In this document: one piece after another, positions 1 through 64,000 of the stretch
Layout of the letters: each line of letters starts with the position of its first letter
How positions within the stretch are numbered: the stretch's first letter is position 1
Assembly: GCF_023008545.1 (NCBI RefSeq)
Contig: NZ_CP095397.1
Coordinates: 2,418,001 to 2,482,000, forward strand
DNA: 64,000 nucleotides
Source of the DNA: Natribaculum luteum
GTDB lineage: Archaea > Halobacteriota > Halobacteria > Halobacteriales > Natrialbaceae
Direction: 5' to 3'
Notes under the pieces: generated by a model
Database searches by the model: none
The model's input: only the letters and a program-made list of their open reading frames with translations
What the model was told of the DNA's origin: nothing
Translations under genes and position numbers: made by a program

Positions 1-325
1 GGACAACCACAGCGGCGTGACCAACGTCGTTCGGCGGGTCACGGGCCGGGCCGAGAGCTACCTCGACGACGCCCAGCGCTATCTCGAGGTGCTCCCCGAA
101 CACCGCGGCAACACGCTCTCTGCGTGGGCCATTCCGTACCTGCTCGCAGTCGGTACGCTCCGCGAACTGCGCGAGCGTCCGGAAGACGTCGTCGAGACGG
201 GGAACGTCAAAGTGTCGCGCGCGGAGGTGTACACGTTGCTCCAGCAGTTCGAGACGGGCGTCTCGCGGTCGGGACTCGAGGACCTGCGGACGACGATGGC
301 ACAGCGTCCCCTCCACGAAAGCTGA
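1..325 (+). CDS. Squalene/phytoene synthase family protein, C-terminal part
   Basis: The gene runs in from the left edge; the visible frame opens at base 2 and gives the last 107 residues. The segment with Tyr-Leu-Asp-Asp-Ala-Gln followed by a Leu/Pro-rich helical region resembles the C-terminal helices of trans-isoprenyl diphosphate synthases of the squalene/phytoene synthase family, which join two prenyl diphosphates head to head for carotenoids or squalene in the membrane. The aspartate-rich catalytic motifs lie upstream of the window, so squalene and phytoene synthase cannot be told apart. Homology is from residue pattern only. Confidence 0.7.
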   Translation, partial: DNHSGVTNVVRRVTGRAESYLDDAQRYLEVLPEHRGNTLSAWAIPYLLAVGTLRELRERPEDVVETGNVKVSRAEVYTLLQQFETGVSRSGLEDLRTTMAQRPLHES

Positions 326-579
326 TCGCGGCGACGGGTTCGTCCGGAGTCATCCTATCGACTTTTCGCGGCGAGGCGTCGTCCGAGCGCCCACAGCGGG
401 TAGCCCGCGCTGGCGGCCACGAGCGCCGGGGAATCGTGTGAAAGCTCTTTCGCGACGACAGATCGGCGAGTGATAACGATAGCTGTGAGTCGTTACCGCC
501 GCAACCGCGAACCGTCTTGCGGTTGCGTCGATACCCAGTCACAGCCATCATTATGAGACGTCCCGCTCGAGCGGCGCGA

Positions 580-1434
580 TCAGTCGTACTCGTAGAAGCC
601 CTTCCCTGTCTTCTTGCCGAGTTCGCCCGCCTCGACCTTCCGCTTCAAGAGGTACGCCGGCTTGTAGCGGTCGCCGAGTTCCTCGTAGAGCGTCTCGGAG
701 GCGTGCAGACAGACGTCGAGGCCGATGTGATCGGCCAGCGTCAGCGGCCCCATCGGGACGTTCGTGCCGAGTTCCATCCCCGCGTCGATGTCCTCCTTCG
801 TGGCGACGCCCTCGTCGTAGGCCCGAATGCCCTCGTTGAGCCAGGGCATCAGGATGCGGTTGGTGACGAAGCCGGGTTTGTCGTCTGCCTCCCAGGTCGT
901 CTTCTCGAGGTCCTCGGCCAGGTCGTGTGCGAGCCCGACCGTCTCCGCGTCCGTTTTCTCGCCGACGACGATCTCGACGCCCTCCATAATCGGCACCGGG
1001 TTCATGAAGTGGAGACCGACGACTCGCTCGGGCGTGCCGGTGGCCGCGGCGATCGACGTGATCGAGAGCGTACTCGTGTTCGTCGCGAGCAGCACGTCCT
1101 CGGCGACGAACTCCTCGAGGTCCGCGAAGATTTCCTTTTTGACGTCCACGTTCTCGACGGCCGCCTCGACGACCGCGTCGCAGTCGGCCAGCGCCTCGAG
1201 ATCGGTCGTCCCCTCGATGCGCTCGCGGATCGTCTCGGGGTCGTCCTCGAGCGCGTCCTTCCCGGCGAGTCGGTCGAGACTGTCCTCGATCGACTCGAAG
1301 CCGCTCTGTACGAACTCCTCCTCGATGTCGCGCATGACGACCTCGTAGCCGTTCGTCGCGGCGACCTGTGCGATGCCGCTGCCCATCGTTCCTGCGCCGA
1401 CGACGCCGATTCGGTCGATGCTCTCGCGGACCAT
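580..1434 (-). CDS. hbd: 3-hydroxyacyl-CoA dehydrogenase
   Basis: 284 residues, the usual length for a single-domain enzyme that oxidises (S)-3-hydroxyacyl-CoA with NAD in beta-oxidation or acetoacetyl-CoA metabolism. The Rossmann motif Gly-x-Gly-x-x-Gly is at residues 13-18. The catalytic dyad is His142 (in Leu-His-Phe-Met-Asn-Pro) and Glu154, 12 residues apart as in the family; Asn192 lies in the Pro-Gly-Phe-Val-Thr-Asn motif that opens the C-terminal helical domain. No enoyl-CoA hydratase domain is fused. It is convergent with the gene at the left edge and divergent from the helix-hairpin-helix gene; no other beta-oxidation gene is adjacent. Confidence 0.95.
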   Translation of the reverse strand: MVRESIDRIGVVGAGTMGSGIAQVAATNGYEVVMRDIEEEFVQSGFESIEDSLDRLAGKDALEDDPETIRERIEGTTDLEALADCDAVVEAAVENVDVKKEIFADLEEFVAEDVLLATNTSTLSITSIAAATGTPERVVGLHFMNPVPIMEGVEIVVGEKTDAETVGLAHDLAEDLEKTTWEADDKPGFVTNRILMPWLNEGIRAYDEGVATKEDIDAGMELGTNVPMGPLTLADHIGLDVCLHASETLYEELGDRYKPAYLLKRKVEAGELGKKTGKGFYEYD

Positions 1435-1558
1435 ACCAGCAGTTCACGTCACCCGGCCGTAAGCGTGCCGATGCGATCGACCGGCTCGCCGTCGCCCCAT
1501 TCTATCTCGCCGCCGTCGTCGAATTACCACGGCCGAAAAAATTCTATAATGTTGAAGT

Positions 1559-1575
1559 ATCGATAATTAATCGAT
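1559..1575. promoter_or_regulatory. Inverted repeat in AT-rich divergent promoter region
   Basis: Two ATCGAT arms separated by AATTA sit in an AT-rich island (about 1530-1600) between the divergent dehydrogenase and helix-hairpin-helix genes. The position suggests an operator or bent promoter DNA. Each arm is itself palindromic and short, so this is a weak call. Confidence 0.3.
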
Positions 1576-1627
1576 GCCGACAGAGGATAACATTCAAGGT
1601 GTAGCGGTTTGAGTTACGGACAGTTCG

Positions 1628-2197
1628 GTGACTGGTGTGAGTGAACAAAACGTCGTCGAAGAACCGGCAGACGCCATCGCAATCGTCGACGAAGCGGAGC
1701 GCGAGGCGCTCGAGCAGGCGGGTATCGATCCGGCAGCGGTCGAGAACAAGGAGTGTTCCTATCGAACCTTACTGGACGCCGGCGTCGACGAGTCAGTAGC
1801 CGCGTCGCTCCGGCGGCGGTTCTCCCTGCCGTGGTCGTTCGAGACGGACGGCGACCTCGACCGTCGCTCGAGCGAAGTTCGTGGTCTCGGGCAGCGAGAA
1901 CGGGAGTGGATCGCCGCGAGCGCAGACGAGACCTGGCAGGCGTTCGAGGGCGCTCGGTCGCGTGCCGTCGACACCACGTTCGAGGAGCCGTCCGAACGGC
2001 CGTGGCCACGGCCGACGCCGGTGACGGCGGTCACGGGGATCAGTCCGGCAAAAGCCGAGCGACTCGCCGACGCCGGGATCGTCTCCGCAGAGCGGCTCGC
2101 GACCATCGACGCCGGCGAGGTCGCGGACGCCCTCGACCTGAACGTCCTCCACGTTCGGACGTGGCGACATAACGCGCGCGAACTCCTCGAGGACTGA
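1628..2197 (+). CDS. Helix-hairpin-helix domain protein (haloarchaeal)
   Basis: 189 residues from GTG; a second GTG lies three codons in, so the start is uncertain. The C-terminal part (about residues 130-175) has the pattern Val-Thr-Gly-Ile-Ser followed by Ala-Glu-Arg-Leu-Ala-Asp-Ala-Gly-Ile-Val-Ser, typical of helix-hairpin-helix motifs that bind DNA backbone non-specifically. The N-terminal third is acidic and has another short hairpin-like segment around a Cys-Ser-Tyr-Arg-Thr-Leu sequence. No catalytic motif is visible. It lies just upstream of the aldolase gene on the same strand, but the aldolase has its own promoter, so co-regulation is not implied. The specific role is unknown. Confidence 0.75.
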   Translation: MTGVSEQNVVEEPADAIAIVDEAEREALEQAGIDPAAVENKECSYRTLLDAGVDESVAASLRRRFSLPWSFETDGDLDRRSSEVRGLGQREREWIAASADETWQAFEGARSRAVDTTFEEPSERPWPRPTPVTAVTGISPAKAERLADAGIVSAERLATIDAGEVADALDLNVLHVRTWRHNARELLED

Positions 2198-2373
2198 CGA
2201 CCGACGCCGGTCCGTCTCGAACGCGGCTTCGATGGGGCGCCGATCGGTTCAGTTCCCACGATCTCTGCTCGATTTTCCTGTCCTGTGTTCTCACACCTCG
2301 CCCGCGCTTTCGGCAGGTAGAGGGTTTTTACTACACGAGAGAGTATATTTTCTCCAGTTCCGACCATCAAAGA

Positions 2374-2379
2374 TTTATA
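2374..2379 (+). promoter_or_regulatory. TATA box of the aldolase gene
   Basis: TTTATA is centred 27 bp before the ATG at 2404, the geometry of archaeal leaderless transcripts. The flank from about 2320 is AT-rich compared with its surroundings. Confidence 0.75.
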
Positions 2380-2403
2380 CGGCCCTGTTGGACCTTTCAC
2401 CAG

Positions 2404-3192
2404 ATGATTCCAATCGACGACTCTCCGATCGTTCGAGACGGGAAGTCACTCATTCTGGCGATGGATCACGGACTCGAGCACGGCCCCGTAGACTTCGAGG
2501 AGGTCCCGGAGAAACTCGACCCCGCGACGGTCTTCGAGACGGCGACCCACGACGCCGTCACCTGCATGGCCGTCCAGAAGGGGATCGCGGAGGGCTACTA
2601 CCCAAGCTACGAGGACGACGTCAACCTCCTGCTCAAACTCAACGGCACCTCGAACCTGTGGATGGGCGAACCCGACTCGGCGGTCAACTGCTCGGTCGAC
2701 TACGCCGCCGAAATCGGAGCCGACGCCGTCGGTTTCACCGTCTATAGCGGCTCGAACCACGAGGTCGAGATGTTCGAGGAGTTCCGCCGGATTCAGGAGA
2801 AAGCCCGCGAGTACGACCTCCCCGTCGTCATGTGGTCGTACCCGCGTGGACAGGGGCTGAAAAACGACACCAAGCCAAGCACCATCTCGTATGCGACCCG
2901 GATCGCCCTCGAACTTGGTGCGGACATCGCGAAGGTCAAGTATCCCGGCAGCCCGGAGGCGATGGAACACGCCGTCGACTGCGCCGGTGACATGAAAGTC
3001 GTCATGAGCGGCGGCTCGAAGACCTCCGACTACGACTTCGTCTCGACGGTCGAAGCCGTCATGAACGCCGGTGGGAAGGGACTCGCAGTCGGCCGTAACG
3101 TCTGGCAGCGCGAGGATCCCGAGCCGATCCTCGACGCACTCGAGCAGGTCATCTACGAGGGCGAGACCGCCGACGCCGCACTCGAGGAATGA
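2404..3192 (+). CDS. fba: Class I fructose-bisphosphate aldolase (archaeal DhnA type)
   Basis: 262 residues, full length for the archaeal class I aldolase that interconverts fructose 1,6-bisphosphate with glyceraldehyde 3-phosphate and dihydroxyacetone phosphate through a Schiff base. Visible landmarks are Met-Asp-His-Gly at 20-23, Tyr146 in Trp-Ser-Tyr-Pro-Arg-Gly (acid/base residue), and Lys177/Lys179 in the Ala-Lys-Val-Lys-Tyr-Pro-Gly strand. Lys177 is the Schiff-base position in the characterised Thermoproteus enzyme. The phosphate-binding Ser-Gly-Gly-Ser loop follows near residue 202. Its stop codon overlaps the start of the FBPase gene by 4 bp, so the two are translationally coupled. 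The ATG is set by the upstream TATA box. Confidence 0.95.
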   Translation: MIPIDDSPIVRDGKSLILAMDHGLEHGPVDFEEVPEKLDPATVFETATHDAVTCMAVQKGIAEGYYPSYEDDVNLLLKLNGTSNLWMGEPDSAVNCSVDYAAEIGADAVGFTVYSGSNHEVEMFEEFRRIQEKAREYDLPVVMWSYPRGQGLKNDTKPSTISYATRIALELGADIAKVKYPGSPEAMEHAVDCAGDMKVVMSGGSKTSDYDFVSTVEAVMNAGGKGLAVGRNVWQREDPEPILDALEQVIYEGETADAALEE

Positions 3193-4040
3193 ACGACGCC
3201 GTCGAGGAAATCGTCGACGTCATCAGCCGCTCGGCCACCGAAATCCGTCAGGGACTGGTCGGCCGGCGGGGAAAGGTCGACGAGGAGAACCCCAGCGGCG
3301 AGACCCAGGCGGAAGCAGACGTCTTCGCCGACGAGTTGCTCGCCGAGCGGCTGGCAGCGATCGAGGGCGTAGCCGAGTACGCAAGCGAGGAGCGGGTCGA
3401 AAAATCTCACGTCGGCGACGGGAACCTCTACGTCGCCGCCGACCCACTCGACGGCTCTTCGAACCTCAAATCGAACAACACGATGGGGACGGTGTTCGGG
3501 ATCTACGACGAGCCCCTCCCCGCTCCGGGAACCGCTCTCGTTGCGGCGGGCTACGTGCTCTACGGCCCGATCACGACGATGGCGTACGCCCGCGACGGGA
3601 CGGTCACGAAGTACGAACTCACCGGCGGCGAGCGCACCGTCGTCGAGACGGACGTGAGCCTCCCCGATGACCCCCTCATCTACGGCTTCGGCGGACGCGT
3701 CCCCGACTGGCCGGACGACTTCGAGGCGTACGTCCGCGAGATCGAATCCGATCCCGAACTCAAACTCCGCTACGGCGGGGCGATGATCGGCGACGTCAAC
3801 CAGGTGCTTACCTACGGCGGGATCTTCGCCTACCCCGCCCTCGAGGACAGCCCTCGGGGCAAACTCCGCCTGCAGTTCGAGGGGAACCCGATCGCGTACG
3901 TCCTCGAGTCCGCCGGCGGGGGCTCCTCTGACGGCACGCGGTCGATCCTCGAGGTCGAACCGGACGACCTCCACGACCGGGTTCCGGTCCACGTCGGCAA
4001 CGCCGGGTTGATCGACCGACTCGAGACCACACTCGAGTAG
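3189..4040 (+). CDS. fbp: Class I fructose-1,6-bisphosphatase
   Basis: 283 residues; hydrolyses fructose 1,6-bisphosphate to fructose 6-phosphate, the committed step of gluconeogenesis. The metal-binding signature Asp-Pro-Leu-Asp-Gly-Ser-Ser-Asn is at 85-92, preceded by the Glu-Glu pair at 67-68 that also ligates metal. Substrate-contact segments Arg-Tyr-Gly-Gly-Ala-Met and Lys-Leu-Arg-Leu-Gln-Phe-Glu are in the C-terminal half. It is shorter than the roughly 330-residue bacterial and eukaryotic enzymes. It overlaps the aldolase gene by 4 bp, so a two-gene gluconeogenic operon is likely. Confidence 0.95.
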   Translation: MNDAVEEIVDVISRSATEIRQGLVGRRGKVDEENPSGETQAEADVFADELLAERLAAIEGVAEYASEERVEKSHVGDGNLYVAADPLDGSSNLKSNNTMGTVFGIYDEPLPAPGTALVAAGYVLYGPITTMAYARDGTVTKYELTGGERTVVETDVSLPDDPLIYGFGGRVPDWPDDFEAYVREIESDPELKLRYGGAMIGDVNQVLTYGGIFAYPALEDSPRGKLRLQFEGNPIAYVLESAGGGSSDGTRSILEVEPDDLHDRVPVHVGNAGLIDRLETTLE

Positions 4041-4057
4041 GCGTTCGGCCGAGCCCG

Positions 4058-6334
4058 TTACGATTCCGATTCTCGTTTTGCCACTTCCAGAATCGTCTCG
4101 ACGGCGACGTCCGGCGAGACGGAGATCGAGTCGACGTCGGCCTCGAGCAGGAACTCGGTGTACTCGGGGATCGTCGACGGGGCGTCGCCACAGATCCCGA
4201 CCGGCCGGTCGTGTCGGTGTGCCTCCTCGATCATCGAGGTGATCGATCGGGTCACGGCCTCGTCGGTCTCGTCGAACAGCGGGGCCAGTTGCTCCGAGTT
4301 CCGATCGACGCCGAGTGTCAGCTGGGTTAGGTCGTTCGAGCCGATCGAGAAGCCGTCGAACAGCGCCGCGAACCGATCCGCGAGGACGATATTCGCGGGT
4401 AGTTCCGCCATCACGTAGACGTCCGTGTCGTCGCGCGAGAGGCCGAACTCCTCGAGCAGTTCGAGGACGCGCTTGCCTTCCTCGATCGTGCGACAGAACG
4501 GAACCATCACGATGACGTTGTCTAATCCAACGTCCTCGCGAACCTGCCTGATTGCCTCACACTCGAGGCGAAACGCCGCTCGAAACTCGTCGTCGTAGTA
4601 CCGCGAGGCCCCGCGCCAGCCGAGCATGGGGTTGGCCTCCTCGGGTTCGTACTTCCAGCCGCCCTCGAGGTTGCGGTACTCGTCGGTTTTGAAGTCGCTG
4701 AACCGGACGATGACATCGTCGGGGTAGAACGCGGCGCCGATCTTTGCGATGCCGGTTCGTAACGCGTCGATGAACTGGGCTTCCTCGCCGCGCTCGAGCA
4801 ACTCGAGCGGGTGGAAACCGACGTGGGAGGTGACGATGAACTCCTCGCGGGCCAGCCCGACGCCGTCGACTGGGAGATTGGCGAGCGAAAACGCGCGGCC
4901 GGGGTCACCCAGGATCAGCTTGACGTCGGTGTCGGTCTCGGGAATCTCGTCTACCACCTCCTCGCTGACCTCGAACTCGAGGGTGCCCTCGTACACCCGG
5001 CCGGTGTCCGTCGAGCAGTCGACCGTCACGGCGTCCCCATCGGACAGTGCGTCGGTCGCGTTCCCGGTGCGAACGATCGCGGGAACGCCCAGTTCCCGGG
5101 AGACGATCGCGGCGTGGGACGTTTTGCCGCCCCTGTCGGTGACGATGGCGCTCGCTTTCTTCATGACCGGAACCCAGTCCGGGTCGGTCATCTCGGTGAC
5201 GAGCACGTCCCCCTCTCGAACCTGGTTCATCTGCCGGTGATCTTCGAGAACCCGGACGGAGCCGGTCGCCACGGCGTTCCCGATCGCGACGCCGGTGAGC
5301 AGTTCTTCCCCCGACTCCTCGAGGCTGTACGTCCGGATGACGTTCTCCGCAGCACCGTGTACCGTCTCCGGCCTGGCCTGCACGACGAACAGCTCTTCGA
5401 GGTCGCCGTCGACGAGCCACTCGACGTCCTGTGGCGTTCCGAAATGCTCCTCGATGCGCGTCGCGTACGTCGCCAGCTCCCGGATCTGGTCGTCGGTGAG
5501 CGCGAACTCCTCACGCAGTTCCTCCGGCACCGACTCGAGTTTGGTTCCGCCGTTCCGACGAACCATTCGCTGTGTTTTCCCGCCGAGTTGTTTTTCGACG
5601 ATGCCGGTCGTCGGTTTGAAGACGACGTACCGGTCGGGGTCGACCACCCCCTGGACGATCGGTTCGCCGAACCCGTAGGCCGCCTCGATCGTGACGACCT
5701 CGTCGAAGCCGGTGTCCGGATCGAGGGTGAAGAGCACGCCCGAGGTCGCCAGGTCCGCCCGCCCCATCTTCTGGACTGCGACGGCGAGTTTGACCGCGAA
5801 GTGGTCGAAGTCGTTGTTCTCGCGGTAGGCGATCGCCCGGTCGGTAAACAGCGACGCGAAGCAGTGTTTGATCGACTCGAGCAGTTCGGTCTCGCCGGCG
5901 ACGTTGAGAAACGTCTCCTGCTGGCCGGCGAAGGAGGCCTCCGGGAGGTCCTCGGCTGTCGCGGAGCTGCGTACGGCGACTTCGGGGTCGTCGAGCTCGA
6001 GGCGCGACGACAGCGCGTCGTAGCGGCCGACGATCGCCGACGCCAGCTCCTCGGGCATCGTGGCCTCGGAGATCGTCCGCCTGATTCGCTCGCCCCGTCG
6101 CTGGAGGTCGGAGACGTCGTCGACGTCGAGCCCCTCGAGTTCGTCGGCGATCGCCTCCCCGATCCCAGTCTCTTCGACGTAGTACTCGTAGGCCGACGCG
6201 GTCGTCGTAAAGCCCGGTAGCACTGGCACGTCGAGGCTCGCGAGTTCGCCGAGGTTCGCACTCTTGCCGCCGACGACGCCCGCGTCCTCGCCGCTGCAGT
6301 CTTCCAGCCACTGGACGAATTCGGGTTCGCTCAT
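4058..6334 (-). CDS. ppsA: Phosphoenolpyruvate synthase
   Basis: 758 residues when started at the ATG giving Met-Ser-Glu-Pro-Glu; the frame stays open further upstream but that extension is low-complexity and unlike the family. It converts pyruvate + ATP + water to PEP + AMP + phosphate. The N-terminal ATP-grasp domain carries Gly-Gly-Lys-Ser-Ala-Asn-Leu-Gly-Glu at 22-30; the swivelling domain has catalytic His407 in Gly-Gly-Lys-Thr-Ser-His-Ala-Ala; the C-terminal PEP/pyruvate barrel has Arg544-Phe and Cys715 in Gly-Ile-Cys-Gly-Asp. It converges on the aldolase-FBPase operon with 17 bp between stop codons, so the gluconeogenic genes are physically grouped. Confidence 0.96.
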   Translation of the reverse strand: MSEPEFVQWLEDCSGEDAGVVGGKSANLGELASLDVPVLPGFTTTASAYEYYVEETGIGEAIADELEGLDVDDVSDLQRRGERIRRTISEATMPEELASAIVGRYDALSSRLELDDPEVAVRSSATAEDLPEASFAGQQETFLNVAGETELLESIKHCFASLFTDRAIAYRENNDFDHFAVKLAVAVQKMGRADLATSGVLFTLDPDTGFDEVVTIEAAYGFGEPIVQGVVDPDRYVVFKPTTGIVEKQLGGKTQRMVRRNGGTKLESVPEELREEFALTDDQIRELATYATRIEEHFGTPQDVEWLVDGDLEELFVVQARPETVHGAAENVIRTYSLEESGEELLTGVAIGNAVATGSVRVLEDHRQMNQVREGDVLVTEMTDPDWVPVMKKASAIVTDRGGKTSHAAIVSRELGVPAIVRTGNATDALSDGDAVTVDCSTDTGRVYEGTLEFEVSEEVVDEIPETDTDVKLILGDPGRAFSLANLPVDGVGLAREEFIVTSHVGFHPLELLERGEEAQFIDALRTGIAKIGAAFYPDDVIVRFSDFKTDEYRNLEGGWKYEPEEANPMLGWRGASRYYDDEFRAAFRLECEAIRQVREDVGLDNVIVMVPFCRTIEEGKRVLELLEEFGLSRDDTDVYVMAELPANIVLADRFAALFDGFSIGSNDLTQLTLGVDRNSEQLAPLFDETDEAVTRSITSMIEEAHRHDRPVGICGDAPSTIPEYTEFLLEADVDSISVSPDVAVETILEVAKRESES

Positions 6335-6434
6335 CGATTCGGCGATTCGACCACGAGCGCGGCCATAAATTGGGCGGGCGAGTTCCACCCCACAACTGAT
6401 ACCAGTCCCGTCGTGGTACGTCCGGGTACCGACG

Positions 6435-7679
6435 ATGCACCCGCCCCCGCTTCCGGACCGATCGATCGAGGCGTACGCGGCCGTGACGGAGAGCGAACGG
6501 CTCGAGCGGCTCCGAAAACTCGCCGCGACGATTGGAGACGCCCGCATCCTCCACGTCAACTCGACCGCGACCGGCGGCGGCGTCGCGGAACTGCTCCGGT
6601 CGATCGTGCCCCTCTGTCGCGACCTCGGCCTCGACGACAACTGGCTCGTGATGGACGCCGGCGACGACTTCTTCGAGGTGACGAAGGCGATCCACAACGG
6701 GCTCCAGGGGAGCGGGTCGCCGCTGACCGAGGAGATGGTGGCGACCTATCGCGACGTGAACGAGCGCAACGCGGCCGAACTCGAGGGGACGTACGACGTC
6801 GTCGTGGTCCACGATCCGCAACCGCTTGGCATGATCGAGTCGGTGCGCGAGGCGATGCCGGAGGCGGAGATCGTCTGGCGCTGTCACATCGACCTCACCG
6901 ACCCGGTCGAGGAGTACCTGACGTTCGTCGCCGACGACGCCGAACGGGTCGATCGCGCGATCTTCAGCCGGGCGGCGTACGGGGACGCGATCGACGGTCC
7001 GACGAAGCACGTCATCCACCCGTCGATCGACCCGCTGACGGCGAAGAACCGGTCGCTCGACGAGGCGACGGTCACGGCCGAGTGCGACCGGCTTGACCCC
7101 CTCTCGTTCGACGCACCGCTCGTGACGCAGGTGTCGCGCTTCGATCCGTGGAAAGACCAGTTCGGCACCGTAGAGATCTACCGTCGCGCCCGCGAGTCGA
7201 TTCCGGACCTCCAGCTGGCGCTGGTCGGCGCGATGGCCGGCGACGATCCAGAGGGGCTGGAGCTGTACGAACGGGTCGCCGAGGAGACGGTCGACGATCC
7301 GAACGTGCACGTGCTGACCGAACTGCCTGACGAGGCGGTGAACGTCCTGCAGCGCCGATCGGACGTCGTCGTCCAGAAGTCACTCCGCGAGGGGTTCGGC
7401 CTCGTCGTCTCGGAGGCACTCTGGAAGCGCACCCCGGTGGTCGGCTCGAACGTGGGCGGAATTCCGCTGCAGATCGAAGACGGCCAGAACGGGTACCTCG
7501 TCGAGCCGGACGACGTATCGACCGCCGCGGACCGCGTCGTACAGCTCCTCGAGGACGACGAGCGCCGGACGACGTTCGGCGCGAACGCTCGCGAGCACGT
7601 CCGCGAGCACTTCCTGCTCCCGCGACAGCTCGCCGAGTTGCTCGCCGTCTTCGTCGAGGTGCTGGGCCGCGGTTCGTGA
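6435..7679 (+). CDS. GT4 glycosyltransferase, trehalose-synthase (TreT) type
   Basis: 414 residues with the two-Rossmann GT-B fold. Family-specific landmarks are the N-terminal Asn-Ser-Thr-x-x-Gly-Gly-Gly-Val-Ala-Glu (42-52), donor-binding Arg235 and Lys240 in Ser-Arg-Phe-Asp-Pro-Trp-Lys-Asp, and the retaining GT4 Glu-x7-Glu motif at Glu319/Glu327. This arrangement matches trehalose glycosyltransferring synthase, which joins NDP-glucose and glucose into trehalose, and related trehalose phosphorylases. It is divergent from ppsA and followed by a stress protein. The exact donor and acceptor cannot be read from sequence. Confidence 0.85.
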   Translation: MHPPPLPDRSIEAYAAVTESERLERLRKLAATIGDARILHVNSTATGGGVAELLRSIVPLCRDLGLDDNWLVMDAGDDFFEVTKAIHNGLQGSGSPLTEEMVATYRDVNERNAAELEGTYDVVVVHDPQPLGMIESVREAMPEAEIVWRCHIDLTDPVEEYLTFVADDAERVDRAIFSRAAYGDAIDGPTKHVIHPSIDPLTAKNRSLDEATVTAECDRLDPLSFDAPLVTQVSRFDPWKDQFGTVEIYRRARESIPDLQLALVGAMAGDDPEGLELYERVAEETVDDPNVHVLTELPDEAVNVLQRRSDVVVQKSLREGFGLVVSEALWKRTPVVGSNVGGIPLQIEDGQNGYLVEPDDVSTAADRVVQLLEDDERRTTFGANAREHVREHFLLPRQLAELLAVFVEVLGRGS

Positions 7680-7730
7680 CCGTTGCGAACCATCCGCATT
7701 ACTGATTGACTTTTGACACTCCCTACACCA

Positions 7731-7734
7731 TTAT
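7731..7734 (+). promoter_or_regulatory. TATA box of the universal stress protein gene
   Basis: TTAT within CCATTATCC is centred about 27 bp upstream of the ATG at 7760, which supports that start over an in-frame ATG 18 codons earlier. Confidence 0.6.
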
Positions 7735-7759
7735 CCGCCGAGAGGGTGAGGGGATACCT

Positions 7760-8653
7760 ATGAGCCGGCTCATCGAGCGGGTGCTGATACCGACGGACGA
7801 CAGCGACGGAGCCCTCTCGGGGGCGAGACGCGGGATCGCACTCGCGTCGCAGATCGGCGCCGACGTGCACGTCCTCTCGGTCGTCGAGGTCGGGCACCGG
7901 CCGCCCGAGTACGACGACGAACTGCTCTCGTCGCTCGAGGCGCGGGCGGACGAGGCGGTCGAGACGGTCGCGAGAATGGTTCGCGATCACGACGAGGCGA
8001 TCGACGTCACGACTGCAGTCAGGCGCGGCACCCCGTTTCAGTCGATCAGGGAGTACGCCAACCGACGCGAGATCGACATCGTCGTCATGGGAACGAAGGG
8101 AAGGACCGGGGTCGACCGGATCCTGCTCGGCAGCGTCACCGAGAACGTCCTCCGGACCGCCCGGACGCCCGTCCTCGCGGTTCCTCCGAACGCGGACGCA
8201 CCCGCGATCGACGACGTGGCGTTCGACCGGGTCCTCCTGCCGACGGACGGCAGCGATGGGGCCGAGATCGCGGCCGAGTGGGGGATCGCCCTCGCAGCGC
8301 GCCTCGAGTCGACTGTTCACGCGCTGTCTGCCCTCGATACGAGTCCCTTTTCGGCGGTCGGAGACACGGACGAGGTCCCCGAGGCGCTCGAGGCGCGGGC
8401 GGAAGCGGCGGTCGAGTCCGTCCGGAAGCGCGCCGACGATGCGGACGTGGACGCCTCCGGATCGATCGAGACTGGCCCGCCGACGGACGTGATCCTCGCG
8501 TCCGCGACCGACCACGACGTCGACCTGATCGTCATGGGCACCCACGGCAGGACGGGGATCGGACAGTGGTTCCTGGGGAGCGCCACGGAGAACGTCGTTC
8601 GTCAGGCCGACGTCCCGGTGTTTTGCGTCCCCGTCAGCGCCGAGTCGCCGTGA
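7760..8653 (+). CDS. Tandem-domain universal stress protein (UspA family)
   Basis: 297 residues made of two UspA domains, about 1-145 and 153-297. Each ends with a complete nucleotide-binding pattern: Gly-Thr-Lys-Gly-Arg-Thr-Gly then Leu-Gly-Ser (111-125), and Gly-Thr-His-Gly-Arg-Thr-Gly then Leu-Gly-Ser (260-274). Both halves are therefore predicted to bind ATP rather than belonging to the non-binding subgroup. Usp proteins are cytosolic and linked to stress survival; no specific partner is encoded here. The start is chosen from the TATA spacing. Confidence 0.92.
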   Translation: MSRLIERVLIPTDDSDGALSGARRGIALASQIGADVHVLSVVEVGHRPPEYDDELLSSLEARADEAVETVARMVRDHDEAIDVTTAVRRGTPFQSIREYANRREIDIVVMGTKGRTGVDRILLGSVTENVLRTARTPVLAVPPNADAPAIDDVAFDRVLLPTDGSDGAEIAAEWGIALAARLESTVHALSALDTSPFSAVGDTDEVPEALEARAEAAVESVRKRADDADVDASGSIETGPPTDVILASATDHDVDLIVMGTHGRTGIGQWFLGSATENVVRQADVPVFCVPVSAESP

Positions 8654-8892
8654 CGTGACGACCGGCGGCAGGTCCGGATCGCCGATATCGGTGACGGCGA
8701 TCGCTCCCGTCGGCCGAGTCCGTCGTTCCGGATCGAATCGAGTCGAGTCCGTCGAACGGTCGCCTGTGTACACGCGTACGTCCGGGTGAATCCGTCCTGA
8801 CTCCCACAGCCTCGGGTATAACGCGGTCACTCGCACCGGCTTGCGATCGCGAGACCGATCGAGGCCCGATCACGACCGACGCGTGGCACACC

Positions 8893-8897
8893 ATTAA
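8893..8897 (+). promoter_or_regulatory. TATA box of the ADP-dependent kinase gene
   Basis: ATTAA in CCATTAACCC is centred about 30 bp before the ATG at 8926 and only about 19 bp before the alternative GTG at 8914, so it favours the ATG. Confidence 0.5.
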
Positions 8898-8925
8898 CCC
8901 GCTGGGGCTGGGAGTGGTCGACGAG

Positions 8926-10314
8926 ATGGGCGAGGCACGCACGCGGCTCGAGTCAGCCATCGAGGCGCTTTCGGGCCTTCCGGTGTTCGTCGCGTACAAC
9001 GCAAACGTCGACGCGATCGTCCGGGTCGACGAGGAACTCGAGTCGTTCCTGGAGCGGCCGTCCGAACCCGGGACGAAGCCGCCGCCGAGTCCGCTGGACT
9101 CGAAACGCGACCTCGCGACGGCGATCACTCACACGATGGCAGCCGGCCACGGCGACGAGGCAGCGATGACGGACGACTTCGCCACCACGCTCGAGTCGGA
9201 GTTGATGCCGGACGACCAGCAGATGGGCGGCCAGGCGGGGATCATGACGAACCTGCTGACCTCGCTCGGGGCAACGCCGATCACGTTCACGTACATGGTC
9301 TCGAAGCGCCAGCGGTCGATGTTCGACCATCCCGACACGGTCCGGTACCCCATCGTCGAGGACGGGCAGGTGCGTTACGTTCCCCTCGAGGAGTTCACCA
9401 ACGCAGACCGAACCAAGATCAACTGGGTGTTCGAGTTCCGGACCGGAGACGAACTCTTCGGCGTGCGTGCCGCGGCGGACACCCGGTTCATCGCCGCCTC
9501 GAGACCGGCGGCGTTCGACCTACACGCCGGTGACCTCGACGAGACCATCGATCAGGTCGGTGCGGTCGTCGACGGCGCGTTGCTCGCGGGCTATCACAAC
9601 CTCACCCCCGACCACGTCGAGGAGGGGTACGAAGAGACACACCGTCACGCGCGGGACGTCATCCGCCGGCTTCGATCCGGTGGCGACCTCGACGTGCACG
9701 TCGAGTACGCCGTGACGCAAGACGACGACCTCAGAGCGAGCATGTACGAGTGGATTCTGCCGGAGGCGAACGTCGTCGGCGTGGACGTACACGAACTCAA
9801 CATGCTCCACGACGACGCGGGGCTCGAGGTGACGGGCGAGAAACCGACGGAAGAGACGCCGTTCGAGGCGAACGAGATCCTCACCCACTATCGAATGCTC
9901 GCCGCGCTCCGGGAGGAACTCGGCGTCGACAGCATCCAACTTCACGCGATGGAGTACCACCTCGCCGTGATGGACTCCTACCACCCTCCGGAAGCGGTCA
10001 GACGAGGACTCGAGTTCGCCGCCGTCAACGCCGCGACCAAGGCGGCACGCGGGGAGATCACGAGGCCCGACGACCTCGAGACGGGACTCGAGTACGAGCC
10101 GTCGACGCCCGGTCGCGAGGCGATCGAACTCCTGGCAGATCACGTCGACGAGTCGGCCGACGACGGCGTCCTCTGTACGCCGACGGTCGTCGCCTGTCCC
10201 AATCGCGTCGTCGACGACCCCGCGGGTACGGTCGGCATCGGCGACATCGTCTCGTCGTCGAGTTTCGTCCTCGAGCTAGCGATCGCTACCGACCGCGACC
10301 AGTCGGCGACGTAG
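8926..10314 (+). CDS. ADP-dependent glucokinase/phosphofructokinase family protein
   Basis: 462 residues, the usual size for the ADP-dependent sugar kinases of archaea (ribokinase-like fold), which phosphorylate glucose or fructose 6-phosphate using ADP and release AMP. Landmarks are Asn-Ala-Asn-Val-Asp-Ala-Ile at 25-31 (sugar pocket), Gly-Gly-Gln-Ala-Gly-Ile at 101-106, and near the C-terminus Val-Gly-Ile-Gly-Asp, whose Asp440 is the expected catalytic base. All are intact, so activity is plausible. Which sugar is used cannot be told; haloarchaea mostly rely on other glycolytic kinases, so the role needs care. It stands alone after the stress protein gene, with a 272 bp gap that shows only the promoter. 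Confidence 0.85.
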   Translation: MGEARTRLESAIEALSGLPVFVAYNANVDAIVRVDEELESFLERPSEPGTKPPPSPLDSKRDLATAITHTMAAGHGDEAAMTDDFATTLESELMPDDQQMGGQAGIMTNLLTSLGATPITFTYMVSKRQRSMFDHPDTVRYPIVEDGQVRYVPLEEFTNADRTKINWVFEFRTGDELFGVRAAADTRFIAASRPAAFDLHAGDLDETIDQVGAVVDGALLAGYHNLTPDHVEEGYEETHRHARDVIRRLRSGGDLDVHVEYAVTQDDDLRASMYEWILPEANVVGVDVHELNMLHDDAGLEVTGEKPTEETPFEANEILTHYRMLAALREELGVDSIQLHAMEYHLAVMDSYHPPEAVRRGLEFAAVNAATKAARGEITRPDDLETGLEYEPSTPGREAIELLADHVDESADDGVLCTPTVVACPNRVVDDPAGTVGIGDIVSSSSFVLELAIATDRDQSAT

Positions 10315-10321
10315 CCCTCGA

Positions 10322-10561
10322 TCACCCCCGTCCGAGCCGTTCCCATCCCGAGGTCACCTGCACGTAGGCGACGACGCCCAGGAACACCAGCCCGTAGAAC
10401 TGTACGCGCGAGAGTCCGGCCGAGAGGGCGACGAGCGTCACCAGGAGGACCCAGAGCCCGACGACAGCGAGGTCGAGGAGGAGTCGCCACGAGTTTCTGA
10501 CGGCGGCTCGCCAGGGGCTCGCGCGATTCGGTTCCCGGTCGGTCTCGCGGTCGTCAGTCAT
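10322..10561 (-). CDS. Small haloarchaeal membrane protein, two TM helices
   Basis: 79 residues. A charged N-terminus (about 25 residues) is followed by a Leu/Val-rich helix around residues 27-48 and a second hydrophobic stretch around 54-68. The pattern fits a small integral membrane protein conserved among haloarchaea. No functional motif is visible. Its stop codon lies 7 bp from that of the kinase gene, so the two are tightly convergent. Function unknown. Confidence 0.65.
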   Translation of the reverse strand: MTDDRETDREPNRASPWRAAVRNSWRLLLDLAVVGLWVLLVTLVALSAGLSRVQFYGLVFLGVVAYVQVTSGWERLGRG

Positions 10562-10612
10562 TCGTCGGCGGTCTCTCGGGTCGTCGGTCGGACGTCTTTG
10601 GTCTGTTCACGG

Positions 10613-11791
10613 TCAGAAGTGATAGCCGTACTGCTCGGTTAGCTGGTAGGCGGCGGTTCCCCAGATGTAGCTCTGGCCCGGCCACCACGTTCGTGCGTTG
10701 TTCAGTCCGGCGACGAGGACGCCCTCCTCCGGCGCGTCGGGGTCCGGGTGGTAGCTCACGGAGCCACTGTCGCCGTCCGCCATGTCCTCTTCGTTACCCC
10801 AGCGGAGCTGTCCGCGACGGCAGACGTCGCCCGTGAGGCAGGTGATCGCGTCGATTCCTTCGATGTCTCCGGTCGTGTGGCCCGTCAGCGCGGAGACCTT
10901 CTGGAGTGGTTCGCCTCTTGCGGCGAGGTCGGCCAGGCCAAAGCGCGTGAACTGTCCCCGGACGCGCTCCGACACCGACCCCTCGACCGCGCTGTCTGGG
11001 AGGTACTCTCCTGTGGGTTCGACGGCGACGATGTCTTCGACGGGGTGGTCGTGGCGGACGCGGCCGAGGTCGACTTGCGTCCCGTCCTCGAACGGGAGTG
11101 CGAGCTCTCCGCCCCGGACGTCGCCACTCTTTCCGTAGGCGTGGCGAGCTGTCGCGAAGAACGTCTGATCGTTTTGCGGGTGGTAGAGCGCGGGTGTGAG
11201 CGTCGCCATCCCGATCTCTGCCTGGCAGCCGACGCCACCGGGGACACGGTAGTCGTCGACGTCGCCGACGTCGCTGATGAACGTCGGATCGATCCGTTCC
11301 CTGTCTTCGTCCAACTCTTCGACCTCTTCGATCGATTCGACGTTGTAGGCGACGTCTCCGAGGATGCGCTCGAGGACCGCCCTCGTCCGACCCAGGTCCT
11401 CCACGGAGACGTTGACGGAGATGGTCGCCTCGCCGGATCGATGGTCACCGGGGACGACCGCGCTTCCGAGGTAGCCGGTGATCGAGGCCTGGGCGATACT
11501 GTCGTGGAGCTCGAACGCCTTCGAGACCGTGGCGTACCACTCGGCGGGAACGGTCGTCGTTCGCTCCTCGATCGACCGCGGATCGTCGGGGTCCGATCTG
11601 ACGAGGGCGGTCACGATGGGGACCGTCCCGTCGTCGACCGCGAGGAAGTCGTCGACGCCGAGCAACTGTGCCATCCCGACCGCGTAGCCGGCGTTGACGG
11701 CCGTCCGGAGGAACTCGCGTCGATCCATTCCGGACTCCAACCGCTCGCGAAGCGTCGCGAGCCGCTGGACGATTGTTTTCTTTCCTGACAT
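10613..11791 (-). CDS. Tat-targeted chymotrypsin-fold (S1-like) protein
   Basis: 392 residues from the ATG that gives Met-Ser-Gly-Lys-Lys; the frame extends 63 codons upstream but that part looks non-coding. Residues 24-40 read Arg-Arg-Glu-Phe-Leu-Arg-Thr then a short hydrophobic stretch, a twin-arginine-type export signal. A candidate catalytic triad follows the chymotrypsin order: His217 in Thr-Ala-Arg-His-Ala, Asp253 in Asp-Ile-Val-Ala-Val, and Ser342 in Gly-Asp-Ser-Gly-Ser. Four Cys lie between residues 189 and 324. It is probably a secreted or cell-surface protease-like protein. The substrate is unknown, and a pseudoprotease cannot be excluded. Confidence 0.7.
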   Translation of the reverse strand: MSGKKTIVQRLATLRERLESGMDRREFLRTAVNAGYAVGMAQLLGVDDFLAVDDGTVPIVTALVRSDPDDPRSIEERTTTVPAEWYATVSKAFELHDSIAQASITGYLGSAVVPGDHRSGEATISVNVSVEDLGRTRAVLERILGDVAYNVESIEEVEELDEDRERIDPTFISDVGDVDDYRVPGGVGCQAEIGMATLTPALYHPQNDQTFFATARHAYGKSGDVRGGELALPFEDGTQVDLGRVRHDHPVEDIVAVEPTGEYLPDSAVEGSVSERVRGQFTRFGLADLAARGEPLQKVSALTGHTTGDIEGIDAITCLTGDVCRRGQLRWGNEEDMADGDSGSVSYHPDPDAPEEGVLVAGLNNARTWWPGQSYIWGTAAYQLTEQYGYHF

Positions 11792-12162
11792 TGTTCTCGA
11801 GTGATCAGAGGGCGGTCGTCGACGCTGCGGCGCCGTCGGACGAGCGAATTGCTGGCCCTCGAGAGACGAACCGATCAGACGAGTCGGCGGCGTTCGCCCG
11901 ACGCTGCTGGCACGTTCCGCTGGGCTCGGTCGAGTCGTCCGTGTAGACTGCTCCGGTGTGAAAGATAGTTGTGCCTGCATTCACCGCCCTTGATAACTGC
12001 TGCTCGCTGCGGGCGGTCCGCCTCGCTATCGCGACGTTCTGTTCGGATCGATGACTGTTACGAATACCGGACGATCGGTCGTTTCGAGGGCTTTACTGGA
12101 CGTTTCACTCGAGTCTACCCGTAGTTTTTTTCGGACCGCCGGCGTACGTGTTATCGGTAGCT
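11792..12162. other. 371 bp divergent intergenic region
   Basis: Lies between the Tat-targeted protein and the flavin-binding protein, transcribed away from each other. The minus-strand reading frame is open through part of it but has the Arg/Ser/Pro-rich composition of a chance frame. A run of seven T at about 12125 precedes the rightward gene. No RNA gene or repeat was recognised. Confidence 0.5.
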
Positions 12163-12612
12163 ATGACTCCCGCATTCACCGGGCAGGAAAAAGCGCTGAG
12201 TCGCGAGGAGTGCGACGAACACCTCCGCGAACAGGGGACCGGTGTTCTTTCGCTCGCGAGCGACGGCGAGGCGTACTCGGTGCCGATCTCGTTTGGCTAC
12301 GCGGACGACGTCGTCTACTTCGTCTTCCTCGGCTACGCGGCCGACAGCGAGAAGGCCCGATTCGCCGAGGCGACCGATCGGGCGTGTCTGGTGAGCTACG
12401 ACGTATCCGGGAAGTTCGGCTGGGAGAGCATCGTCGTCAGAGGCCCACTCCGCGAGGTCGACGACGACGAGTGGGACGAACTCGTCGACGCCATCGAGGA
12501 CAACGCCTGGTACCCGAGCCTGTTCTCGGAGGCCGATCCGCAGAGCCAGCTACGGGGGTTCGCGCTCTCGACCGAGGACGTCAGCGGCCTCGCCGACCAG
12601 CGCGAATCGTGA
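12163..12612 (+). CDS. Pyridoxamine 5'-phosphate oxidase-like flavin-binding protein
   Basis: 149 residues forming a single split-barrel domain. The pattern Gly-Val-Leu-Ser-Leu-Ala then Tyr-Ser-Val-Pro-Ile-Ser-Phe-Gly-Tyr and Tyr-Phe-Val-Phe-Leu matches the FMN-binding barrel of PPOX/general-stress-protein-26 families. A true PdxH C-terminal substrate motif is not seen, so a flavin or F420 reductase-type or nitroimidazole-resistance-like role is more likely than vitamin B6 synthesis. The ATG at 12163 is chosen because upstream residues are not family-like. The gene stands alone. Confidence 0.85.
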   Translation: MTPAFTGQEKALSREECDEHLREQGTGVLSLASDGEAYSVPISFGYADDVVYFVFLGYAADSEKARFAEATDRACLVSYDVSGKFGWESIVVRGPLREVDDDEWDELVDAIEDNAWYPSLFSEADPQSQLRGFALSTEDVSGLADQRES

Positions 12613-12996
12613 ATCAACATAATAGCTGTACACGTTAACCCGAACGCTGGTGTGTCAACGCTCCGAACGACTCCTGTCTCCGTGCTGGTGACCACGGAGG
12701 CGCGAATTCACTCCCGACACGCAATTCGCCGTCTCTCCCCTTTCCTCTCTGTCTCTGCGCCTCGAGTGTCCTCTCGCTCGTTTGGACCTGAAAATTGACT
12801 GTCGTCGAGCAGACCGCCGCCGGAAAACGACCGACTCGCGCCCGGTAGGGACGGCCTGTACGCCACGTCGTCGAGGGTACGCCGACCGTACGAGCACACT
12901 CGAGTCACTACGCGTGACATAACAATATCGGTACTGCCGGTAGCCTGTCGCACTCCTCGCGCTGGGCAGGACCGGTTCGACCCCGGTCGGGAGCGT
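12613..12996. other. 384 bp intergenic region with a tRNA T-arm-like hairpin
   Basis: No credible gene. The only structured element seen is at 12971-12987 (ACCGG, loop TTCGACC, CCGGT), a perfect 5 bp stem with a 7-base T-loop-like sequence, followed by CGGGAGC. No matching 5' acceptor strand, D-arm or anticodon arm is found, so a complete tRNA is not called. Confidence 0.5.
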
Positions 12997-13350
12997 ATGA
13001 GCGTCGACGGCACGCACTGGCACCGACAGCTAAATCGCGGACTCGACGAGATGGGTGGCCTCGAGCGGGCGCTCTGGGCTGCCGTCGCGTTCTCGCTGGT
13101 CGGTGACGTGGCGACCACGTTCGTCGGGTTGCACCTCGGGCTGGTCGAGTCGAATCCGCTCGCTCGAAGTGCGATCGACGGGTGGGGACTGCTGGGGATG
13201 CTCGCGCTGAAGGCGTTCGCGGTCGGCGTCGGCCTCGTGTGCTGGCGGTTCTTGCCCAGAGAAGCGCGACCGATCGTCCCCGCAGCGCTCGCCGTTCCCT
13301 GGCTGGTCGCCGTCGGGATCAACCTCTACGCCATCGTGACGCTGACCTGA
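12997..13350 (+). CDS. DUF5658-like membrane protein
   Basis: 117 residues. After a polar N-terminus (about 25 residues) come three or four hydrophobic segments: about 26-45 (Ala-Leu-Trp-Ala-Ala-Val-Ala-Phe), 60-82 and 90-115, with the Asn-Pro-Leu-Ala motif between the first two. This matches the small haloarchaeal DUF5658 membrane family of unknown function. Its last 25 bp overlap the 3' end of the convergent acetyltransferase gene on the other strand. Confidence 0.75.
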   Translation: MSVDGTHWHRQLNRGLDEMGGLERALWAAVAFSLVGDVATTFVGLHLGLVESNPLARSAIDGWGLLGMLALKAFAVGVGLVCWRFLPREARPIVPAALAVPWLVAVGINLYAIVTLT

Positions 13351-13949
13351 TCGTCGGCGTCCGCGTACGCGTCGCGTGTGATCGCGTACCTGACGGCGTC
13401 GACCGGTTCGCCAGTAGCCGTGAGCAGTTCGTTTCTGCACACGCAGTCGCGGCTTCCGCCGAACCGATCGACGTAGCGTTCGACAGCGCGGAGCGACCGG
13501 TCGTTGTCGACTCGGACGAGCACGACGATACACTCGAGGTCGAGCCGTTCGAACGCGAGTTCCAGGAGCGCCCCGGCGCGCTCGCCCGAGTAGCCACGGC
13601 CCCAGAACCGCTTGCGTAGCCAGATGCCGAGTTCGCCAGTCCGTCGCTCCCAGTCGATTCCGAGACCGCACGCGCCCGCGATTTCGCCTGCACCGGCCTC
13701 GCCTGCCCGTGGGCGAATCACGTACTCCGCCGCCGTCGCGTCCGCCCACGCCGTCTCTCGCGACTCGAGGAACGCGACGGTCTCGTCGGGTGTCTCGTGG
13801 GAATCCCAGGGCGTGAACGCGGTGACCTCGTCGATGTCCGGGTCGGCCGAACAGATCTCGTAGTACTCGTCGACGTCGACAGTCTCCGTCGACAGCCGCT
13901 CGAGGTGGAGACGATCCGTCTCGACGTGCTCTGGAAACAGGTCGGTCAT
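13326..13949 (-). CDS. GNAT N-acetyltransferase (RimJ/RimL type), copy 1
   Basis: 207 residues. The acetyl-CoA pyrophosphate loop Arg-Phe-Trp-Gly-Arg-Gly-Tyr-Ser-Gly-Glu-Arg is at 114-124, and the N-terminal Glu-Thr-Asp-Arg-Leu-x-Leu-Glu segment is typical of RimJ/RimL-like enzymes that acetylate protein N-termini or small amines. It is a tandem paralogue of the next gene upstream (3 bp gap), with closely matching N-terminal and CoA-binding segments. It overlaps the DUF5658 gene by 25 bp at the 3' end. Substrate unknown. Confidence 0.88.
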   Translation of the reverse strand: MTDLFPEHVETDRLHLERLSTETVDVDEYYEICSADPDIDEVTAFTPWDSHETPDETVAFLESRETAWADATAAEYVIRPRAGEAGAGEIAGACGLGIDWERRTGELGIWLRKRFWGRGYSGERAGALLELAFERLDLECIVVLVRVDNDRSLRAVERYVDRFGGSRDCVCRNELLTATGEPVDAVRYAITRDAYADADDQVSVTMA

Positions 13950-13952
13950 CGT

Positions 13953-14573
13953 TCAGTCGTGGACGGCGACGCTCACGTCCGTCGGGTTCGCACGCCACTC
14001 CTCTCGCGAGACGCTGTACCGGTAGCAGTCGACCGGGTCGCCGTCTTGCACTCGCCAGTTGCGAAGCAGGCCATCTCGACCGCCGCCGTGTGCCTCGGTG
14101 TATCGCTCGATCGCCCTGTTCGACTTCTCGTTGTCGACGTGGGCAGTGACGGCGACCAGTTCGAGATCGAGCCGTTCGAACGCGAGATACATCAGCGCGG
14201 CGGCGCGCTCGCCGGAGTACCCCCGACCCCAGAACCGCTTGCGCAGCCAGACGCCGAGTGTCATCGTCTGTCGGTCCCAGTCGACGTCGAACCCGGCGTC
14301 GCCGGCGATCTCACCAGCACCGTCTTCGCCCTCTCGCGGTCGGATCAGGTACGAGCCACCGTCGCCGTTCTCGTATTTTTCGGCGACCGTCTCGAGAAAC
14401 TCGAGCGTCTCCTTCGGCGTTTCGTGTGGATCCCACGTGAGGTACGTCGTGACCTCGTCGATGTCCGGATCGGCCGAACAGATCTCGTAGTACTCGAGCG
14501 GATCGACGACGTCGTGGATCGCCTCGAGTCGCAGCCGATCCGTCTCGATCGTTTCGGGGAAGAGACTGCCCAT
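13953..14573 (-). CDS. GNAT N-acetyltransferase (RimJ/RimL type), copy 2
   Basis: 206 residues, the first gene of the acetyltransferase pair. The CoA loop Arg-Phe-Trp-Gly-Arg-Gly-Tyr-Ser is at 113-120. It shares with copy 1 the block Ile-Cys-Ser-Ala-Asp-Pro-Asp-Ile-Asp-Glu-Val-Thr and the spacing of all motifs, which indicates a local tandem duplication followed by divergence in the C-terminal substrate half. The pair probably forms one transcript. Substrate unknown. Confidence 0.88.
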   Translation of the reverse strand: MGSLFPETIETDRLRLEAIHDVVDPLEYYEICSADPDIDEVTTYLTWDPHETPKETLEFLETVAEKYENGDGGSYLIRPREGEDGAGEIAGDAGFDVDWDRQTMTLGVWLRKRFWGRGYSGERAAALMYLAFERLDLELVAVTAHVDNEKSNRAIERYTEAHGGGRDGLLRNWRVQDGDPVDCYRYSVSREEWRANPTDVSVAVHD

Positions 14574-14679
14574 GGCGGCGACGACGGACGACTCGTTTAA
14601 ATCGTTCCTCCTGCTGTGGCACCAATTACCATTCGATTCGAATTCGATAGTAAATAGATACAGATTCTGTACTATCGCT

Positions 14680-15282
14680 TCAACCGTCCTCGACGCGCTC
14701 GCGCCACCCCCGAACCTCCGTGAGCACTGCCTCCCACTGCTCGAGCGTCCCCGGTACCGTCCCGCCCCGAGCGCGGTCGACGTGTTCGTCGATCAGCGCT
14801 CGGACGGTCTGTGGGTTCTCCACGTTCCAGAACCGGAGTTCCTCACCGTCGCCGCCTGCAGTATCGACAGTGATCGTGCCGTAGCCGACGAGCCGCCCCA
14901 GGGCGTGCTGTTCGAACGAACTGTTCTGGACCCGCTCGAGTGTGGCGGTCGTCACGCGCGTTCCGAGGACACCGGTTCGCACGTACGCCGACTCGGTGGT
15001 GACGACGAACGCGGTCCGGGCGACGCTGAGATACCCCCAGCCAGCGGGGACGAGTGCGATCGGCCCGATCGCGGCGACGACGATCGGGACGCCGTCCATC
15101 CCGATCGCGAGTCCCGCCACGACGACGCCGAGGACGCCGATCGCGAGCCAGGGATACGACGACTGGATTCGCGGGCGACCGTCCCAGCGAATCGCCTCGT
15201 CGTCGCCGAGCGTGAGCCACGCCGGCGTCTCGACGGTCGACTCGAGCGCCGCATCGTCGGTTACGGGCGTTCGATCGGTCAT
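14680..15282 (-). CDS. Bacterial PH domain membrane protein (YdbS/YdbT-like), second gene
   Basis: 200 residues. Two hydrophobic helices (about 45-65 and 67-88) are followed by a PH-type beta domain with Phe-Val-Val-Thr-Thr-Glu-Ser-Ala-Tyr-Val-Arg-Thr-Gly and Val-Gln-Asn-Ser-Ser-Phe-Glu-Gln. This is the bPH2 (PF03703) arrangement in which the strand after the second helix leads into a phosphoinositide-domain-like fold. It overlaps the preceding paralogous gene by 4 bp. Paired bPH2 proteins occur widely; their function is not established. Confidence 0.85.
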   Translation of the reverse strand: MTDRTPVTDDAALESTVETPAWLTLGDDEAIRWDGRPRIQSSYPWLAIGVLGVVVAGLAIGMDGVPIVVAAIGPIALVPAGWGYLSVARTAFVVTTESAYVRTGVLGTRVTTATLERVQNSSFEQHALGRLVGYGTITVDTAGGDGEELRFWNVENPQTVRALIDEHVDRARGGTVPGTLEQWEAVLTEVRGWRERVEDG

Positions 15283-15869
15283 CGTCGGCGCGGTTCGTCG
15301 TCCACTTGCGGCTCCGCTTCGGCCGGCCGTTCGTCGGCGACGGCCGCACGGATCGCCCGCAACTCCGTCAGAATCTCCTCGAGGACGTCGTCTTTCGTCC
15401 GTTCGTCGTCTCCATCCCGTCGCTCCCGTTTGATCCGCTCGCTGATGAGCTGCTGGACGTCTTGCGGGTCGGGGGCCGACTTGAACGCCATCTCGACGCC
15501 GGAGCCGCCCGCTGTGCTGATCTCGACGGTGCCGTACCCGAACTGGTTGCCAAGCGCGGTCTGGGCGTAGGAGATGTTCTGGACCTTCCCGAAGTCGATG
15601 CGTTTGACGTCCCTCGAGAGCACGCCCGACTTTCGGTAGAGCGCGCGGTTCGTGACGACGTAGTTGGTGTTCGTGACCCGGAGGTACTCGCCGACGATGA
15701 TGAAGATCCCGACCAGCACGATCGAGAGGGGGATGCCGATGGCGAACGCCGGGATGAGCGTCCGCCGGTCGGGACCGCTGGCCCAGAGCAGTTCCTCGTC
15801 GTCGTCGAGCGAGAGCCACTCGAGGTCCATATCCGCCGCGTCTCCGGCGGGTCCGTCCGCCGCAGTCAC
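15279..15869 (-). CDS. Bacterial PH domain membrane protein (YdbS/YdbT-like), first gene
   Basis: 196 residues from GTG at 15869; an internal ATG at 15830 (Met-Asp-Leu-Glu-Trp-Leu) is an alternative start. Two hydrophobic segments around residues 37-62 precede a bPH2 domain with Val-Val-Thr-Asn-Arg-Ala-Leu-Tyr-Arg-Lys-Ser-Gly and Val-Gln-Asn-Ile-Ser-Tyr-Ala-Gln; the C-terminal 60 residues are charged and predicted helical. It is a paralogue of the overlapping downstream gene. The GTG start overlaps the stop codon of a 22-codon ORF, so the N-terminus may be coupled to, or frameshifted from, that ORF. Confidence 0.82.
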   Translation of the reverse strand: MTAADGPAGDAADMDLEWLSLDDDEELLWASGPDRRTLIPAFAIGIPLSIVLVGIFIIVGEYLRVTNTNYVVTNRALYRKSGVLSRDVKRIDFGKVQNISYAQTALGNQFGYGTVEISTAGGSGVEMAFKSAPDPQDVQQLISERIKRERRDGDDERTKDDVLEEILTELRAIRAAVADERPAEAEPQVDDEPRRR

Positions 15870-15934
15870 GGGTCGACCACCCTGTCGTCTTCGATCGGGG
15901 ACGTCTGGTGTGCCCCGCTGTCGCCATCGCTCAT
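15866..15934 (-). CDS. Possible 22-residue leader ORF or frameshifted N-terminus
   Basis: ATG to TGA, 22 codons starting Met-Ser-Asp-Gly-Asp-Ser-Gly, an N-terminus typical of haloarchaeal proteins. Its TGA overlaps the GTG of the bPH2 gene by 4 bp (GTGA), the same coupling seen between real genes elsewhere in the window. It could be a genuine coupled leader peptide, or the original N-terminus cut off by a one-base change. Confidence 0.35.
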   Translation of the reverse strand: MSDGDSGAHQTSPIEDDRVVDP

Positions 15935-15985
15935 GTGAGGAGGTGGGCACTCGAGCATGAAAACACGGCCGGTTCCGACAGGGCC

Positions 15986-17386
15986 CTACTCGACCAGTCC
16001 CTCGTCCTCGCCGGCACCGTGCTGGACCCAGATGGTCTTCGCGTTCACGAACTCCCGGATGCCGTGGTGGGCGAGTTCTCGACCGTAGCCCGACTCCTTG
16101 ACGCCGCCGAAGGGCAGCCGCGGGTCGGACTTGACGATCTCGTTGACGAAACAACAGCCAGCCTCGAACCCGCGGGCGAACGCCTCGCCGCGCGCTACGT
16201 CCTCGGTCCAGACGCTCGCGCCCAGCCCGAAGCGGGTGTCGTTCGCCGTCTCGAGCGCTTCGTCTTCGTCGGCGACGCGGAAGACCGAGGCGACGGGGCC
16301 GAACAGTTCCTCTGTGTCGGCCGGCGAGCCCTCGGGGATCTCGGTCAGCACCGTCGGCGGGTAGAACGCGCCCTCGCGGTCCATCGGCTCGCCGCCGAGT
16401 TCGACCTCGGCCCCCTGTTCGACCGTCTCGTCGACCTGCTCTGCGAGGTCTTCCATCAGGTCCTCGCGGGCCTGCGGGCCGATTCCCGTCTCTTCGTCCG
16501 TCGGATCGCCCACCGTCCAGGCGTCCAGTTCCTCGACGAACCGTTCGACGAACTCGTCGTAGACGTCCTCGACCACGATAAAGCGCTTTGCGGCGATACA
16601 GGACTGCCCGGAGTTGAGCAGACGAGCCTGCGCCGCTTTCTCGACCGTCCGCTCCATCGGCGCGTCCTCGAGGACGACGAAGGGGTCGCTGCCGCCCAGT
16701 TCGAGGACGGTTTTCTTCAGTTCACTTCCCGCCGTCTGTGCGACCGACCGGCCCGCACCGCTGCTGCCGGTGAGCGTGACGGCGGCGATCCGCTCGTCCT
16801 CGATGATCTCGGCGACCTCGCTCGAGCCGACGAGCAGGCTGGTGAACGCCCCGTCGGGGAAGCCCGCCTCCGCGAAGACGTCCTCGATGGCCCGCGCACA
16901 GCCGGGGACGTTCGAGGCGTGTTTCAGCACCCCGACGTTACCCGCCGCGAGGTTCGGCGCGGCGAAGCGAAACACCTGCCAGAACGGGAAGTTCCAGGGC
17001 ATGATCGCGAGCACGGAGCCCAGCGGCTGGTAGGCGACGACCGTCCGGGCGTCGGACTCGCCGGCGACGACCTCGTCCGCGAGGAACTCGGGGGCGTGTT
17101 CGGCGTAGTACGAGCAGACCCACGCGCACTTCTCTACCTCCGAGCGGCTCTGTGCGATCGGCTTGCCCATCTCCGCGGTCATCAACTCGGCGTATTCGTC
17201 GACGTTCTCCCGGAGCACGTCGGCCGCGTTCTCGAGCAGTCGACATCGCTCGACGACATCGACGTCGCGCCACTCCGCGAACGTCTCGCTCGCCCGCTCG
17301 AGCAGGTCGTCCCGTTCGTCTGCCGACTCCGACTCGTACCTGTCGAGGACCTCCCCAGTCGCAGGATCGACGCTTTCGATCGACAT
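15986..17386 (-). CDS. NAD(P)-dependent aldehyde / succinate-semialdehyde dehydrogenase
   Basis: 466 residues. ALDH signatures are complete: Pro-Trp-Asn132-Phe-Pro, Lys155 (cofactor), Glu229 in Leu-Glu-Leu-Gly-Gly, and catalytic Cys263 in Gly-Gln-Ser-Cys. The short length and the Asn-Ser-Gly-Gln-Ser-Cys-Ile-Ala-Ala-Lys-Arg segment match the Sad/YneI-type succinate-semialdehyde dehydrogenases. The frame is open far upstream but the ATG giving Met-Ser-Ile-Glu-Ser-Val-Asp-Pro-Ala-Thr-Gly is the family start. It is divergent from a glutamate dehydrogenase gene, which would fit a link between glutamate/GABA and succinate; the substrate is inferred. Confidence 0.88.
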   Translation of the reverse strand: MSIESVDPATGEVLDRYESESADERDDLLERASETFAEWRDVDVVERCRLLENAADVLRENVDEYAELMTAEMGKPIAQSRSEVEKCAWVCSYYAEHAPEFLADEVVAGESDARTVVAYQPLGSVLAIMPWNFPFWQVFRFAAPNLAAGNVGVLKHASNVPGCARAIEDVFAEAGFPDGAFTSLLVGSSEVAEIIEDERIAAVTLTGSSGAGRSVAQTAGSELKKTVLELGGSDPFVVLEDAPMERTVEKAAQARLLNSGQSCIAAKRFIVVEDVYDEFVERFVEELDAWTVGDPTDEETGIGPQAREDLMEDLAEQVDETVEQGAEVELGGEPMDREGAFYPPTVLTEIPEGSPADTEELFGPVASVFRVADEDEALETANDTRFGLGASVWTEDVARGEAFARGFEAGCCFVNEIVKSDPRLPFGGVKESGYGRELAHHGIREFVNAKTIWVQHGAGEDEGLVE

Positions 17387-17467
17387 AGGCCATCCACTAC
17401 GACCACGCGCATAAACGCGAGGGCAGTCATCTCCGGCACGCCAGTACAAGTTCGCCGCCACAGAGCC

Positions 17468-17482
17468 GTGCAAGTTTTGCAC
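17468..17482. promoter_or_regulatory. Palindromic operator candidate upstream of gdh
   Basis: GTGCAA-GTT-TTGCAC, a perfect 6-bp-arm inverted repeat, lies 22 bp upstream of the gdh TATA box and 82 bp upstream of the divergent aldehyde dehydrogenase start. Size and placement resemble an Lrp/AsnC-type activator or repressor site. The binding protein is not known. Confidence 0.5.
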
Positions 17483-17504
17483 GAACTCGAGGATAGTAGC
17501 AAGG

Positions 17505-17512
17505 ATTAATAA
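17505..17512 (+). promoter_or_regulatory. TATA box upstream of gdh (leadered transcript)
   Basis: ATTAATAA is centred 27 bp before position 17536, where the only nearby ATG starts a short leader ORF, not gdh itself. The gdh mRNA would then carry a leader of about 104 nt. Confidence 0.55.
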
Positions 17513-17535
17513 GGTCGGAGGGAAAGGTCGACCAG

Positions 17536-17652
17536 ATGCGCCGGCGATTCCCCGATCGACGTGGCGGTGACCGTCGGCGTCTTCTCGCCAGTGACTGTGT
17601 GATGCGTTCGCACAGTCGTGGCGTCCGAACGATTCACTATGGCATCTACTGA
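17536..17652 (+). CDS. Possible 38-codon leader ORF in the gdh 5' UTR
   Basis: ATG at the predicted transcription start, then 38 codons ending in TGA 14 bp inside gdh in another frame. The product is very Arg-rich, unlike haloarchaeal proteins, so its value is more likely regulatory than as a peptide. A hairpin lies within it (17593-17617). Confidence 0.3.
17593..17617 (+). promoter_or_regulatory. Hairpin in the gdh leader
   Basis: GACTGTG, an 11-nt loop and CACAGTC form a perfect 7 bp stem that G-T pairs can extend to 9 bp, ending 22 bp before the gdh ATG. As RNA it could affect translation; as DNA it could be a second operator. Confidence 0.4.
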
Positions 17653-18913
17653 ACCCGCTCACGAGCCGGAAGAGGAGACCGCAGTCGAGACAGCCCGTCG
17701 CCAGCTCGAGCGTGCGGCAGCCCACCTCGACGTCGACGAGGGCGTCATCGAACGCCTGCGCCACCCGACGTCCGTCTACCAGATCACGATTCCGCTCGAA
17801 CGCGACGACGGAACGCGCGAGATGTATACGGGGTATCGTGCCCACCACGACAACGTCCGCGGGCCGTACAAGGGGGGCATCCGCTACCACCCCGACGTTA
17901 CCCAGAAAGAGTGCGTCGGCCTCTCGATGTGGATGACCTGGAAGTGTGCCGTGATGGACATTCCATTCGGCGGCGGAAAAGGCGGCGTCGTGGTCGACCC
18001 GAAAGACCTGAGCCAGACGGAGAAAGAGCGACTCACCCGCCGAATGGCCGAAGAACTGCGACCCGTGATCGGCCCGATGACGGACATTCCCGCGCCCGAC
18101 ATGGGGACCGACCCACAGACGATGGCGTGGTTCATGGACGCCTACTCGATGCAAGAAGGCGAGACCCAGCCGGGCGTCGTCACCGGCAAGCCGCCGGTCA
18201 TCGGCGGCAGCTACGGTCGCGAGGAGGCACCCGGACGGAGCGTCGGGATCATCACACGCGAGATCCTCGAGTACTACGACCGCGACGTCGCCGAGACGAC
18301 CGTCGCCGTCCAGGGTTTCGGGAGCGTCGGCGCCAACGCCGCGCGCTACCTCGACGACCTCGGTGCAGACGTCGTCGCCGTTTCGGACGTCGACGGAGCC
18401 ATCTACGACCCCGACGGTCTCGACACGAACGACGTCGAGGGCCACGACGAGCGACCAGGGATGGTTTCGGGGTACGACGCCCCCGAGACGCTCACGAACG
18501 AGGAACTGCTCACCCTGGACGTCGACGTGCTCATCCCGGCCGCGATCGGCAACGTCCTGACCGCCGAGAACGCCCGCGACGTCCAGGCCGACATCGTCGT
18601 CGAGGGCGCGAACGGGCCGACGACCTCGACCGCAGATCAGATCTTCGAGGAGCGTGGCATCCCCGTCGTCCCGGACATCGTCGCTAACGCCGGCGGCGTC
18701 ACCGTCTCGTACTTCGAGTGGCTCCAGGACATCAACCGCCGCAAGTGGACCCTGGAGCGGGTCAACGAGGAACTCGAGACCGAGATGCTGCGGGCCTGGG
18801 ACGCCATCCGCGTGGAGTACGAGTCTCGGGACGTCACCTGGCGTGACGCCGCGTACATCGTCGCGCTCTCACGGATCGCCGAGGCTCACGACGTACGCGG
18901 TCTCTGGCCGTAG
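17639..18913 (+). CDS. gdh: Glutamate dehydrogenase, paralogue 1
   Basis: 424 residues. Interconverts glutamate and 2-oxoglutarate + ammonia with a nicotinamide cofactor. Key Lys residues are Lys78 (Gly-Pro-Tyr-Lys-Gly-Gly), Lys102 (Trp-Lys-Cys-Ala) and catalytic Lys114 (Gly-Gly-Gly-Lys-Gly-Gly). The dinucleotide fold starts with Val-Gln-Gly-Phe-Gly-Ser-Val-Gly, and Ser-Asp-Val-Asp-Gly follows at the cofactor-selecting strand. ATG at 17639 is preferred over a GTG seven codons upstream. A regulated promoter lies upstream, and a second paralogue is 1.4 kb downstream with a CitE-like gene between them. Cofactor preference cannot be read with certainty. Confidence 0.93.
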
Positions 18914-19050
18914 CGCGGCCTGTCGCAGTTCGATCGACTACCGATACCTCGTACCGTTCTCGGTTCCTTCACTCTCGCTCCATTTTATCGCCCGACGAGA
19001 CGGCCCTCGGAGCCGCCTGATATAACTTGGTCGCCCTCGAGGGTGTGCGT

Positions 19051-19911
19051 ATGGTTCGCAGAAGCGTCATGTTCACGCCCGGAGATCGTCCGGAGATGCT
19101 GCAGAAAGCACCCGACGCAGGCGCCGACGTCGTGGTCTTCGACCTCGAGGACGCCATCTCCCCGGGGCAGAAGGCGAACGCACGGGAGACCGTCCGCGAG
19201 GTGCTCGCCGATCCCGCGTTCGACCCCGACTGTGAGGTCTGCCTGCGGGTCAATCCGGTCGGTCTCGGGGCCGAGGACGACCTCGAGGCCGTCCTCGGCG
19301 AGGGCGACGGTCGCCTCGACAGCGTCATGCTGCCGAAAGCCGAGTCCGCCGCCGACGTCGACCGTCTCGTGAGCCACCTGTCCGGGTACGACGCCGTCGT
19401 TCCCGTCCTCGCGCTCGTCGAGAGCGCTCGCGGCGTCCTCGAGGCCGATGCGATCGCGGCCGTCGACGCGACCGACGCGCTCGTCTTCGGGGCCGAAGAT
19501 CTGGCCGCAGACGTCGGCGCGACCCGAACCAGCGACGGACTCGAGGTCCTCTACGGGCGCGAGCGGGTCGTCACTGCAGCCGCCGCCAACGACTGTGCGG
19601 CGATCGACACCGTCTTCACCGACTTCGGTGACGAGGAGGGGCTGATCGAGGCGACGGAGTTCGCGATCCAGCTCGGCTACGACGGCAAGATGGCGATCCA
19701 CCCCGACCAGGTCGAGCCGATCAACGAGGCGTTTACGCCCGATCCCGAGGAACTCGAGTGGGCACGGGCCGTCCTCGAGGGGAAACGCGAGGCGGACGCC
19801 GAAGGCCGGGGCGTCTTCGAGGTCGACGGTGAGATGATCGACGCGCCGCTGATCGCACAGGCCGAGCGGATCGTCGAACGCGCCGACGCAGCCAACGCCG
19901 ATCAGATATAA
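19051..19911 (+). CDS. citE: HpcH/HpaI aldolase / citrate lyase beta (CitE)-like protein
   Basis: 286 residues, a Mg-dependent TIM-barrel C-C lyase of the CitE group. Landmarks are Phe-Thr-Pro-Gly-Asp-Arg-Pro at 8-14 (CoA-ester site), Asp-Leu-Glu-Asp-Ala-Ile near 31, Leu-Arg-Val-Asn-Pro, Leu-Val-Glu-Ser-Ala-Arg-Gly and Phe-Gly-Ala-Glu-Asp-Leu-Ala-Ala-Asp (metal ligands). Characterised haloarchaeal members act as beta-methylmalyl-CoA lyase or malyl-CoA thioesterase in the methylaspartate cycle; no citrate lyase alpha or gamma subunit is nearby, so citrate cleavage is unlikely. Placement between two glutamate dehydrogenases fits that cycle, by inference. Confidence 0.85.
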   Translation: MVRRSVMFTPGDRPEMLQKAPDAGADVVVFDLEDAISPGQKANARETVREVLADPAFDPDCEVCLRVNPVGLGAEDDLEAVLGEGDGRLDSVMLPKAESAADVDRLVSHLSGYDAVVPVLALVESARGVLEADAIAAVDATDALVFGAEDLAADVGATRTSDGLEVLYGRERVVTAAAANDCAAIDTVFTDFGDEEGLIEATEFAIQLGYDGKMAIHPDQVEPINEAFTPDPEELEWARAVLEGKREADAEGRGVFEVDGEMIDAPLIAQAERIVERADAANADQI

Positions 19912-20208
19912 GGTCGTGAGTACATGATAGTATGATCTGAACAGGTTTTCGTTTCGCAGTGGCGTCGTCGTCCGTGCCTTCCAGTTCGAAACCCGAATCT
20001 GGGACCGTTAACGGTCGTTCGAGCCCGGTTCTCCCGTCGGGCGGATACTTCCCGTCCCGCGTGCTGCTGTTCTTACGGAAATCTCTCGGATCGGGCGCGA
20101 ACCCAAACCTCGGCCGAGCGAGGAAACTGGACAGGCGACCGCTTCACGTCGGTTTTCGACGCGATAACTGCCCGAACTTTGGTATAAAGCGCCTGGTACT
20201 GTTTTGGG

Positions 20209-20225
20209 ATAATATATGGTATTAT
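20209..20225. promoter_or_regulatory. AT-rich inverted repeat upstream of gdh paralogue 2
   Basis: ATAATA-TATGG-TATTAT, a perfect 6-bp-arm repeat 30 bp upstream of the probable TATA box. This is a position expected for an activator or repressor of the gene. Confidence 0.45.
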
Positions 20226-20255
20226 ATGTCATACCTTCGGCGTTATTCGACACGC

Positions 20256-20262
20256 TTATTTT
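20256..20262 (+). promoter_or_regulatory. TATA box of gdh paralogue 2
   Basis: TTATTTT is centred 27 bp before the ATG at 20286; leaderless geometry. Confidence 0.7.
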
Positions 20263-20285
20263 GGGTTCGACGGAAGTCGGGCGTA

Positions 20286-21542
20286 ATGTCCGAGGAAGCG
20301 AACCCCTTCGAGAGTTTGCAGTCACAGATCGACGCCGCTGCCGAACACGTCGACGTCGACGAGGACGTCATCGAGCGCCTCAAACACCCCGAGCGCGTGC
20401 TCGAGACGAACCTCACCGTCGAGATGGACGACGGCTCGCTCGAGCGCTTTACGGCCTTCCGCTCGCAGTTCAACGGCGACCGCGGGCCGTACAAGGGTGG
20501 CATCCGCTATCACCCGAACGTCACCCGCGACGAGGTCAAGGCGCTGTCGGGCTGGATGACCTACAAGACCGCCATCGTCGACATTCCCCTCGGTGGCGGC
20601 AAGGGCGGTATCATCATCGACCCCGCGGAGTACTCGGAGAGCGAACTCGAGCGAATCACCCGCGCGTTCGCCAAGGAGCTGACGCCCATGATCGGCGTCG
20701 ACCGGGACGTCCCCGCGCCAGACGTCAACACCGGCCAGCGGGAGATGAACTGGATCAAAGACACCTACGAGACCCTCGAGAACACGACCGAACCCGGCGT
20801 CATCACGGGGAAGGCGATCGACAGTGGCGGCAGTGAGGGCCGTGTCGAGGCGACCGGGCGCTCGACCGTGATCGCCGCTCGCGAGGCGTTCGACTACCTC
20901 GGCGAGGACATCGCCGACGCGACCGTCGCCGTCCAGGGCTACGGCAACGCCGGCTGGATCGCCGCGAAACTCGTCGAGGACCTCGGTGCGACCGTCGTCG
21001 CCGTCTCCGACTCGAGCGGCGGCATCTACAGCGAGGACGGCCTCGACGCCCGCGAGGTCAAGGCGTTCAAAAACGAGACCGGCTCGATCACGGGCTACAG
21101 CGAGGCCGACGAGGAGATTTCCAACGACGACCTGCTCACCCTCGACGTCGACCTGCTGATCCCCGCCGCACTCGAGAACGCGATCGACGCCGACCTCGCC
21201 GAGGACGTCCAGGCCGACGTGATCTCCGAGGCCGCGAACGGCCCGATCACGCCCGCCGCCGACGAGGTGCTCGCTGCGAAGGACGTCGTCGTCATCCCAG
21301 ACATCCTCGCCAACGCCGGCGGCGTCACCGTCTCCTACTTCGAGTGGGTCCAGAACCGCCAGCGCTTCTACTGGTCCGAACAGCGGGTCAACGAGGAACT
21401 CGAGTCGATCATCGTCGACTCCTTCGACGCGCTCACCGACGCCTACGAGGAGTGCGACCTCGAGAACTTCCGCACTGCCGCCTACGTCGTCTCCGTCCAG
21501 CGCGTCGCCGACGCCTTCGAGCAGGCAGGCACCTTCCCCTGA
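20286..21542 (+). CDS. gdh: Glutamate dehydrogenase, paralogue 2
   Basis: 418 residues with the same fold and motifs as paralogue 1: Lys70 (Gly-Pro-Tyr-Lys), Lys94 (Tyr-Lys-Thr-Ala) and catalytic Lys106 (Gly-Gly-Gly-Lys-Gly-Gly). The dinucleotide motif is Val-Gln-Gly-Tyr-Gly-Asn-Ala-Gly, with Ser-Asp-Ser-Ser-Gly at the cofactor-selecting strand. That loop differs from paralogue 1 (Ser-Asp-Val-Asp-Gly), consistent with different NAD/NADP use. It has its own AT-rich promoter, so the two copies are probably regulated separately. The start is fixed by the TATA spacing; the frame is open another 109 codons upstream but through promoter sequence. Confidence 0.93.
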
Positions 21543-21563
21543 ACTTCGCTTTTCTCGCTTCTG

Positions 21564-21779
21564 TCAGACGATTCCGACGCCGTAGACGATCAGGACGAAT
21601 CCGACGATCGTCAGGAGGACGGCAATTCCTCGCGTGACCTGGATTCGTTCGTCGTCGCCGATCTCTTCTCCCTCGAGCGGAGCCATCCCCCGCTCGCGCT
21701 GAACGGCGACGATCCGGGGTGCGTACCGAACGCCGACGACACCGAGCAGCGTCAGTATCGCGCCGACGAGAACGTACAT
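21564..21779 (-). CDS. Small two-TM membrane protein
   Basis: 71 residues. Hydrophobic helices at about 1-18 (Tyr-Val-Leu-Val-Gly-Ala-Ile-Leu-Thr-Leu-Leu) and 50-71 flank a charged loop with Pro-Arg-Ile-Val-Ala-Val-Gln-Arg-Glu-Arg-Gly. The organisation resembles DUF6199-type small membrane proteins. Function unknown. It lies convergent to gdh paralogue 2. Confidence 0.65.
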   Translation of the reverse strand: MYVLVGAILTLLGVVGVRYAPRIVAVQRERGMAPLEGEEIGDDERIQVTRGIAVLLTIVGFVLIVYGVGIV

Positions 21780-21955
21780 CGTTACGACCGCGGTTCTCGA
21801 GTCGCCGACGGTTCGTGGCGGTCCAGCGACTGGGCGGGCGCTCGGGTCACTCGGTCGTCGAGTAGCTCGGAGTTCATGTACAAGCCTTGCCGACGGGCGA
21901 AATAAGCGCACTGAAGCGAGACGACGTGTCGACGGGAGTTGGCGACTCGAGTCCG

Positions 21956-23014
21956 TCACTCCCAGCCGTTTCGGTCGTCGTCGGACTGATCGTCCCACTC
22001 GTCCGATTCGCCCCACTCGTCGTCGGACTGATCGTCCCACTCGCCGCCGTCGCTTCGGACGGCCGCGCGCTGGTCAGGGATCAGATCGAGGTCGTCGTTC
22101 GTATCGCCCAGGAGCAAGAGGGCGTAGTATCGCAGGTACGAATAGACGGGCACCTGGAGCAGCGCCATGAGGAACAAAAAGACGACGAGCGCGACGAGTC
22201 CGACGCCGACCGCGAGCGCGACTCCGACCGGACCGAGCGCGAGCAAGACGACGATCAGGATGCCAAACGGGATCGCCAGCGCGATGCCACCGAACGCCGC
22301 GAGAAACGCGACTGCGAAGCCGAGCGCGAACTGGATGATCCAGGCGAGCACCAGGTAGACGCCGTACTCTTTCCAGTTCGCGGTGAACGTCGGCCAGAAC
22401 CGCCGCCACGCTGCGACGATGCCCCGATCCTCGAGTAACATGACCGGGGCGACGAAGACGGTCGTAAAGCGCGTGACGATGGCGTATGCGATCGAGAGCG
22501 GAATCGCAGCGAGCGCGATCAGTAGAAACAGACCGATCGAGACCGATCCCAGCGACTCCACCGAGAGAATCGCGACGAGTGCCGGAACGCCGACGAGGAC
22601 GAAGACGACGAGCGCGGCGACGAGCCGGAAGAGAAACAGTTGCACGGCGTGGCCGATATTCTTCCCCGCGTATCGTCGAACGTGGACTGCAGACGACCGG
22701 AGCGATTCGATGAAGACGAACTCCATGATCGAACCGACGAGCGCGAACACGAGCCATATCGCGATCACGACCACGGCGAGGACGGCGACGAGTGCGAGGA
22801 CGTCACCCGTCGGGAGCGCCGGTTCGACCGCGCCGGGCGTCGGTCCGTCGACGGCGGGACCGACGTTGCCCGTGGGGGTCGTCGGCGTACTCAGCCCGGG
22901 ACCGCCGACGAAGAAGACGACGATCGCGAGTTTGAGCCACGTTCCCGGCCGGATCGGCGTCAGGAACTCTCGAGTTACGTCGATCGCGTCGCTCAAATCG
23001 TCGACAGCATACAT
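21956..23014 (-). CDS. Multi-TM DUF7544-like membrane protein with acidic repeat tail
   Basis: 352 residues. After an N-terminal helix (about 27-40) and a Pro/Thr/Gly-rich loop come at least five long hydrophobic segments between residues 70 and 290, as in the haloarchaeal DUF7544 (DUF4013-like) family. The C-terminal 40 residues are very acidic and contain Asp-Glu-Trp-Asp-Asp-Gln-Ser-Asp-Asp-type repeats encoded by two 27 bp direct repeats. No transport or catalytic motif is visible. It is divergent from the kinase gene. Confidence 0.75.
   Translation of the reverse strand: MYAVDDLSDAIDVTREFLTPIRPGTWLKLAIVVFFVGGPGLSTPTTPTGNVGPAVDGPTPGAVEPALPTGDVLALVAVLAVVVIAIWLVFALVGSIMEFVFIESLRSSAVHVRRYAGKNIGHAVQLFLFRLVAALVVFVLVGVPALVAILSVESLGSVSIGLFLLIALAAIPLSIAYAIVTRFTTVFVAPVMLLEDRGIVAAWRRFWPTFTANWKEYGVYLVLAWIIQFALGFAVAFLAAFGGIALAIPFGILIVVLLALGPVGVALAVGVGLVALVVFLFLMALLQVPVYSYLRYYALLLLGDTNDDLDLIPDQRAAVRSDGGEWDDQSDDEWGESDEWDDQSDDDRNGWE
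21975..22043. repeat. Two 27 bp direct repeats in the tail of the membrane protein gene
   Basis: Identical 27 bp copies at 21975-22001 and 22017-22043 separated by 15 bp. They encode the duplicated acidic Trp-containing tail and probably expand or contract by slippage. Confidence 0.85.
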
Positions 23015-23108
23015 TGGTGTCGGTATTGTCTTTCGACGAACAAAATATTACTGATACGTTTTGGCGACTGTCCGCTCGAGCGGCCCGTACTCGCGACTCC
23101 GAGATGCA

Positions 23109-23113
23109 TTTAT
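23109..23113 (+). promoter_or_regulatory. TATA box of the RIO-like kinase gene
   Basis: TTTAT centred 27 bp before the ATG at 23138; supports a leaderless start. Confidence 0.65.
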
Positions 23114-23137
23114 GCCCAGCTTTCCTTTAGCCGACGT

Positions 23138-23950
23138 ATGAACCTCCGCCAGCTCGCACGAGGGACCGTCGACTGGAGCCGTCTCGAGCGCGTCTTTAGA
23201 ACGCTGGCGGAGCGATACGACCGGGAAGTCGTCCGCGTCGAGTTCCTCGAGGTCGACAACTGGCTGTCGACGCCGTGTGTCATCGACGACGAGTGGTTCG
23301 TCAAAATCGTCACGCGCCAGAACGCGTTCGTCCACGCGCTGCTCACGACGGGGCGAAACGTCGGCGCGTTCTCCTCGGGGACGGAGGGATTTTTCGACCG
23401 GTACGACACGCCACGCGAAATGGTCGAACACGAGTACGAGGCGACCAAACGCATGCGCGAGATCGGTCTCAACGCGCCGCGCCCAATCGAGGCCTTCGAA
23501 GCCAACGGACTCGGCGTCCTCGTCCTGGAGTACCTGCCGTCGTTCGAGACGCTCGGCGACCTCGACGACGAGGAGGTGCGCGACCTCGCGCCGGAGCTCT
23601 TCGAGATGCTGGCGACGCTACACGAGCACGGACTCGCACATGGCGACCTTCGCGCGGAGAACATCCTCTATCGCGAGGGCGAACTTTACTTTATCGACGC
23701 CACCCGGGTGCAAGACGACCGCATCTCGGAGACGAGCGCCTACGACCTCGCGTGTGCGATGGCCGTCCTCGAGCCACGGATCGGCGCTCGAGCGACCGTC
23801 CGCGCGGCGGCGACGGCGTACGACCCGTCCCGTCTCCTCTCTGCGCGTGAGTTCCTCGACTTCGTTCGGCTCCGACCCGACCACGACTTCGATTCGACGC
23901 AGTTACGAAGCGAAGTCGAGAAGGTCGCCGACCTCGGCTACGGGCGGTAG
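23138..23950 (+). CDS. RIO/Bud32-like protein kinase
   Basis: 270 residues. Kinase landmarks are Lys56 in Trp-Phe-Val-Lys-Ile-Val (VAIK equivalent), the alpha-C Glu near residue 98-101, a hinge at Leu-Glu-Tyr-Leu-Pro, the catalytic loop His168-Gly-Asp170-Leu-Arg-Ala-Glu-Asn175, and metal-binding Asp187 in Phe-Ile-Asp-Ala-Thr (replacing DFG). An atypical DFG is normal in RIO and Bud32 kinases, and the short length without an activation segment agrees. The substrate is unknown; ribosome-maturation RIO kinases are the closest comparison. No neighbouring gene suggests a target. Confidence 0.8.
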   Translation: MNLRQLARGTVDWSRLERVFRTLAERYDREVVRVEFLEVDNWLSTPCVIDDEWFVKIVTRQNAFVHALLTTGRNVGAFSSGTEGFFDRYDTPREMVEHEYEATKRMREIGLNAPRPIEAFEANGLGVLVLEYLPSFETLGDLDDEEVRDLAPELFEMLATLHEHGLAHGDLRAENILYREGELYFIDATRVQDDRISETSAYDLACAMAVLEPRIGARATVRAAATAYDPSRLLSAREFLDFVRLRPDHDFDSTQLRSEVEKVADLGYGR

Positions 23951-24124
23951 TGGCGATTTCACGGCAGTTCCGCCCCACCCGCGGTCGGCTCGTTGCGACG
24001 CCGGAAGCCGGTTCTAGCCGTCTGCTCGGCGACCGGGCGGGTTCGTTCCGTCGCTGGGGCAGCGAGTTTCCGTCGAGAAATACAGCAGCCTTTTTGCTTT
24101 CGGCAAGTGAAAATATTGCCTGGT

Positions 24125-25711
24125 ATGAGCCAACAAACCCCTGGACAGATCCACGGTCACTACGTCGGTGGCGAGTGGGTCGACGGCGAGGGCTCGGAGA
24201 CGTTCGAGAGCACGAACCCGGCGACTGGTGAACCGCTTGCCGAGTTCCATCGTGCCACCGAGTCGGACGTCGACGCCGCACTCGAGGCGGCCGAGGCGGC
24301 CTTCGACGAGTGGCGGTCGCTGTCGTATATCGATCGCGCAGAACACCTCTGGGACATCTACCACGAACTGCGCGAGCGAACCGACGAACTGGGCGAGATC
24401 GTCACCAGAGAGTGTGGCAAGGAGATCTCCGAGGGGAAAGCGGACGTCGTCGAGGCGGCGCACATGGTCGAGTGGGCGGCCGGCAACGCCCGCCACCCCC
24501 ACGGCGACGTGGTCCCAAGCGAGATCCCGAGCAAGGACTCGTACATGCGTCGCAAACCGCGGGGCGTGATCGGCTGTATCACGCCGTGGAACTTCCCGGT
24601 CGCAATCCCGTTCTGGCACATGGCGATCGCGCTGGTCGAGGGCAACACCGTCGTCTGGAAGCCGGCCGAACAGACGCCGTGGTGTGGCCAGATCGTCGCC
24701 GAGATGATGGAAGACGCCGGTGTCCCCGAGGGCGTGTTCAACATGGTCCAGGGCTACGGTGACGCCGGTGCCGCCATCGTCGACGATCCTCGAGTCGACA
24801 CCGTCCTCTTTACCGGCTCGGCGGAAGTCGGCCACGAGATCGCCGGCAAGGTCGGCGGCGAACCCGGCAAACTCGCCGCCTGCGAGATGGGCGGTAAAAA
24901 CGGCATCGTCGTCACCGAGAACGCAGACCTCGACGTCGCCGTCCACTCGGCGATCATGTCCTCGTTCAAGACGACCGGCCAGCGCTGTGTCTCCTCCGAA
25001 CGGCTGATCGTCCACGAGGACGTCTACGACGAGTTCAAAGCGCGGTTCGTCGACCTCGCCGAGAGCGTCGCCGTCGGCGACCCGCTCTCTGCGGACACGT
25101 TCATGGGCCCCGCTATCGAGCCAGCGCACCTCGAGAAGATCCGCAAGCACAACGAACTCGCCGAGAAGGAAGGCGGGGAGGTACTCGTCGACCGGTACGA
25201 ACTCGACGACGAGGAAATTCCCGAGGACCACGAGGAGGGGGCAGCTACTGCCTCCGATAGTGAGCGTAGCGGTAGCTACGCGAACGGCTACTGGGTCGGG
25301 CCGTTCGTCTACGAGATCGACTACGATCCGGACCTGCGGTGTATCAAAGAGGAGTGTTTCGGCCCCCACGTCGCCCTGATGGAGTACTCCGGTGACATCG
25401 AACGAGCGGTCGAGATCCACAACGACACGCCGTACGGTCTCGCCGGTGCGATCATCTCGGAGGACTATCGCCAGATCAACTACTTCCGTGACTACGCCGA
25501 CCTCGGACTGGCCTACGCCAATCTGCCGTGTATCGGTGCGGAGGTGCAGCTACCCTTCGGCGGCGTCAAAAAGTCCGGCAACGGCTACCCCTCCGCTCGA
25601 GAGGCCATCGAGGCCGTCACCGAGCGAACCGCCTGGACGATGAACAACTCGAAAGAGATCGAGATGGCCCAGGGGCTGTCGGCGGACATCAAGACCGCAG
25701 ACGACGAGTAG
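24125..25711 (+). CDS. Aldehyde dehydrogenase with an internal palindromic insert
   Basis: 528 residues, about 15-30 longer than typical for this ALDH group. Catalytic residues are complete: Pro-Trp-Asn156-Phe, Glu254 in Cys-Glu-Met-Gly-Gly-Lys, and Cys288 in Gly-Gln-Arg-Cys. Residues 373-385 (Ala-Ala-Thr-Ala-Ser-Asp-Ser-Glu-Arg-Ser-Gly-Ser-Tyr) are encoded exactly by a 39 bp imperfect palindrome and sit in a surface loop before the Gly-Tyr-Trp-Val-Gly-Pro strand, so they look like an in-frame insertion that leaves the active site intact. The substrate cannot be assigned. ATG at 24125 gives the family N-terminus (Gly-Gly-Glu-Trp-Val). Confidence 0.9.
   Translation: MSQQTPGQIHGHYVGGEWVDGEGSETFESTNPATGEPLAEFHRATESDVDAALEAAEAAFDEWRSLSYIDRAEHLWDIYHELRERTDELGEIVTRECGKEISEGKADVVEAAHMVEWAAGNARHPHGDVVPSEIPSKDSYMRRKPRGVIGCITPWNFPVAIPFWHMAIALVEGNTVVWKPAEQTPWCGQIVAEMMEDAGVPEGVFNMVQGYGDAGAAIVDDPRVDTVLFTGSAEVGHEIAGKVGGEPGKLAACEMGGKNGIVVTENADLDVAVHSAIMSSFKTTGQRCVSSERLIVHEDVYDEFKARFVDLAESVAVGDPLSADTFMGPAIEPAHLEKIRKHNELAEKEGGEVLVDRYELDDEEIPEDHEEGAATASDSERSGSYANGYWVGPFVYEIDYDPDLRCIKEECFGPHVALMEYSGDIERAVEIHNDTPYGLAGAIISEDYRQINYFRDYADLGLAYANLPCIGAEVQLPFGGVKKSGNGYPSAREAIEAVTERTAWTMNNSKEIEMAQGLSADIKTADDE
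25241..25279. repeat. 39 bp palindromic element inserted in the ALDH reading frame
   Basis: An 11-nt arm (25241-25251), a 17-nt loop and an 11-nt arm (25269-25279) pair with one mismatch and one G-T pair. Length 39 bp keeps the frame. It encodes residues 373-385 of the aldehyde dehydrogenase. Confidence 0.7.
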
Positions 25712-26061
25712 GCCGCGATACCGTCGTCTCGAGTGGCGGATCGAACGACGCGCGAACCGCAGTTCTCGAGGGGGACCGAAGCCGATAGCGAAAGGTGTGG
25801 ACGAGGTGACGAGAGACGCGGACGAGGTGGCGAAAGGTGTGGACGAGGTGACGAGAGACGCGGACGAGGTGGCGAAAGGTGCGGACGAGACGTGGATCTG
25901 CTCTCCCGGGAGACGAGCAGCGGCGGTCCAGCGGTCCGGTATGCCGGTCGGCGGCGTGAAAAGCGCCGTCTTCCGGCGTATAAACGTTGGTCCCGAACGA
26001 CTAAAATCCAGCGGGTCTGGAACGCGTGGCCGCCAGTGTTCGAGGCCGACCAGCGACGAAC
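25712..26061. other. 350 bp convergent intergenic region with a minisatellite
   Basis: Lies between the aldehyde dehydrogenase (+) and the nitrilase (-) stop codons. It holds the 42 bp tandem repeat at 25788-25889. The remainder (25890-26061) has a TATAAA at about 25979 but no convincing gene on either strand. Confidence 0.6.
25788..25889. repeat. 42 bp tandem repeat, about 2.4 copies
   Basis: Two identical 42 bp units (25788-25829, 25830-25871) and an 18 bp partial third. Each unit is itself two diverged 21 bp halves ending in GGACGAGGTG. In the + frame it would read as heptads of the type Asp-Glu-Val-x-x-x-Ala, but no surrounding gene supports translation. Confidence 0.9.
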
Positions 26062-26874
26062 TTACAGCCGCCGGTCCCGAAGAGCGGGGAACTCCTCGCG
26101 GACCGACGTTACTCGCTGCGGGTCGATCTCGGCGGTCACGATCGTCGGTTCGTCGCCACTCGAGGCTACGGCCACGCCCCACGGGTCGTGGACGGTCGAC
26201 CGGCCGAGCAGCGTCGCGTCCGCGAACGACCCCGACCCGTTGATCGTCGCGACGTAACACTGGTTCTCGATCGCACGGGCTCGCGAGAGCGTGTTCCAGT
26301 GTTCGATCCGGGGATAGGGCCACGCGCTCGGAACGCAGACGAGGTCGACGCCGGCGTCGACGAGGTTTCGATAGAGTTCCGGAAACCGGAGGTCGTAACA
26401 GGTCGTTACCCCGACCGTGAAGCCGCCGATTTCGGCCGTCTCGAGCCGTTCACCGGGGACGAGCAGTTCGTTCTCGACGGAGTCGTACCCGAAGAGGTGG
26501 TGTTTGCGATAGACGAGTTCGAGGTCGCCACTCGAGTCGAACAGCGCGGCCGTGTTCGCCAGGCCCTCGGCGGCCGGGGTCTCGACCGACTCGGTCGCCG
26601 CGAGATCCTCGACGATGGTTCCTGCGAGGACGGCGACGTCGTGGTCGGCTGCCGCCTCCTGCAGGCGCGTGAACGTCTCTCCCTCGATCGGTTCCGCGTA
26701 CCGCTCGTAGAGATCGAACGCGAAGTAACCGACGGTAAACAGTTCGGGGAGGGCGACGAGGTCCGCGCCACGGTCGGCGGCACTCGAGACGGCCTCGAGC
26801 GCTCGCTCGACGTTGCCGTCGACGTCTCCCGCTTCGATCTCGAGTTGTGCGAGTGCGATCGTCGTCTCGGTCAT
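26062..26874 (-). CDS. Carbon-nitrogen hydrolase (nitrilase superfamily)
   Basis: 270 residues. The catalytic triad is visible as Glu44 (Leu-Pro-Glu-Leu-Phe), Lys124 (Tyr-Arg-Lys-His-His-Leu-Phe) and Cys159 (Thr-Thr-Cys-Tyr-Asp-Leu-Arg-Phe-Pro-Glu). That last motif and the overall length match omega-amidase/Nit2-like and related amidases rather than NAD synthetase or amidohydrolases of nucleotides. It acts on a C-N bond of a small cytosolic amide; the substrate is not predictable. Its ATG overlaps the stop of the SRPBCC gene by 4 bp, indicating co-translation. Confidence 0.9.
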   Translation of the reverse strand: MTETTIALAQLEIEAGDVDGNVERALEAVSSAADRGADLVALPELFTVGYFAFDLYERYAEPIEGETFTRLQEAAADHDVAVLAGTIVEDLAATESVETPAAEGLANTAALFDSSGDLELVYRKHHLFGYDSVENELLVPGERLETAEIGGFTVGVTTCYDLRFPELYRNLVDAGVDLVCVPSAWPYPRIEHWNTLSRARAIENQCYVATINGSGSFADATLLGRSTVHDPWGVAVASSGDEPTIVTAEIDPQRVTSVREEFPALRDRRL

Positions 26875-27293
26875 CGTGAGGCCTCGAGGTTGCGACGCAG
26901 GTTCTCGAGTTCGTCGTCGAGGTTTCGTTCGAAGAACGTCTCGACGCCGGGGACCTTGCCGTCGACGACGAACTCGTTTACGAGCCGGCTGCCGCCGTCT
27001 CTCGGTTCGATCTCGTGTTCGCCAGTGACGTTCATCACCTTCGATCGGCCGACGAACTTCACGTACTCCGGCGATCGTCGGGTGACGTCTTCTGTCTCGA
27101 CGGCGATCGTCCGTCGCACGAGCGGGATCGGTAACTCCACGTGCCAGGTTACGTGCGTCGCGTCGGCGTCGTTGACGGTGTACTCACTGACGACACTGAT
27201 CGATCGGGCGCGGTTCCCGGGATCCGAGATGAACTCCCACACCTGATCGGGCGGAATCGTGAGTTCGAACGTACGCTGGACCCGAACGGTCAT
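26871..27293 (-). CDS. SRPBCC (START/CoxG-like) family protein
   Basis: 140 residues, a single helix-grip domain. It begins with Val-Arg-Val-Gln-Arg-Thr-Phe-Glu-Leu and Pro-Pro-Asp-Gln-Val-Trp-Glu-Phe-Ile-Ser-Asp-Pro, the usual opening of SRPBCC proteins, which bind hydrophobic ligands in a central cavity. The long C-terminal helix has Glu-Leu-Glu-Asn-Leu-Arg-Arg. It is the first gene of a two-gene operon with the nitrilase. Ligand unknown. Confidence 0.85.
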   Translation of the reverse strand: MTVRVQRTFELTIPPDQVWEFISDPGNRARSISVVSEYTVNDADATHVTWHVELPIPLVRRTIAVETEDVTRRSPEYVKFVGRSKVMNVTGEHEIEPRDGGSRLVNEFVVDGKVPGVETFFERNLDDELENLRRNLEASR

Positions 27294-27353
27294 GTCGGTA
27301 CGTCCGTGTCACGCGGGTAAAAAGACGGTGAAAGCAGCCACACTCGTCGTCGC

Positions 27354-27578
27354 TCAACTAAGCGTCACTTTCCACGTCGTCGAGCGCGCGCGTCCCCACT
27401 TTTCGATGTCGACGTCGTCGGATTTCTCTGCGAGGTGCGGCAGACGCGCACCGACCTGTTTCGAAGAGAGTCCGATCGCTTCCGCGATGTTCTTCGCCCG
27501 GAAGTACTGCTCGCCACGGGCGGCGCTCTCGCGGAGGTACGAGAGAATTCGCTGCTCTTCGTCGGAGTAGTCGGTCAT
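27354..27578 (-). CDS. Small winged-helix protein (DUF7123-like)
   Basis: 74 residues. The order helix-helix-recognition helix-wing can be inferred from Glu-Glu-Gln-Arg-Ile-Leu-Ser-Tyr-Leu-Arg, Phe-Arg-Ala-Lys-Asn-Ile-Ala-Glu-Ala-Ile, and Leu-Ser-Ser-Lys-Gln-Val-Gly-Ala-Arg-Leu, ending in a Trp-containing wing strand. It is a stand-alone small DNA-binding candidate of a family conserved in haloarchaea. No ligand or dimerisation domain is present. The regulated gene is unknown. Confidence 0.75.
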   Translation of the reverse strand: MTDYSDEEQRILSYLRESAARGEQYFRAKNIAEAIGLSSKQVGARLPHLAEKSDDVDIEKWGRARSTTWKVTLS

Positions 27579-27740
27579 CGTCGTTACCTAGGCCTAGGCC
27601 GTCTGGCGTCTTAACTGTTGGTAGACCCCTTCAATTACGTACGGGAAATCGACGATCGCAGGTAACTCGCTGTTGTACTCGAGAAGGACGGGAGTTACTG
27701 TCGTTTGAGCGTCGTTTCTGGCGTCGTGGTGACGCGCCGC

Positions 27741-27926
27741 TCAGCCCCAGTAGGCGTGGATCGCCGCGACTGCGAGCCCGCCGAAGAGAACGGCAGCGGC
27801 GAATCCCCAGGCGGCTTCGATGTCCGGTGCACCGGCGAACATTGCGAACGCGCCGAGTGCCGCGACGACGGCGAGCGCGATCGCGAGTCCGATGCCTTTG
27901 TCCGTCGTTTCCGTTGATGCAGCCAT
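27741..27926 (-). CDS. Small two-TM membrane protein (DUF7525-like)
   Basis: 61 residues with two hydrophobic helices, about 12-31 and 38-58, rich in Ala and Gly, and a short polar N-terminus. It resembles a small haloarchaeal membrane family. The ATG is preferred over an in-frame start 12 codons upstream because the extra residues are not membrane- or family-like. Function unknown. Confidence 0.65.
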   Translation of the reverse strand: MAASTETTDKGIGLAIALAVVAALGAFAMFAGAPDIEAAWGFAAAVLFGGLAVAAIHAYWG

Positions 27927-28085
27927 GTCGCACCGTTTGTAGTGGGGGTCTCTTAATTGCACTCATTCGTCGACAGAGTCGCGTCGTCTCGAGGGCGATC
28001 CGACCGTCACGAAGTGGGCGATTACTCCCTCCAGACTCATGCCACTCGCCGTGGTGGAACGCGGTCGACCGTGGAATCGATCGTG

Positions 28086-29105
28086 ATGACGACTACGACG
28101 TCGATCCTCTTTGGCAGCAAGCTCCGTACCGTAGTGACGATTGCTCTCTCGCTGGTCGTCGTCATCGCGGGCGCGTTCGTCGTCGGACTCGTCGGCGTTC
28201 CCACCGTCGAGCGCGTCGACGGCGAGTTCGGGGCGGTCAACGACTCGCACACGGAGGTTCGCGCCACGCTGACCGTCGACAATCCGAACCCGATCGGCAC
28301 GCGGGCGGTTGACGTCACCGCCGACTACGTCGTCAGGGCGAACGGCGTCGAACTGGCGCGGGGCCACGACGATGCCGTCTCCGTCGCACCCGGAACGTCG
28401 ACCGAGACCGTCACCGCGTGGATGGACAACGCGGTGATCCCCCGGTGGTGGGCGTCACACGTCCGGAACGGGGAGCGAACCACCGTCGTCGTCGACGCAC
28501 AGGTGACGACCGGCATCCTCGGCTACAGCAGGAACGTTACGCGGTCCCGAACCGTCGAGACGGACCTCCTCTCGTCGTTCGAGTCGACCGAACCCAGGCC
28601 GATCGACGCGGACGTTCCGTTCGCCCCGAATCCGGTCCTGTACCTCAACGAGACCCGGGCGTCCTGGGGAAACGTCGACGCGAACCGGACCGAACTCGAG
28701 CTGGCAGCCGACGCGTACAACCCCGGCGAGTACGACGTGCCAGTGACACAGATCGGGTACGCGATCACGATGAACGGCGTCGTCGTCGGCGAGGGCGAGA
28801 CGGCCGGCGGGACGGTCCTCGAGTCCGGCGAGGAGACGACGGTCACCGCGACGACGGCGATCGAGCACGACCGTCTCGACGAGTGGTGGGTCGCCCACCT
28901 CGAGAACGGCCAGCAGTCGGAACTGCGCATCGAATTCGAGGCCCGGATCGAACTACCGACTGGCTCGACGGTCACCGTGCCACTCGAGGCGCTCACCTAC
29001 GAGGAGACGGTCGAGACCGATCTGTTAGGCGAGGGCGACTCGAGGGAGCGGTCCCGATACTGTTTTGTCGCTGGCACCTGTACGATCGCCCATGACGCGG
29101 AGTGA
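28086..29105 (+). CDS. LEA14-like (WHy domain) cell-surface protein
   Basis: 339 residues. An N-terminal hydrophobic helix (about 14-38) anchors the protein, followed by two LEA14/WHy-type beta domains. Each has the pattern Leu-x-Val-Asp/Ala-Asn/Tyr-Asn-Pro and a Val-Ala-Pro-Gly or Leu-Glu-Ser-Gly turn before a Thr-rich strand, and each ends with Arg-Thr-Val-Glu-Thr-Asp-Leu-Leu or Glu-Glu-Thr-Val-Glu-Thr-Asp-Leu-Leu. The duplicated layout is typical of haloarchaeal desiccation-related proteins exposed outside the membrane. An alternative GTG lies five codons upstream. The stop overlaps the next gene by 4 bp. Confidence 0.85.
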   Translation: MTTTTSILFGSKLRTVVTIALSLVVVIAGAFVVGLVGVPTVERVDGEFGAVNDSHTEVRATLTVDNPNPIGTRAVDVTADYVVRANGVELARGHDDAVSVAPGTSTETVTAWMDNAVIPRWWASHVRNGERTTVVVDAQVTTGILGYSRNVTRSRTVETDLLSSFESTEPRPIDADVPFAPNPVLYLNETRASWGNVDANRTELELAADAYNPGEYDVPVTQIGYAITMNGVVVGEGETAGGTVLESGEETTVTATTAIEHDRLDEWWVAHLENGQQSELRIEFEARIELPTGSTVTVPLEALTYEETVETDLLGEGDSRERSRYCFVAGTCTIAHDAE

Positions 29106-29590
29106 ACCCGCTCCTGATCGCGTTCTTCTCGAGCAGTGACGACGCTCCAGCCGTCTCCGTCGACGACGACGGCACGCTCTTCCTGACGATCGACGGGACG
29201 TCCCGGGAACTGTCCAGACGCGACGCGAGGGCGCTCCAGGAGGCGATCGACGACGCGCTGACCGAACGCCGCGAGTTCGTCTACACGGCCTGTACCTACC
29301 GTGAGGACGGCTCGTACGTCGTCTCGAGACGGGGCTCGACCTCGGCCGGCAACGCCAAGGTCTTCGAGTCGTTCGAGGCCGTTCGACGGCTCTTCGACCG
29401 ACTGCCGGAGCGATTCGGCGCACAAGCAGTGGGTCGAACCGGAATCACCGGCTCGAGACGCCACCTGCTGGTCAGACACTTCGCCGAACATCCGGCGTTT
29501 TCCTGTCGGCTCACGTGTCGGAGTCCGCTAACGGTCGAGAAGCGTCCCGAGTCGACCGCCGACGCGTCTTCGGCTGGCGACATAGTGTGA
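29102..29590 (+). CDS. Haloarchaeal DUF7528-like protein
   Basis: 162 residues from a GTG overlapping the LEA14-like gene by 4 bp, so probably co-translated. The central part (about residues 20-105) is a compact alpha/beta domain with Leu-Ser-Arg-Arg-Asp-Ala-Arg-Ala-Leu-Gln-Glu-Ala-Ile and Phe-Glu-Ala-Val-Arg-Arg-Leu-Phe-Asp-Arg-Leu-Pro. The last 45 residues are Ser/Arg-rich and contain two Cys. It resembles a haloarchaeal family without known function; no catalytic motif is seen. Confidence 0.7.
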   Translation: MNPLLIAFFSSSDDAPAVSVDDDGTLFLTIDGTSRELSRRDARALQEAIDDALTERREFVYTACTYREDGSYVVSRRGSTSAGNAKVFESFEAVRRLFDRLPERFGAQAVGRTGITGSRRHLLVRHFAEHPAFSCRLTCRSPLTVEKRPESTADASSAGDIV

Positions 29591-29621
29591 CGTCGAGGCT
29601 GGTACGACGCTCGAGACTGAC

Positions 29622-29933
29622 TCACTCTTCGTCGACGGTGACGTGGACGTAGATGACCTTGCGCGTGACAGTCACCGCACAGTCGTCGAACGCGAACGAA
29701 ATCTCCGCGCTAACGGCGCCGTCCGTCTCCGCGAACGTGCGGTCTAGAGATTCGGGGTCGATCACCTCGTACAGCGGCTCGAGTTCGAGCGGCGACGTGT
29801 TCGTGAGCGCCGCGACTGCCCTGACGACGGCCTCGCTTCGTCGTTCGTCCGGGTCGACCTCGTACGCGAACCGGGACGACGACGTCGGTCCATCGCGGTC
29901 GAATCCGCCGTCGGAAATCGATCTCCTGGTCAC
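29622..29933 (-). CDS. HalOD1 output-domain protein
   Basis: 103 residues from GTG, overlapping the upstream regulator gene by 4 bp (GTGA). Residues 25-98 match the haloarchaeal HalOD1 domain: Val-Val-Arg-Ala-Val-Ala-Ala-Leu-Thr-Asn-Thr-Ser-Pro-Leu-Glu-Leu-Glu-Pro-Leu, then Ile-Asp-Pro-Glu-Ser-Leu-Asp. HalOD1 is found as an output module in haloarchaeal signalling proteins. Here it stands alone and is translationally coupled to a winged-helix protein, which suggests the two work together. Confidence 0.8.
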   Translation of the reverse strand: MTRRSISDGGFDRDGPTSSSRFAYEVDPDERRSEAVVRAVAALTNTSPLELEPLYEVIDPESLDRTFAETDGAVSAEISFAFDDCAVTVTRKVIYVHVTVDEE

Positions 29934-30781
29934 GGTTCGAACGGGAGGTCGCTCGTGAAGTCGTCGCTCTGGTAGTCGAGGTGATCGAGTCGGGGGCCAA
30001 GCAGTCCGCGGACGAGCGCGACCAGGGGGTTGGTGGCTCCCTCGCCGATCATCGCCGTCTCGCTTCTGGTGCCATCGTCGCCTGGTTCGTCCCAGAGGGC
30101 GACCATGACCTTGTCGCGATCGGCGACGATGAGTCGTCCGACTCGCGGATACCTCGACGGTTCGTTCATCCAGTCGCCCTGTGGTTCCCAGATGGTCGCC
30201 GCCGGGAGGAACTCGCGAAAGTACTCGCGGACGTCCGGATTCTGTGATCCGGCGTAGATGTCCACGCCGCGTTCGATCGCTCGCCGCGCGTGCGGGAGAC
30301 AATCCTGATCGAGCAAGTCGTCGGAGGCGTAGACGAGAAACAACTCGTCTTCGGCCTTGTCTGCCAGTTCCCGGCTGTACTCGTACACGTCTGCCTGCCC
30401 TTCGATCACGCCGATCGCGTCGCCGTCGCTGCGGCTGCCGGTCTGGAACCGCGATAGCAACTCGTCGATGAGCTCGATCTCCATCCACTCGGCGTCGACC
30501 GCCGCGTAATCGCGGTAGACGGCGACGTTCTCCTCGTGATCGTACGTGATCAGTCCTGCGTCGTCGAGCTGTGGAAGGTGTTTGTGGTGGAGTGCAACGA
30601 GCGTTCGATCGAACTCGTTCTCGTAGTCGGACGACCGGAGCACGCCGGCGTCGTGGGAAACGAGGCGATCGGCCAGTTCGGTCACAGGAAGCGGTCGAGC
30701 AGCGTCGTTGAGAATCGACAGCACTGCTCGGTTGTACGTGTTCGCGATGAGCCGGATGATTCGCTCCTCCTGTGACCCCAT
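29930..30781 (-). CDS. Winged-helix regulator with TrmB-like C-terminal domain (DUF7344-like)
   Basis: 283 residues. The N-terminal 95 residues form a winged helix (Asn-Arg-Ala-Val-Leu-Ser-Ile-Leu-Asn-Asp, Thr-Glu-Leu-Ala-Asp-Arg-Leu-Val, and Leu-His-His-Lys-His-Leu-Pro-Gln-Leu-Asp), matching the haloarchaeal DUF7344 type. The C-terminal half (about 110-265) resembles the TrmB/phospholipase-D-like sensor of sugar and stress regulators, with no catalytic His-Lys motif. It is probably a transcription factor responding to a small signal. It is the first gene of an operon with the HalOD1 protein. Confidence 0.72.
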   Translation of the reverse strand: MGSQEERIIRLIANTYNRAVLSILNDAARPLPVTELADRLVSHDAGVLRSSDYENEFDRTLVALHHKHLPQLDDAGLITYDHEENVAVYRDYAAVDAEWMEIELIDELLSRFQTGSRSDGDAIGVIEGQADVYEYSRELADKAEDELFLVYASDDLLDQDCLPHARRAIERGVDIYAGSQNPDVREYFREFLPAATIWEPQGDWMNEPSRYPRVGRLIVADRDKVMVALWDEPGDDGTRSETAMIGEGATNPLVALVRGLLGPRLDHLDYQSDDFTSDLPFEP

Positions 30782-30892
30782 ACCGCCATATTCTTCGCTG
30801 TAATTAAAAATAGGGTGGTAGTTTCGAATGTGGGCAGCGTCGTCGACGACGCCGATTCCGATCGGTGAGCGTCCGTCGCCGTCGGGGATCGG

Positions 30893-31924
30893 TCACCGAA
30901 TGCTCGTGTGTTCGGACTCCTCGTTGAGCGCGAGGTTCGCCGCGATCTCCGCGTTTCGCATGGCGTACTGGGCGGTCTGCTGGAGACTGACCAGCACCTC
31001 ACGCACCTGCAGGAGGTCGTCGTTGGACATCTCCGGCAGGCCGTCGAGAATGTCGCGTTCGGTCTCGTCGATCTCCTGGAACAGTTTCCGCACTTCGATC
31101 GTCAGATCGTAGTCCCGGCGGACCGCGGCTTCGACCGCGACCGACGTGATCTCGTCGACCAGGTCGGTCAGTTCACGAATCTGGCGCATCGTCGCGCTCT
31201 CGACGTTGAGCGCGTGCCCGTCGGCTTCCATCACGATTTCGGCGATGTCCTCCGCGTTGTCCGCGGTCAACTCGAGGTTCTTCGCGATCGAGCGGTAGCC
31301 GATGAGCGGGAAGCCGCTGTCGAGTCCCACGGCGCGAGCGAGGTTCGGGTTCTGGTAGGCGGTGAAGATCAGTCGAAGCAAGAGGACGAAGATCTTGTTG
31401 GCCTGGCGCTCGCGGTTGAGCGCGCGCTGGGCGAGATCGGGGTTGCCGTGGGCCAGGGACTTGATCGCTTCACCGCGCATCGTCCGTCCCGTTCGCTCGA
31501 GGCGCTCGAGGAGGTTGTCGAGCGTGAAGTCTTCGGGATCGACCGAACAGCGAATCGAGATGCTTTCGGGAGTCTCCTCGATGACACCCAGTCCCATCAG
31601 CTGTGTTTCGGCCTGGTAGACGGCGTTGATGTGTGCGGAGTCGAGTGCGCCCTCCTCGCGTTCGATTCGAATGACCCGTCGACCGAGGACGTACTGGGCG
31701 ACGATTGCCCGTTCGACGGCCTGGGCGTCCAGGTCGTCGGCACGGATGATCGCCTCCGTGTCTTCGGAGCTGACGGACTCCGGCATCACCGTCAACGTTC
31801 CCTTCCCGCCGGTCCGGAGAGACACTTCATCTCCTTTTTCGACGCCGTGTTCGGACGCCCACTCCGCGGGCAACGTCATCGCCAGCGTCGACGGACCGAG
31901 TCGTTGCACTTTCCGCGTTTCCAT
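30893..31924 (-). CDS. AbrB-PhoU fusion, phosphate uptake regulator family
   Basis: 343 residues. The N-terminal 50 residues are an AbrB/SpoVT-type swapped-hairpin DNA-binding domain (Val-Gln-Arg-Leu-Gly-Pro-Ser-Thr-Leu-Ala-Met-Thr-Leu-Pro). From about 130 to 340 run two PhoU-type three-helix bundles with Glu-Asp-Ile-Ala-Glu and Thr-Glu-Arg-Asp-Ile-Leu-type metal-binding patterns. AbrB-PhoU fusions are common in archaea and are annotated as phosphate-uptake regulators. No pst or phosphate transporter gene is adjacent here, so the target may be distant. A TATA-like GATTAAGG is about 27 bp upstream on its strand. Confidence 0.9.
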   Translation of the reverse strand: METRKVQRLGPSTLAMTLPAEWASEHGVEKGDEVSLRTGGKGTLTVMPESVSSEDTEAIIRADDLDAQAVERAIVAQYVLGRRVIRIEREEGALDSAHINAVYQAETQLMGLGVIEETPESISIRCSVDPEDFTLDNLLERLERTGRTMRGEAIKSLAHGNPDLAQRALNRERQANKIFVLLLRLIFTAYQNPNLARAVGLDSGFPLIGYRSIAKNLELTADNAEDIAEIVMEADGHALNVESATMRQIRELTDLVDEITSVAVEAAVRRDYDLTIEVRKLFQEIDETERDILDGLPEMSNDDLLQVREVLVSLQQTAQYAMRNAEIAANLALNEESEHTSIR

Positions 31925-32029
31925 GTCTCCGGGTAGGCCGCTGCCGACCTTAATCTTGACTATATTCTCATTATACGATCGACGTTATGGGTAATAGGAC
32001 TAGGTCGGCTGAGTTGACGAGGGATATCA

Positions 32030-33100
32030 TTATACAACTTTCACGAGACGTGTCGTAAACCGACCAGTTCGCACCTGGAGCCAACCCCGAAGGGACTCGT
32101 CGACGTCTTCGTCGTCGGTGTCGACGCATAACGCGTCTAAATCGTCGAGCTTCTCGCCCGAGGCGACGACCTCGATATCGTCGGCGCGGTCGATTACCGC
32201 CGGCGAAATCTGGTGGTTGCCTCGCCCGAAGATGAACCCCTGTCCACCGATCGGCGAGACGACGATGGTGGCTGGATTCTCGAGGACCTCGAGAATCTCC
32301 GACTCGGCGGCGTCGCGGGCGAGCACCTCCCCGTCGCGCCAGACGTCGACTCCGAGCGGCGAGGGGTCGACACCGAGTTCCTCCTCGATCGCACCCACCG
32401 TGCTGCCAGGTCCGAAGACGTACGTCGTCCCCTCCTCGACCTCGCGAGCGAAGCCCTCGGCCAGCGCGTCGACGCTGCCACTCGAGAGCTGTTTGCTCGC
32501 CTGCAGGTCCGGTGCGACGGGGACGGGAACGATGGCTTTCAGGTCGGCTCGAACCTCGCCCTCGCGGTAGGCCTCCTCGTCGATGTCGTTTATCTCCCGG
32601 TTTTCGACCCGGTCTGCCTCGGCGGCGATCCGTCCGGTGTCGGCTGGCGTAACGCCGAAGACGGAAGAATAGACTTTCACGCCCGCGGGAACGCCCAGCA
32701 TCGGCGTCTCCGAGTCGGCGTCCTCGAGGACGTCCGCGACGTCGACAGCCGTCCCGTCGCCGCCGACGAACAGAAGCAGATCGACGTCTCGGTCGAGAAA
32801 TGCCCGAACTGCGGCTTTCGTGTCCGTCGCGCTCGTTTCGTCGGCGTCTGGCTCGTAGACGACCGTCGGGTCGTAGCCTGCCGCGTGCACCTCCTCGGCA
32901 CCCATCTCGCCGGCGGCAGTGTAGACGGTAAGTTCCGGTTCGCGACGGTAGAGGGCCTCGAGTGCGACGACGGCACGGTCGGGCGCACGCGGTTCGGCTC
33001 CCAGACGGCGTGCCTCCTCGACTTTTCCGTCGGTCCCTTTCAGTCCGACCCGACCGCCCATGCCAGCGATCGGATTGACGACGACGCCGATGCTATCCAT
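32030..33100 (-). CDS. NAD-kinase-like protein (AcoX / ATP-NAD kinase family)
   Basis: 356 residues. Diagnostic motifs are Asn9-Pro-Ile-Ala-Gly near the N-terminus and Gly113-Gly-Asp-Gly-Thr117, the phosphate-binding motif shared by NAD kinases and diacylglycerol kinases. The rest follows the AcoX/ATP-NAD kinase-like group: Phe-Gly-Pro-Gly-Ser-Thr and Pro-Ile-Gly-Gly-Gln-Gly-Phe-Ile-Phe-Gly-Arg-Gly-Asn. This group is distinct from canonical NadK, and its substrate is uncertain. ATG at 33100 gives the family N-terminus. No acetoin genes are nearby. Confidence 0.85.
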   Translation of the reverse strand: MDSIGVVVNPIAGMGGRVGLKGTDGKVEEARRLGAEPRAPDRAVVALEALYRREPELTVYTAAGEMGAEEVHAAGYDPTVVYEPDADETSATDTKAAVRAFLDRDVDLLLFVGGDGTAVDVADVLEDADSETPMLGVPAGVKVYSSVFGVTPADTGRIAAEADRVENREINDIDEEAYREGEVRADLKAIVPVPVAPDLQASKQLSSGSVDALAEGFAREVEEGTTYVFGPGSTVGAIEEELGVDPSPLGVDVWRDGEVLARDAAESEILEVLENPATIVVSPIGGQGFIFGRGNHQISPAVIDRADDIEVVASGEKLDDLDALCVDTDDEDVDESLRGWLQVRTGRFTTRLVKVV

Positions 33101-33171
33101 ACGCCAGCGTAGGCGGCCCGTCGCAAAAGCGGTGTGGCTTCTCGGTCGGCCGATCGCTCGCGGAGACCGCC

Positions 33172-33708
33172 TCAGGCGGTCTGTTCTTCCGGGCTCGGTT
33201 GCTCTCGAGGAACGACCGCGTCCTCGCTTCGAATCAGGGCGTACCCGCCGACGACGAAGACCAGGCCGGAGAACAGAAACGCCAGGTCCCACGCGAGAAC
33301 ACTCCCCGGTCCTGCCGGCCAGACGTGGTGGACGCCAAGAAGGTGGTGGTTTACGCCTCCCTCGGCGAGGTTGAACACACCCCATCCAACGATCGTCGAA
33401 CCGAGCAGCGCTCGCCCGGAGGGCGGGACGTCGTCACGACGCCAGGCGCGAACCAGCAACGCCACGCCGGCGATCGTAAAGAGGTACGTGGCGGCGTGGA
33501 AGAACCCGTCAGCTACCACGTTCACTCGCAGATCGCCCGCGATCGCCGGGTCGGGGTACGCAGACAGCATATGGTGCCACTGAAGTATCTGGTGGAGGAC
33601 GATCCCGTCGAAAAAGCCGCCCAATCCGATTCCGAGGACGATTCCCGCGTGAACGAGCGGCTTCGCGCGCTCCTGGAGTCCCAGCCACGTTCCGTCTCCG
33701 TCGGCCAT
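33172..33708 (-). CDS. DUF2243 membrane protein
   Basis: 178 residues with four predicted TM helices (about 18-38, 66-88, 100-120 and 138-160). The His-rich signature Asp-Gly-Ile-Val-Leu-His-Gln-Ile-Leu-Gln-Trp-His-His-Met and Gly-Gly-Val-Asn-His-His-Leu-Leu-Gly-Val-His-His is diagnostic of DUF2243. The conserved His pairs in or near the membrane suggest metal or haem contact, which is inference. Function is not established; cytochrome oxidase genes, often near such families, are absent here. Confidence 0.88.
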   Translation of the reverse strand: MADGDGTWLGLQERAKPLVHAGIVLGIGLGGFFDGIVLHQILQWHHMLSAYPDPAIAGDLRVNVVADGFFHAATYLFTIAGVALLVRAWRRDDVPPSGRALLGSTIVGWGVFNLAEGGVNHHLLGVHHVWPAGPGSVLAWDLAFLFSGLVFVVGGYALIRSEDAVVPREQPSPEEQTA

Positions 33709-33814
33709 GCCGGTACGAAAACAGAACGCGAGAAAACGCCTTCTGCCGTCCGTTGCAAGCGGCTGTCGGCGAAATCGCGTGGCAGTGCGAGTGCCCGATG
33801 GCAGGGACAGACGC

Positions 33815-34546
33815 TCAGTCCGTCGATCGAACGACGTCGACCACCGTCACGTCCGCCATTCGCGCCAGGACGACCCGTGGAACGTCTGCCTGCTCGAGGA
33901 TCGCGGCTGCGATCTCGCGGGCCGTCCCCTCGTCGCCGGCGTCGTCGACCTTGTTGAGAAGCGGGATCGTCGTCGCACCTGCCGGGATTCCCTTCAGCCC
34001 GCCCTCGTCGCTCGAGACGACCGTCGCGACCGCCGCAGGCGTGATCCGGTCGCCGACCTCGAGGTCGGTGATCGCGGCGACGCGCTCGGGGCGGTGGACG
34101 TACTCTTCGGTGAGTGGCTTGCCGACGGCGTGGACGCTCGCGATCGGGACGACAACGTCGGTCGTCGACGGCAACTGGGGTTCGCGCTCGTCGGGGGCCT
34201 TGAACTCGCGCGTTCGCGCTCCGTCTGCCTTCACGAGGACGGGGCCGTCGTGGACACTCGCGATGGCGTCGACCGTCTCGGGGTCGTACCCGCGATACCG
34301 GTCGTTGTCCTCCCGTGCGGGCACGAGTCCGAGCGGAAACGCCGTCGCGCCCTCGAGTGCCGCCCGTGGCGCGTCCGTCACCTGCACGGCCGCGACGTGC
34401 TGGTCGAAGATCGGAATCCGCACCGTCGCCGTGAGAACGGCGCGCTCGAGGCGATCGGCGAGCGCGTACAGCGTCGATTTCTTGCCACCCGCTCCGACCA
34501 CACAGAGCGTCCCCCTGTCGGCGTCCAGCGCGTCGACGACGTTCAT
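33815..34546 (-). CDS. yqeC: YqeC family protein (putative selenium-dependent hydroxylase maturation)
   Basis: 243 residues. It starts with a P-loop-like Gly18-Ala-Gly-Gly-Lys-Lys-Ser-Thr25 and continues with Val-Lys-Ala-Asp-Gly-Ala-Arg-Thr-Arg-Glu-Phe-Lys-Ala-Pro and Leu-Leu-Asn-Lys-Val-Asp, the pattern of YqeC. In bacteria YqeC is linked by context to selenium-dependent molybdenum hydroxylases. No yqeB, selD or molybdenum hydroxylase gene is visible in the window, so that role is untested here. It probably binds a nucleotide in the cytosol. Confidence 0.82.
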   Translation of the reverse strand: MNVVDALDADRGTLCVVGAGGKKSTLYALADRLERAVLTATVRIPIFDQHVAAVQVTDAPRAALEGATAFPLGLVPAREDNDRYRGYDPETVDAIASVHDGPVLVKADGARTREFKAPDEREPQLPSTTDVVVPIASVHAVGKPLTEEYVHRPERVAAITDLEVGDRITPAAVATVVSSDEGGLKGIPAGATTIPLLNKVDDAGDEGTAREIAAAILEQADVPRVVLARMADVTVVDVVRSTD

Positions 34547-34620
34547 AGCCGTAGCATAGATGTTCGACCCTAAAAATCCGCCCGTCGGGTCGACACGTAG
34601 ATCCCCCGCTCTCGGCCGGG

Positions 34621-35769
34621 CTACAGGTAGCCTTCCTCGGCCAGCCGCTCGATCCCCTCGCGCAGGCGCTCCTCGCTCGCAGCGTAGGAAATTCGCGCGT
34701 AGCCAGGGGTGCCAAAGGCACTGCCCGGAACGGTGGCGACGTGGGCGTCCTCGAGTGCGCCCTCACACCAGGTCTGGTCGTCCGAGTCGACGGGCAACAT
34801 CATGTAGAACGCGCCGTCCGGAACCGCGACGTCGACGCCCTCTTCCTCGAGCAGGTCGACGACCAGGTCGCGTCGCTCCTCGAAGGCGGCGACCATCTCC
34901 TCGACTGCCTCGTCGGTGTTCTGCAGGGCCTCGATGCCCGCGTGCTGGACGAAGTTGACGGCCGACGACACGGAGTGGCTGTGGAGCTTTCCAGCCTGGT
35001 CGACCAGTTCCTCGGGACCGGCGAAGTAGCCCAGCCGCCAGCCGGTCATCGAGTAGGCCTTCGAGAAGCCGTTGACCGTCACGGTGCGGTCTGCCATCCC
35101 CTCGAGCGTGCCCAGGCTGGTCGGCTCGACGCCGTAGGTGATCTCCTTGTAGATCTCGTCGGAGATGACGGTGACGTCGTGTTCGACTGCCAGGTCGCGG
35201 ACGCCCTCGAGCGCGGCGTCGGAGTAGACCGCGCCGGTGGGGTTCGACGGCGAGTTGACGATCAGCAGCTCTGTCTCGTCCGTGACGACGCTCGCGAGGT
35301 CGTCGAGTGCGGGCTCGAGCTGGAAGTCGAAGGCAGAGAGGTCGACGCGGGTGAGCGAGCCGCCGGCCATCTTGACCATCGCCTCGTAGGAGACCCACGC
35401 GGGGTCGAGCAGGACGACCTCGTCGCCGTCTTCGACGAGCGCGCTGACGATCTCGTACAGCGCCTGCTTCGCGCCAGGCGTGACGATGATCTCCTCGGGG
35501 CCGTGCTCTAAGCCGTCGTCGGCCAGCTTCTCCGCGATGGCCTCGCGGAGTTCGAGGATGCCGGCGGAGGTGGTGTAGCCGGTGTGGCCGGCGTCCATCG
35601 CCGCCTTGCCGGCGTCGACGATGTTGTCGGGCGTCGGGAAGTCGGGTTCACCGACGGAGAGGTCGACGACGTCTGCGCCCTCGGCCTCGAGTTCGGTTGC
35701 GAGTGCGGAGATTGCAAGCGTTGCGGACGGTTCGACTCGGGTTACGCGGTCTGCGAAGTCCATGGTCAT
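34621..35769 (-). CDS. PLP-dependent aminotransferase, class I (aspartate family)
   Basis: 382 residues; a second ATG two codons in is an alternative start. Fold-type I landmarks are Pro-Ser-Asn176-Pro-Thr-Gly (carboxylate/PLP contact), Ser-Asp-Glu-Ile-Tyr-Lys (PLP ring Asp and Tyr), Schiff-base Lys237 in Gly-Phe-Ser-Lys-Ala-Tyr-Ser-Met-Thr-Gly, and the C-terminal Arg in Ala-Arg-Ile-Ser-Tyr-Ala that binds the substrate carboxylate. This is the AspC/PatA-like subgroup acting on aspartate or similar amino acids. Its start overlaps ribH by 4 bp, so they are co-translated although not in one obvious pathway. Confidence 0.92.
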   Translation of the reverse strand: MTMDFADRVTRVEPSATLAISALATELEAEGADVVDLSVGEPDFPTPDNIVDAGKAAMDAGHTGYTTSAGILELREAIAEKLADDGLEHGPEEIIVTPGAKQALYEIVSALVEDGDEVVLLDPAWVSYEAMVKMAGGSLTRVDLSAFDFQLEPALDDLASVVTDETELLIVNSPSNPTGAVYSDAALEGVRDLAVEHDVTVISDEIYKEITYGVEPTSLGTLEGMADRTVTVNGFSKAYSMTGWRLGYFAGPEELVDQAGKLHSHSVSSAVNFVQHAGIEALQNTDEAVEEMVAAFEERRDLVVDLLEEEGVDVAVPDGAFYMMLPVDSDDQTWCEGALEDAHVATVPGSAFGTPGYARISYAASEERLREGIERLAEEGYL

Positions 35770-36176
35770 GGTTCTGGAAGTTCCTCGACGAGATCGATCG
35801 CACCCTCGACTGCTTTCGCCGCGTTCTCGACGCGTTCGCGGGCCTCCGCGGCGGACATGCCGGGACCCGTCACACCGAGGGTGACTGGCGTGTCACGCTC
35901 GAGACTCACGTCGGAGAGACGCTGGGCCGTGGCGTCGGTGATCACCTGGTCGTGGTCGGTGTCACCGGTGATGACCGCACCGACGACGGCGACGGCGTCG
36001 ACTTCCTCGAGACGAGCGAGGCGGTCTGCGGCCAGCGGTGCGTCGTACGCGCCCGGGACGTGGACCGTCTCGTAGACGTCGACGCCGGCGGCGTCTGCGG
36101 CCTCTCGGGCCTGCGTTTCCATCTGCTCGGTGATCGGGCGGTTGAACTGCGCGACCACCAGGCCGAGCGTGGGCAT
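35766..36176 (-). CDS. ribH: 6,7-dimethyl-8-ribityllumazine synthase
   Basis: 136 residues, the short archaeal form. It condenses 5-amino-6-ribitylaminouracil with 3,4-dihydroxy-2-butanone 4-phosphate, the penultimate step of riboflavin synthesis. Landmarks are Phe11-Asn (aromatic base), Val-Pro-Gly-Ala-Tyr-Asp-Ala-Pro at 40-47, and catalytic His75 in Gly-Asp-Thr-Asp-His-Asp-Gln-Val. The Gly-Asp-Thr-Asp-His variant of Gly-Glu-Thr-x-His keeps the His. It is the first gene of a two-gene operon with the aminotransferase. No other rib gene is in the window. Confidence 0.94.
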   Translation of the reverse strand: MPTLGLVVAQFNRPITEQMETQAREAADAAGVDVYETVHVPGAYDAPLAADRLARLEEVDAVAVVGAVITGDTDHDQVITDATAQRLSDVSLERDTPVTLGVTGPGMSAAEARERVENAAKAVEGAIDLVEELPEP

Positions 36177-36405
36177 ACCAGTGCGGTTGGGTGGCTGGGT
36201 AAAAGAGGTACCGTTCTACGGTGACCGCGTACCGATACCGCCGGACGACACGGGCCAGCTGTCGATCGCACGCGAGACGCCGCCGTCAGCGGCGACAGCC
36301 GTCCAGACGCGATCGAGGCCGCCCTGACTGTCGTCCGGTGGGACTCGCCGGCCGACCCACCGCTCGACGGCGTCCGACTCTCGCGCTCTTGCCGGACGAG
36401 AATCG

Positions 36406-37233
36406 CTACGACGCATCGGTGTTTCGAAACGTCACGTCGCCGTTGGTCGTCTCGATGCGGATCCGTCGGGTTCCGTCACCCAGCGTCATCTCGAGTGAGC
36501 CGCCGCTCGAGGCGTTCGAATCGCCGAAGCCGTCGACCGATACGTCGCCATTGGTCGTCGAGACGCTGACGGTCGCATCGAGCGGCGCGGACGCTCGGAC
36601 CGCGATTTCGCCGTTGGTACTCCCCGCGGTCAGGTCGCCGTCGCCGTCCGCAAGCGAGACGTCGATATCCCCGTTCGTCGTGTCCGCATCAACGTCACCG
36701 CTGACTTCGGCGGTGTTGATATCTCCGTTGGTGGTCTCGGCGTTCAGCCCGCCGTCGACGCCCTCGACGTCGATCTGGCCGTTCGTCGTCCCGACGACCA
36801 GTTCGCCGGTCGTGTTCCGGATTTCGACGTCGCCGTTCGTCGTCTTCGCCCGCGCGAGCCGGATCCCCGCCGGGACCGTCACCTCGAGATCGATTTTGGG
36901 ATTGGAACTGAATAGAAACGGTAGCGTGTCGTCGTTCGTCTCGAGTCTCAGGGTTCCGTCGCTCCGGCTGGACTCGAGGGTTACCGACTCGAGGGCGTCT
37001 TCGGTCGGTGCCGTTTTGTGAGCCCGGACCTCGATCGCATCGCCCTGGTTGCCGTCGACGGTGATCCAGCCGTTGGTCACCTCGAGCGCGAGCGAACTGA
37101 GATCGGTGGTCTCGTAGGTTTTCGTCACGGTTTCCGTTGCGCCCCCGCCGGTCGCGAGACAGCCGGCGAGCGCGCCGAGTGCACCGAGACTTCCCCCACC
37201 GAGCAACTGGCGTCGTGAAATGTCCCTTCGCAT
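36406..37233 (-). CDS. Tat lipoprotein with DUF4097 beta-repeat domain
   Basis: 275 residues. A twin-arginine signal (Arg7-Arg8-Gln-Leu-Leu-Gly-Gly-Gly) ends in lipobox Leu-Ala-Gly-Cys25, so the mature protein is probably lipid-anchored outside the cell. From residue about 40 to the end it is a right-handed beta solenoid of DUF4097 with at least eight copies of Thr-Thr-Asn-Gly-Asp/Gln/Glu followed by an alternating hydrophobic strand. Adhesin-like or structural roles are proposed for such proteins; no enzyme motif is present. It stands alone. Confidence 0.88.
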   Translation of the reverse strand: MRRDISRRQLLGGGSLGALGALAGCLATGGGATETVTKTYETTDLSSLALEVTNGWITVDGNQGDAIEVRAHKTAPTEDALESVTLESSRSDGTLRLETNDDTLPFLFSSNPKIDLEVTVPAGIRLARAKTTNGDVEIRNTTGELVVGTTNGQIDVEGVDGGLNAETTNGDINTAEVSGDVDADTTNGDIDVSLADGDGDLTAGSTNGEIAVRASAPLDATVSVSTTNGDVSVDGFGDSNASSGGSLEMTLGDGTRRIRIETTNGDVTFRNTDAS

Positions 37234-37434
37234 ACTCGTACCCGTGTGTTCCTATCGACATATGTACTATCGATCAGTTTCCGACGCAGGTGTTCGCCAC
37301 GAAGGTTTTTATAGGATCGTGGCGGCTTCGCCCGAAGTCGTCATCTCGCAGAGCCGCCAGTTCCGTTCGATCGGACGCCTCGGAGATCGCGTTTCGGGAG
37401 AGAGCGATCGCGCCTCGAGCGTGCCGTTTGAGAA

Positions 37435-37442
37435 TTCTTAAG
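37435..37442 (+). promoter_or_regulatory. TATA box of purK
   Basis: TTCTTAAG centred about 28 bp before the ATG at 37468; leaderless geometry. Confidence 0.65.
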
Positions 37443-37467
37443 CGCGGGCGACGACAACGGCGGCGTA

Positions 37468-38682
37468 ATGACGACGCTACGGACGCCGGGACCGACCCTC
37501 GGCGTAGTCGGTGGTGGACAGCTCGGGCGGATGCTCGCCGAGGCGGCCGGGCCACTCGGCGTCGAGGTGGTCGTCCTCGACCCGACGCCCGACTGTCCGG
37601 CGGCACCGCTCGCCCGCGATCAGATCGTCGCCGACTTCGACGACGAGGCCGGGATCCGCGAGCTCGCCGAACGTGCGGACGTCCTCACGTTCGAGATCGA
37701 ACTCGCCGACCAGGACGTCATGGCCCGTATCGGCGAGGAGACCGGGACGCCGGTCCACCCGAAGCCGTCGACGCTCGAGACGATCCACGACAAACTCGTC
37801 CAGAAGCGCGAACTCGCCGAGGCCGGCGTTCCGGTGCCGCCGTTCCGCGAGGTCGAGGACGCCGACGACATCCGCGAGGCGATCGACGACTACGGCGCGC
37901 CGGTGATGCTCAAAGCCCGCACCGGCGGCTACGACGGGCGCGGAAACGTCCCCGTCGAGTCCAAAGCCGACGCCGAGGACGCCCTCGAGTCGGTCGCCGG
38001 TCCCGCGATGGTCGAGTCGTTCGTCGACTTCGAACGCGAGGTGTCGGTCATCGCCGTCAAGGGCGAGGACGAGGTCGCTACCTTCCCGCTTGGTGAGAAC
38101 GTCCACGAAGACGAGATCCTTCGGAAGACGATCGTCCCCGCGCGCTCGAGCGAGCCCGTCGCGGAGCGCGCGTACGACGTCGCGCGAGATGTCCTCGAGG
38201 TGATGGACGGTCGTGGCGTCTACGGGATCGAACTGTTCGAGACGAGCGAGGCGCGTGGTGCCTCGGAAACCTCGAGCGGGAAAAGCCCGCGTGAGAGCGG
38301 GGGCGAGATCCTGCTCAACGAGATCGCACCGCGGCCACACAACTCCGGCCACTGGACGATCGAGGGAACCCAGACCTCGCAGTTCGAACAGCATGTCAGG
38401 GCCGTCCTGGGCTGGCCGCTCGGCTCGACGGCACTGCGTTCGCCGACCGTGATGACGAATCTTCTCGGCGACGTCGAGGCGGAGCGTCCCGCACAGCTCG
38501 AGGATATCGACGAGATCCTCGAGACGCCCGGCGCGGCCCTCCACTGGTACGGCAAGCGACAGGCCAGGCCGTTGCGGAAAATGGGCCACGTGACGCTGTC
38601 GGCACACGACGAGGAGACGTCGGTCGACGACCTGCTCGAGACCGCGCGTGCGCTCGAGGCCGCCGTGACGTTCCGGTCGTAG
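37468..38682 (+). CDS. purK: 5-(carboxyamino)imidazole ribonucleotide synthase with palindromic insert
   Basis: 404 residues, ATP-grasp enzyme that carboxylates AIR to N5-CAIR in purine synthesis. Landmarks are Gly-Gly-Gly-Gln-Leu-Gly-Arg-Met at 15-22, Leu-Lys-Ala-Arg-Thr-Gly-Gly-Tyr-Asp-Gly-Arg-Gly (ATP-grasp loop), and Leu-Leu-Asn-Glu-Ile-Ala-Pro-Arg-Pro-His-Asn-Ser-Gly-His (Mg/ATP site). Between Phe-Glu-Thr and Gly-Gly-Glu-Ile-Leu-Leu-Asn-Glu there is an unusual Ser/Gly/Glu/Arg-rich stretch, residues 261-277, encoded by two hairpins. The active-site residues on both sides are intact. It is followed by purE, 75 bp downstream. Confidence 0.93.
   Translation: MTTLRTPGPTLGVVGGGQLGRMLAEAAGPLGVEVVVLDPTPDCPAAPLARDQIVADFDDEAGIRELAERADVLTFEIELADQDVMARIGEETGTPVHPKPSTLETIHDKLVQKRELAEAGVPVPPFREVEDADDIREAIDDYGAPVMLKARTGGYDGRGNVPVESKADAEDALESVAGPAMVESFVDFEREVSVIAVKGEDEVATFPLGENVHEDEILRKTIVPARSSEPVAERAYDVARDVLEVMDGRGVYGIELFETSEARGASETSSGKSPRESGGEILLNEIAPRPHNSGHWTIEGTQTSQFEQHVRAVLGWPLGSTALRSPTVMTNLLGDVEAERPAQLEDIDEILETPGAALHWYGKRQARPLRKMGHVTLSAHDEETSVDDLLETARALEAAVTFRS
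38248..38290. repeat. Double-hairpin element inserted in purK
   Basis: First hairpin 38248-38264 (GAGGCGC, loop GTG, GTGCCTC, one G-T pair); second hairpin 38276-38290 (GCGGG, loop AAAAG, CCCGC). Together with flanking bases they encode about 17 residues (Glu261-Ser277) not expected in PurK at this point. Confidence 0.6.
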
Positions 38683-38757
38683 TCGCCCGGCCGCACTCGA
38701 TTCCGCCGCCGTCTCGTTTACCATCGTTTGAAGTCACTTGCCCGACCATCACCGCCT

Positions 38758-39390
38758 ATGAGCGACAGCGTCAGCGACTTGATCGACCGACTCCACGACG
38801 AAGCCGACCAGGATCGCCCGGCTGCGGAAACTCCCGACGTGGGGATCGTGATGGGAAGTGACTCCGACCTCGAGACCATGATGACCGGCGGTCGCCGCCG
38901 GGGGGCCTACGACGCGTTCGTCGACGAACTCGGGTTCGAGGAACAGACCGACTTCGAGGAGCCGCCCGAGTCCCGGTTTACGTTCGAGACGTACGTCACC
39001 TCGGCACACCGTACGCCCGAACTGATGTACGCATACGCCGAGACCGCAGAGGCACGCGGCATCGAGGTCATCATCGCGGGCGCGGGCGGGAAGTCCGCGG
39101 ACCTGCCGAACATGACCGCCTCGATCGCCTATCCGCTTCCAGTCATCGGGGTGCCGGTCCAGGAGAAGTCCGTCGACTCGGTGATCGGCATGCCGACGGG
39201 CGCGCCGATCGTCGCCGTCGACGCGGGCAAGTCGTTCAACGCCGCACTGTCGGCAGCACAGATCCTCGCGCGCCAGCACGAACCCGTCCGCGAGCGACTC
39301 GCCGCGTACCACGAGCAGCTACAAGGCGAGGTCGGCGACGTCTCCCGCGAACTCCACGACCGAGGGACGCTCGAGTTCACGTCCGAGTGA
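38758..39390 (+). CDS. purE: N5-carboxyaminoimidazole ribonucleotide mutase
   Basis: 210 residues. Moves the carboxyl group from N5-CAIR to CAIR, the step after PurK. Landmarks are Gly33-Ser-Asp-Ser-Asp (phosphate-binding loop), Ser-Ala-His84-Arg-Thr-Pro, and Ala-Gly-Ala-Gly-Gly-Lys-Ser-Ala-Asp-Leu-Pro. It is longer than bacterial class I PurE because of an N-terminal extension and an extra segment between the two active-site motifs (residues about 41-78), including Thr-Gly-Gly-Arg-Arg-Arg-Gly encoded by a 17 bp perfect palindrome. The other residues in the segment follow the haloarchaeal pattern. ATG at 38758 is chosen over one 10 codons upstream. Confidence 0.93.
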   Translation: MSDSVSDLIDRLHDEADQDRPAAETPDVGIVMGSDSDLETMMTGGRRRGAYDAFVDELGFEEQTDFEEPPESRFTFETYVTSAHRTPELMYAYAETAEARGIEVIIAGAGGKSADLPNMTASIAYPLPVIGVPVQEKSVDSVIGMPTGAPIVAVDAGKSFNAALSAAQILARQHEPVRERLAAYHEQLQGEVGDVSRELHDRGTLEFTSE

Positions 39391-39647
39391 TCGCCGGTCG
39401 ACTAGCCTCGGTGGCATTAATTCGCTGTTGTCGATTCGGTCCACGTCGAACGCGAGTGCGGCCACGCTCTCGGCAGGACGTTCGGCGTCTCGATACCACG
39501 AATGTTGTCGATTCCTGACTCACTCTCCTGGCGGCAGCCGCCGGTTCTCCTGCGATTTTCTCTTCATCTTCACCGACTATTCGCGAGTGGATCTGCATCC
39601 AGAACGGTCGACGGATGCGAAATCGGGCGAAAAGGAAAGAATCAACC

Positions 39648-39655
39648 CTTATATG
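39648..39655 (+). promoter_or_regulatory. TATA box of the nuo operon
   Basis: CTTATATG is centred about 35 bp before the nuoA ATG, giving a predicted leader of about 8 nt. The 296 bp between purE and nuoA otherwise shows no gene. Confidence 0.6.
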
Positions 39656-39686
39656 GGTGCGTTTCCAACGGCCGAACGTTACGGAG

Positions 39687-40100
39687 ATGAATGAATGGAT
39701 AGCCATCGGGGCGCTGGCGCTCGTGGGGATACTGATTCCGCTCGGCATGATGTCGGTGTCGTATCTCCTGCGTCCGAGTGTACCCGAAACGAGTAAACGT
39801 GCCACCTACGAGAGTGGCGAGGTGCCGACAGGCGGGACGCGCATCCGGTTTAACATCCAGTACTACATGGTTGCGCTTCTTTTCGTCGTCTTCGACATCG
39901 AGACCGTCCTGCTGTTCCCGTGGGCGGTCATATACCGGGACGCGCTCGAGTCGGGAGAGGTGACGTTGATGCAGGCGCTCGGTCCGATGTTGCTCTTCGT
40001 CGCCATCCTCGTCGTCGGACTCGCGTGGGCGTGGCGCAACGGCGCAGTGCAGTGGGCAAAGAGCCCCCGTCAGGTCGAACTGGAGGCCAATCGACCATGA
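39687..40100 (+). CDS. nuoA: NADH-quinone oxidoreductase-type subunit A
   Basis: 137 residues with three TM helices (about 5-26, 60-82 and 90-115). The conserved loop Thr-Tyr-Glu-Ser-Gly-Glu-Val-Pro and Phe-Asp-Ile-Glu-Thr-Val-Leu-Leu-Phe-Pro-Trp identify it. Subunit A sits at the junction of the membrane arm and the quinone site. It is the first gene of a 12-gene operon; its stop overlaps nuoB by 4 bp. ATG at 39687 is chosen because the upstream in-frame extension is not family-like. Confidence 0.95.
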   Translation: MNEWIAIGALALVGILIPLGMMSVSYLLRPSVPETSKRATYESGEVPTGGTRIRFNIQYYMVALLFVVFDIETVLLFPWAVIYRDALESGEVTLMQALGPMLLFVAILVVGLAWAWRNGAVQWAKSPRQVELEANRP

Positions 40101-40801
40101 GTAACGAACCACGCCAACAGATCTACGACAGTACTGCCCCATCGACCGACACGCGGGAATCCCGCATGGGAGAGGGCGTCGACGACCGCTTCAACTCGAA
40201 GCTTCGAGAAGCGTTCGGCGCGTCGCCCTTTATTCTCACCAAGTTCGACAAGTTCATGAACTGGGTCCGCGGGTCGTCGATGTTCATGCTGCAGTTCGGG
40301 ATCGCCTGCTGTAGCATCGAAATGATCCACTCGTACGCGATCAAACACGACCTCGACCGGTTCGGGGCTGGCGTTCCGCGTGCATCACCGCGACAGGCAG
40401 ACGTCATGATCGTCCCCGGGACGATCGTCTCGAAGTTCGGACCGCGCATGAAGCGCGTCTACGACCAGATGCCCGAACCGAAGTTCGTCGTCGGCATGGG
40501 ATCGTGTACGATCTCCGGCGGCCCGTTCCAGGAAGGGTACAACGTGGTCAAGGGTGCCGAAGAGATCATCCCGGTCGACATTCACGTCCCCGGGTGTCCA
40601 CCGCGACCGGAGGCGCTCATCTACGGCGTCGCCAAGCTCCAGGAGCGAATCGCCAACGGCGAATCGTCACCCGTCGTCGTCAAGCCGTACGAACTCGAGG
40701 AGTTCGGCGACCTGCCGCGAGACGAACTGGTACAGAAACTGGCCGACCAGATCGACGAAGACGACCTCGTCATGCGTTACAACTGGGCTGATTCGCCATG
40801 A
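40097..40801 (+). CDS. nuoB: NADH-quinone oxidoreductase-type subunit B
   Basis: 234 residues; carries iron-sulfur cluster N2, the last electron carrier before the quinone. The ligands are Cys71-Cys72, Cys137 (Gly-Ser-Cys-Thr-Ile-Ser-Gly-Gly) and Cys167 (Val-Pro-Gly-Cys-Pro-Pro). An N-terminal hydrophilic extension of about 40 residues is typical in haloarchaea. It overlaps nuoA and the CD gene by 4 bp each. Confidence 0.96.
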
Positions 40802-42453
40802 GTACGGAACTCGAGCGAGCAGTAACGGAGACGGTAACCGAAGAACAGCTCGAGGCGCTGGTCGGCGATCGCGCGCTCGCGCGTGACGATCACAAGAATG
40901 CGCCTGGCTTCGTCGTCCGTCCCGACGACGTCCAGGACGTCCTCTTCGACCTGCGCGACGAGGCGGGATTCGACCATCTCTCGTGTGTGACCGCCCAGCA
41001 GTACGAGGATCGGTACGAGTCGATCTACCACTTAAAGAAGTACGCCGATCCGACCCAGGAAGTGAGCATCGTCGTTCCCACGTCGGTCGACGATCCCGTC
41101 AGCCAGACGGCAGAGCCGGTCTTCCGGTCGGCCGACTGGGCCGAACGCGAGGCGTTCGACCTCGTCGGGATCGACTACGAGGGCCACCCCGACCCGCGTC
41201 GGATCCTCTTGCCGGAGACGTGGCAGGGCCACCCCCTCAGCCTCGACTACGATCAGGAGAAACCCCAGATCGTCACGCTCACCGAACACGCGAACCCGAT
41301 CCAGCCCGACCACCGGGACGACGAGTCGGACACGATGTTTCTCAACATCGGTCCACACCACCCGGCGACCCACGGCGTGCTCCACGTCAAGACGGTGCTG
41401 GACGGCGAAACCGTCGCCGACGTCGATCCCGACATCGGCTATCTGCACCGCAGTGAGGAGCAGATGTGCCAGCAGGGCACCTACCGTCACCAGATCATGC
41501 CCTACCCGGACCGGTGGGACTACGTCTCGGCCGGCATCTTAAACGAGTGGGCCTACGCCCGTACCGCCGAGGATCTCGCCGACCTCGAGGTGCCCGAGTA
41601 CGCACAGGTCATCCGGACGATGAGCGCGGAACTGTCCCGGATCGCCTCGCACATGCTGGCGCTCGGGACGTTCGCACTCGACGTCTACGGGGACTTCACG
41701 GCGATCTTCCAGTACGCGTTCCGCGACCGGGAGGTCGTCCAGGACATTTTGGAGGACCTCACCGGCCAGCGGCTGATGTTCAACTACCTTCGGCTGGGTG
41801 GCGTGGCGTGGGACCTGCCCGAGCCCCGCGAGGAGTTCTTCGCGAAGGTCCGGGACTTCCTCGACGACCTCCCGGCGAAAGTCGCGGAGTACAACGACCT
41901 CGTCACGTCGAACGAGATCTTCCAGATTCGGTGTGTCGACACCGGGATCTTAGAGCCCGAGGTCGCGAAACAGTACGGCTGTACCGGGCCCGTCGCTCGC
42001 GGCTCCGGGATCGACTACGACCTCCGGCGGGACGACCCCTACGGCTACTATCCGAACCTCGAGTGGAACGTCGTCACCGAGGACGGCTGTGACAACTACA
42101 GCCGCGTGCTCGTCCGGATGCAGGAAGTCGAGGAGTCTGCGAAGATCATCGAGCAGTGTATCGACCTGCTCGAGGAGTGGCCCGAGGACGAACGCAATAT
42201 TCAGAGCAACGTTCCCCGGACGCTCAAGCCGGACGCCGACACCGAGACCTACCGCGCCGTCGAGGCCGCGAAGGGCGAACTCGGGATCTACATCCGGTCT
42301 GACGGAACGGACAAGCCGGGTCGATTCAAGATCCGCAGTCCGAGTTTCCACAACCTCTCGGCACTCGAGGAGATGACGAAAGGCGAGTATATCCCCGACC
42401 TGGTCGCGTCGCTTGGCAGCCTCGACATCGTTCTCGGGGAGGTGGATCGGTAA
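40798..42453 (+). CDS. nuoCD: NADH-quinone oxidoreductase-type subunit CD (fused)
   Basis: 551 residues. Residues 1 to about 175 are subunit C ([17 protein letters not shown]); subunit D begins near Met180 with [11 protein letters not shown], the quinone-site His motif. Fusion of C and D is common in bacteria and haloarchaea. Subunit D lacks the NiFe cysteines of hydrogenases, as expected for complex I. It overlaps nuoB by 4 bp and nuoH by 1 bp. Confidence 0.96.
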
Positions 42454-43526
42454 TGCTGGCGCCGCTGCAAAACGGCGACACGTACCTGTTCCCCGAACGG
42501 ATCGCCGACCTCACCGGGTTGAGCGAGTACGGCACTGCCGGCGACCTGGTCGCGGCGTTCATCGCCGCGTTCATCGTCGGCAACCTGATGCTCGCGATGA
42601 CCGGGGTCGCCGGGCCGTGGGCGAAACGGAAGATCACGGCAGCGTTCACGGACCGGATCGCGGTCAACCGCGTCGGGCCGTTCGGCCTACTGATCATCGT
42701 CGCCGACGCCGTCCGGCTACTCTCGAAGGAGAACATTATCCCCGAGAACGCAGACCGGCCGGCCTACGACCTCGCGCCGATCGTCGTCGCGGGGTCGGCG
42801 ATGCTCGGATTCGCCGTCATCCCGATGGGGTCGGGCGTGCAACTCGCCGATCCAGAAGTCGGCCTGGCGTACGTCTTTGCCGTCGCCGGCATCGCGAGCA
42901 TCGGCCTGGTGATGGCCGGCTACGCATCCTCGAACAAGTACTCGCTGCTCGGCGGTCTCCGGGCGGTCGCACAGAACGTCGCCTACGAGATCCCGCTCGT
43001 CGTGACCGGGATGTCCGTGGTCATCTTCGCGGGCTCGCTGCAGATGAGTACCATCGTCGAGGCGCAGGCCGAGCCGCTGTTTACCGTCGCCGGCGTCGCC
43101 ATCCCATCGTGGTACGCACTCATCAACCCGTTCGCGTTCGTGCTGTTCATCGTGGCCAACCTCGCCGAGGTCGGGCGGAACCCGTTCGACATTCCCGAGG
43201 CGCCAACCGAGATCGTCGCCGGGTATCAGACGGAGTACTCGAGCGTCTACTTCGTCCTGATCTACCTCGGTGAGTTCCTGCACATCTTCCTCGGCGGTGC
43301 GATCATCGCGACGATCTTCCTCGGTGGACCCGCCGGCCCGGTGTTGCCGGGCATCGTCTGGTTCATCATCAAGATCTGGGCGGTGTTCTTGCTTACCCAG
43401 TGGTTCCGCTCTGCGGTGCCGCGGGTGCGGATCGACCAACTCATCGAAATCGGCTGGAAGGGGATGCTCGTCCTCGCCTTTGCGAACTTCGTGCTCACCG
43501 CAATCATCGTGGGGCTGATAGCATGA
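42453..43526 (+). CDS. nuoH: NADH-quinone oxidoreductase-type subunit H
   Basis: 357 residues with about eight TM helices. The conserved loops Glu-Asn-Ile-Ile-Pro-Glu-Asn-Ala-Asp-Arg and Asn-Pro-Phe-Asp-Ile-Pro-Glu-Ala-Pro-Thr-Glu-Ile-Val-Ala-Gly-Tyr form the quinone-access region. This membrane subunit couples quinone reduction to ion movement. It overlaps nuoCD by 1 bp and nuoI by 4 bp. Confidence 0.96.
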   Translation: MLAPLQNGDTYLFPERIADLTGLSEYGTAGDLVAAFIAAFIVGNLMLAMTGVAGPWAKRKITAAFTDRIAVNRVGPFGLLIIVADAVRLLSKENIIPENADRPAYDLAPIVVAGSAMLGFAVIPMGSGVQLADPEVGLAYVFAVAGIASIGLVMAGYASSNKYSLLGGLRAVAQNVAYEIPLVVTGMSVVIFAGSLQMSTIVEAQAEPLFTVAGVAIPSWYALINPFAFVLFIVANLAEVGRNPFDIPEAPTEIVAGYQTEYSSVYFVLIYLGEFLHIFLGGAIIATIFLGGPAGPVLPGIVWFIIKIWAVFLLTQWFRSAVPRVRIDQLIEIGWKGMLVLAFANFVLTAIIVGLIA

Positions 43527-43984
43527 TCGGAATACTCAAATCGATGGCAACGACGATGAAACACGCGCTGGACGGCAACACGTTCACCGTCGAGTACCCG
43601 GAGACGACGCCGGACGTCTCGCCGCGGTTCCGCGGCGTCCACAAGTTCAGCCAGGAGCGGTGTATCTGGTGTCGCCAGTGTGAGAACGTCTGTCCGAACG
43701 ACACGATCCAGATCGTCACCGACGACCAGCGACAGGGCGAACAGTACAACCTCCACATCGGACAGTGTGTCTACTGTCGGCTCTGTGAGGAAGTCTGTCC
43801 CGTCGACGCCATCCTGCTCACCCAGAACTTCGAGTTCACGGCTGACACGAAACACGACTTCGTGTACAACAAAGAGCAGCTGAAGGCAGTACCGTGGTAC
43901 AAGGACATCGACCCGCTCGAGTCGCGCGAACCCGACAGGGGTGCGTGGATCGGCGAGGGCGAGGGAGAGGTCGATTACCAGTAA
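43523..43984 (+). CDS. nuoI: NADH-quinone oxidoreductase-type subunit I (2x[4Fe-4S])
   Basis: 153 residues. Two complete Cys-x2-Cys-x2-Cys-x3-Cys-Pro motifs at Cys47/50/53/57 and Cys82/85/88/92 bind clusters N6a and N6b. It passes electrons to subunit B. A 59 bp gap separates it from the first J gene, the largest gap in the operon. Confidence 0.96.
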   Translation: MIGILKSMATTMKHALDGNTFTVEYPETTPDVSPRFRGVHKFSQERCIWCRQCENVCPNDTIQIVTDDQRQGEQYNLHIGQCVYCRLCEEVCPVDAILLTQNFEFTADTKHDFVYNKEQLKAVPWYKDIDPLESREPDRGAWIGEGEGEVDYQ

Positions 43985-44043
43985 ATCGGGCTGCCCGTCC
44001 CGTCTCGAAATCTACAAAGGGCATACCCAACCAGATCAAACCA

Positions 44044-44310
44044 ATGACATACGAGCTGATCGCGTTCGCGCTGTTCGCGGTGGTGACGCTGGGCAGTGCG
44101 ATCGGCGTCGTGCTCATGCAGGATCCGTGGCACTCCGCGCTCCTGCTGGGTGTGGCGCTTTTGAGCGTCGCGGTCTACTACGTGATGCTGGCGGCTGAGT
44201 TCGTCGCCGTCATGCAGGTCCTCGTCTACGTGGGCGGGGTCCTCGTTCTCATCGCGTTCGCCGTGATGCTCACGCAACGTAACGAATCCGAAGAGGTGGC
44301 ACAGACATGA
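44044..44310 (+). CDS. nuoJ1: NADH-quinone oxidoreductase-type subunit J, N-terminal part
   Basis: 88 residues with three TM helices; Val-Leu-Met-Gln-Asp-Pro-Trp-His-Ser-Ala-Leu and Ala-Glu-Phe-Val-Ala-Val-Met-Gln-Val-Leu-Val-Tyr-Val-Gly-Gly are the conserved J motifs. In haloarchaea subunit J is split into two genes; this is the first half, overlapping the second by 4 bp. Confidence 0.92.
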   Translation: MTYELIAFALFAVVTLGSAIGVVLMQDPWHSALLLGVALLSVAVYYVMLAAEFVAVMQVLVYVGGVLVLIAFAVMLTQRNESEEVAQT

Positions 44311-44705
44311 CGACAGGACCCAGGTTACGACTCGGAAAGACGCTGGTTCCCGGCGTACTCGCCGTTGCACTGTTCGCGGTGATGGCGGCGATCGTCCTGA
44401 ACACGCCGTTCGAATCGACGATGGCGGGTTATCCAGGCGACGTAAGCATCATATCGGAGATCGGATACGCGATGTTCGACATGACGGCGTTGCAGTCGAC
44501 CGAAGGAGCGATCGGCGAGACCGAGCCGTTCCTCGCTGCGTTCCTGCTCGCCGCGGTCGTCCTCGACGCCGCACTCGACGCCTCGCTCGTGCTCGCAAAG
44601 CGCGAGGAGGAAGGCGAGGCGGTCACGGCGCTGACGAGCACCGAATCCTCGAGTGGCGCGACCGAGGCAAGCGGCGTCGCGGCAGACGGGGGTGAGAGGC
44701 AGTGA
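44307..44705 (+). CDS. nuoJ2: NADH-quinone oxidoreductase-type subunit J, C-terminal part
   Basis: 132 residues with two TM helices (about 12-32 and 76-97) separated by a polar loop that contains Ile-Gly-Tyr-Ala-Met-Phe, and a Ser/Thr/Glu-rich tail. This corresponds to the last two helices of subunit J. Sequence identity in this part is normally low, so the call rests mainly on its position between J1 and K and on the helix count. It overlaps both neighbours by 4 bp. Confidence 0.85.
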   Translation: MTTGPRLRLGKTLVPGVLAVALFAVMAAIVLNTPFESTMAGYPGDVSIISEIGYAMFDMTALQSTEGAIGETEPFLAAFLLAAVVLDAALDASLVLAKREEEGEAVTALTSTESSSGATEASGVAADGGERQ

Positions 44706-45007
44706 GCGTCCCCGTCGATTACTACGTGCTGTTGTCGATGGCCCTCTTCTGCATCGGGCTGTTCGGTATCCTGACGCGGCGTAACGCACTGATGTTCCTG
44801 ATGTCCGTCGAGATCATGCTGAACGCGGCGAACGTCAACCTGATCGCGTTCGCGTTCTATCACGGCAACCTCACCGGCCAGGTGTTCGCGCTGTTTACGA
44901 TGGCGCTGGCCGCCGCCGAGGTCGCCGTGGGGCTCGGGATCATCCTGGTGTTGTACCGTAACTTCCGCGACGTCGACGTGACAGTGCCGTCGGCAATGAG
45001 GTGGTAA
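44702..45007 (+). CDS. nuoK: NADH-quinone oxidoreductase-type subunit K
   Basis: 101 residues from GTG, three TM helices. The intramembrane Glu residues are in Ser-Val-Glu-Ile-Met-Leu-Asn-Ala-Ala-Asn and Ala-Ala-Ala-Glu-Val-Ala-Val-Gly-Leu, which are essential for proton transfer in the family. Overlaps nuoJ2 by 4 bp. Confidence 0.95.
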   Translation: MSVPVDYYVLLSMALFCIGLFGILTRRNALMFLMSVEIMLNAANVNLIAFAFYHGNLTGQVFALFTMALAAAEVAVGLGIILVLYRNFRDVDVTVPSAMRW

Positions 45008-45011
45008 ATAG

Positions 45012-47024
45012 ATGGCAACCGCATTCGAATTCGCACCGGCGATCGCGTTGTTCCCGCTCGCGGCGTTCGTCATCGCGCTGGTCTTCGGCGACTACATGCC
45101 GAAGAAGGGCGCGTTCGCAGGCATCTTCGCGACGGCAGGGTCGTTACTGCTCTCGCTGTGGGTGTTAGTGACCGTCGCGGGTGGTGAAGTGTACGACGAA
45201 CAGCTCTACCAGTGGGCGGTCGGCGACCAGATCGGGTTCCACTTCGGTATCCTGCTCGATCCGCTGTCGGCGCTGATGCTCGTGATCGTCTCGCTGATCG
45301 CGTTGCTCGTCCACATCTTCAGCCTCGGGTACATGAACGCCGAAGGCGAGACCGGCCTGCGGCGATACTACGCCGAACTCGGGCTGTTCACCTTCAGCAT
45401 GCTCGCGTTCGTCTTCGCGGACAACCTGCTGATGGCGTTTATGTTCTTCGAGCTCGTGGGGCTGTGTTCGTACCTGCTGATCGGCTTCTGGTTCCGCACG
45501 GAATCGGCTCCCTCGGCCGCGAAGAAGGCGTTCCTGGTCACCCGCTTCGGTGACTACTTCTTCCTCGTCGGCGTCGTCGCCATCGCGGCGACGTTCGGGA
45601 CGCTCTCGTTCGCCGGAACCGAGTCGTTCCCCACGGCGGCCGAAGCCGCGATCGACAACGGCGAAACGCTGTTCGGCTTCGACGCCGAGACCTGGGTGAC
45701 GATCACCGGCCTGCTCGTCCTCGGTGGCGTCATCGGCAAGTCCGCGCAGTTCCCGCTGCACACCTGGCTGCCCGACGCGATGGAGGGTCCGACCACCGTC
45801 TCCGCGCTCATTCACGCGGCGACGATGGTCGCAGCCGGTGTCTACCTGGTCGCCCGGATGTTCGGCTTCTACGCCCAGTCGCCGACGGCGCTGTCGATCA
45901 TCGCCTTCGTCGGCGGCTTCACGGCGCTGTTTGCCGCGACGATGGGCGTCGTCAAAGACGACATCAAGCAGGTGCTCGCGTACTCGACGATCAGCCAGTA
46001 CGGCTACATGATGCTGGGACTGGGTGTCGGCGGCTACGTCGCAGGCGTCTTCCACCTCATGAACCACGCCTTCTTCAAGGCACTCCTGTTCCTCGGTGCC
46101 GGTGCCGTTATCATCCTGATGCACCACGAACAGGACATGTGGAAGATGGGCGGCCTGAAAGACAAGGCTCCCGTCGCCTACTACACGTTCCTCTCGGGTG
46201 CACTCGCGCTCGCGGGAATCGTCCCGTTCTCGGGCTTCTGGTCCAAAGACGAGGTGCTGTTCGACGCGCTCATCGTCGGCCTCGAGCAACCACTCTTCCT
46301 CGCGGCCTACGCGATGGGGCTGATCGGCGTGTTCTTCACCGGCTTCTACACCTTCCGGATGGTGTTTCTCACCTTCCACGGTGAGCCGCGAACCGACGCC
46401 GCCAGAGATCCCCACCCGATCGGCTGGAGCGTCAAGGTACCGCTGATCGTCCTCGGCGTCCTCGCGCTGGTCGCGGGCGTCGTGAACCTCGCGCCGATCG
46501 GCAAACTCACCGGCGCCGATATCACCTTCCTCGAGTTCTGGCTCGACGGCGAGTACGGTGCGGTCGAAGGACTGACCTACCACGCCTACCACGAGGCGGT
46601 GCCGTTCGCCGAGGGCTACATCGGCACCGAGACGGTGACGATGCTCGCCGGCGCTGGACTTTCGCTCGGACTGGCGCTCGCCGGAGCTGGGCTGGCCTAC
46701 TCGCTGTACAACGTCCCGGAGCCGGTACCCCACACGGAGAAGCTAGGACCGGTCCGGACGCTCCTGCGTAGCAACTACTACCAGGACGAGTACCAGGTCT
46801 GGCTCGCCGAAGGGCTCACGCTGCCGCTGTCTCGAGCCGCAGACCGGTTCGATCAGGGCGTCATCGACGGCGTCGTCAACGGCGTCTCGAGCGTGAGCCT
46901 GTTCGGAAGTGGCTGGATCAAACGGATCCAGACCGGCGTCGTGACGAACTACGCGGCGCTGCTGGTGCTTGGATTCATCGTATTACTCGTAGTTCTCGGT
47001 CTCCACGGAGGGTGGTTCGCATGA
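45012..47024 (+). CDS. nuoL: NADH-quinone oxidoreductase-type subunit L
   Basis: 670 residues, antiporter-like membrane subunit with about 16 TM helices. Conserved proton-channel segments are Phe-Phe-Glu-Leu-Val-Gly-Leu-Cys-Ser-Tyr-Leu, Gly-Lys-Ser-Ala-Gln-Phe-Pro-Leu-His-Thr-Trp-Leu-Pro-Asp-Ala-Met-Glu-Gly-Pro-Thr and Lys-Gln-Val-Leu-Ala-Tyr-Ser-Thr. The C-terminal part would form the long lateral helix. Overlaps nuoM by 4 bp. Confidence 0.96.
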   Translation: MATAFEFAPAIALFPLAAFVIALVFGDYMPKKGAFAGIFATAGSLLLSLWVLVTVAGGEVYDEQLYQWAVGDQIGFHFGILLDPLSALMLVIVSLIALLVHIFSLGYMNAEGETGLRRYYAELGLFTFSMLAFVFADNLLMAFMFFELVGLCSYLLIGFWFRTESAPSAAKKAFLVTRFGDYFFLVGVVAIAATFGTLSFAGTESFPTAAEAAIDNGETLFGFDAETWVTITGLLVLGGVIGKSAQFPLHTWLPDAMEGPTTVSALIHAATMVAAGVYLVARMFGFYAQSPTALSIIAFVGGFTALFAATMGVVKDDIKQVLAYSTISQYGYMMLGLGVGGYVAGVFHLMNHAFFKALLFLGAGAVIILMHHEQDMWKMGGLKDKAPVAYYTFLSGALALAGIVPFSGFWSKDEVLFDALIVGLEQPLFLAAYAMGLIGVFFTGFYTFRMVFLTFHGEPRTDAARDPHPIGWSVKVPLIVLGVLALVAGVVNLAPIGKLTGADITFLEFWLDGEYGAVEGLTYHAYHEAVPFAEGYIGTETVTMLAGAGLSLGLALAGAGLAYSLYNVPEPVPHTEKLGPVRTLLRSNYYQDEYQVWLAEGLTLPLSRAADRFDQGVIDGVVNGVSSVSLFGSGWIKRIQTGVVTNYAALLVLGFIVLLVVLGLHGGWFA

Positions 47025-48550
47025 TGATCGAAACGCTCATCGCGGTCGCACTGGTCGGTGCGCTGCTCACGTTCGTCGCACCGAATAAGGTCGCAGGAAA
47101 ACTCGCGTTCGCCATCAGTCTGATTCCGGCGGCGCTGTCCCTGTGGATGTTCACCGCGTTCGACGGCAGTGGTAACGCCTTGCTCGACGGCCAACTCGCC
47201 TTCGAGTCCCAGATGGAGTGGATCCAGCTGGGAGAGTACTCGATTAGCTGGTTCGTCGGTCTCGACGGGATCAGCCTCCCGCTCGTCGTCCTGACGACGG
47301 TGCTGATCACGCTCGCGATCGTGAGTTCCTGGACACCGATCGACGACCGGCAGTCCCAGTTCTACGGGCTCCTGTTGTTCATCGAGGCGAATCTGATCGG
47401 CGTCTTCGCGGCGCTCGATTTCTTCCTCTGGTTCGTCTTCTGGGAGGCCGTCCTCATCCCGATGTACCTGCTGATCGGCGTCTGGGGCGGCCCGCGCCGG
47501 AAGTACGCCGCGATCAAGTTCTTCGTCTACACGAACGTGGCGTCGCTCGTGATGTTCGTCGCGTTCATCTCGCTCGTGTTCGGACTCGGTGACTCGGTGA
47601 CGAGTTTCGCTCTGCCAGAGATCGCAGCGGCGATGCTCGAGGGTGGCCCCGGTTCGTTCGCCGGTATCGCGGGCAGTACGCTCGCCGCCGCCGTCTTCAT
47701 CGCGATGTTCCTCGGGTTCGCGGTGAAGGTCCCGGTCGTTCCGTTCCACACCTGGCTGCCGGACGCACACGTTGAGGCACCGACCCCCGCGTCGGTGCTG
47801 CTGGCCGGCGTCCTGCTGAAGATGGGGACGTACGCCCTGCTCCGGTTCAACTTCACGATGTTCCCGGACCAGGTCGAGGCGTTCGCGATCCCTATCGCCG
47901 CACTCGCCGTCATCAGCGTCATCTACGGCGCGATGCTGGCGCTCGCACAGACCGACCTCAAACGGATCGTCGCGTACTCGTCGGTCTCGTCGATGGGTTA
48001 CGTCATCCTGGGTCTCGTCGCGTACACCCAGTTTGGCGTCGGTGGCGCGACGTTCCAGATGGTCTCACACGGTCTCATCTCGGGACTGATGTTCATGGCC
48101 GTCGGCGTCATCTACAACGCCACGCACACCCGGATGGTGACGGACATGTCCGGGATGGCAGACCGGATGCCGATCGCCGTCGGCGTTCTCATCGCCGGCG
48201 CGTTCGGCTACATGGGCCTGCCGCTAATGTCCGGCTTCGCGGCGGAGTACTTCATCTTCTTCGGAGCCTTCGGTTCCGAGATGCTCGAGTACGCCCCCGC
48301 GTTCACCGCACTGGCGATGTTCGGCATCGTCATCGTCGCGGGCTACCTGCTGTTTGCGATGCAGCGGACGCTGTTCGGTCCGTATCGCCTCGAAACCGAC
48401 TACGACGTGGGCCGTGCACCGCTTCACGACGTCGCACCGATGTTCGTGTTGCTGGCGCTGATCATCGCGCTTGGCGTGGCTCCCGAACTGATCTTCGACA
48501 TGATTAAAGACGCAGTGGATCCGATCCTCGCGCTCGGAGGTGGTGCGTGA
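47021..48550 (+). CDS. nuoM: NADH-quinone oxidoreductase-type subunit M
   Basis: 509 residues, antiporter-like subunit with about 14 TM helices. Motifs are Phe-Trp-Glu-Ala-Val-Leu-Ile-Pro-Met-Tyr-Leu-Leu-Ile-Gly, Lys-Val-Pro-Val-Val-Pro-Phe-His-Thr-Trp-Leu-Pro-Asp-Ala-His-Val-Glu-Ala-Pro-Thr, and Lys-Arg-Ile-Val-Ala-Tyr-Ser-Ser-Val. ATG at 47021 overlaps the nuoL stop by 4 bp, the coupling used throughout this operon. Confidence 0.96.
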   Translation: MMIETLIAVALVGALLTFVAPNKVAGKLAFAISLIPAALSLWMFTAFDGSGNALLDGQLAFESQMEWIQLGEYSISWFVGLDGISLPLVVLTTVLITLAIVSSWTPIDDRQSQFYGLLLFIEANLIGVFAALDFFLWFVFWEAVLIPMYLLIGVWGGPRRKYAAIKFFVYTNVASLVMFVAFISLVFGLGDSVTSFALPEIAAAMLEGGPGSFAGIAGSTLAAAVFIAMFLGFAVKVPVVPFHTWLPDAHVEAPTPASVLLAGVLLKMGTYALLRFNFTMFPDQVEAFAIPIAALAVISVIYGAMLALAQTDLKRIVAYSSVSSMGYVILGLVAYTQFGVGGATFQMVSHGLISGLMFMAVGVIYNATHTRMVTDMSGMADRMPIAVGVLIAGAFGYMGLPLMSGFAAEYFIFFGAFGSEMLEYAPAFTALAMFGIVIVAGYLLFAMQRTLFGPYRLETDYDVGRAPLHDVAPMFVLLALIIALGVAPELIFDMIKDAVDPILALGGGA

Positions 48551-50058
48551 TGGCGCCGCTGATCGAGCTCCACAGCTGGTCTGCGCTCGCGCCGATGCTG
48601 ATCCTGGCACTGACGGGACTGGCGCTGTTCGTCTTCGACAGCATCAACCCGCGATCGACGAACAGGTCGGCCCTCGCCGGCATCTCGACGGCCGGGGCGC
48701 TCGCTTCGCTGGGCGTCGCCGTCTGGTACATCGTCGCCGGCGTCGGCGACCCCGCTCGCCGGGGGGCGTTCGACCTCTTCGGCGGCCAGTTGATCGTCGA
48801 CCAGATGGCACTGTTCTTCATGGTCGTCGTCGCGGTCGTCACCGCAATGGTCTCGATCGCGAGCTACGACTACTTCCTCGAGCACGCCTACCAGGCCGAG
48901 TACTACTCGCTGATGTTGCTGGCTGCGACCGGCATGTCGACCATGGCGGCCGCAAACAGCCTCGTGACGGTCTTCATCGCGCTCGAGCTGGCCAGCCTGC
49001 CGTCGTTCGCGCTGGTGGCGATCCTCAAGACCAACCGCGGGAGCGTCGAGGCCGGTCTGAAGTACTTCCTGATCGGCGCGCTCTCGTCGGCGATCTTCGT
49101 CTACGGGATCAGCCTCGTCTACGGGGCGACCGGTTACATGCAACTCGACGCGATCGCCGCGAACCTCGAGGGTGCCGAAGGCTTCTCCGGCCTGCTCGGA
49201 CTCGGCGTGGTGATGCTGATCGGTGGGTTCGCCTACAAGACCGCGAGCGTCCCCTTCCACTTCTGGGCGCCGGAGGCCTACGAGGGTGCGCCCGCGCCGA
49301 TCTCGGCGTTTCTCTCGTCGGCGTCGAAAGCCGCCGGGTTCGTGATCGCGTTCCGCGTGTTCGCGACGGCGTTCCCGATCGAGACGATGGCCGGCATGGG
49401 AATCGACTGGACGCTCGCGTTCGTGATCCTCTCGATCGTCACGATGACGATCGGGAACTTCGCGGCCGCGACCCAGGAGAACGTAAAGCGGATGCTCGCG
49501 TACTCGTCGGTCGGTCACGCCGGCTACGCGCTGATCGGCCTCGCCGGGCTGACCGGGACCGGGAGCAACGACGTCGTCCTCGGTGCAGCGATGATGCACC
49601 TGCTGGTCTACGGCTTCATGAACACGGGCGCGTTCCTGTTCATCGCCCTGGCTGAGTACTGGGGCGTCGGCCGGACCTTCGAGGACTACAACGGCCTCGC
49701 GAAGCAGGCACCGATGGCCTCCGCTGCGATGACGATCTTCATGTTCAGTCTCGCCGGCATCCCGCCGTTCGGTGGCTTCTTCAGCAAGTACTTCCTGCTG
49801 ACGGGCGCGATCGACGCCGGCTTGCTCGTCGTCGCAGTCGCGCTCGTGGTCAACAGCGCGCTGTCGCTGTACTACTACTCGCGGCTGGTCAAGGCGCTGT
49901 GGATCGAAGAGCCGGTCTTGGAGCGCGACTCGCTCTCGCAGCCGACCGGTCTCTACGTGGCGATCATCTTCGCCGCCGTGATGACCGTCGTTATCCTGCC
50001 CGGCTTCGGGCCGGTCGCAGACACTGCGATCGAGGCGGCCGCAGCGGTCGTCCCCTGA
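48550..50058 (+). CDS. nuoN: NADH-quinone oxidoreductase-type subunit N
   Basis: 502 residues, antiporter-like subunit with about 14 TM helices. It has Phe-Ile-Ala-Leu-Glu-Leu-Ala-Ser-Leu-Pro-Ser, Lys-Thr-Ala-Ser-Val-Pro-Phe-His-Phe-Trp-Ala-Pro-Glu-Ala-Tyr-Glu-Gly-Ala-Pro and Lys-Arg-Met-Leu-Ala-Tyr-Ser-Ser-Val. ATG (1 bp overlap with nuoM) or the GTG one codon earlier (4 bp overlap) may be used. It is the last gene of the operon; no E, F or G genes follow, as in other haloarchaea where the electron donor to this complex is unsettled. Confidence 0.95.
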   Translation: MAPLIELHSWSALAPMLILALTGLALFVFDSINPRSTNRSALAGISTAGALASLGVAVWYIVAGVGDPARRGAFDLFGGQLIVDQMALFFMVVVAVVTAMVSIASYDYFLEHAYQAEYYSLMLLAATGMSTMAAANSLVTVFIALELASLPSFALVAILKTNRGSVEAGLKYFLIGALSSAIFVYGISLVYGATGYMQLDAIAANLEGAEGFSGLLGLGVVMLIGGFAYKTASVPFHFWAPEAYEGAPAPISAFLSSASKAAGFVIAFRVFATAFPIETMAGMGIDWTLAFVILSIVTMTIGNFAAATQENVKRMLAYSSVGHAGYALIGLAGLTGTGSNDVVLGAAMMHLLVYGFMNTGAFLFIALAEYWGVGRTFEDYNGLAKQAPMASAAMTIFMFSLAGIPPFGGFFSKYFLLTGAIDAGLLVVAVALVVNSALSLYYYSRLVKALWIEEPVLERDSLSQPTGLYVAIIFAAVMTVVILPGFGPVADTAIEAAAAVVP

Positions 50059-50180
50059 TACGGTCTGCTGTACTCTGTTTCCCGGCGCACCCACGTGGCA
50101 GGTCGCAGGTGCGCCGGAACTGACGCAGAAGAGTTCGTATAAGCCGGTAGCTTTTAACCTTCCCAGTTGCAATCCGCGAT

Positions 50181-51671
50181 ATGATTTCCCGGCTCGTACT
50201 CGGGTGCGGGACTATCGGACAACGGATCGTCGAACGACTCGCCGAGTACGACGGTCACCTCCTCGTTATCGCCGACGACCCGGACGTCGTCGAGACGCTT
50301 CGAGACGAGAACGTTCGAGCGCGACGCAGCGATCCGACCGACCCGGACGTGCTCGCCGCTCTCGAGACGCCGGACGCCGTCTTCGTCGCCGACGACCGAA
50401 CCGATCGAAACCGCCGCATTCTCGAGCTCGCGAGCGATCGGTTTCCGGAGGCCGCGTTAGTGGCACACCTCGGCGGGAATCCAGACGGCGAGGACGGGCA
50501 GGTCATCAGGTCGACCGCCGATCGCATCGTCGATCCGAGCCGGGACCTCGCCGAGTGGGTACTCGACCGGACGACGAGTCCGTCGGCGGAGAACGCACTG
50601 GCGTTGCGCCGAAAACTCTCGACGATCGACGGACGACTTGCCGTCGTGATGCACGACAATCCGGACCCGGACGCCATCGCGAGTGCCGTCGCACTCTGTG
50701 ACATCGCGGCGACAGTCGACGTCGACGCGGACGCGTGTTACTTCGGCGAGATCTCACACCAGGAGAACCGAGCGATGGTGAACTTGCTCGACCTCGACCT
50801 GCGAAATCTCGAGCCGGAGGCGTCACTCGAGGAGTACGCCGCGTTCGCACTGGTCGATCACTCGCGGCCGGGTATCAACGACCAGTTGCCCGAGGAGTTG
50901 CACGTCGACGTCGTCATCGACCATCATCCACCGCACGGTCCGGTTCCGGCCGAGTTTTACGACCTGCGCGAGGACGTCGGCGCGACGAGTACGGTCCTCA
51001 CCGAGTACCTAGAGCGGTTCGGTCTCGACCTCGATCGGCGGACAGCCACGGCGTTGCTGTACGGCATTCGAGTCGACACGAACGACTTCACGCGAGAGGT
51101 CTCCTCGAGTGACTTCCGTGCAGCAGCGACCCTGTTGCCCGCCGTCGACGCCAACGTGTTACGACAGGTCGAGGCACCGACGGTCGAAGGAGAGACGTTC
51201 GACACGATCGCCAGGGCGATCAAGAACCGAACCCGGCGCGGGTCGGTCGTCGTCGCGAGCGCCGGACGGCTCTCCAGTCGTGACGCACTTCCGCAGGCGG
51301 CCGATCAGCTCCTCACCATGGAGGACGTGGACACGACGCTCGTCTTTGGCTTCATGGGCGAGATGGTGTTTCTGTCGGCGCGGTCGCGAGCCGGCGAGAT
51401 CGATCTGGGCGCGACCTTGCGGGACGCGTTCGACCCGATCGGAAGCGCGGGTGGACACGCCGACATGGCTGGCGCACAGCTCGAGATCGGCATTCTGGGT
51501 GGGGTAGACGACGAAGAGCAGGTCGACTCGATCAAAAGTGTCGTCGAAGAAGTGATCACGCACCGATTCTTCGAGGCGATCCGAACGCGTCCGGGAACGC
51601 CCGTCGGCGCGTACAGCCAGACGAGCGAGTGGTTGTTCGCCCCCGACGAAGGAGCGAGCGAGAACGCTTGA
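50181..51671 (+). CDS. RCK-type Rossmann domain fused to DHH/DHHA1 phosphoesterase
   Basis: 496 residues. The N-terminal 130 residues are a TrkA-N/RCK-like Rossmann domain with Gly8-Cys-Gly-Thr-Ile-Gly13. A DHH phosphoesterase follows with metal motifs His158-Asp-Asn-Pro-Asp162-x-Asp164, Val-Asp226-His-Ser and Ile-Asp247-His-His249-Pro, and a DHHA1 part with Gly-Ser-Ala-Gly-Gly-His-Ala-Asp-Met-Ala-Gly-Ala. All metal ligands are present, so it should cleave a phosphodiester such as cyclic di-AMP, pApA or nanoRNA; the choice is inference, though an RCK partner would suit cyclic-di-AMP/potassium signalling. Its TGA lies within the terminal sequence of the adjacent IS605-like element. Confidence 0.9.
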   Translation: MISRLVLGCGTIGQRIVERLAEYDGHLLVIADDPDVVETLRDENVRARRSDPTDPDVLAALETPDAVFVADDRTDRNRRILELASDRFPEAALVAHLGGNPDGEDGQVIRSTADRIVDPSRDLAEWVLDRTTSPSAENALALRRKLSTIDGRLAVVMHDNPDPDAIASAVALCDIAATVDVDADACYFGEISHQENRAMVNLLDLDLRNLEPEASLEEYAAFALVDHSRPGINDQLPEELHVDVVIDHHPPHGPVPAEFYDLREDVGATSTVLTEYLERFGLDLDRRTATALLYGIRVDTNDFTREVSSSDFRAAATLLPAVDANVLRQVEAPTVEGETFDTIARAIKNRTRRGSVVVASAGRLSSRDALPQAADQLLTMEDVDTTLVFGFMGEMVFLSARSRAGEIDLGATLRDAFDPIGSAGGHADMAGAQLEIGILGGVDDEEQVDSIKSVVEEVITHRFFEAIRTRPGTPVGAYSQTSEWLFAPDEGASENA

Positions 51672-51680
51672 CGTCCTCCG

Positions 51681-52048
51681 CACGGCGAACGCCGTGGGAT
51701 TCCTCCGTGGGTATCACGGCCCGCATACGCGGGCTCCACCCCGGCTGTGAACGTGCGGGTTCACTGACGCGCCTTCAGCCCTCACACGGAGGGTTGTGGT
51801 GGTCTTGGGTATCTGCTCGGCGTAGCCCTCCCGATGAGGGAGTGGCTCCCAGCGGCGTCCAGCGCACTGGGCAGTGGGCCACGCCATCGGCCTGACCCTC
51901 GATTCCAACCACGAGTGAGGGTCGTCGAGTAGCATGCCAACCACACTGCTGGTTGGGCTGCGAAGGGTGTGTTTGTGTGTAGGAGTGTGAGACCTACTCG
52001 TAGCCATGGTGAGCGTGAGCGGGTTCCCCGCAGCAGCATGCCGCATGC
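51681..52048 (-). ncRNA. Candidate structured RNA inside the IS605-like element
   Basis: Eight local stems of 5-7 bp are visible: 51681-51696, 51719-51734, 51748-51763, 51826-51840, 51865-51876, 51894-51923, 51937-51956 and 52036-52048. Several have perfect 6-7 bp arms with 4-6 nt loops. A minus-strand TATA-like GGTTTAAG (52075-52082) predicts a start near 52051. The RNA would end at the right-end hairpin, where TnpB-type guide RNAs have their guide boundary. Transcription and function are untested. Confidence 0.45.
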
Positions 52049-52074
52049 CTCTGTCGAATAACGTGGAGATTCGT

Positions 52075-52082
52075 CTTAAACC
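52075..52082 (-). promoter_or_regulatory. TATA-like box inside the IS605-like element
   Basis: GGTTTAAG on the minus strand, where an intact element would have its tnpB promoter. The predicted start is near 52051. Confidence 0.45.
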
Positions 52083-52228
52083 TTTCAGATTGCGTGGGTG
52101 ATTCGGGGGAGTCGTGTCGCGTGGTTTGATGCAGTAGTGACGGCTTCATCCCACGAGTAAACTCATGGGCTTTCGCCTGTATATCGTGTAAGGGAGGTTT
52201 TTTCGCCGTCGTCACACTACAGTAGGAC

Positions 52229-53038
52229 ATGGTGTACGCGTCGGACGACAGCAAGCCGCGGGTAAACGAGTACATGACGCGGGACGTGGTGACCGTGTCA
52301 CCCGACGCGACGGTCGGTAACGTCGCAAAACGCATCGCCGAGAGCGACGAGCACAGCGGATTTCCGGTCACGGATCGGCGTCGCGTCGAGGGGTTCGTCA
52401 GCGCACGCGACCTGCTGTTGGCCGACGACGGGGAGCCGATCTTCAAGGTGATGGCGACGGACCTGATCGTGGCTCATCCGGACATGAAAGTCGACGACGC
52501 CGCCCGGGTGATCCTCAGATCCGGCATCCAGAAACTCCCCGTCGTCGACGACGCCGGCAACCTGGTGGGGATCATCTCGAACGCCGACGTCATCCGCAGT
52601 CAGATCGAGCGAGCGACGCCGGAGAAGGTCGTGAAACTGATGCAGACACTCGAGAACATCCACTCGATCGAGCTGCGACAGGAGCGTCGGACGGTCCCGC
52701 TTCGCGAACTCGTCCCGACGCAGGGTCGAGTCTACGCCGACGAACTCGAGGGACGACGATACGAACTCGAACACGGGCTGGCAGAGCCGCTCGTGGTCAT
52801 CGACAACGGCGGGACGTTGCTGTTGGCCGACGGTCACCACCGCGTACTCGCGGCGGATCGACTGGGGATCGACGAGATGGATGCGTACGTGATCGTCATC
52901 GACCAGGAGATCGACCTGGGGATGGCCAGGACCGCCGAGAAAGAGGACCTCGAGAGCCTCGAGGACATCGAAGTCGTCGATTACGCGCGCCATCCGCTCG
53001 TGGAGACGACAGAGCGGCTACAATCGGGCGACGAGTAG
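52229..53038 (+). CDS. CBS-pair and ParB-like (SerK-type) domain protein
   Basis: 269 residues. Two CBS motifs span about 12-62 and 73-128, an adenosyl-ligand sensor. The C-terminal half (about 150-235) is a ParB/sulfiredoxin-like domain with Asp201-Gly-His-His-Arg205. That motif is also present in the archaeal ADP-dependent serine kinase SerK, so a phosphotransfer role is as likely as DNA binding; no helix-turn-helix is present, which argues against a true ParB. The gene starts just downstream of the IS605-like element, so its promoter region abuts inserted DNA. Confidence 0.8.
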   Translation: MVYASDDSKPRVNEYMTRDVVTVSPDATVGNVAKRIAESDEHSGFPVTDRRRVEGFVSARDLLLADDGEPIFKVMATDLIVAHPDMKVDDAARVILRSGIQKLPVVDDAGNLVGIISNADVIRSQIERATPEKVVKLMQTLENIHSIELRQERRTVPLRELVPTQGRVYADELEGRRYELEHGLAEPLVVIDNGGTLLLADGHHRVLAADRLGIDEMDAYVIVIDQEIDLGMARTAEKEDLESLEDIEVVDYARHPLVETTERLQSGDE

Positions 53039-53065
53039 CCGGCGGTGGGTGTCAGCTCGGAAACT

Positions 53066-53071
53066 CTTAAT
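53066..53071 (+). promoter_or_regulatory. TATA box of the ABC transporter operon
   Basis: CTTAAT centred about 31 bp before the ATG at 53099, giving a leader of zero to a few nucleotides. Confidence 0.5.
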
Positions 53072-53098
53072 GCCGCCCCGCGCCTGAACCCGGCAACG

Positions 53099-54133
53099 AT
53101 GGTCGAGGTACCGGGCGGAATCGATCGGCAGCCCTCGAGCAGTCGCGTCGCGAACGACCGGCGTTCGACGAGCAACGAGTCGAGGGAACCGGTCCTCGCA
53201 GTCGAGAACCTGACGAAAACCTACGGGAGCAACGCGAGCGCAGTACGGGCGCTCGACGGGATCGACTTCGAGGTCGAACGCGGGGCCGCGGTCGGTCTCC
53301 TCGGACCCAACGGAGCGGGGAAGACGACGGCGATCAAGACGCTTCTCGGGCTGGTCGTTCCCGACGAGGGGACCGCCGTGATCGACGGCGTCGACGTCGG
53401 TTCGAACCCCCGTGTGGCGTACCGTTCGGTGAGCGCGATGCTCGAGGGTGCGCGCAACGTGTACTGGCGGCTCACGGTTCGCGAAAACCTCCGGTTTTTC
53501 GCGCGGCTGGGCGGGCGACCGGCGGACGAAGCGCGAATCGACGAGTTGATCGGTGAGGTCGGGTTGGCCGACAGAGCCGACGTGACGGTCAACGAACTCT
53601 CCCGCGGGATGAAACAGCGGACGTCGCTCGCGTGTACGCTCGTCCGCGAGACGCCCGTCGCCTTCCTCGACGAACCGACACTCGGACTCGACGTCGAGAG
53701 TTCACGGGAGTTGCGGACGACTCTTCGACGGATGGTCGAGGCGGAGTCCCGAACGATTCTGCTCTCGAGTCACGACATGGACGTCGTCGAGGAGGTCTGC
53801 GACCGCGTCGTCGTCCTGAACGAGGGATCGATCGTCGCGGACGACACCGTCGAGAACCTCGTCGACGTCTTTCGGACGCAGACCTACCGCGTCACCGTCG
53901 ACGGAACGCTGTCCGGCGCGTACCGACGCACGCTCGAGGAACGCTTCGGCGCCGAAAACTGGGCGCAGACGGGTACTCGCCAGCGCTTCGACGCGACGAG
54001 AGCCGAGGGAGAGCGGTTCTACGAGATGATGGACGTCGTTCGGGCATCGTCGTGTCCGCTGGTGAGCGTCGACGCCCTCGAGCCGAACCTCGAGGACGTC
54101 TTCGTTCGGCTCACGAGCGAGGACGAGCGATGA
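53099..54133 (+). CDS. ABC transporter ATP-binding protein (drug/lipid exporter type)
   Basis: 344 residues. Walker A is Gly69-Pro-Asn-Gly-Ala-Gly-Lys75-Thr-Thr; the signature is Leu-Ser-Arg-Gly-Met-Lys-Gln-Arg; Walker B is Val-Ala-Phe-Leu-Asp-Glu-Pro-Thr-Leu-Gly-Leu-Asp; the switch His is in Leu-Ser-Ser-His-Asp-Met. The DrrA/CcmA-like subgroup works with ABC-2 permeases. A 30-residue polar N-terminal extension precedes the domain. The C-terminal 90 residues (after about 255) form the accessory domain common in this group. It overlaps the permease gene by 4 bp. Confidence 0.94.
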   Translation: MVEVPGGIDRQPSSSRVANDRRSTSNESREPVLAVENLTKTYGSNASAVRALDGIDFEVERGAAVGLLGPNGAGKTTAIKTLLGLVVPDEGTAVIDGVDVGSNPRVAYRSVSAMLEGARNVYWRLTVRENLRFFARLGGRPADEARIDELIGEVGLADRADVTVNELSRGMKQRTSLACTLVRETPVAFLDEPTLGLDVESSRELRTTLRRMVEAESRTILLSSHDMDVVEEVCDRVVVLNEGSIVADDTVENLVDVFRTQTYRVTVDGTLSGAYRRTLEERFGAENWAQTGTRQRFDATRAEGERFYEMMDVVRASSCPLVSVDALEPNLEDVFVRLTSEDER

Positions 54134-54906
54134 GTCAACTCGGATTACTCGTCCGTGCGGTCGTGGAGAAACAGCTCATCCTGCTCCGCCGCTACTGGAT
54201 CAACACGATCACGCTGCTCGTTACGATGTACGTCTTCTTCGCGATGATCTTCTACGGCGGACAGGCGGTCGCCGGTCCCGCGATCGAGGAGTCTCTCGAC
54301 GGTATCGTCGTCGGCTTCTTCCTGTTTACGGCGACGACCTCGGCCTACTTCGGCGTCGCCGGAAACGTCATGCGCGAGGCACAGTGGGGGACCCTCGAGC
54401 AGTTGTTCATGTCGCCGTTCGGGATCGGCCGCGTGATGGCCGTCAAGTCGGTGTACAACGTCGCGTTCAGCGTGATCGTCGGACTGGCGCTGCTGGGCTG
54501 TATGCTGGTCACGACAGGCCGGACGCTGCGTCTCGACGTCCTCACCGTGGTTCCGCTCTCCGTGCTCGCGATCCTTCCCGTGGTCGGAATCGGCTTCGTT
54601 TTCGCGGGGCTGTCACTTCTGTACAAGCGCATCGAGAACGTCACGCAACTGGTGCAGTTCGCGTTCGTCGCGCTGATCGCGGTGTCGCCGACGGACGGCC
54701 GCGAGTATCTCCTCGCGTTACCGCTGAGCCAGGGCAGCGACATGCTTCGGGAGGCGATGACCGACGGCACTCGACTTTGGGAGTTCCCGCTCGCGGACGT
54801 TACGATTCTCGTCGTCGTCGGCCTCGCGTACCTGTCGGTCGGCTACGCCGCCTTTCACTGGCTCGTATACCGCGCGCGTAAACTCGGCGTCCTCGGTCAC
54901 TACTGA
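54130..54906 (+). CDS. ABC-2 type transporter permease
   Basis: 258 residues with six TM helices: about 22-42, 55-75, 102-124, 135-160, 168-186 and 225-248. The ABC-2 motif region around Asn-Val-Met-Arg-Glu-Ala-Gln-Trp-Gly-Thr-Leu-Glu-Gln-Leu-Phe-Met-Ser-Pro is clear. It forms an exporter with the ATPase encoded just upstream (4 bp overlap). The cargo is unknown; no biosynthetic genes are adjacent. Confidence 0.92.
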   Translation: MSQLGLLVRAVVEKQLILLRRYWINTITLLVTMYVFFAMIFYGGQAVAGPAIEESLDGIVVGFFLFTATTSAYFGVAGNVMREAQWGTLEQLFMSPFGIGRVMAVKSVYNVAFSVIVGLALLGCMLVTTGRTLRLDVLTVVPLSVLAILPVVGIGFVFAGLSLLYKRIENVTQLVQFAFVALIAVSPTDGREYLLALPLSQGSDMLREAMTDGTRLWEFPLADVTILVVVGLAYLSVGYAAFHWLVYRARKLGVLGHY

Positions 54907-55005
54907 TACTGTCCAGCAGTATGCGTCCCGCGTTCCGATCTGCACCCAGGTCACTGGCATCCGATGCACCGCCGTCGACTCGAGCGGCGGGTTCGACACT
55001 CGTCG

Positions 55006-55296
55006 TCACACTCGGTCGTTTCCGGCCCGGTTTTCGAGTTCGTCACCCAGTTGTCGGGCTCTAACGATCACGTACAGCAACACCACGCCGGTTCCGACGG
55101 CGACGACGAACTGCCCGGCGACGGCGAACAGTAACGAAATGCCACTCCCGGAGAAGATCGACGCCAGCAGGAAAGACAGGGCAGCGATCGCACCGAAGAC
55201 CAATACGAGTTTGGCGATCGGGACTGCTTCCTCGAGAATCCAGTCGGTGTCGACGTCTCCGGTTTTCGGGTCGAAAAACAGGCGATTGGGCGGCAT
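55006..55296 (-). CDS. Small two-TM membrane protein
   Basis: 96 residues from the ATG giving Met-Pro-Pro-Asn-Arg-Leu-Phe-Phe-Asp-Pro. Two hydrophobic helices at about 27-50 and 53-76 are followed by a charged tail. No family motif is recognised with confidence. It is divergent from the SDR gene. Confidence 0.6.
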   Translation of the reverse strand: MPPNRLFFDPKTGDVDTDWILEEAVPIAKLVLVFGAIAALSFLLASIFSGSGISLLFAVAGQFVVAVGTGVVLLYVIVRARQLGDELENRAGNDRV

Positions 55297-55310
55297 TAAT
55301 CGGATATTAC

Positions 55311-55345
55311 GATCAGAGATTGTTGAATCTTTGGAGTGTCTGATC
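55311..55345. promoter_or_regulatory. Inverted repeat between divergent genes
   Basis: GATCAGA and TCTGATC, perfect 7 bp arms 21 bp apart, upstream of the divergent membrane-protein and SDR genes. Spacing of two helical turns would suit a dimeric regulator, but chance occurrence is possible. Confidence 0.3.
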
Positions 55346-55418
55346 GACCGACTCGAACCGATCGGTGACGGCGATCGACGCGCGGTAGGGAACGTCACGT
55401 CGAGCGACGGGTGGAGAG

Positions 55419-55425
55419 GGTTATG
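55419..55425 (+). promoter_or_regulatory. TATA box of the SDR gene
   Basis: GGTTATG is centred 27 bp before the ATG at 55450. This favours that start over in-frame ATGs at 55411 and 55423. Confidence 0.55.
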
Positions 55426-55449
55426 TCGTCACGCGAGGTAGGCCGCTCT

Positions 55450-56190
55450 ATGGCTTCGACACCTGAGCGCGTGCTCATCGCGGGAGCGAGCGGGGACACG
55501 GGACAGGAGGTTCTCTCCGTGCTCCGGCCGACGGAACTGACTATCCGGGCGACGACGCGATCGCACGCCACCGTCGACACGCTCGAGAGACTCGGCGCGG
55601 ACGAGGTCGCCGTCGTCGACTTTTTCGAGTCGGCCGACGCCGTCCGAGCCGTCGAGGATTGCGACATCGTCCTGTGTACGCTCGGATCGCCGCCCGGCAT
55701 CCGTCACACGCTCGGCGGGAAGCTGGTCGACCGGACCGGCGTGATCAATCTCGTGACCGCAGCAGTGAGCGCTGACGTCTCGCACTTCGTCCTCGAGAGC
55801 GCGATCGGTGTCGGCAGTTCCACAGCGGGGATGCCCATTCCCGGGCGACTCCTCCTGTGGGGTTCGCTCCGAGCCAAACGGGACGCAGAGACGTCGCTCC
55901 GACGATCGGGACTCGGCTACACGGTGATTCGTCCCGGCAGGCTCACGAACGATCCGCCGAGCGGGGAGGTGCTCGTCGGTGAAGGTGGCGACACCGTCTC
56001 GGGATCGATCTCCCGTGCGGACGTCGCACGCGTGATGGCTGTGGCTCCGTTCACCCCGGAGGCGCGCAATCGGACGTTCGAGGTCGTCAGCCGCGACGGA
56101 CTCCGCGGATCGCCGAAGAACCTCGTCGCCATCGACTGGGAGTACGAACGGCTCGGAATCGAGGTCGAACACGGGCGAGTGCAGTCGTGA
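55450..56190 (+). CDS. Atypical SDR, NAD(P)-binding protein
   Basis: 246 residues. The Rossmann motif Gly12-Ala-Ser-Gly15-Asp-Thr-Gly18 is followed by Thr-Arg-Ser at the end of the second strand, which suits NADP. The sequence has no Tyr-x3-Lys catalytic pair and resembles the atypical SDR-a5/NmrA-like group that includes redox sensors and isomerases. Arg-Pro-Gly-Arg-Leu-Thr-Asn near residue 160 is typical of it. The start is chosen from the TATA spacing. It overlaps the GerW-like gene by 4 bp. Confidence 0.85.
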   Translation: MASTPERVLIAGASGDTGQEVLSVLRPTELTIRATTRSHATVDTLERLGADEVAVVDFFESADAVRAVEDCDIVLCTLGSPPGIRHTLGGKLVDRTGVINLVTAAVSADVSHFVLESAIGVGSSTAGMPIPGRLLLWGSLRAKRDAETSLRRSGLGYTVIRPGRLTNDPPSGEVLVGEGGDTVSGSISRADVARVMAVAPFTPEARNRTFEVVSRDGLRGSPKNLVAIDWEYERLGIEVEHGRVQS

Positions 56191-56540
56191 CGCTGCGATC
56201 GCTCGAGACCGTCGCCGAACGGTTCTCCGGGAGCGTGGCCGTCCGCACTGCGTTCGGCGAACCGATCGACGTCGGCGACCGGACGATCGTCCCGGTGGCT
56301 CGAACGGCCTGTGGGTTCGGCGGCGGGTTCGACGGGGGAAGACCAGAATCGGACGAGGAGTCGGCGATTCCGTCGAATCGCGACGCTGGCGGCTACGGCG
56401 GTGGGTTCGTCGTCCGACCGCTGGGCGTGATCGAGATTACGGACGACGGGACGCGATTCGTCCGCGTCGAAGATCGACGTCGCCTGTTCGCTACGCTGCT
56501 CGTGGGGTATCTCGTCGGCTGGGTGATCGGTCGTCGATGA
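56187..56540 (+). CDS. GerW/YtfJ-family protein
   Basis: 117 residues from GTG overlapping the SDR gene. The pattern Ala-Phe-Gly-Glu-Pro-Ile-Asp-Val-Gly-Asp-Arg-Thr-Ile-Val-Pro-Val-Ala-Arg followed by Gly-Phe-Gly-Gly-Gly-Phe and Gly-Gly-Tyr-Gly-Gly-Gly-Phe-Val-Val-Arg-Pro-Leu-Gly-Val-Ile is the GerW (YtfJ) signature, known from Bacillus spore germination but also present in non-spore-formers. A short C-terminal hydrophobic segment (about 100-115) may be a membrane anchor. Its archaeal role is unknown. Confidence 0.8.
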   Translation: MTLRSLETVAERFSGSVAVRTAFGEPIDVGDRTIVPVARTACGFGGGFDGGRPESDEESAIPSNRDAGGYGGGFVVRPLGVIEITDDGTRFVRVEDRRRLFATLLVGYLVGWVIGRR

Positions 56541-56630
56541 GAAGAAAACCGGCTACGAGAGAGACGTAGCCGGCCGCTCGAGGGGGCCTCGCATTCGTCA
56601 TCCGTCGCGGCACCCGTATTTCCCGGAATC

Positions 56631-56637
56631 CTTAATG
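56631..56637 (+). promoter_or_regulatory. TATA box of the mutase gene
   Basis: CTTAATG is centred 27 bp before the ATG at 56661; leaderless. Confidence 0.7.
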
Positions 56638-56660
56638 GACTATCCGCCAAATAACAGATT

Positions 56661-58361
<1,701 letters not shown>

Positions 58362-58529
58362 GCCCACCTCGTTCCCGAATCTCTGATTTTCTCCCGTCTC
58401 GAGGTGTCGCCGCCGCGTAGACGCGCGTGTTACCTCGTCGCAATCACCGTACTGAAAGTGAAAATCGCAAGACTCCGCCGACTGCTATGGGAACACTTAT
58501 CCCGTTTATGATCGATGTTTTCGGTGACC

Positions 58530-60515
<1,986 letters not shown>

Positions 60516-60527
60516 TCGTCGCCGTCG

Positions 60528-60782
60528 TCACGCGCGCTCGTCGAACCGCGCGGCCACCGCGACGACGACGAGGGCGACCCCGAGTCCCGCGCCGACGCTC
60601 ACCGCGCCGTACAGCGCGAACGAGAACGGGGTGATCGGGAACGAACGCGAGAACAGGGTCGTCTCCTCGAGGCCAGTTCGCGCTGGAACGGCGTAGCCGA
60701 GGATCGCACCCAGGAGGCCAGTGACGGCGACGAGGCCGACGAAGAACCCGAGGACGACGGCTCGGCCGGACCGATCGATCAC
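60528..60782 (-). CDS. Cox-cluster small membrane protein (DUF7520-like)
   Basis: 84 residues from GTG; an ATG 18 codons upstream is possible but adds non-hydrophobic residues and removes room for a promoter. Two TM helices at about 9-28 and 52-76 with Tyr-Ala-Val-Pro-Ala-Arg-Thr-Gly between them match a family found in haloarchaeal cytochrome-oxidase clusters. It is convergent to acs (12 bp gap). No oxidase gene is present. Confidence 0.65.
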   Translation of the reverse strand: MIDRSGRAVVLGFFVGLVAVTGLLGAILGYAVPARTGLEETTLFSRSFPITPFSFALYGAVSVGAGLGVALVVVAVAARFDERA

Positions 60783-60841
60783 GCACGCCGGTTCGGTCGA
60801 TCGAGAGTAGACTTTTGCGCTTGCACGGTGTGGCACCCACC

Positions 60842-60928
60842 ATGAGCGAAAAGGAGTGGCTCCTGGTCGTTCTCGTCGGGATCGCCGTCCTGATGGCGGT
60901 GACCGGCTTCGTTCTCGTGATCAACTGA
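60842..60928 (+). CDS. 28-residue single-TM microprotein, possibly CbaD-like
   Basis: ATG to TGA, 28 codons: Met-Ser-Glu-Lys-Glu-Trp, then an uninterrupted hydrophobic helix (residues 7-27), ending Val-Ile-Asn. The size and topology resemble subunit IIa (CbaD) of ba3-type cytochrome oxidase, a roughly 34-residue single helix. It lies in the gap between the two cox-cluster proteins on the opposite strand. Its stop is 9 bp from that of the next gene. Assignment to CbaD rests on context and topology, not sequence identity. Confidence 0.5.
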   Translation: MSEKEWLLVVLVGIAVLMAVTGFVLVIN

Positions 60929-60937
60929 ACCGCTCGT

Positions 60938-61153
60938 CTATCCTTCGATCGCCCTCGCCACGTAGTAGGTAGTGATCGCGAGCGCGACGACCATCGACCC
61001 GAGGATAGCAAACTGCAACAGCGACTGCAACGGGTCGATCCCCCACGGATTGAACACCGCGAACACGGCGACGAAAAACAGGATGATCGACAGCGGAAAG
61101 AGGTTGACGGCGACGTCGAGGGCCGTCTCGGTGTCGACGAACTCCAGGTCCAT
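60938..61153 (-). CDS. Cox-cluster small membrane protein (DUF6684-like)
   Basis: 71 residues with two TM helices (about 15-35 and 44-66). Phe-Asn-Pro-Trp-Gly-Ile-Asp-Pro-Leu between the helices is the recognisable motif. The family usually sits beside haloarchaeal terminal-oxidase genes; here none is present. Function unknown. Confidence 0.72.
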   Translation of the reverse strand: MDLEFVDTETALDVAVNLFPLSIILFFVAVFAVFNPWGIDPLQSLLQFAILGSMVVALAITTYYVARAIEG

Positions 61154-61205
61154 AGCGATCCTACCACGGGAGCGCTAAAGGCCGTTGGGAGGCGTCGGAG
61201 TTCTG

Positions 61206-61595
61206 TCACACGGCCGTTCGATACCGTCCAGCAACGGCACCGAACACGGTCATCACGCCCGCGACCGCGATCGCGAAGCCGCGACTCGAGAGCCCGTATC
61301 GGTCGGCGACGGAGACGCCGGTCAGTCCGTCACCGGTGCTCGCTCCGTACAGGACGACGCCAGAGAGCGTGAGGAGCGCGCCGAACGCCGCGAGCGTGGG
61401 CCACGGACTCGAGACGTAGCCCGACTCCCTGAGGATGCCGGCGACGCTGGCCGAGAGCAACAGCAGGCCACCGACGGCGATCGGGACGACGTCGACGACG
61501 ATTCCGGTCTCTGAGAGGACGACCCCGAGCGCGACGAAGATCGGCCACGGGCTCGAGGAGCCGACTCGATCCGCGCGTTCGGTCCGGTCGGTCAT
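61206..61595 (-). CDS. Cox-cluster membrane protein (DUF7541-like)
   Basis: 129 residues with four TM segments (about 17-33, 36-54, 65-83 and 106-123), arranged as two similar Ser-Ser-Pro-Trp-Pro-x2-x-Ala repeats. That internal repeat suggests duplication of a two-helix unit. The family is associated with cytochrome-oxidase clusters. It lies between the DUF6684-like gene and the prenyl synthase gene, all on the minus strand. Confidence 0.7.
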   Translation of the reverse strand: MTDRTERADRVGSSSPWPIFVALGVVLSETGIVVDVVPIAVGGLLLLSASVAGILRESGYVSSPWPTLAAFGALLTLSGVVLYGASTGDGLTGVSVADRYGLSSRGFAIAVAGVMTVFGAVAGRYRTAV

Positions 61596-61655
61596 ACGCG
61601 TGGTACGACGGCACGGAAGGAAGAACTTCGCCCCGTCTGGGTAGCGGGTGCGCGT

Positions 61656-62720
61656 TCACACGTCCCGTTCGACGACGAACTCGGTAAACTCCTCGAGTTT
61701 CGCCGTCGATTCGGGGTCGAAATCGACCGCTCTGACGTGCTCGCGGGCCTGCGCGGCGAGGTCGAGCGCCCGATCGCGGGCGTACTCGATGCTCCCCGTC
61801 TCTTCGAGGATCGACAGCGCTTCGCGGATCTCCTCGTCGGTGTTCTCGTCGGCCTCGAGGATCTCCTCGAGTCGGCGAGCGTCGGTGGGGTCGCTCTCTG
61901 CGATGGCGTGGATGACCAGCAGCGTCTTCTTTCCCTCGCGGACGTCGTTGCCGAACTCCTTGCCGAACTCACCGGCGCGACCCAGGGAGTTTTCGACGTC
62001 CAGGATGTCGTCGCCGATCTGGAAGGCGATCGAGGTCAGTTCGGCGTACCTGGCGACGTGCGATTCGACGTCTGCGGGCTGGTCGGTGAGGATCGCTGCG
62101 AGGCGGGCGACGATACGGCCGAGACAGCCGGTCTTGCAGGCGGACATCTCGAGGTACTGCTCGTGGCCCACCCTGACTTCACGTTCGTTGTGCCAGCAGA
62201 TGTCCATCCCCTGGCCGAGGTGGGTCCGGTTGAGTTCGTAGGTAAGCATCTCGTAGGCGGCGAGACGCGTCTCCGGCGAGAGGCGTCCCGAATCGTGCGT
62301 GAGAATCTTGAATGGCAGAAAGTACATCGCGTTCCCGGCGTTGAGTGCGACGTCTTTGCCGTAGACGTGGTGTAACGCCGGTTCGCCGCGCCGCATCGTC
62401 GCTTCGTCTTCGACGTCGTCGACGATGATCGTCCCGTTGTGGAGGATCTCTGGAATGCACGCGTACGGAAGGTACGCTTCTGGATCTTCACCGAAGGCCT
62501 CGACGAACACGAGAAAGAGCACGGCTCGCCAGCGTTTCCCACCGCGGTCGAGCAGATCCCAGATGGGTGCTGCGAGCGCGCGCTGGATACCGACTGGATC
62601 GTACTCGTAGGTCGGCTCGCCGAAGAACGACTCGAGGTAGTCAGCGTCGACGTCTCGAGGAAGAAAGTCGGCGATCGCATCGTCTATCATCGGCCGCCAC
62701 TCGGCAAGCGTCTCCCGCAT
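61656..62720 (-). CDS. idsA: Polyprenyl diphosphate synthase (GGPP/FPP type)
   Basis: 354 residues. Condenses isopentenyl diphosphate with allylic diphosphates to make the C15-C20 (or longer) chains of archaeal lipids and quinones. The first Asp-rich motif is Asp101-Asp-Val-Glu-Asp105 and the second Gly-Asp237-Asp238-Ile-Leu-Asp241. The residues before the first motif, which set chain length, are Leu-His-Asn-Gly-Thr-Ile-Ile-Val. ATG at 62720 gives the normal N-terminus. It stands apart from the squalene/phytoene synthase-family gene at the left end of the window. Confidence 0.93.
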   Translation of the reverse strand: MRETLAEWRPMIDDAIADFLPRDVDADYLESFFGEPTYEYDPVGIQRALAAPIWDLLDRGGKRWRAVLFLVFVEAFGEDPEAYLPYACIPEILHNGTIIVDDVEDEATMRRGEPALHHVYGKDVALNAGNAMYFLPFKILTHDSGRLSPETRLAAYEMLTYELNRTHLGQGMDICWHNEREVRVGHEQYLEMSACKTGCLGRIVARLAAILTDQPADVESHVARYAELTSIAFQIGDDILDVENSLGRAGEFGKEFGNDVREGKKTLLVIHAIAESDPTDARRLEEILEADENTDEEIREALSILEETGSIEYARDRALDLAAQAREHVRAVDFDPESTAKLEEFTEFVVERDV

Positions 62721-62833
62721 ACCTATCACCGTGACGGAGCGCCGTGAAAAACTTTCAGTTCCGATTTTAGAACGCACAATTGGTTTATCGTTGTTCCAGA
62801 ACGCTTAACTCTCTCGGTCGGCCAGAGGAGATC

Positions 62834-63088
62834 ATGGCCGACGAAGACGAACTCCGTGAGCAGTTGACCGAAGCGTTCGAAGGCGCAGATTACCCGGTGC
62901 AAAGCCAGATGGACCTCGTCCCCGCGCTCCCCGACGGGCCAGGGACGACGTTCGAGTCCGGCGACGTCAGTTTCACCGCGATGGAACTCGGCACCAGACT
63001 CTCGAGTCACCAGGAGTTCCCCTACGAGGACGTCGACTCGCTGGTCGACGACGTGATCGAGGGGCTGAAAGCCGAAGGCGAACTGTAG
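62834..63088 (+). CDS. MTH865-family protein
   Basis: 84 residues, acidic and compact. Leu-Arg-Glu-Gln-Leu-Thr-Glu-Ala-Phe-Glu-Gly-Ala-Asp-Tyr-Pro-Val and the C-terminal helix Val-Asp-Asp-Val-Ile-Glu-Gly-Leu match the EF-hand-like archaeal family named after MTH865, for which a structure but no function is known. It is divergent from the prenyl synthase gene. Confidence 0.82.
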   Translation: MADEDELREQLTEAFEGADYPVQSQMDLVPALPDGPGTTFESGDVSFTAMELGTRLSSHQEFPYEDVDSLVDDVIEGLKAEGEL

Positions 63089-63223
63089 ACGGTCGGTTCG
63101 GCGATCGCGTACTGTCTCGCCGGAACTCGTTCTCGCAGTTGGATCGTACCGGATAGCAGCCTCGCCGCCCACAGCCGCCCTCGAGCCAGAACAGTTAGGC
63201 CACGTCGCCGCCACCGTCGAGAC

Positions 63224-64000
63224 ATGAGCAACTGGATCGGTGAGACGTTCACCAGCGACGTTGGCTGGACTCACTTGGAGACGCTCGTCGACGTCGGCAA
63301 CCGGATGGCCGGAAGCGAGGGCGAACGCGTCGCCGCCGAAGCGACCCGCGACGCGCTCGCCGACGTCGGCGCGCGCGACGCGCGCCTCGAGACGTTCGAG
63401 ATACAGGGCTGGACGCGCGGCGAGAGTTCGCTCTCGGCCGGCGACGAGTGCCTCGACTGTATCGCGCTTCCGCGGAGTCCGTCCGAGAGCGCCACCGCGC
63501 CGCTCGTCGACCTCGGCTACGGCCTCCCCGAGGACTTCGACGAGGCCGACCTCGAGGGGCGCATCGTCATGGTCAGAAGCGACGTTCCGTCGTACGCGGA
63601 CCGCTACGTCCACCGCCGAGAGAAGTACTACCACGCAGTCGAGGGCGGTGCCGTCGCGTTCGTCTACCGCAATCACGTCGAGGGCTGCCTCCCGCCGACC
63701 GGCAGCGTCGGCACCGACGAGGACCCGATCGGCGCGATCCCGGCCGTCGGCGTCTCGAGCGAGGTCGGTGCGCGCCTCGCCCGGCGATTCGAAGGCGACG
63801 ACGTCGAGGTGGCCGTCGAGGCCGACGCGTCCGGCCCGGCGGAGAGCCAGAACGTCCACGCGGAACTCGGCCCGGACACCGACGAGCGCGTGCTCGTCAC
63901 CAGCCACGTCGACGCCCACGACGTCGCCGAAGGCGCACTGGACAACGGTGCCGGCACCGCGACGGTCGTCGAGATCGCGAACGCCCTCGCCAGCCGCGAG
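63224..64000 (+). CDS. M28-family metallopeptidase, N-terminal part
   Basis: 259 residues are visible before the right edge. A PA-type insert (about residues 85-195) precedes the catalytic start: Val-Thr-Ser-His228-Val-Asp-Ala-His, and Gly-Ala-Leu-Asp240-Asn-Gly-Ala-Gly. His228 and Asp240 are the first two zinc ligands of M28 aminopeptidases; the remaining ligands lie outside the window. No signal peptide is seen, so it is probably cytosolic. ATG at 63224 gives the family N-terminus Trp-Ile-Gly. Confidence 0.88.
   Translation, partial: MSNWIGETFTSDVGWTHLETLVDVGNRMAGSEGERVAAEATRDALADVGARDARLETFEIQGWTRGESSLSAGDECLDCIALPRSPSESATAPLVDLGYGLPEDFDEADLEGRIVMVRSDVPSYADRYVHRREKYYHAVEGGAVAFVYRNHVEGCLPPTGSVGTDEDPIGAIPAVGVSSEVGARLARRFEGDDVEVAVEADASGPAESQNVHAELGPDTDERVLVTSHVDAHDVAEGALDNGAGTATVVEIANALASRE

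Follow-up and report, generated by a model that had tools for sequence, protein, structure and literature searches.

A short IS608-like element on the stop codon of a DHH phosphoesterase gene in the haloarchaeon Natribaculum luteum

Transposons of the IS200/IS605 family are described as inserting without target duplication (PMC7290912). In IS608 (ISHp608), as set out in PMC5934647, the left cleavage site CL is TTAC and is retained on the left as the target, the right cleavage site CR is TCAA, the guide tetranucleotides GL and GR are AAAG and GAAT, and the ends carry subterminal imperfect hairpins. The PATEs of Haloquadratum walsbyi, in the description given in PMC3119063, are too short to encode a transposase, have near-terminal palindromes related to IS605-type transposons, and show neither terminal inverted repeats nor target duplications. 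A third kind of relative is formed by the IS1341-type (tnpB-only) elements of haloarchaea.

We analyzed a window of 64,000 nucleotides of the N. luteum genome (NZ_CP095397.1, positions 2,418,001 to 2,482,000), in which a 524-bp element of this kind abuts a DHH phosphoesterase gene. The features of the locus, in window coordinates, are as follows.

50181 to 51671, plus strand: gene for an RCK/TrkA-N, DHH and DHHA1 protein of 496 aa (open reading frame; Pfam PF02254, PF01368, PF02272)
51669 to 51671, plus strand: TGA stop codon of the DHH gene, consisting of element DNA (open reading frame and sequence)
51668 to 52191, minus strand: 524-bp non-autonomous IS608-like (IS200/IS605) element, PATE-like (four genome copies with different flanks; one other copy with its site empty in the sister genome)
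51668 to 51671, minus strand: right-end cleavage site TCAA (TTGA on the plus strand), from the multi-copy boundary; TCAA is CR in IS608 (PMC5934647)
51678 to 51698, minus strand: right-end subterminal hairpin (folding as single-strand DNA; z -0.54, equalled by 48 of 200 shuffles)
51699 to 51702, minus strand: right-end guide tetranucleotide GAAT, 5' foot of the hairpin (sequence; GR in IS608, PMC5934647)
52150 to 52169, minus strand: left-end subterminal hairpin (folding as single-strand DNA; z -2.29, equalled by 6 of 200 shuffles)
52170 to 52173, minus strand: left-end guide tetranucleotide AAAG, 5' foot of the hairpin (sequence; GL in IS608, PMC5934647)
52188 to 52191, minus strand: target and left cleavage site TTAC (GTAA on the plus strand), retained host DNA that would hold the original TAA (ends of three full-length copies)
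52229 to 53038, plus strand: downstream CBS-domain gene, with its start codon 37 bp from the element (open reading frame, Pfam)

Copies, ends and relatives of the element

The element is oriented antisense to the DHH gene, with its right end at 51668 and its left end at 52191 on the minus strand by the TnpA convention. Three further copies of 51668-52191 were found in the genome at 98-99% identity (C1:188131-188655, C2:468261-468784 and C2:540989-541488); the last is short and lacks the far end, and the other two are full length. The flanks of the four copies were unrelated to each other. The idea that every genome copy sits on a stop codon was rejected, as the other three copies are not at stops. 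The 9-mer TTGACGTCC occurs three times in the window, which is unremarkable by itself (three or more occurrences in 15 of 100 shuffles), and no element sequence follows it at 1139 or 15604.

Read on the minus strand, the element starts directly after TTAC as ACGATATACAGGCG-AAAG-hairpin and ends as GAAT-hairpin-AGGACGTCAA. As in IS608, the insertion lies 3' of a TTAC that is kept at the left flank, there is no target duplication, the right cleavage site is TCAA (4/4 copies), and the guides AAAG and GAAT stand at the 5' feet of the hairpins. The left hairpin stands out from its shuffled sequences; the right one is no stronger than them. The element differs from IS608 in having neither tnpA nor tnpB and in its haloarchaeal host. 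No Y1 (HUH) TnpA was recognized in it, the one element ORF tested (110 aa, 51714-52046) being without a Pfam match, and PF01797 (Y1 transposase) matches lie elsewhere in the genome (three, one of them partial); the element is thus non-autonomous. These Y1 TnpA loci were considered as its parent and set aside because simple patterns detected no right-end signature within 1.5 kb of any of the three. An Rfam scan of 51500-52300 gave a single match, far under the gathering score.

With the PATEs the element shares the lack of a transposase gene, near-terminal palindromes, and the absence of terminal inverted repeats and target duplication; the likeness is one of description, and the present element comes from Natribaculum and occupies a stop codon. 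Over its right-end 100 bp it shares 76-78% identity with three further right ends of the genome, and two of those loci carry Pfam-confirmed tnpB ORFs, which links it to the IS1341-type elements; tnpB is absent here, and what the two have in common is confined to the ends and part of the right-end region.

The stop codon of the DHH gene

The DHH ORF ends in GAG AAC GCT TGA. Among the element copies, the left similarity boundary falls at TTGA in all four and the right boundary at GTAA in the three that are full length. These shared boundaries make 51668 the first element base, and the TGA, which lies wholly within the last four element bases TTGA (51668-51671), is therefore entirely element DNA. 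The element contributes to the gene only the stop and the third base of the last codon.

The data suggest the following course of events. A short transposase-free IS608-like element would have inserted 3' of the TTAC that is the complement of the DHH stop region ...GCG TAA. In a TnpA-type insertion, TTAC would stay at the left flank and the right-end TCAA would be set against the other flank. On the gene strand, the stop is equally offset in the target GTAA and in the right end TTGA (G-TAA, T-TGA). Any NNG TAA hit in this orientation would become NNT TGA, with the same codon ending the frame and only the third base of the last codon open to change. At the DHH gene, an empty GAG AAC GCG TAA would have become the filled GAG AAC GCT TGA, and since GCG and GCT both encode Ala, the protein would be unaltered. 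If the target was GTAA, any gene that now reads into this TGA had TAA at the same codon before. The transposase presumably acted in trans, and neutral retention may be why the insertion persists. Because TTAC and TCAA read as G-TAA and T-TGA on the opposite strand, landing on such a stop would be harmless, and it would be reversible if excision is as precise as in IS608.

Taken together, an IS608-like element almost certainly inserted on the GTAA of the DHH stop, exchanging the stop codon and leaving the protein unaltered, with the exact empty DHH allele as a reconstruction. The case follows from the known target rule of the element. That the matching of TTAC and TCAA is a built-in stop exchange, kept by selection because it protects host genes, is an unlikely extension of it. 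In the literature collection searched, no report of stop-codon exchange by IS605-type TTAC/TCAA elements was found.

A sequence-only reading of the locus had placed the TGA of the RCK-DHH gene inside the end of a mobile element, as the multi-copy boundary at 51668 confirms, and had left open whether the element inserted at the stop codon or truncated the protein and now supplies its stop. Insertion at the stop is supported, and the reconstructed empty site has a TAA in the same frame and at the same codon. It is literally true that the element now supplies the stop, TGA in place of TAA. The suggestion that the last residues may be element-derived comes down to a single base, the T at the wobble position of the final Ala codon, and this change is silent.

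Truncation, meaning an insertion within the DHH coding sequence that removed the C-terminus and left the element to supply a premature stop, was weighed against the orthologues (34 loci at 60% identity or more, 33 without that of Natribaculum breve). The 33 closest orthologues that have no element at the stop include 13 with a final Ala, encoded in 11 of these by GCG before the stop, and 12 with an E-S-A ending. The tails past a conserved motif, found in 28 of the 33, range from 6 to 28 residues, so the agreement is in the type of C-terminus and not in its exact position. A premature stop would be consistent with a DHH stop made of element DNA, and this spread of tail lengths makes the loss of a few residues hard to exclude by length. 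Nevertheless, we regard truncation as very improbable: insertion at GTAA can give a frame that reads into TTGA as NNT TGA only from NNG TAA, the E-N-A ending of the protein resembles the E-S-A of 12 of the 33 close orthologues, and beyond the element the sequence runs on for 37 bp to the next gene. The truncation offered by the earlier reading is accordingly unsupported, given the reconstructed pre-insertion TAA at the same codon and a C-terminus of the orthologue kind. That TTGA is ancestral gene sequence, with the element boundary further in (for example at GTCCTCC) and the coincidence with the stop only apparent, puts just four bases at stake but is hardly conceivable with TTGA at the boundary of every copy between unrelated flanks. 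Insertion on the stop remains the preferred reading.

Related ends were also seen near other DHH genes. In Natronococcus jeotgali, an IS605-type right end of opposite orientation lies no more than about 50 bp after the orthologous DHH stop (L120 4474-4523), apparently an independent insertion near the end of that gene. In N. luteum, a DHH-domain paralogue on the second replicon (G000:C2:567660-572915) is split (L014 1461-1850 and L015 2325-2915) by a block of about 4.1 kb, in which other ORFs accompany a tnpB-like gene broken into two parts and a related right end of the IS605 type.

The sister species and a second gene

The closest DHH protein in the genome collection, at 96%, was that of N. 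breve, which carries the same insertion at the same base after the DHH gene. The insertion at the DHH stop is therefore probably older than the split of the two Natribaculum species. No element-free allele of the DHH locus was found in Natribaculum, both genomes examined (2/2) carrying the element. The DHH-stop element of N. breve is itself interrupted by a 1.1-kb insert that carries a DDE_3 transposase gene (L085 1178-2300); a tnpB gene inside this copy was considered and rejected, as the insert encodes the DDE_3 transposase.

Empty sites were recovered for other copies. The site of the N. luteum copy at C1:188131 is empty in N. breve, where left flank, GTAG and right flank are contiguous, and the site of the N. 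breve copy at C1:1931608 is empty in N. luteum, with left flank, GTGA and right flank, only about 70 bp of the left flank being contiguous in this case. In both, four bases stand where the filled site has the element, as expected from the IS608 mechanism, and each tetranucleotide is one base off GTAA. Since these sites read GTAG and GTGA and not GTAA, strict targeting of TTAC rests on the filled sites and the IS608 precedent.

An 80-bp inverted-repeat sequence was noted near the left end of one N. breve element copy (L086 1574-1653) and beside the cut end of another (L089 1103-1182), and five further copies of it were matched in the N. luteum genome. It resembles the small mobile repeats that invade Haloquadratum PATEs, as these are described in PMC3119063.

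A second stop-codon insertion was found in another genus of the family (genome G049), where a related 388-bp element occupies the stop codon of a tRNA synthetase gene (class I, W/Y type, Pfam tRNA-synt_1b). The gene ends in ...REIRDD, GAT TGA. In the other seven genomes of that genus (7/7), which lack the element, the synthetase ends at the same residue position; the closest relative reads ...REIRDE, GAG TAG, and the other six have Ala (five) or Asp (one) as last residue, with TGA, TAG or TAA as stops. The GAG to GAT change (Glu to Asp) predicted by the rule fits the comparison with the closest relative, and truncation of the synthetase is excluded. The last residue is variable and the closest relative has TAG rather than TAA, so the empty synthetase site is likewise a reconstruction. 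The outcome named in the sequence-only reading as a refutation, orthologues without the element ending at the same residue, was seen at the tRNA synthetase locus; at the DHH locus it was not seen exactly, tail lengths there being variable and the other Natribaculum genome carrying the insertion as well.

How often right ends fall on stop codons

A right-end pattern search of 125 genomes of the family gave 97 matches in 54 genomes, compared with 2 for the reversed pattern. All pattern-found right ends have TTGA, which the pattern requires, and they are no test of the boundary. Together with right ends from earlier loci, the matches formed a first set of 104 distinct right ends, which includes some from other families and at least one site common to two genomes (L281, L289). 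A second set comprised 89 new right ends from other families, and 192 right ends with enough flank were pooled. The base after TTAC was G in 65, A in 60, T in 42 and C in 25 of the 192 (raw counts, uncorrected for flank composition); the surveyed haloarchaeal right ends thus show no preference for C at +1, whereas a strong preference for C is published for IS608 (PMC5934647).

Stop sites were called by a codon-usage classifier trained on the window genes and haloarchaeal loci, nearly all from the same family. Two of the 20 calls, the DHH and tRNA synthetase genes, were checked against orthologues. Another (L397) resembles a peroxiredoxin truncated after FPLLSD, which we take to be a peroxiredoxin motif, and is presumably a false call among the 20. 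By eye, the classifier seems to have missed stop sites at L287, L291 and L040.

A stop codon was hit by 13 of the 104 right ends of the first set, compared with 6.2 expected from GTAA sites of the same loci (p = 0.0008); when restricted to non-disruptive sites, the count was 13 of 74 against 8.4 expected (p = 0.007). Other window lengths for the calls gave 16 and 12 of 104 with similar p values. The second set showed no excess, either overall (7/89, 5.75 expected, p = 0.31) or at non-disruptive sites (7/64, 7.2 expected, p = 0.66). Pooled within loci, 20 of 192 against 11.6 expected (p = 0.0009) is a nominal excess that comes from the first set, and 20 of 138 non-disruptive sites compare with 15.5 expected (p = 0.04). 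The chromosomal supply is 72 stops among 984 GTAA sites, and 20 of 192 was not clearly higher than this (p = 0.14). Stop sites were over-represented relative to gene-interior sites (20 vs 54, compared with 72 vs 722 for chromosomal DNA; OR 3.7, p = 2e-5) and under-represented relative to non-coding sites (OR 0.45, p = 0.004). Enrichment at stop codons is not claimed, the pooled excess coming from the first set and being unrepeated in the second.

Insertion that supplies a stop is recurrent and probably ordinary, and the simplest account of the counts is target supply together with loss of gene-disrupting insertions. The pooled local excess counts against target supply, but it rests on the first set. 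An active preference for stop codons as safe places to land, whether on the part of IS608-like elements or of the hosts retaining them, would agree with the within-locus excess of the first and pooled sets and with the over-representation relative to gene-interior sites. We find it quite unlikely, as the independent second set lacks an excess, the pooled frequency is not clearly above the chromosomal supply, with under-representation relative to non-coding sites, and loss of gene-disrupting insertions can explain the remainder.

Around 1 in 10 of the surveyed haloarchaeal insertions end a host gene, the tRNA synthetase gene among them, and GTAA is rare inside genes. This suggests that target supply makes stop-codon insertions frequent, mainly because the target tetranucleotide is common at stops and rare in GC-rich genes. 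The stop exchange explains a class of odd gene ends: where an IS608-type element lies antisense at a stop, the annotated protein is complete, G to T at the third position of its final codon may alter the last residue in a predictable way (Glu to Asp, for example), and TAA becomes TGA at the stop. The rule helps to separate truncation from harmless insertion in haloarchaeal genomes.
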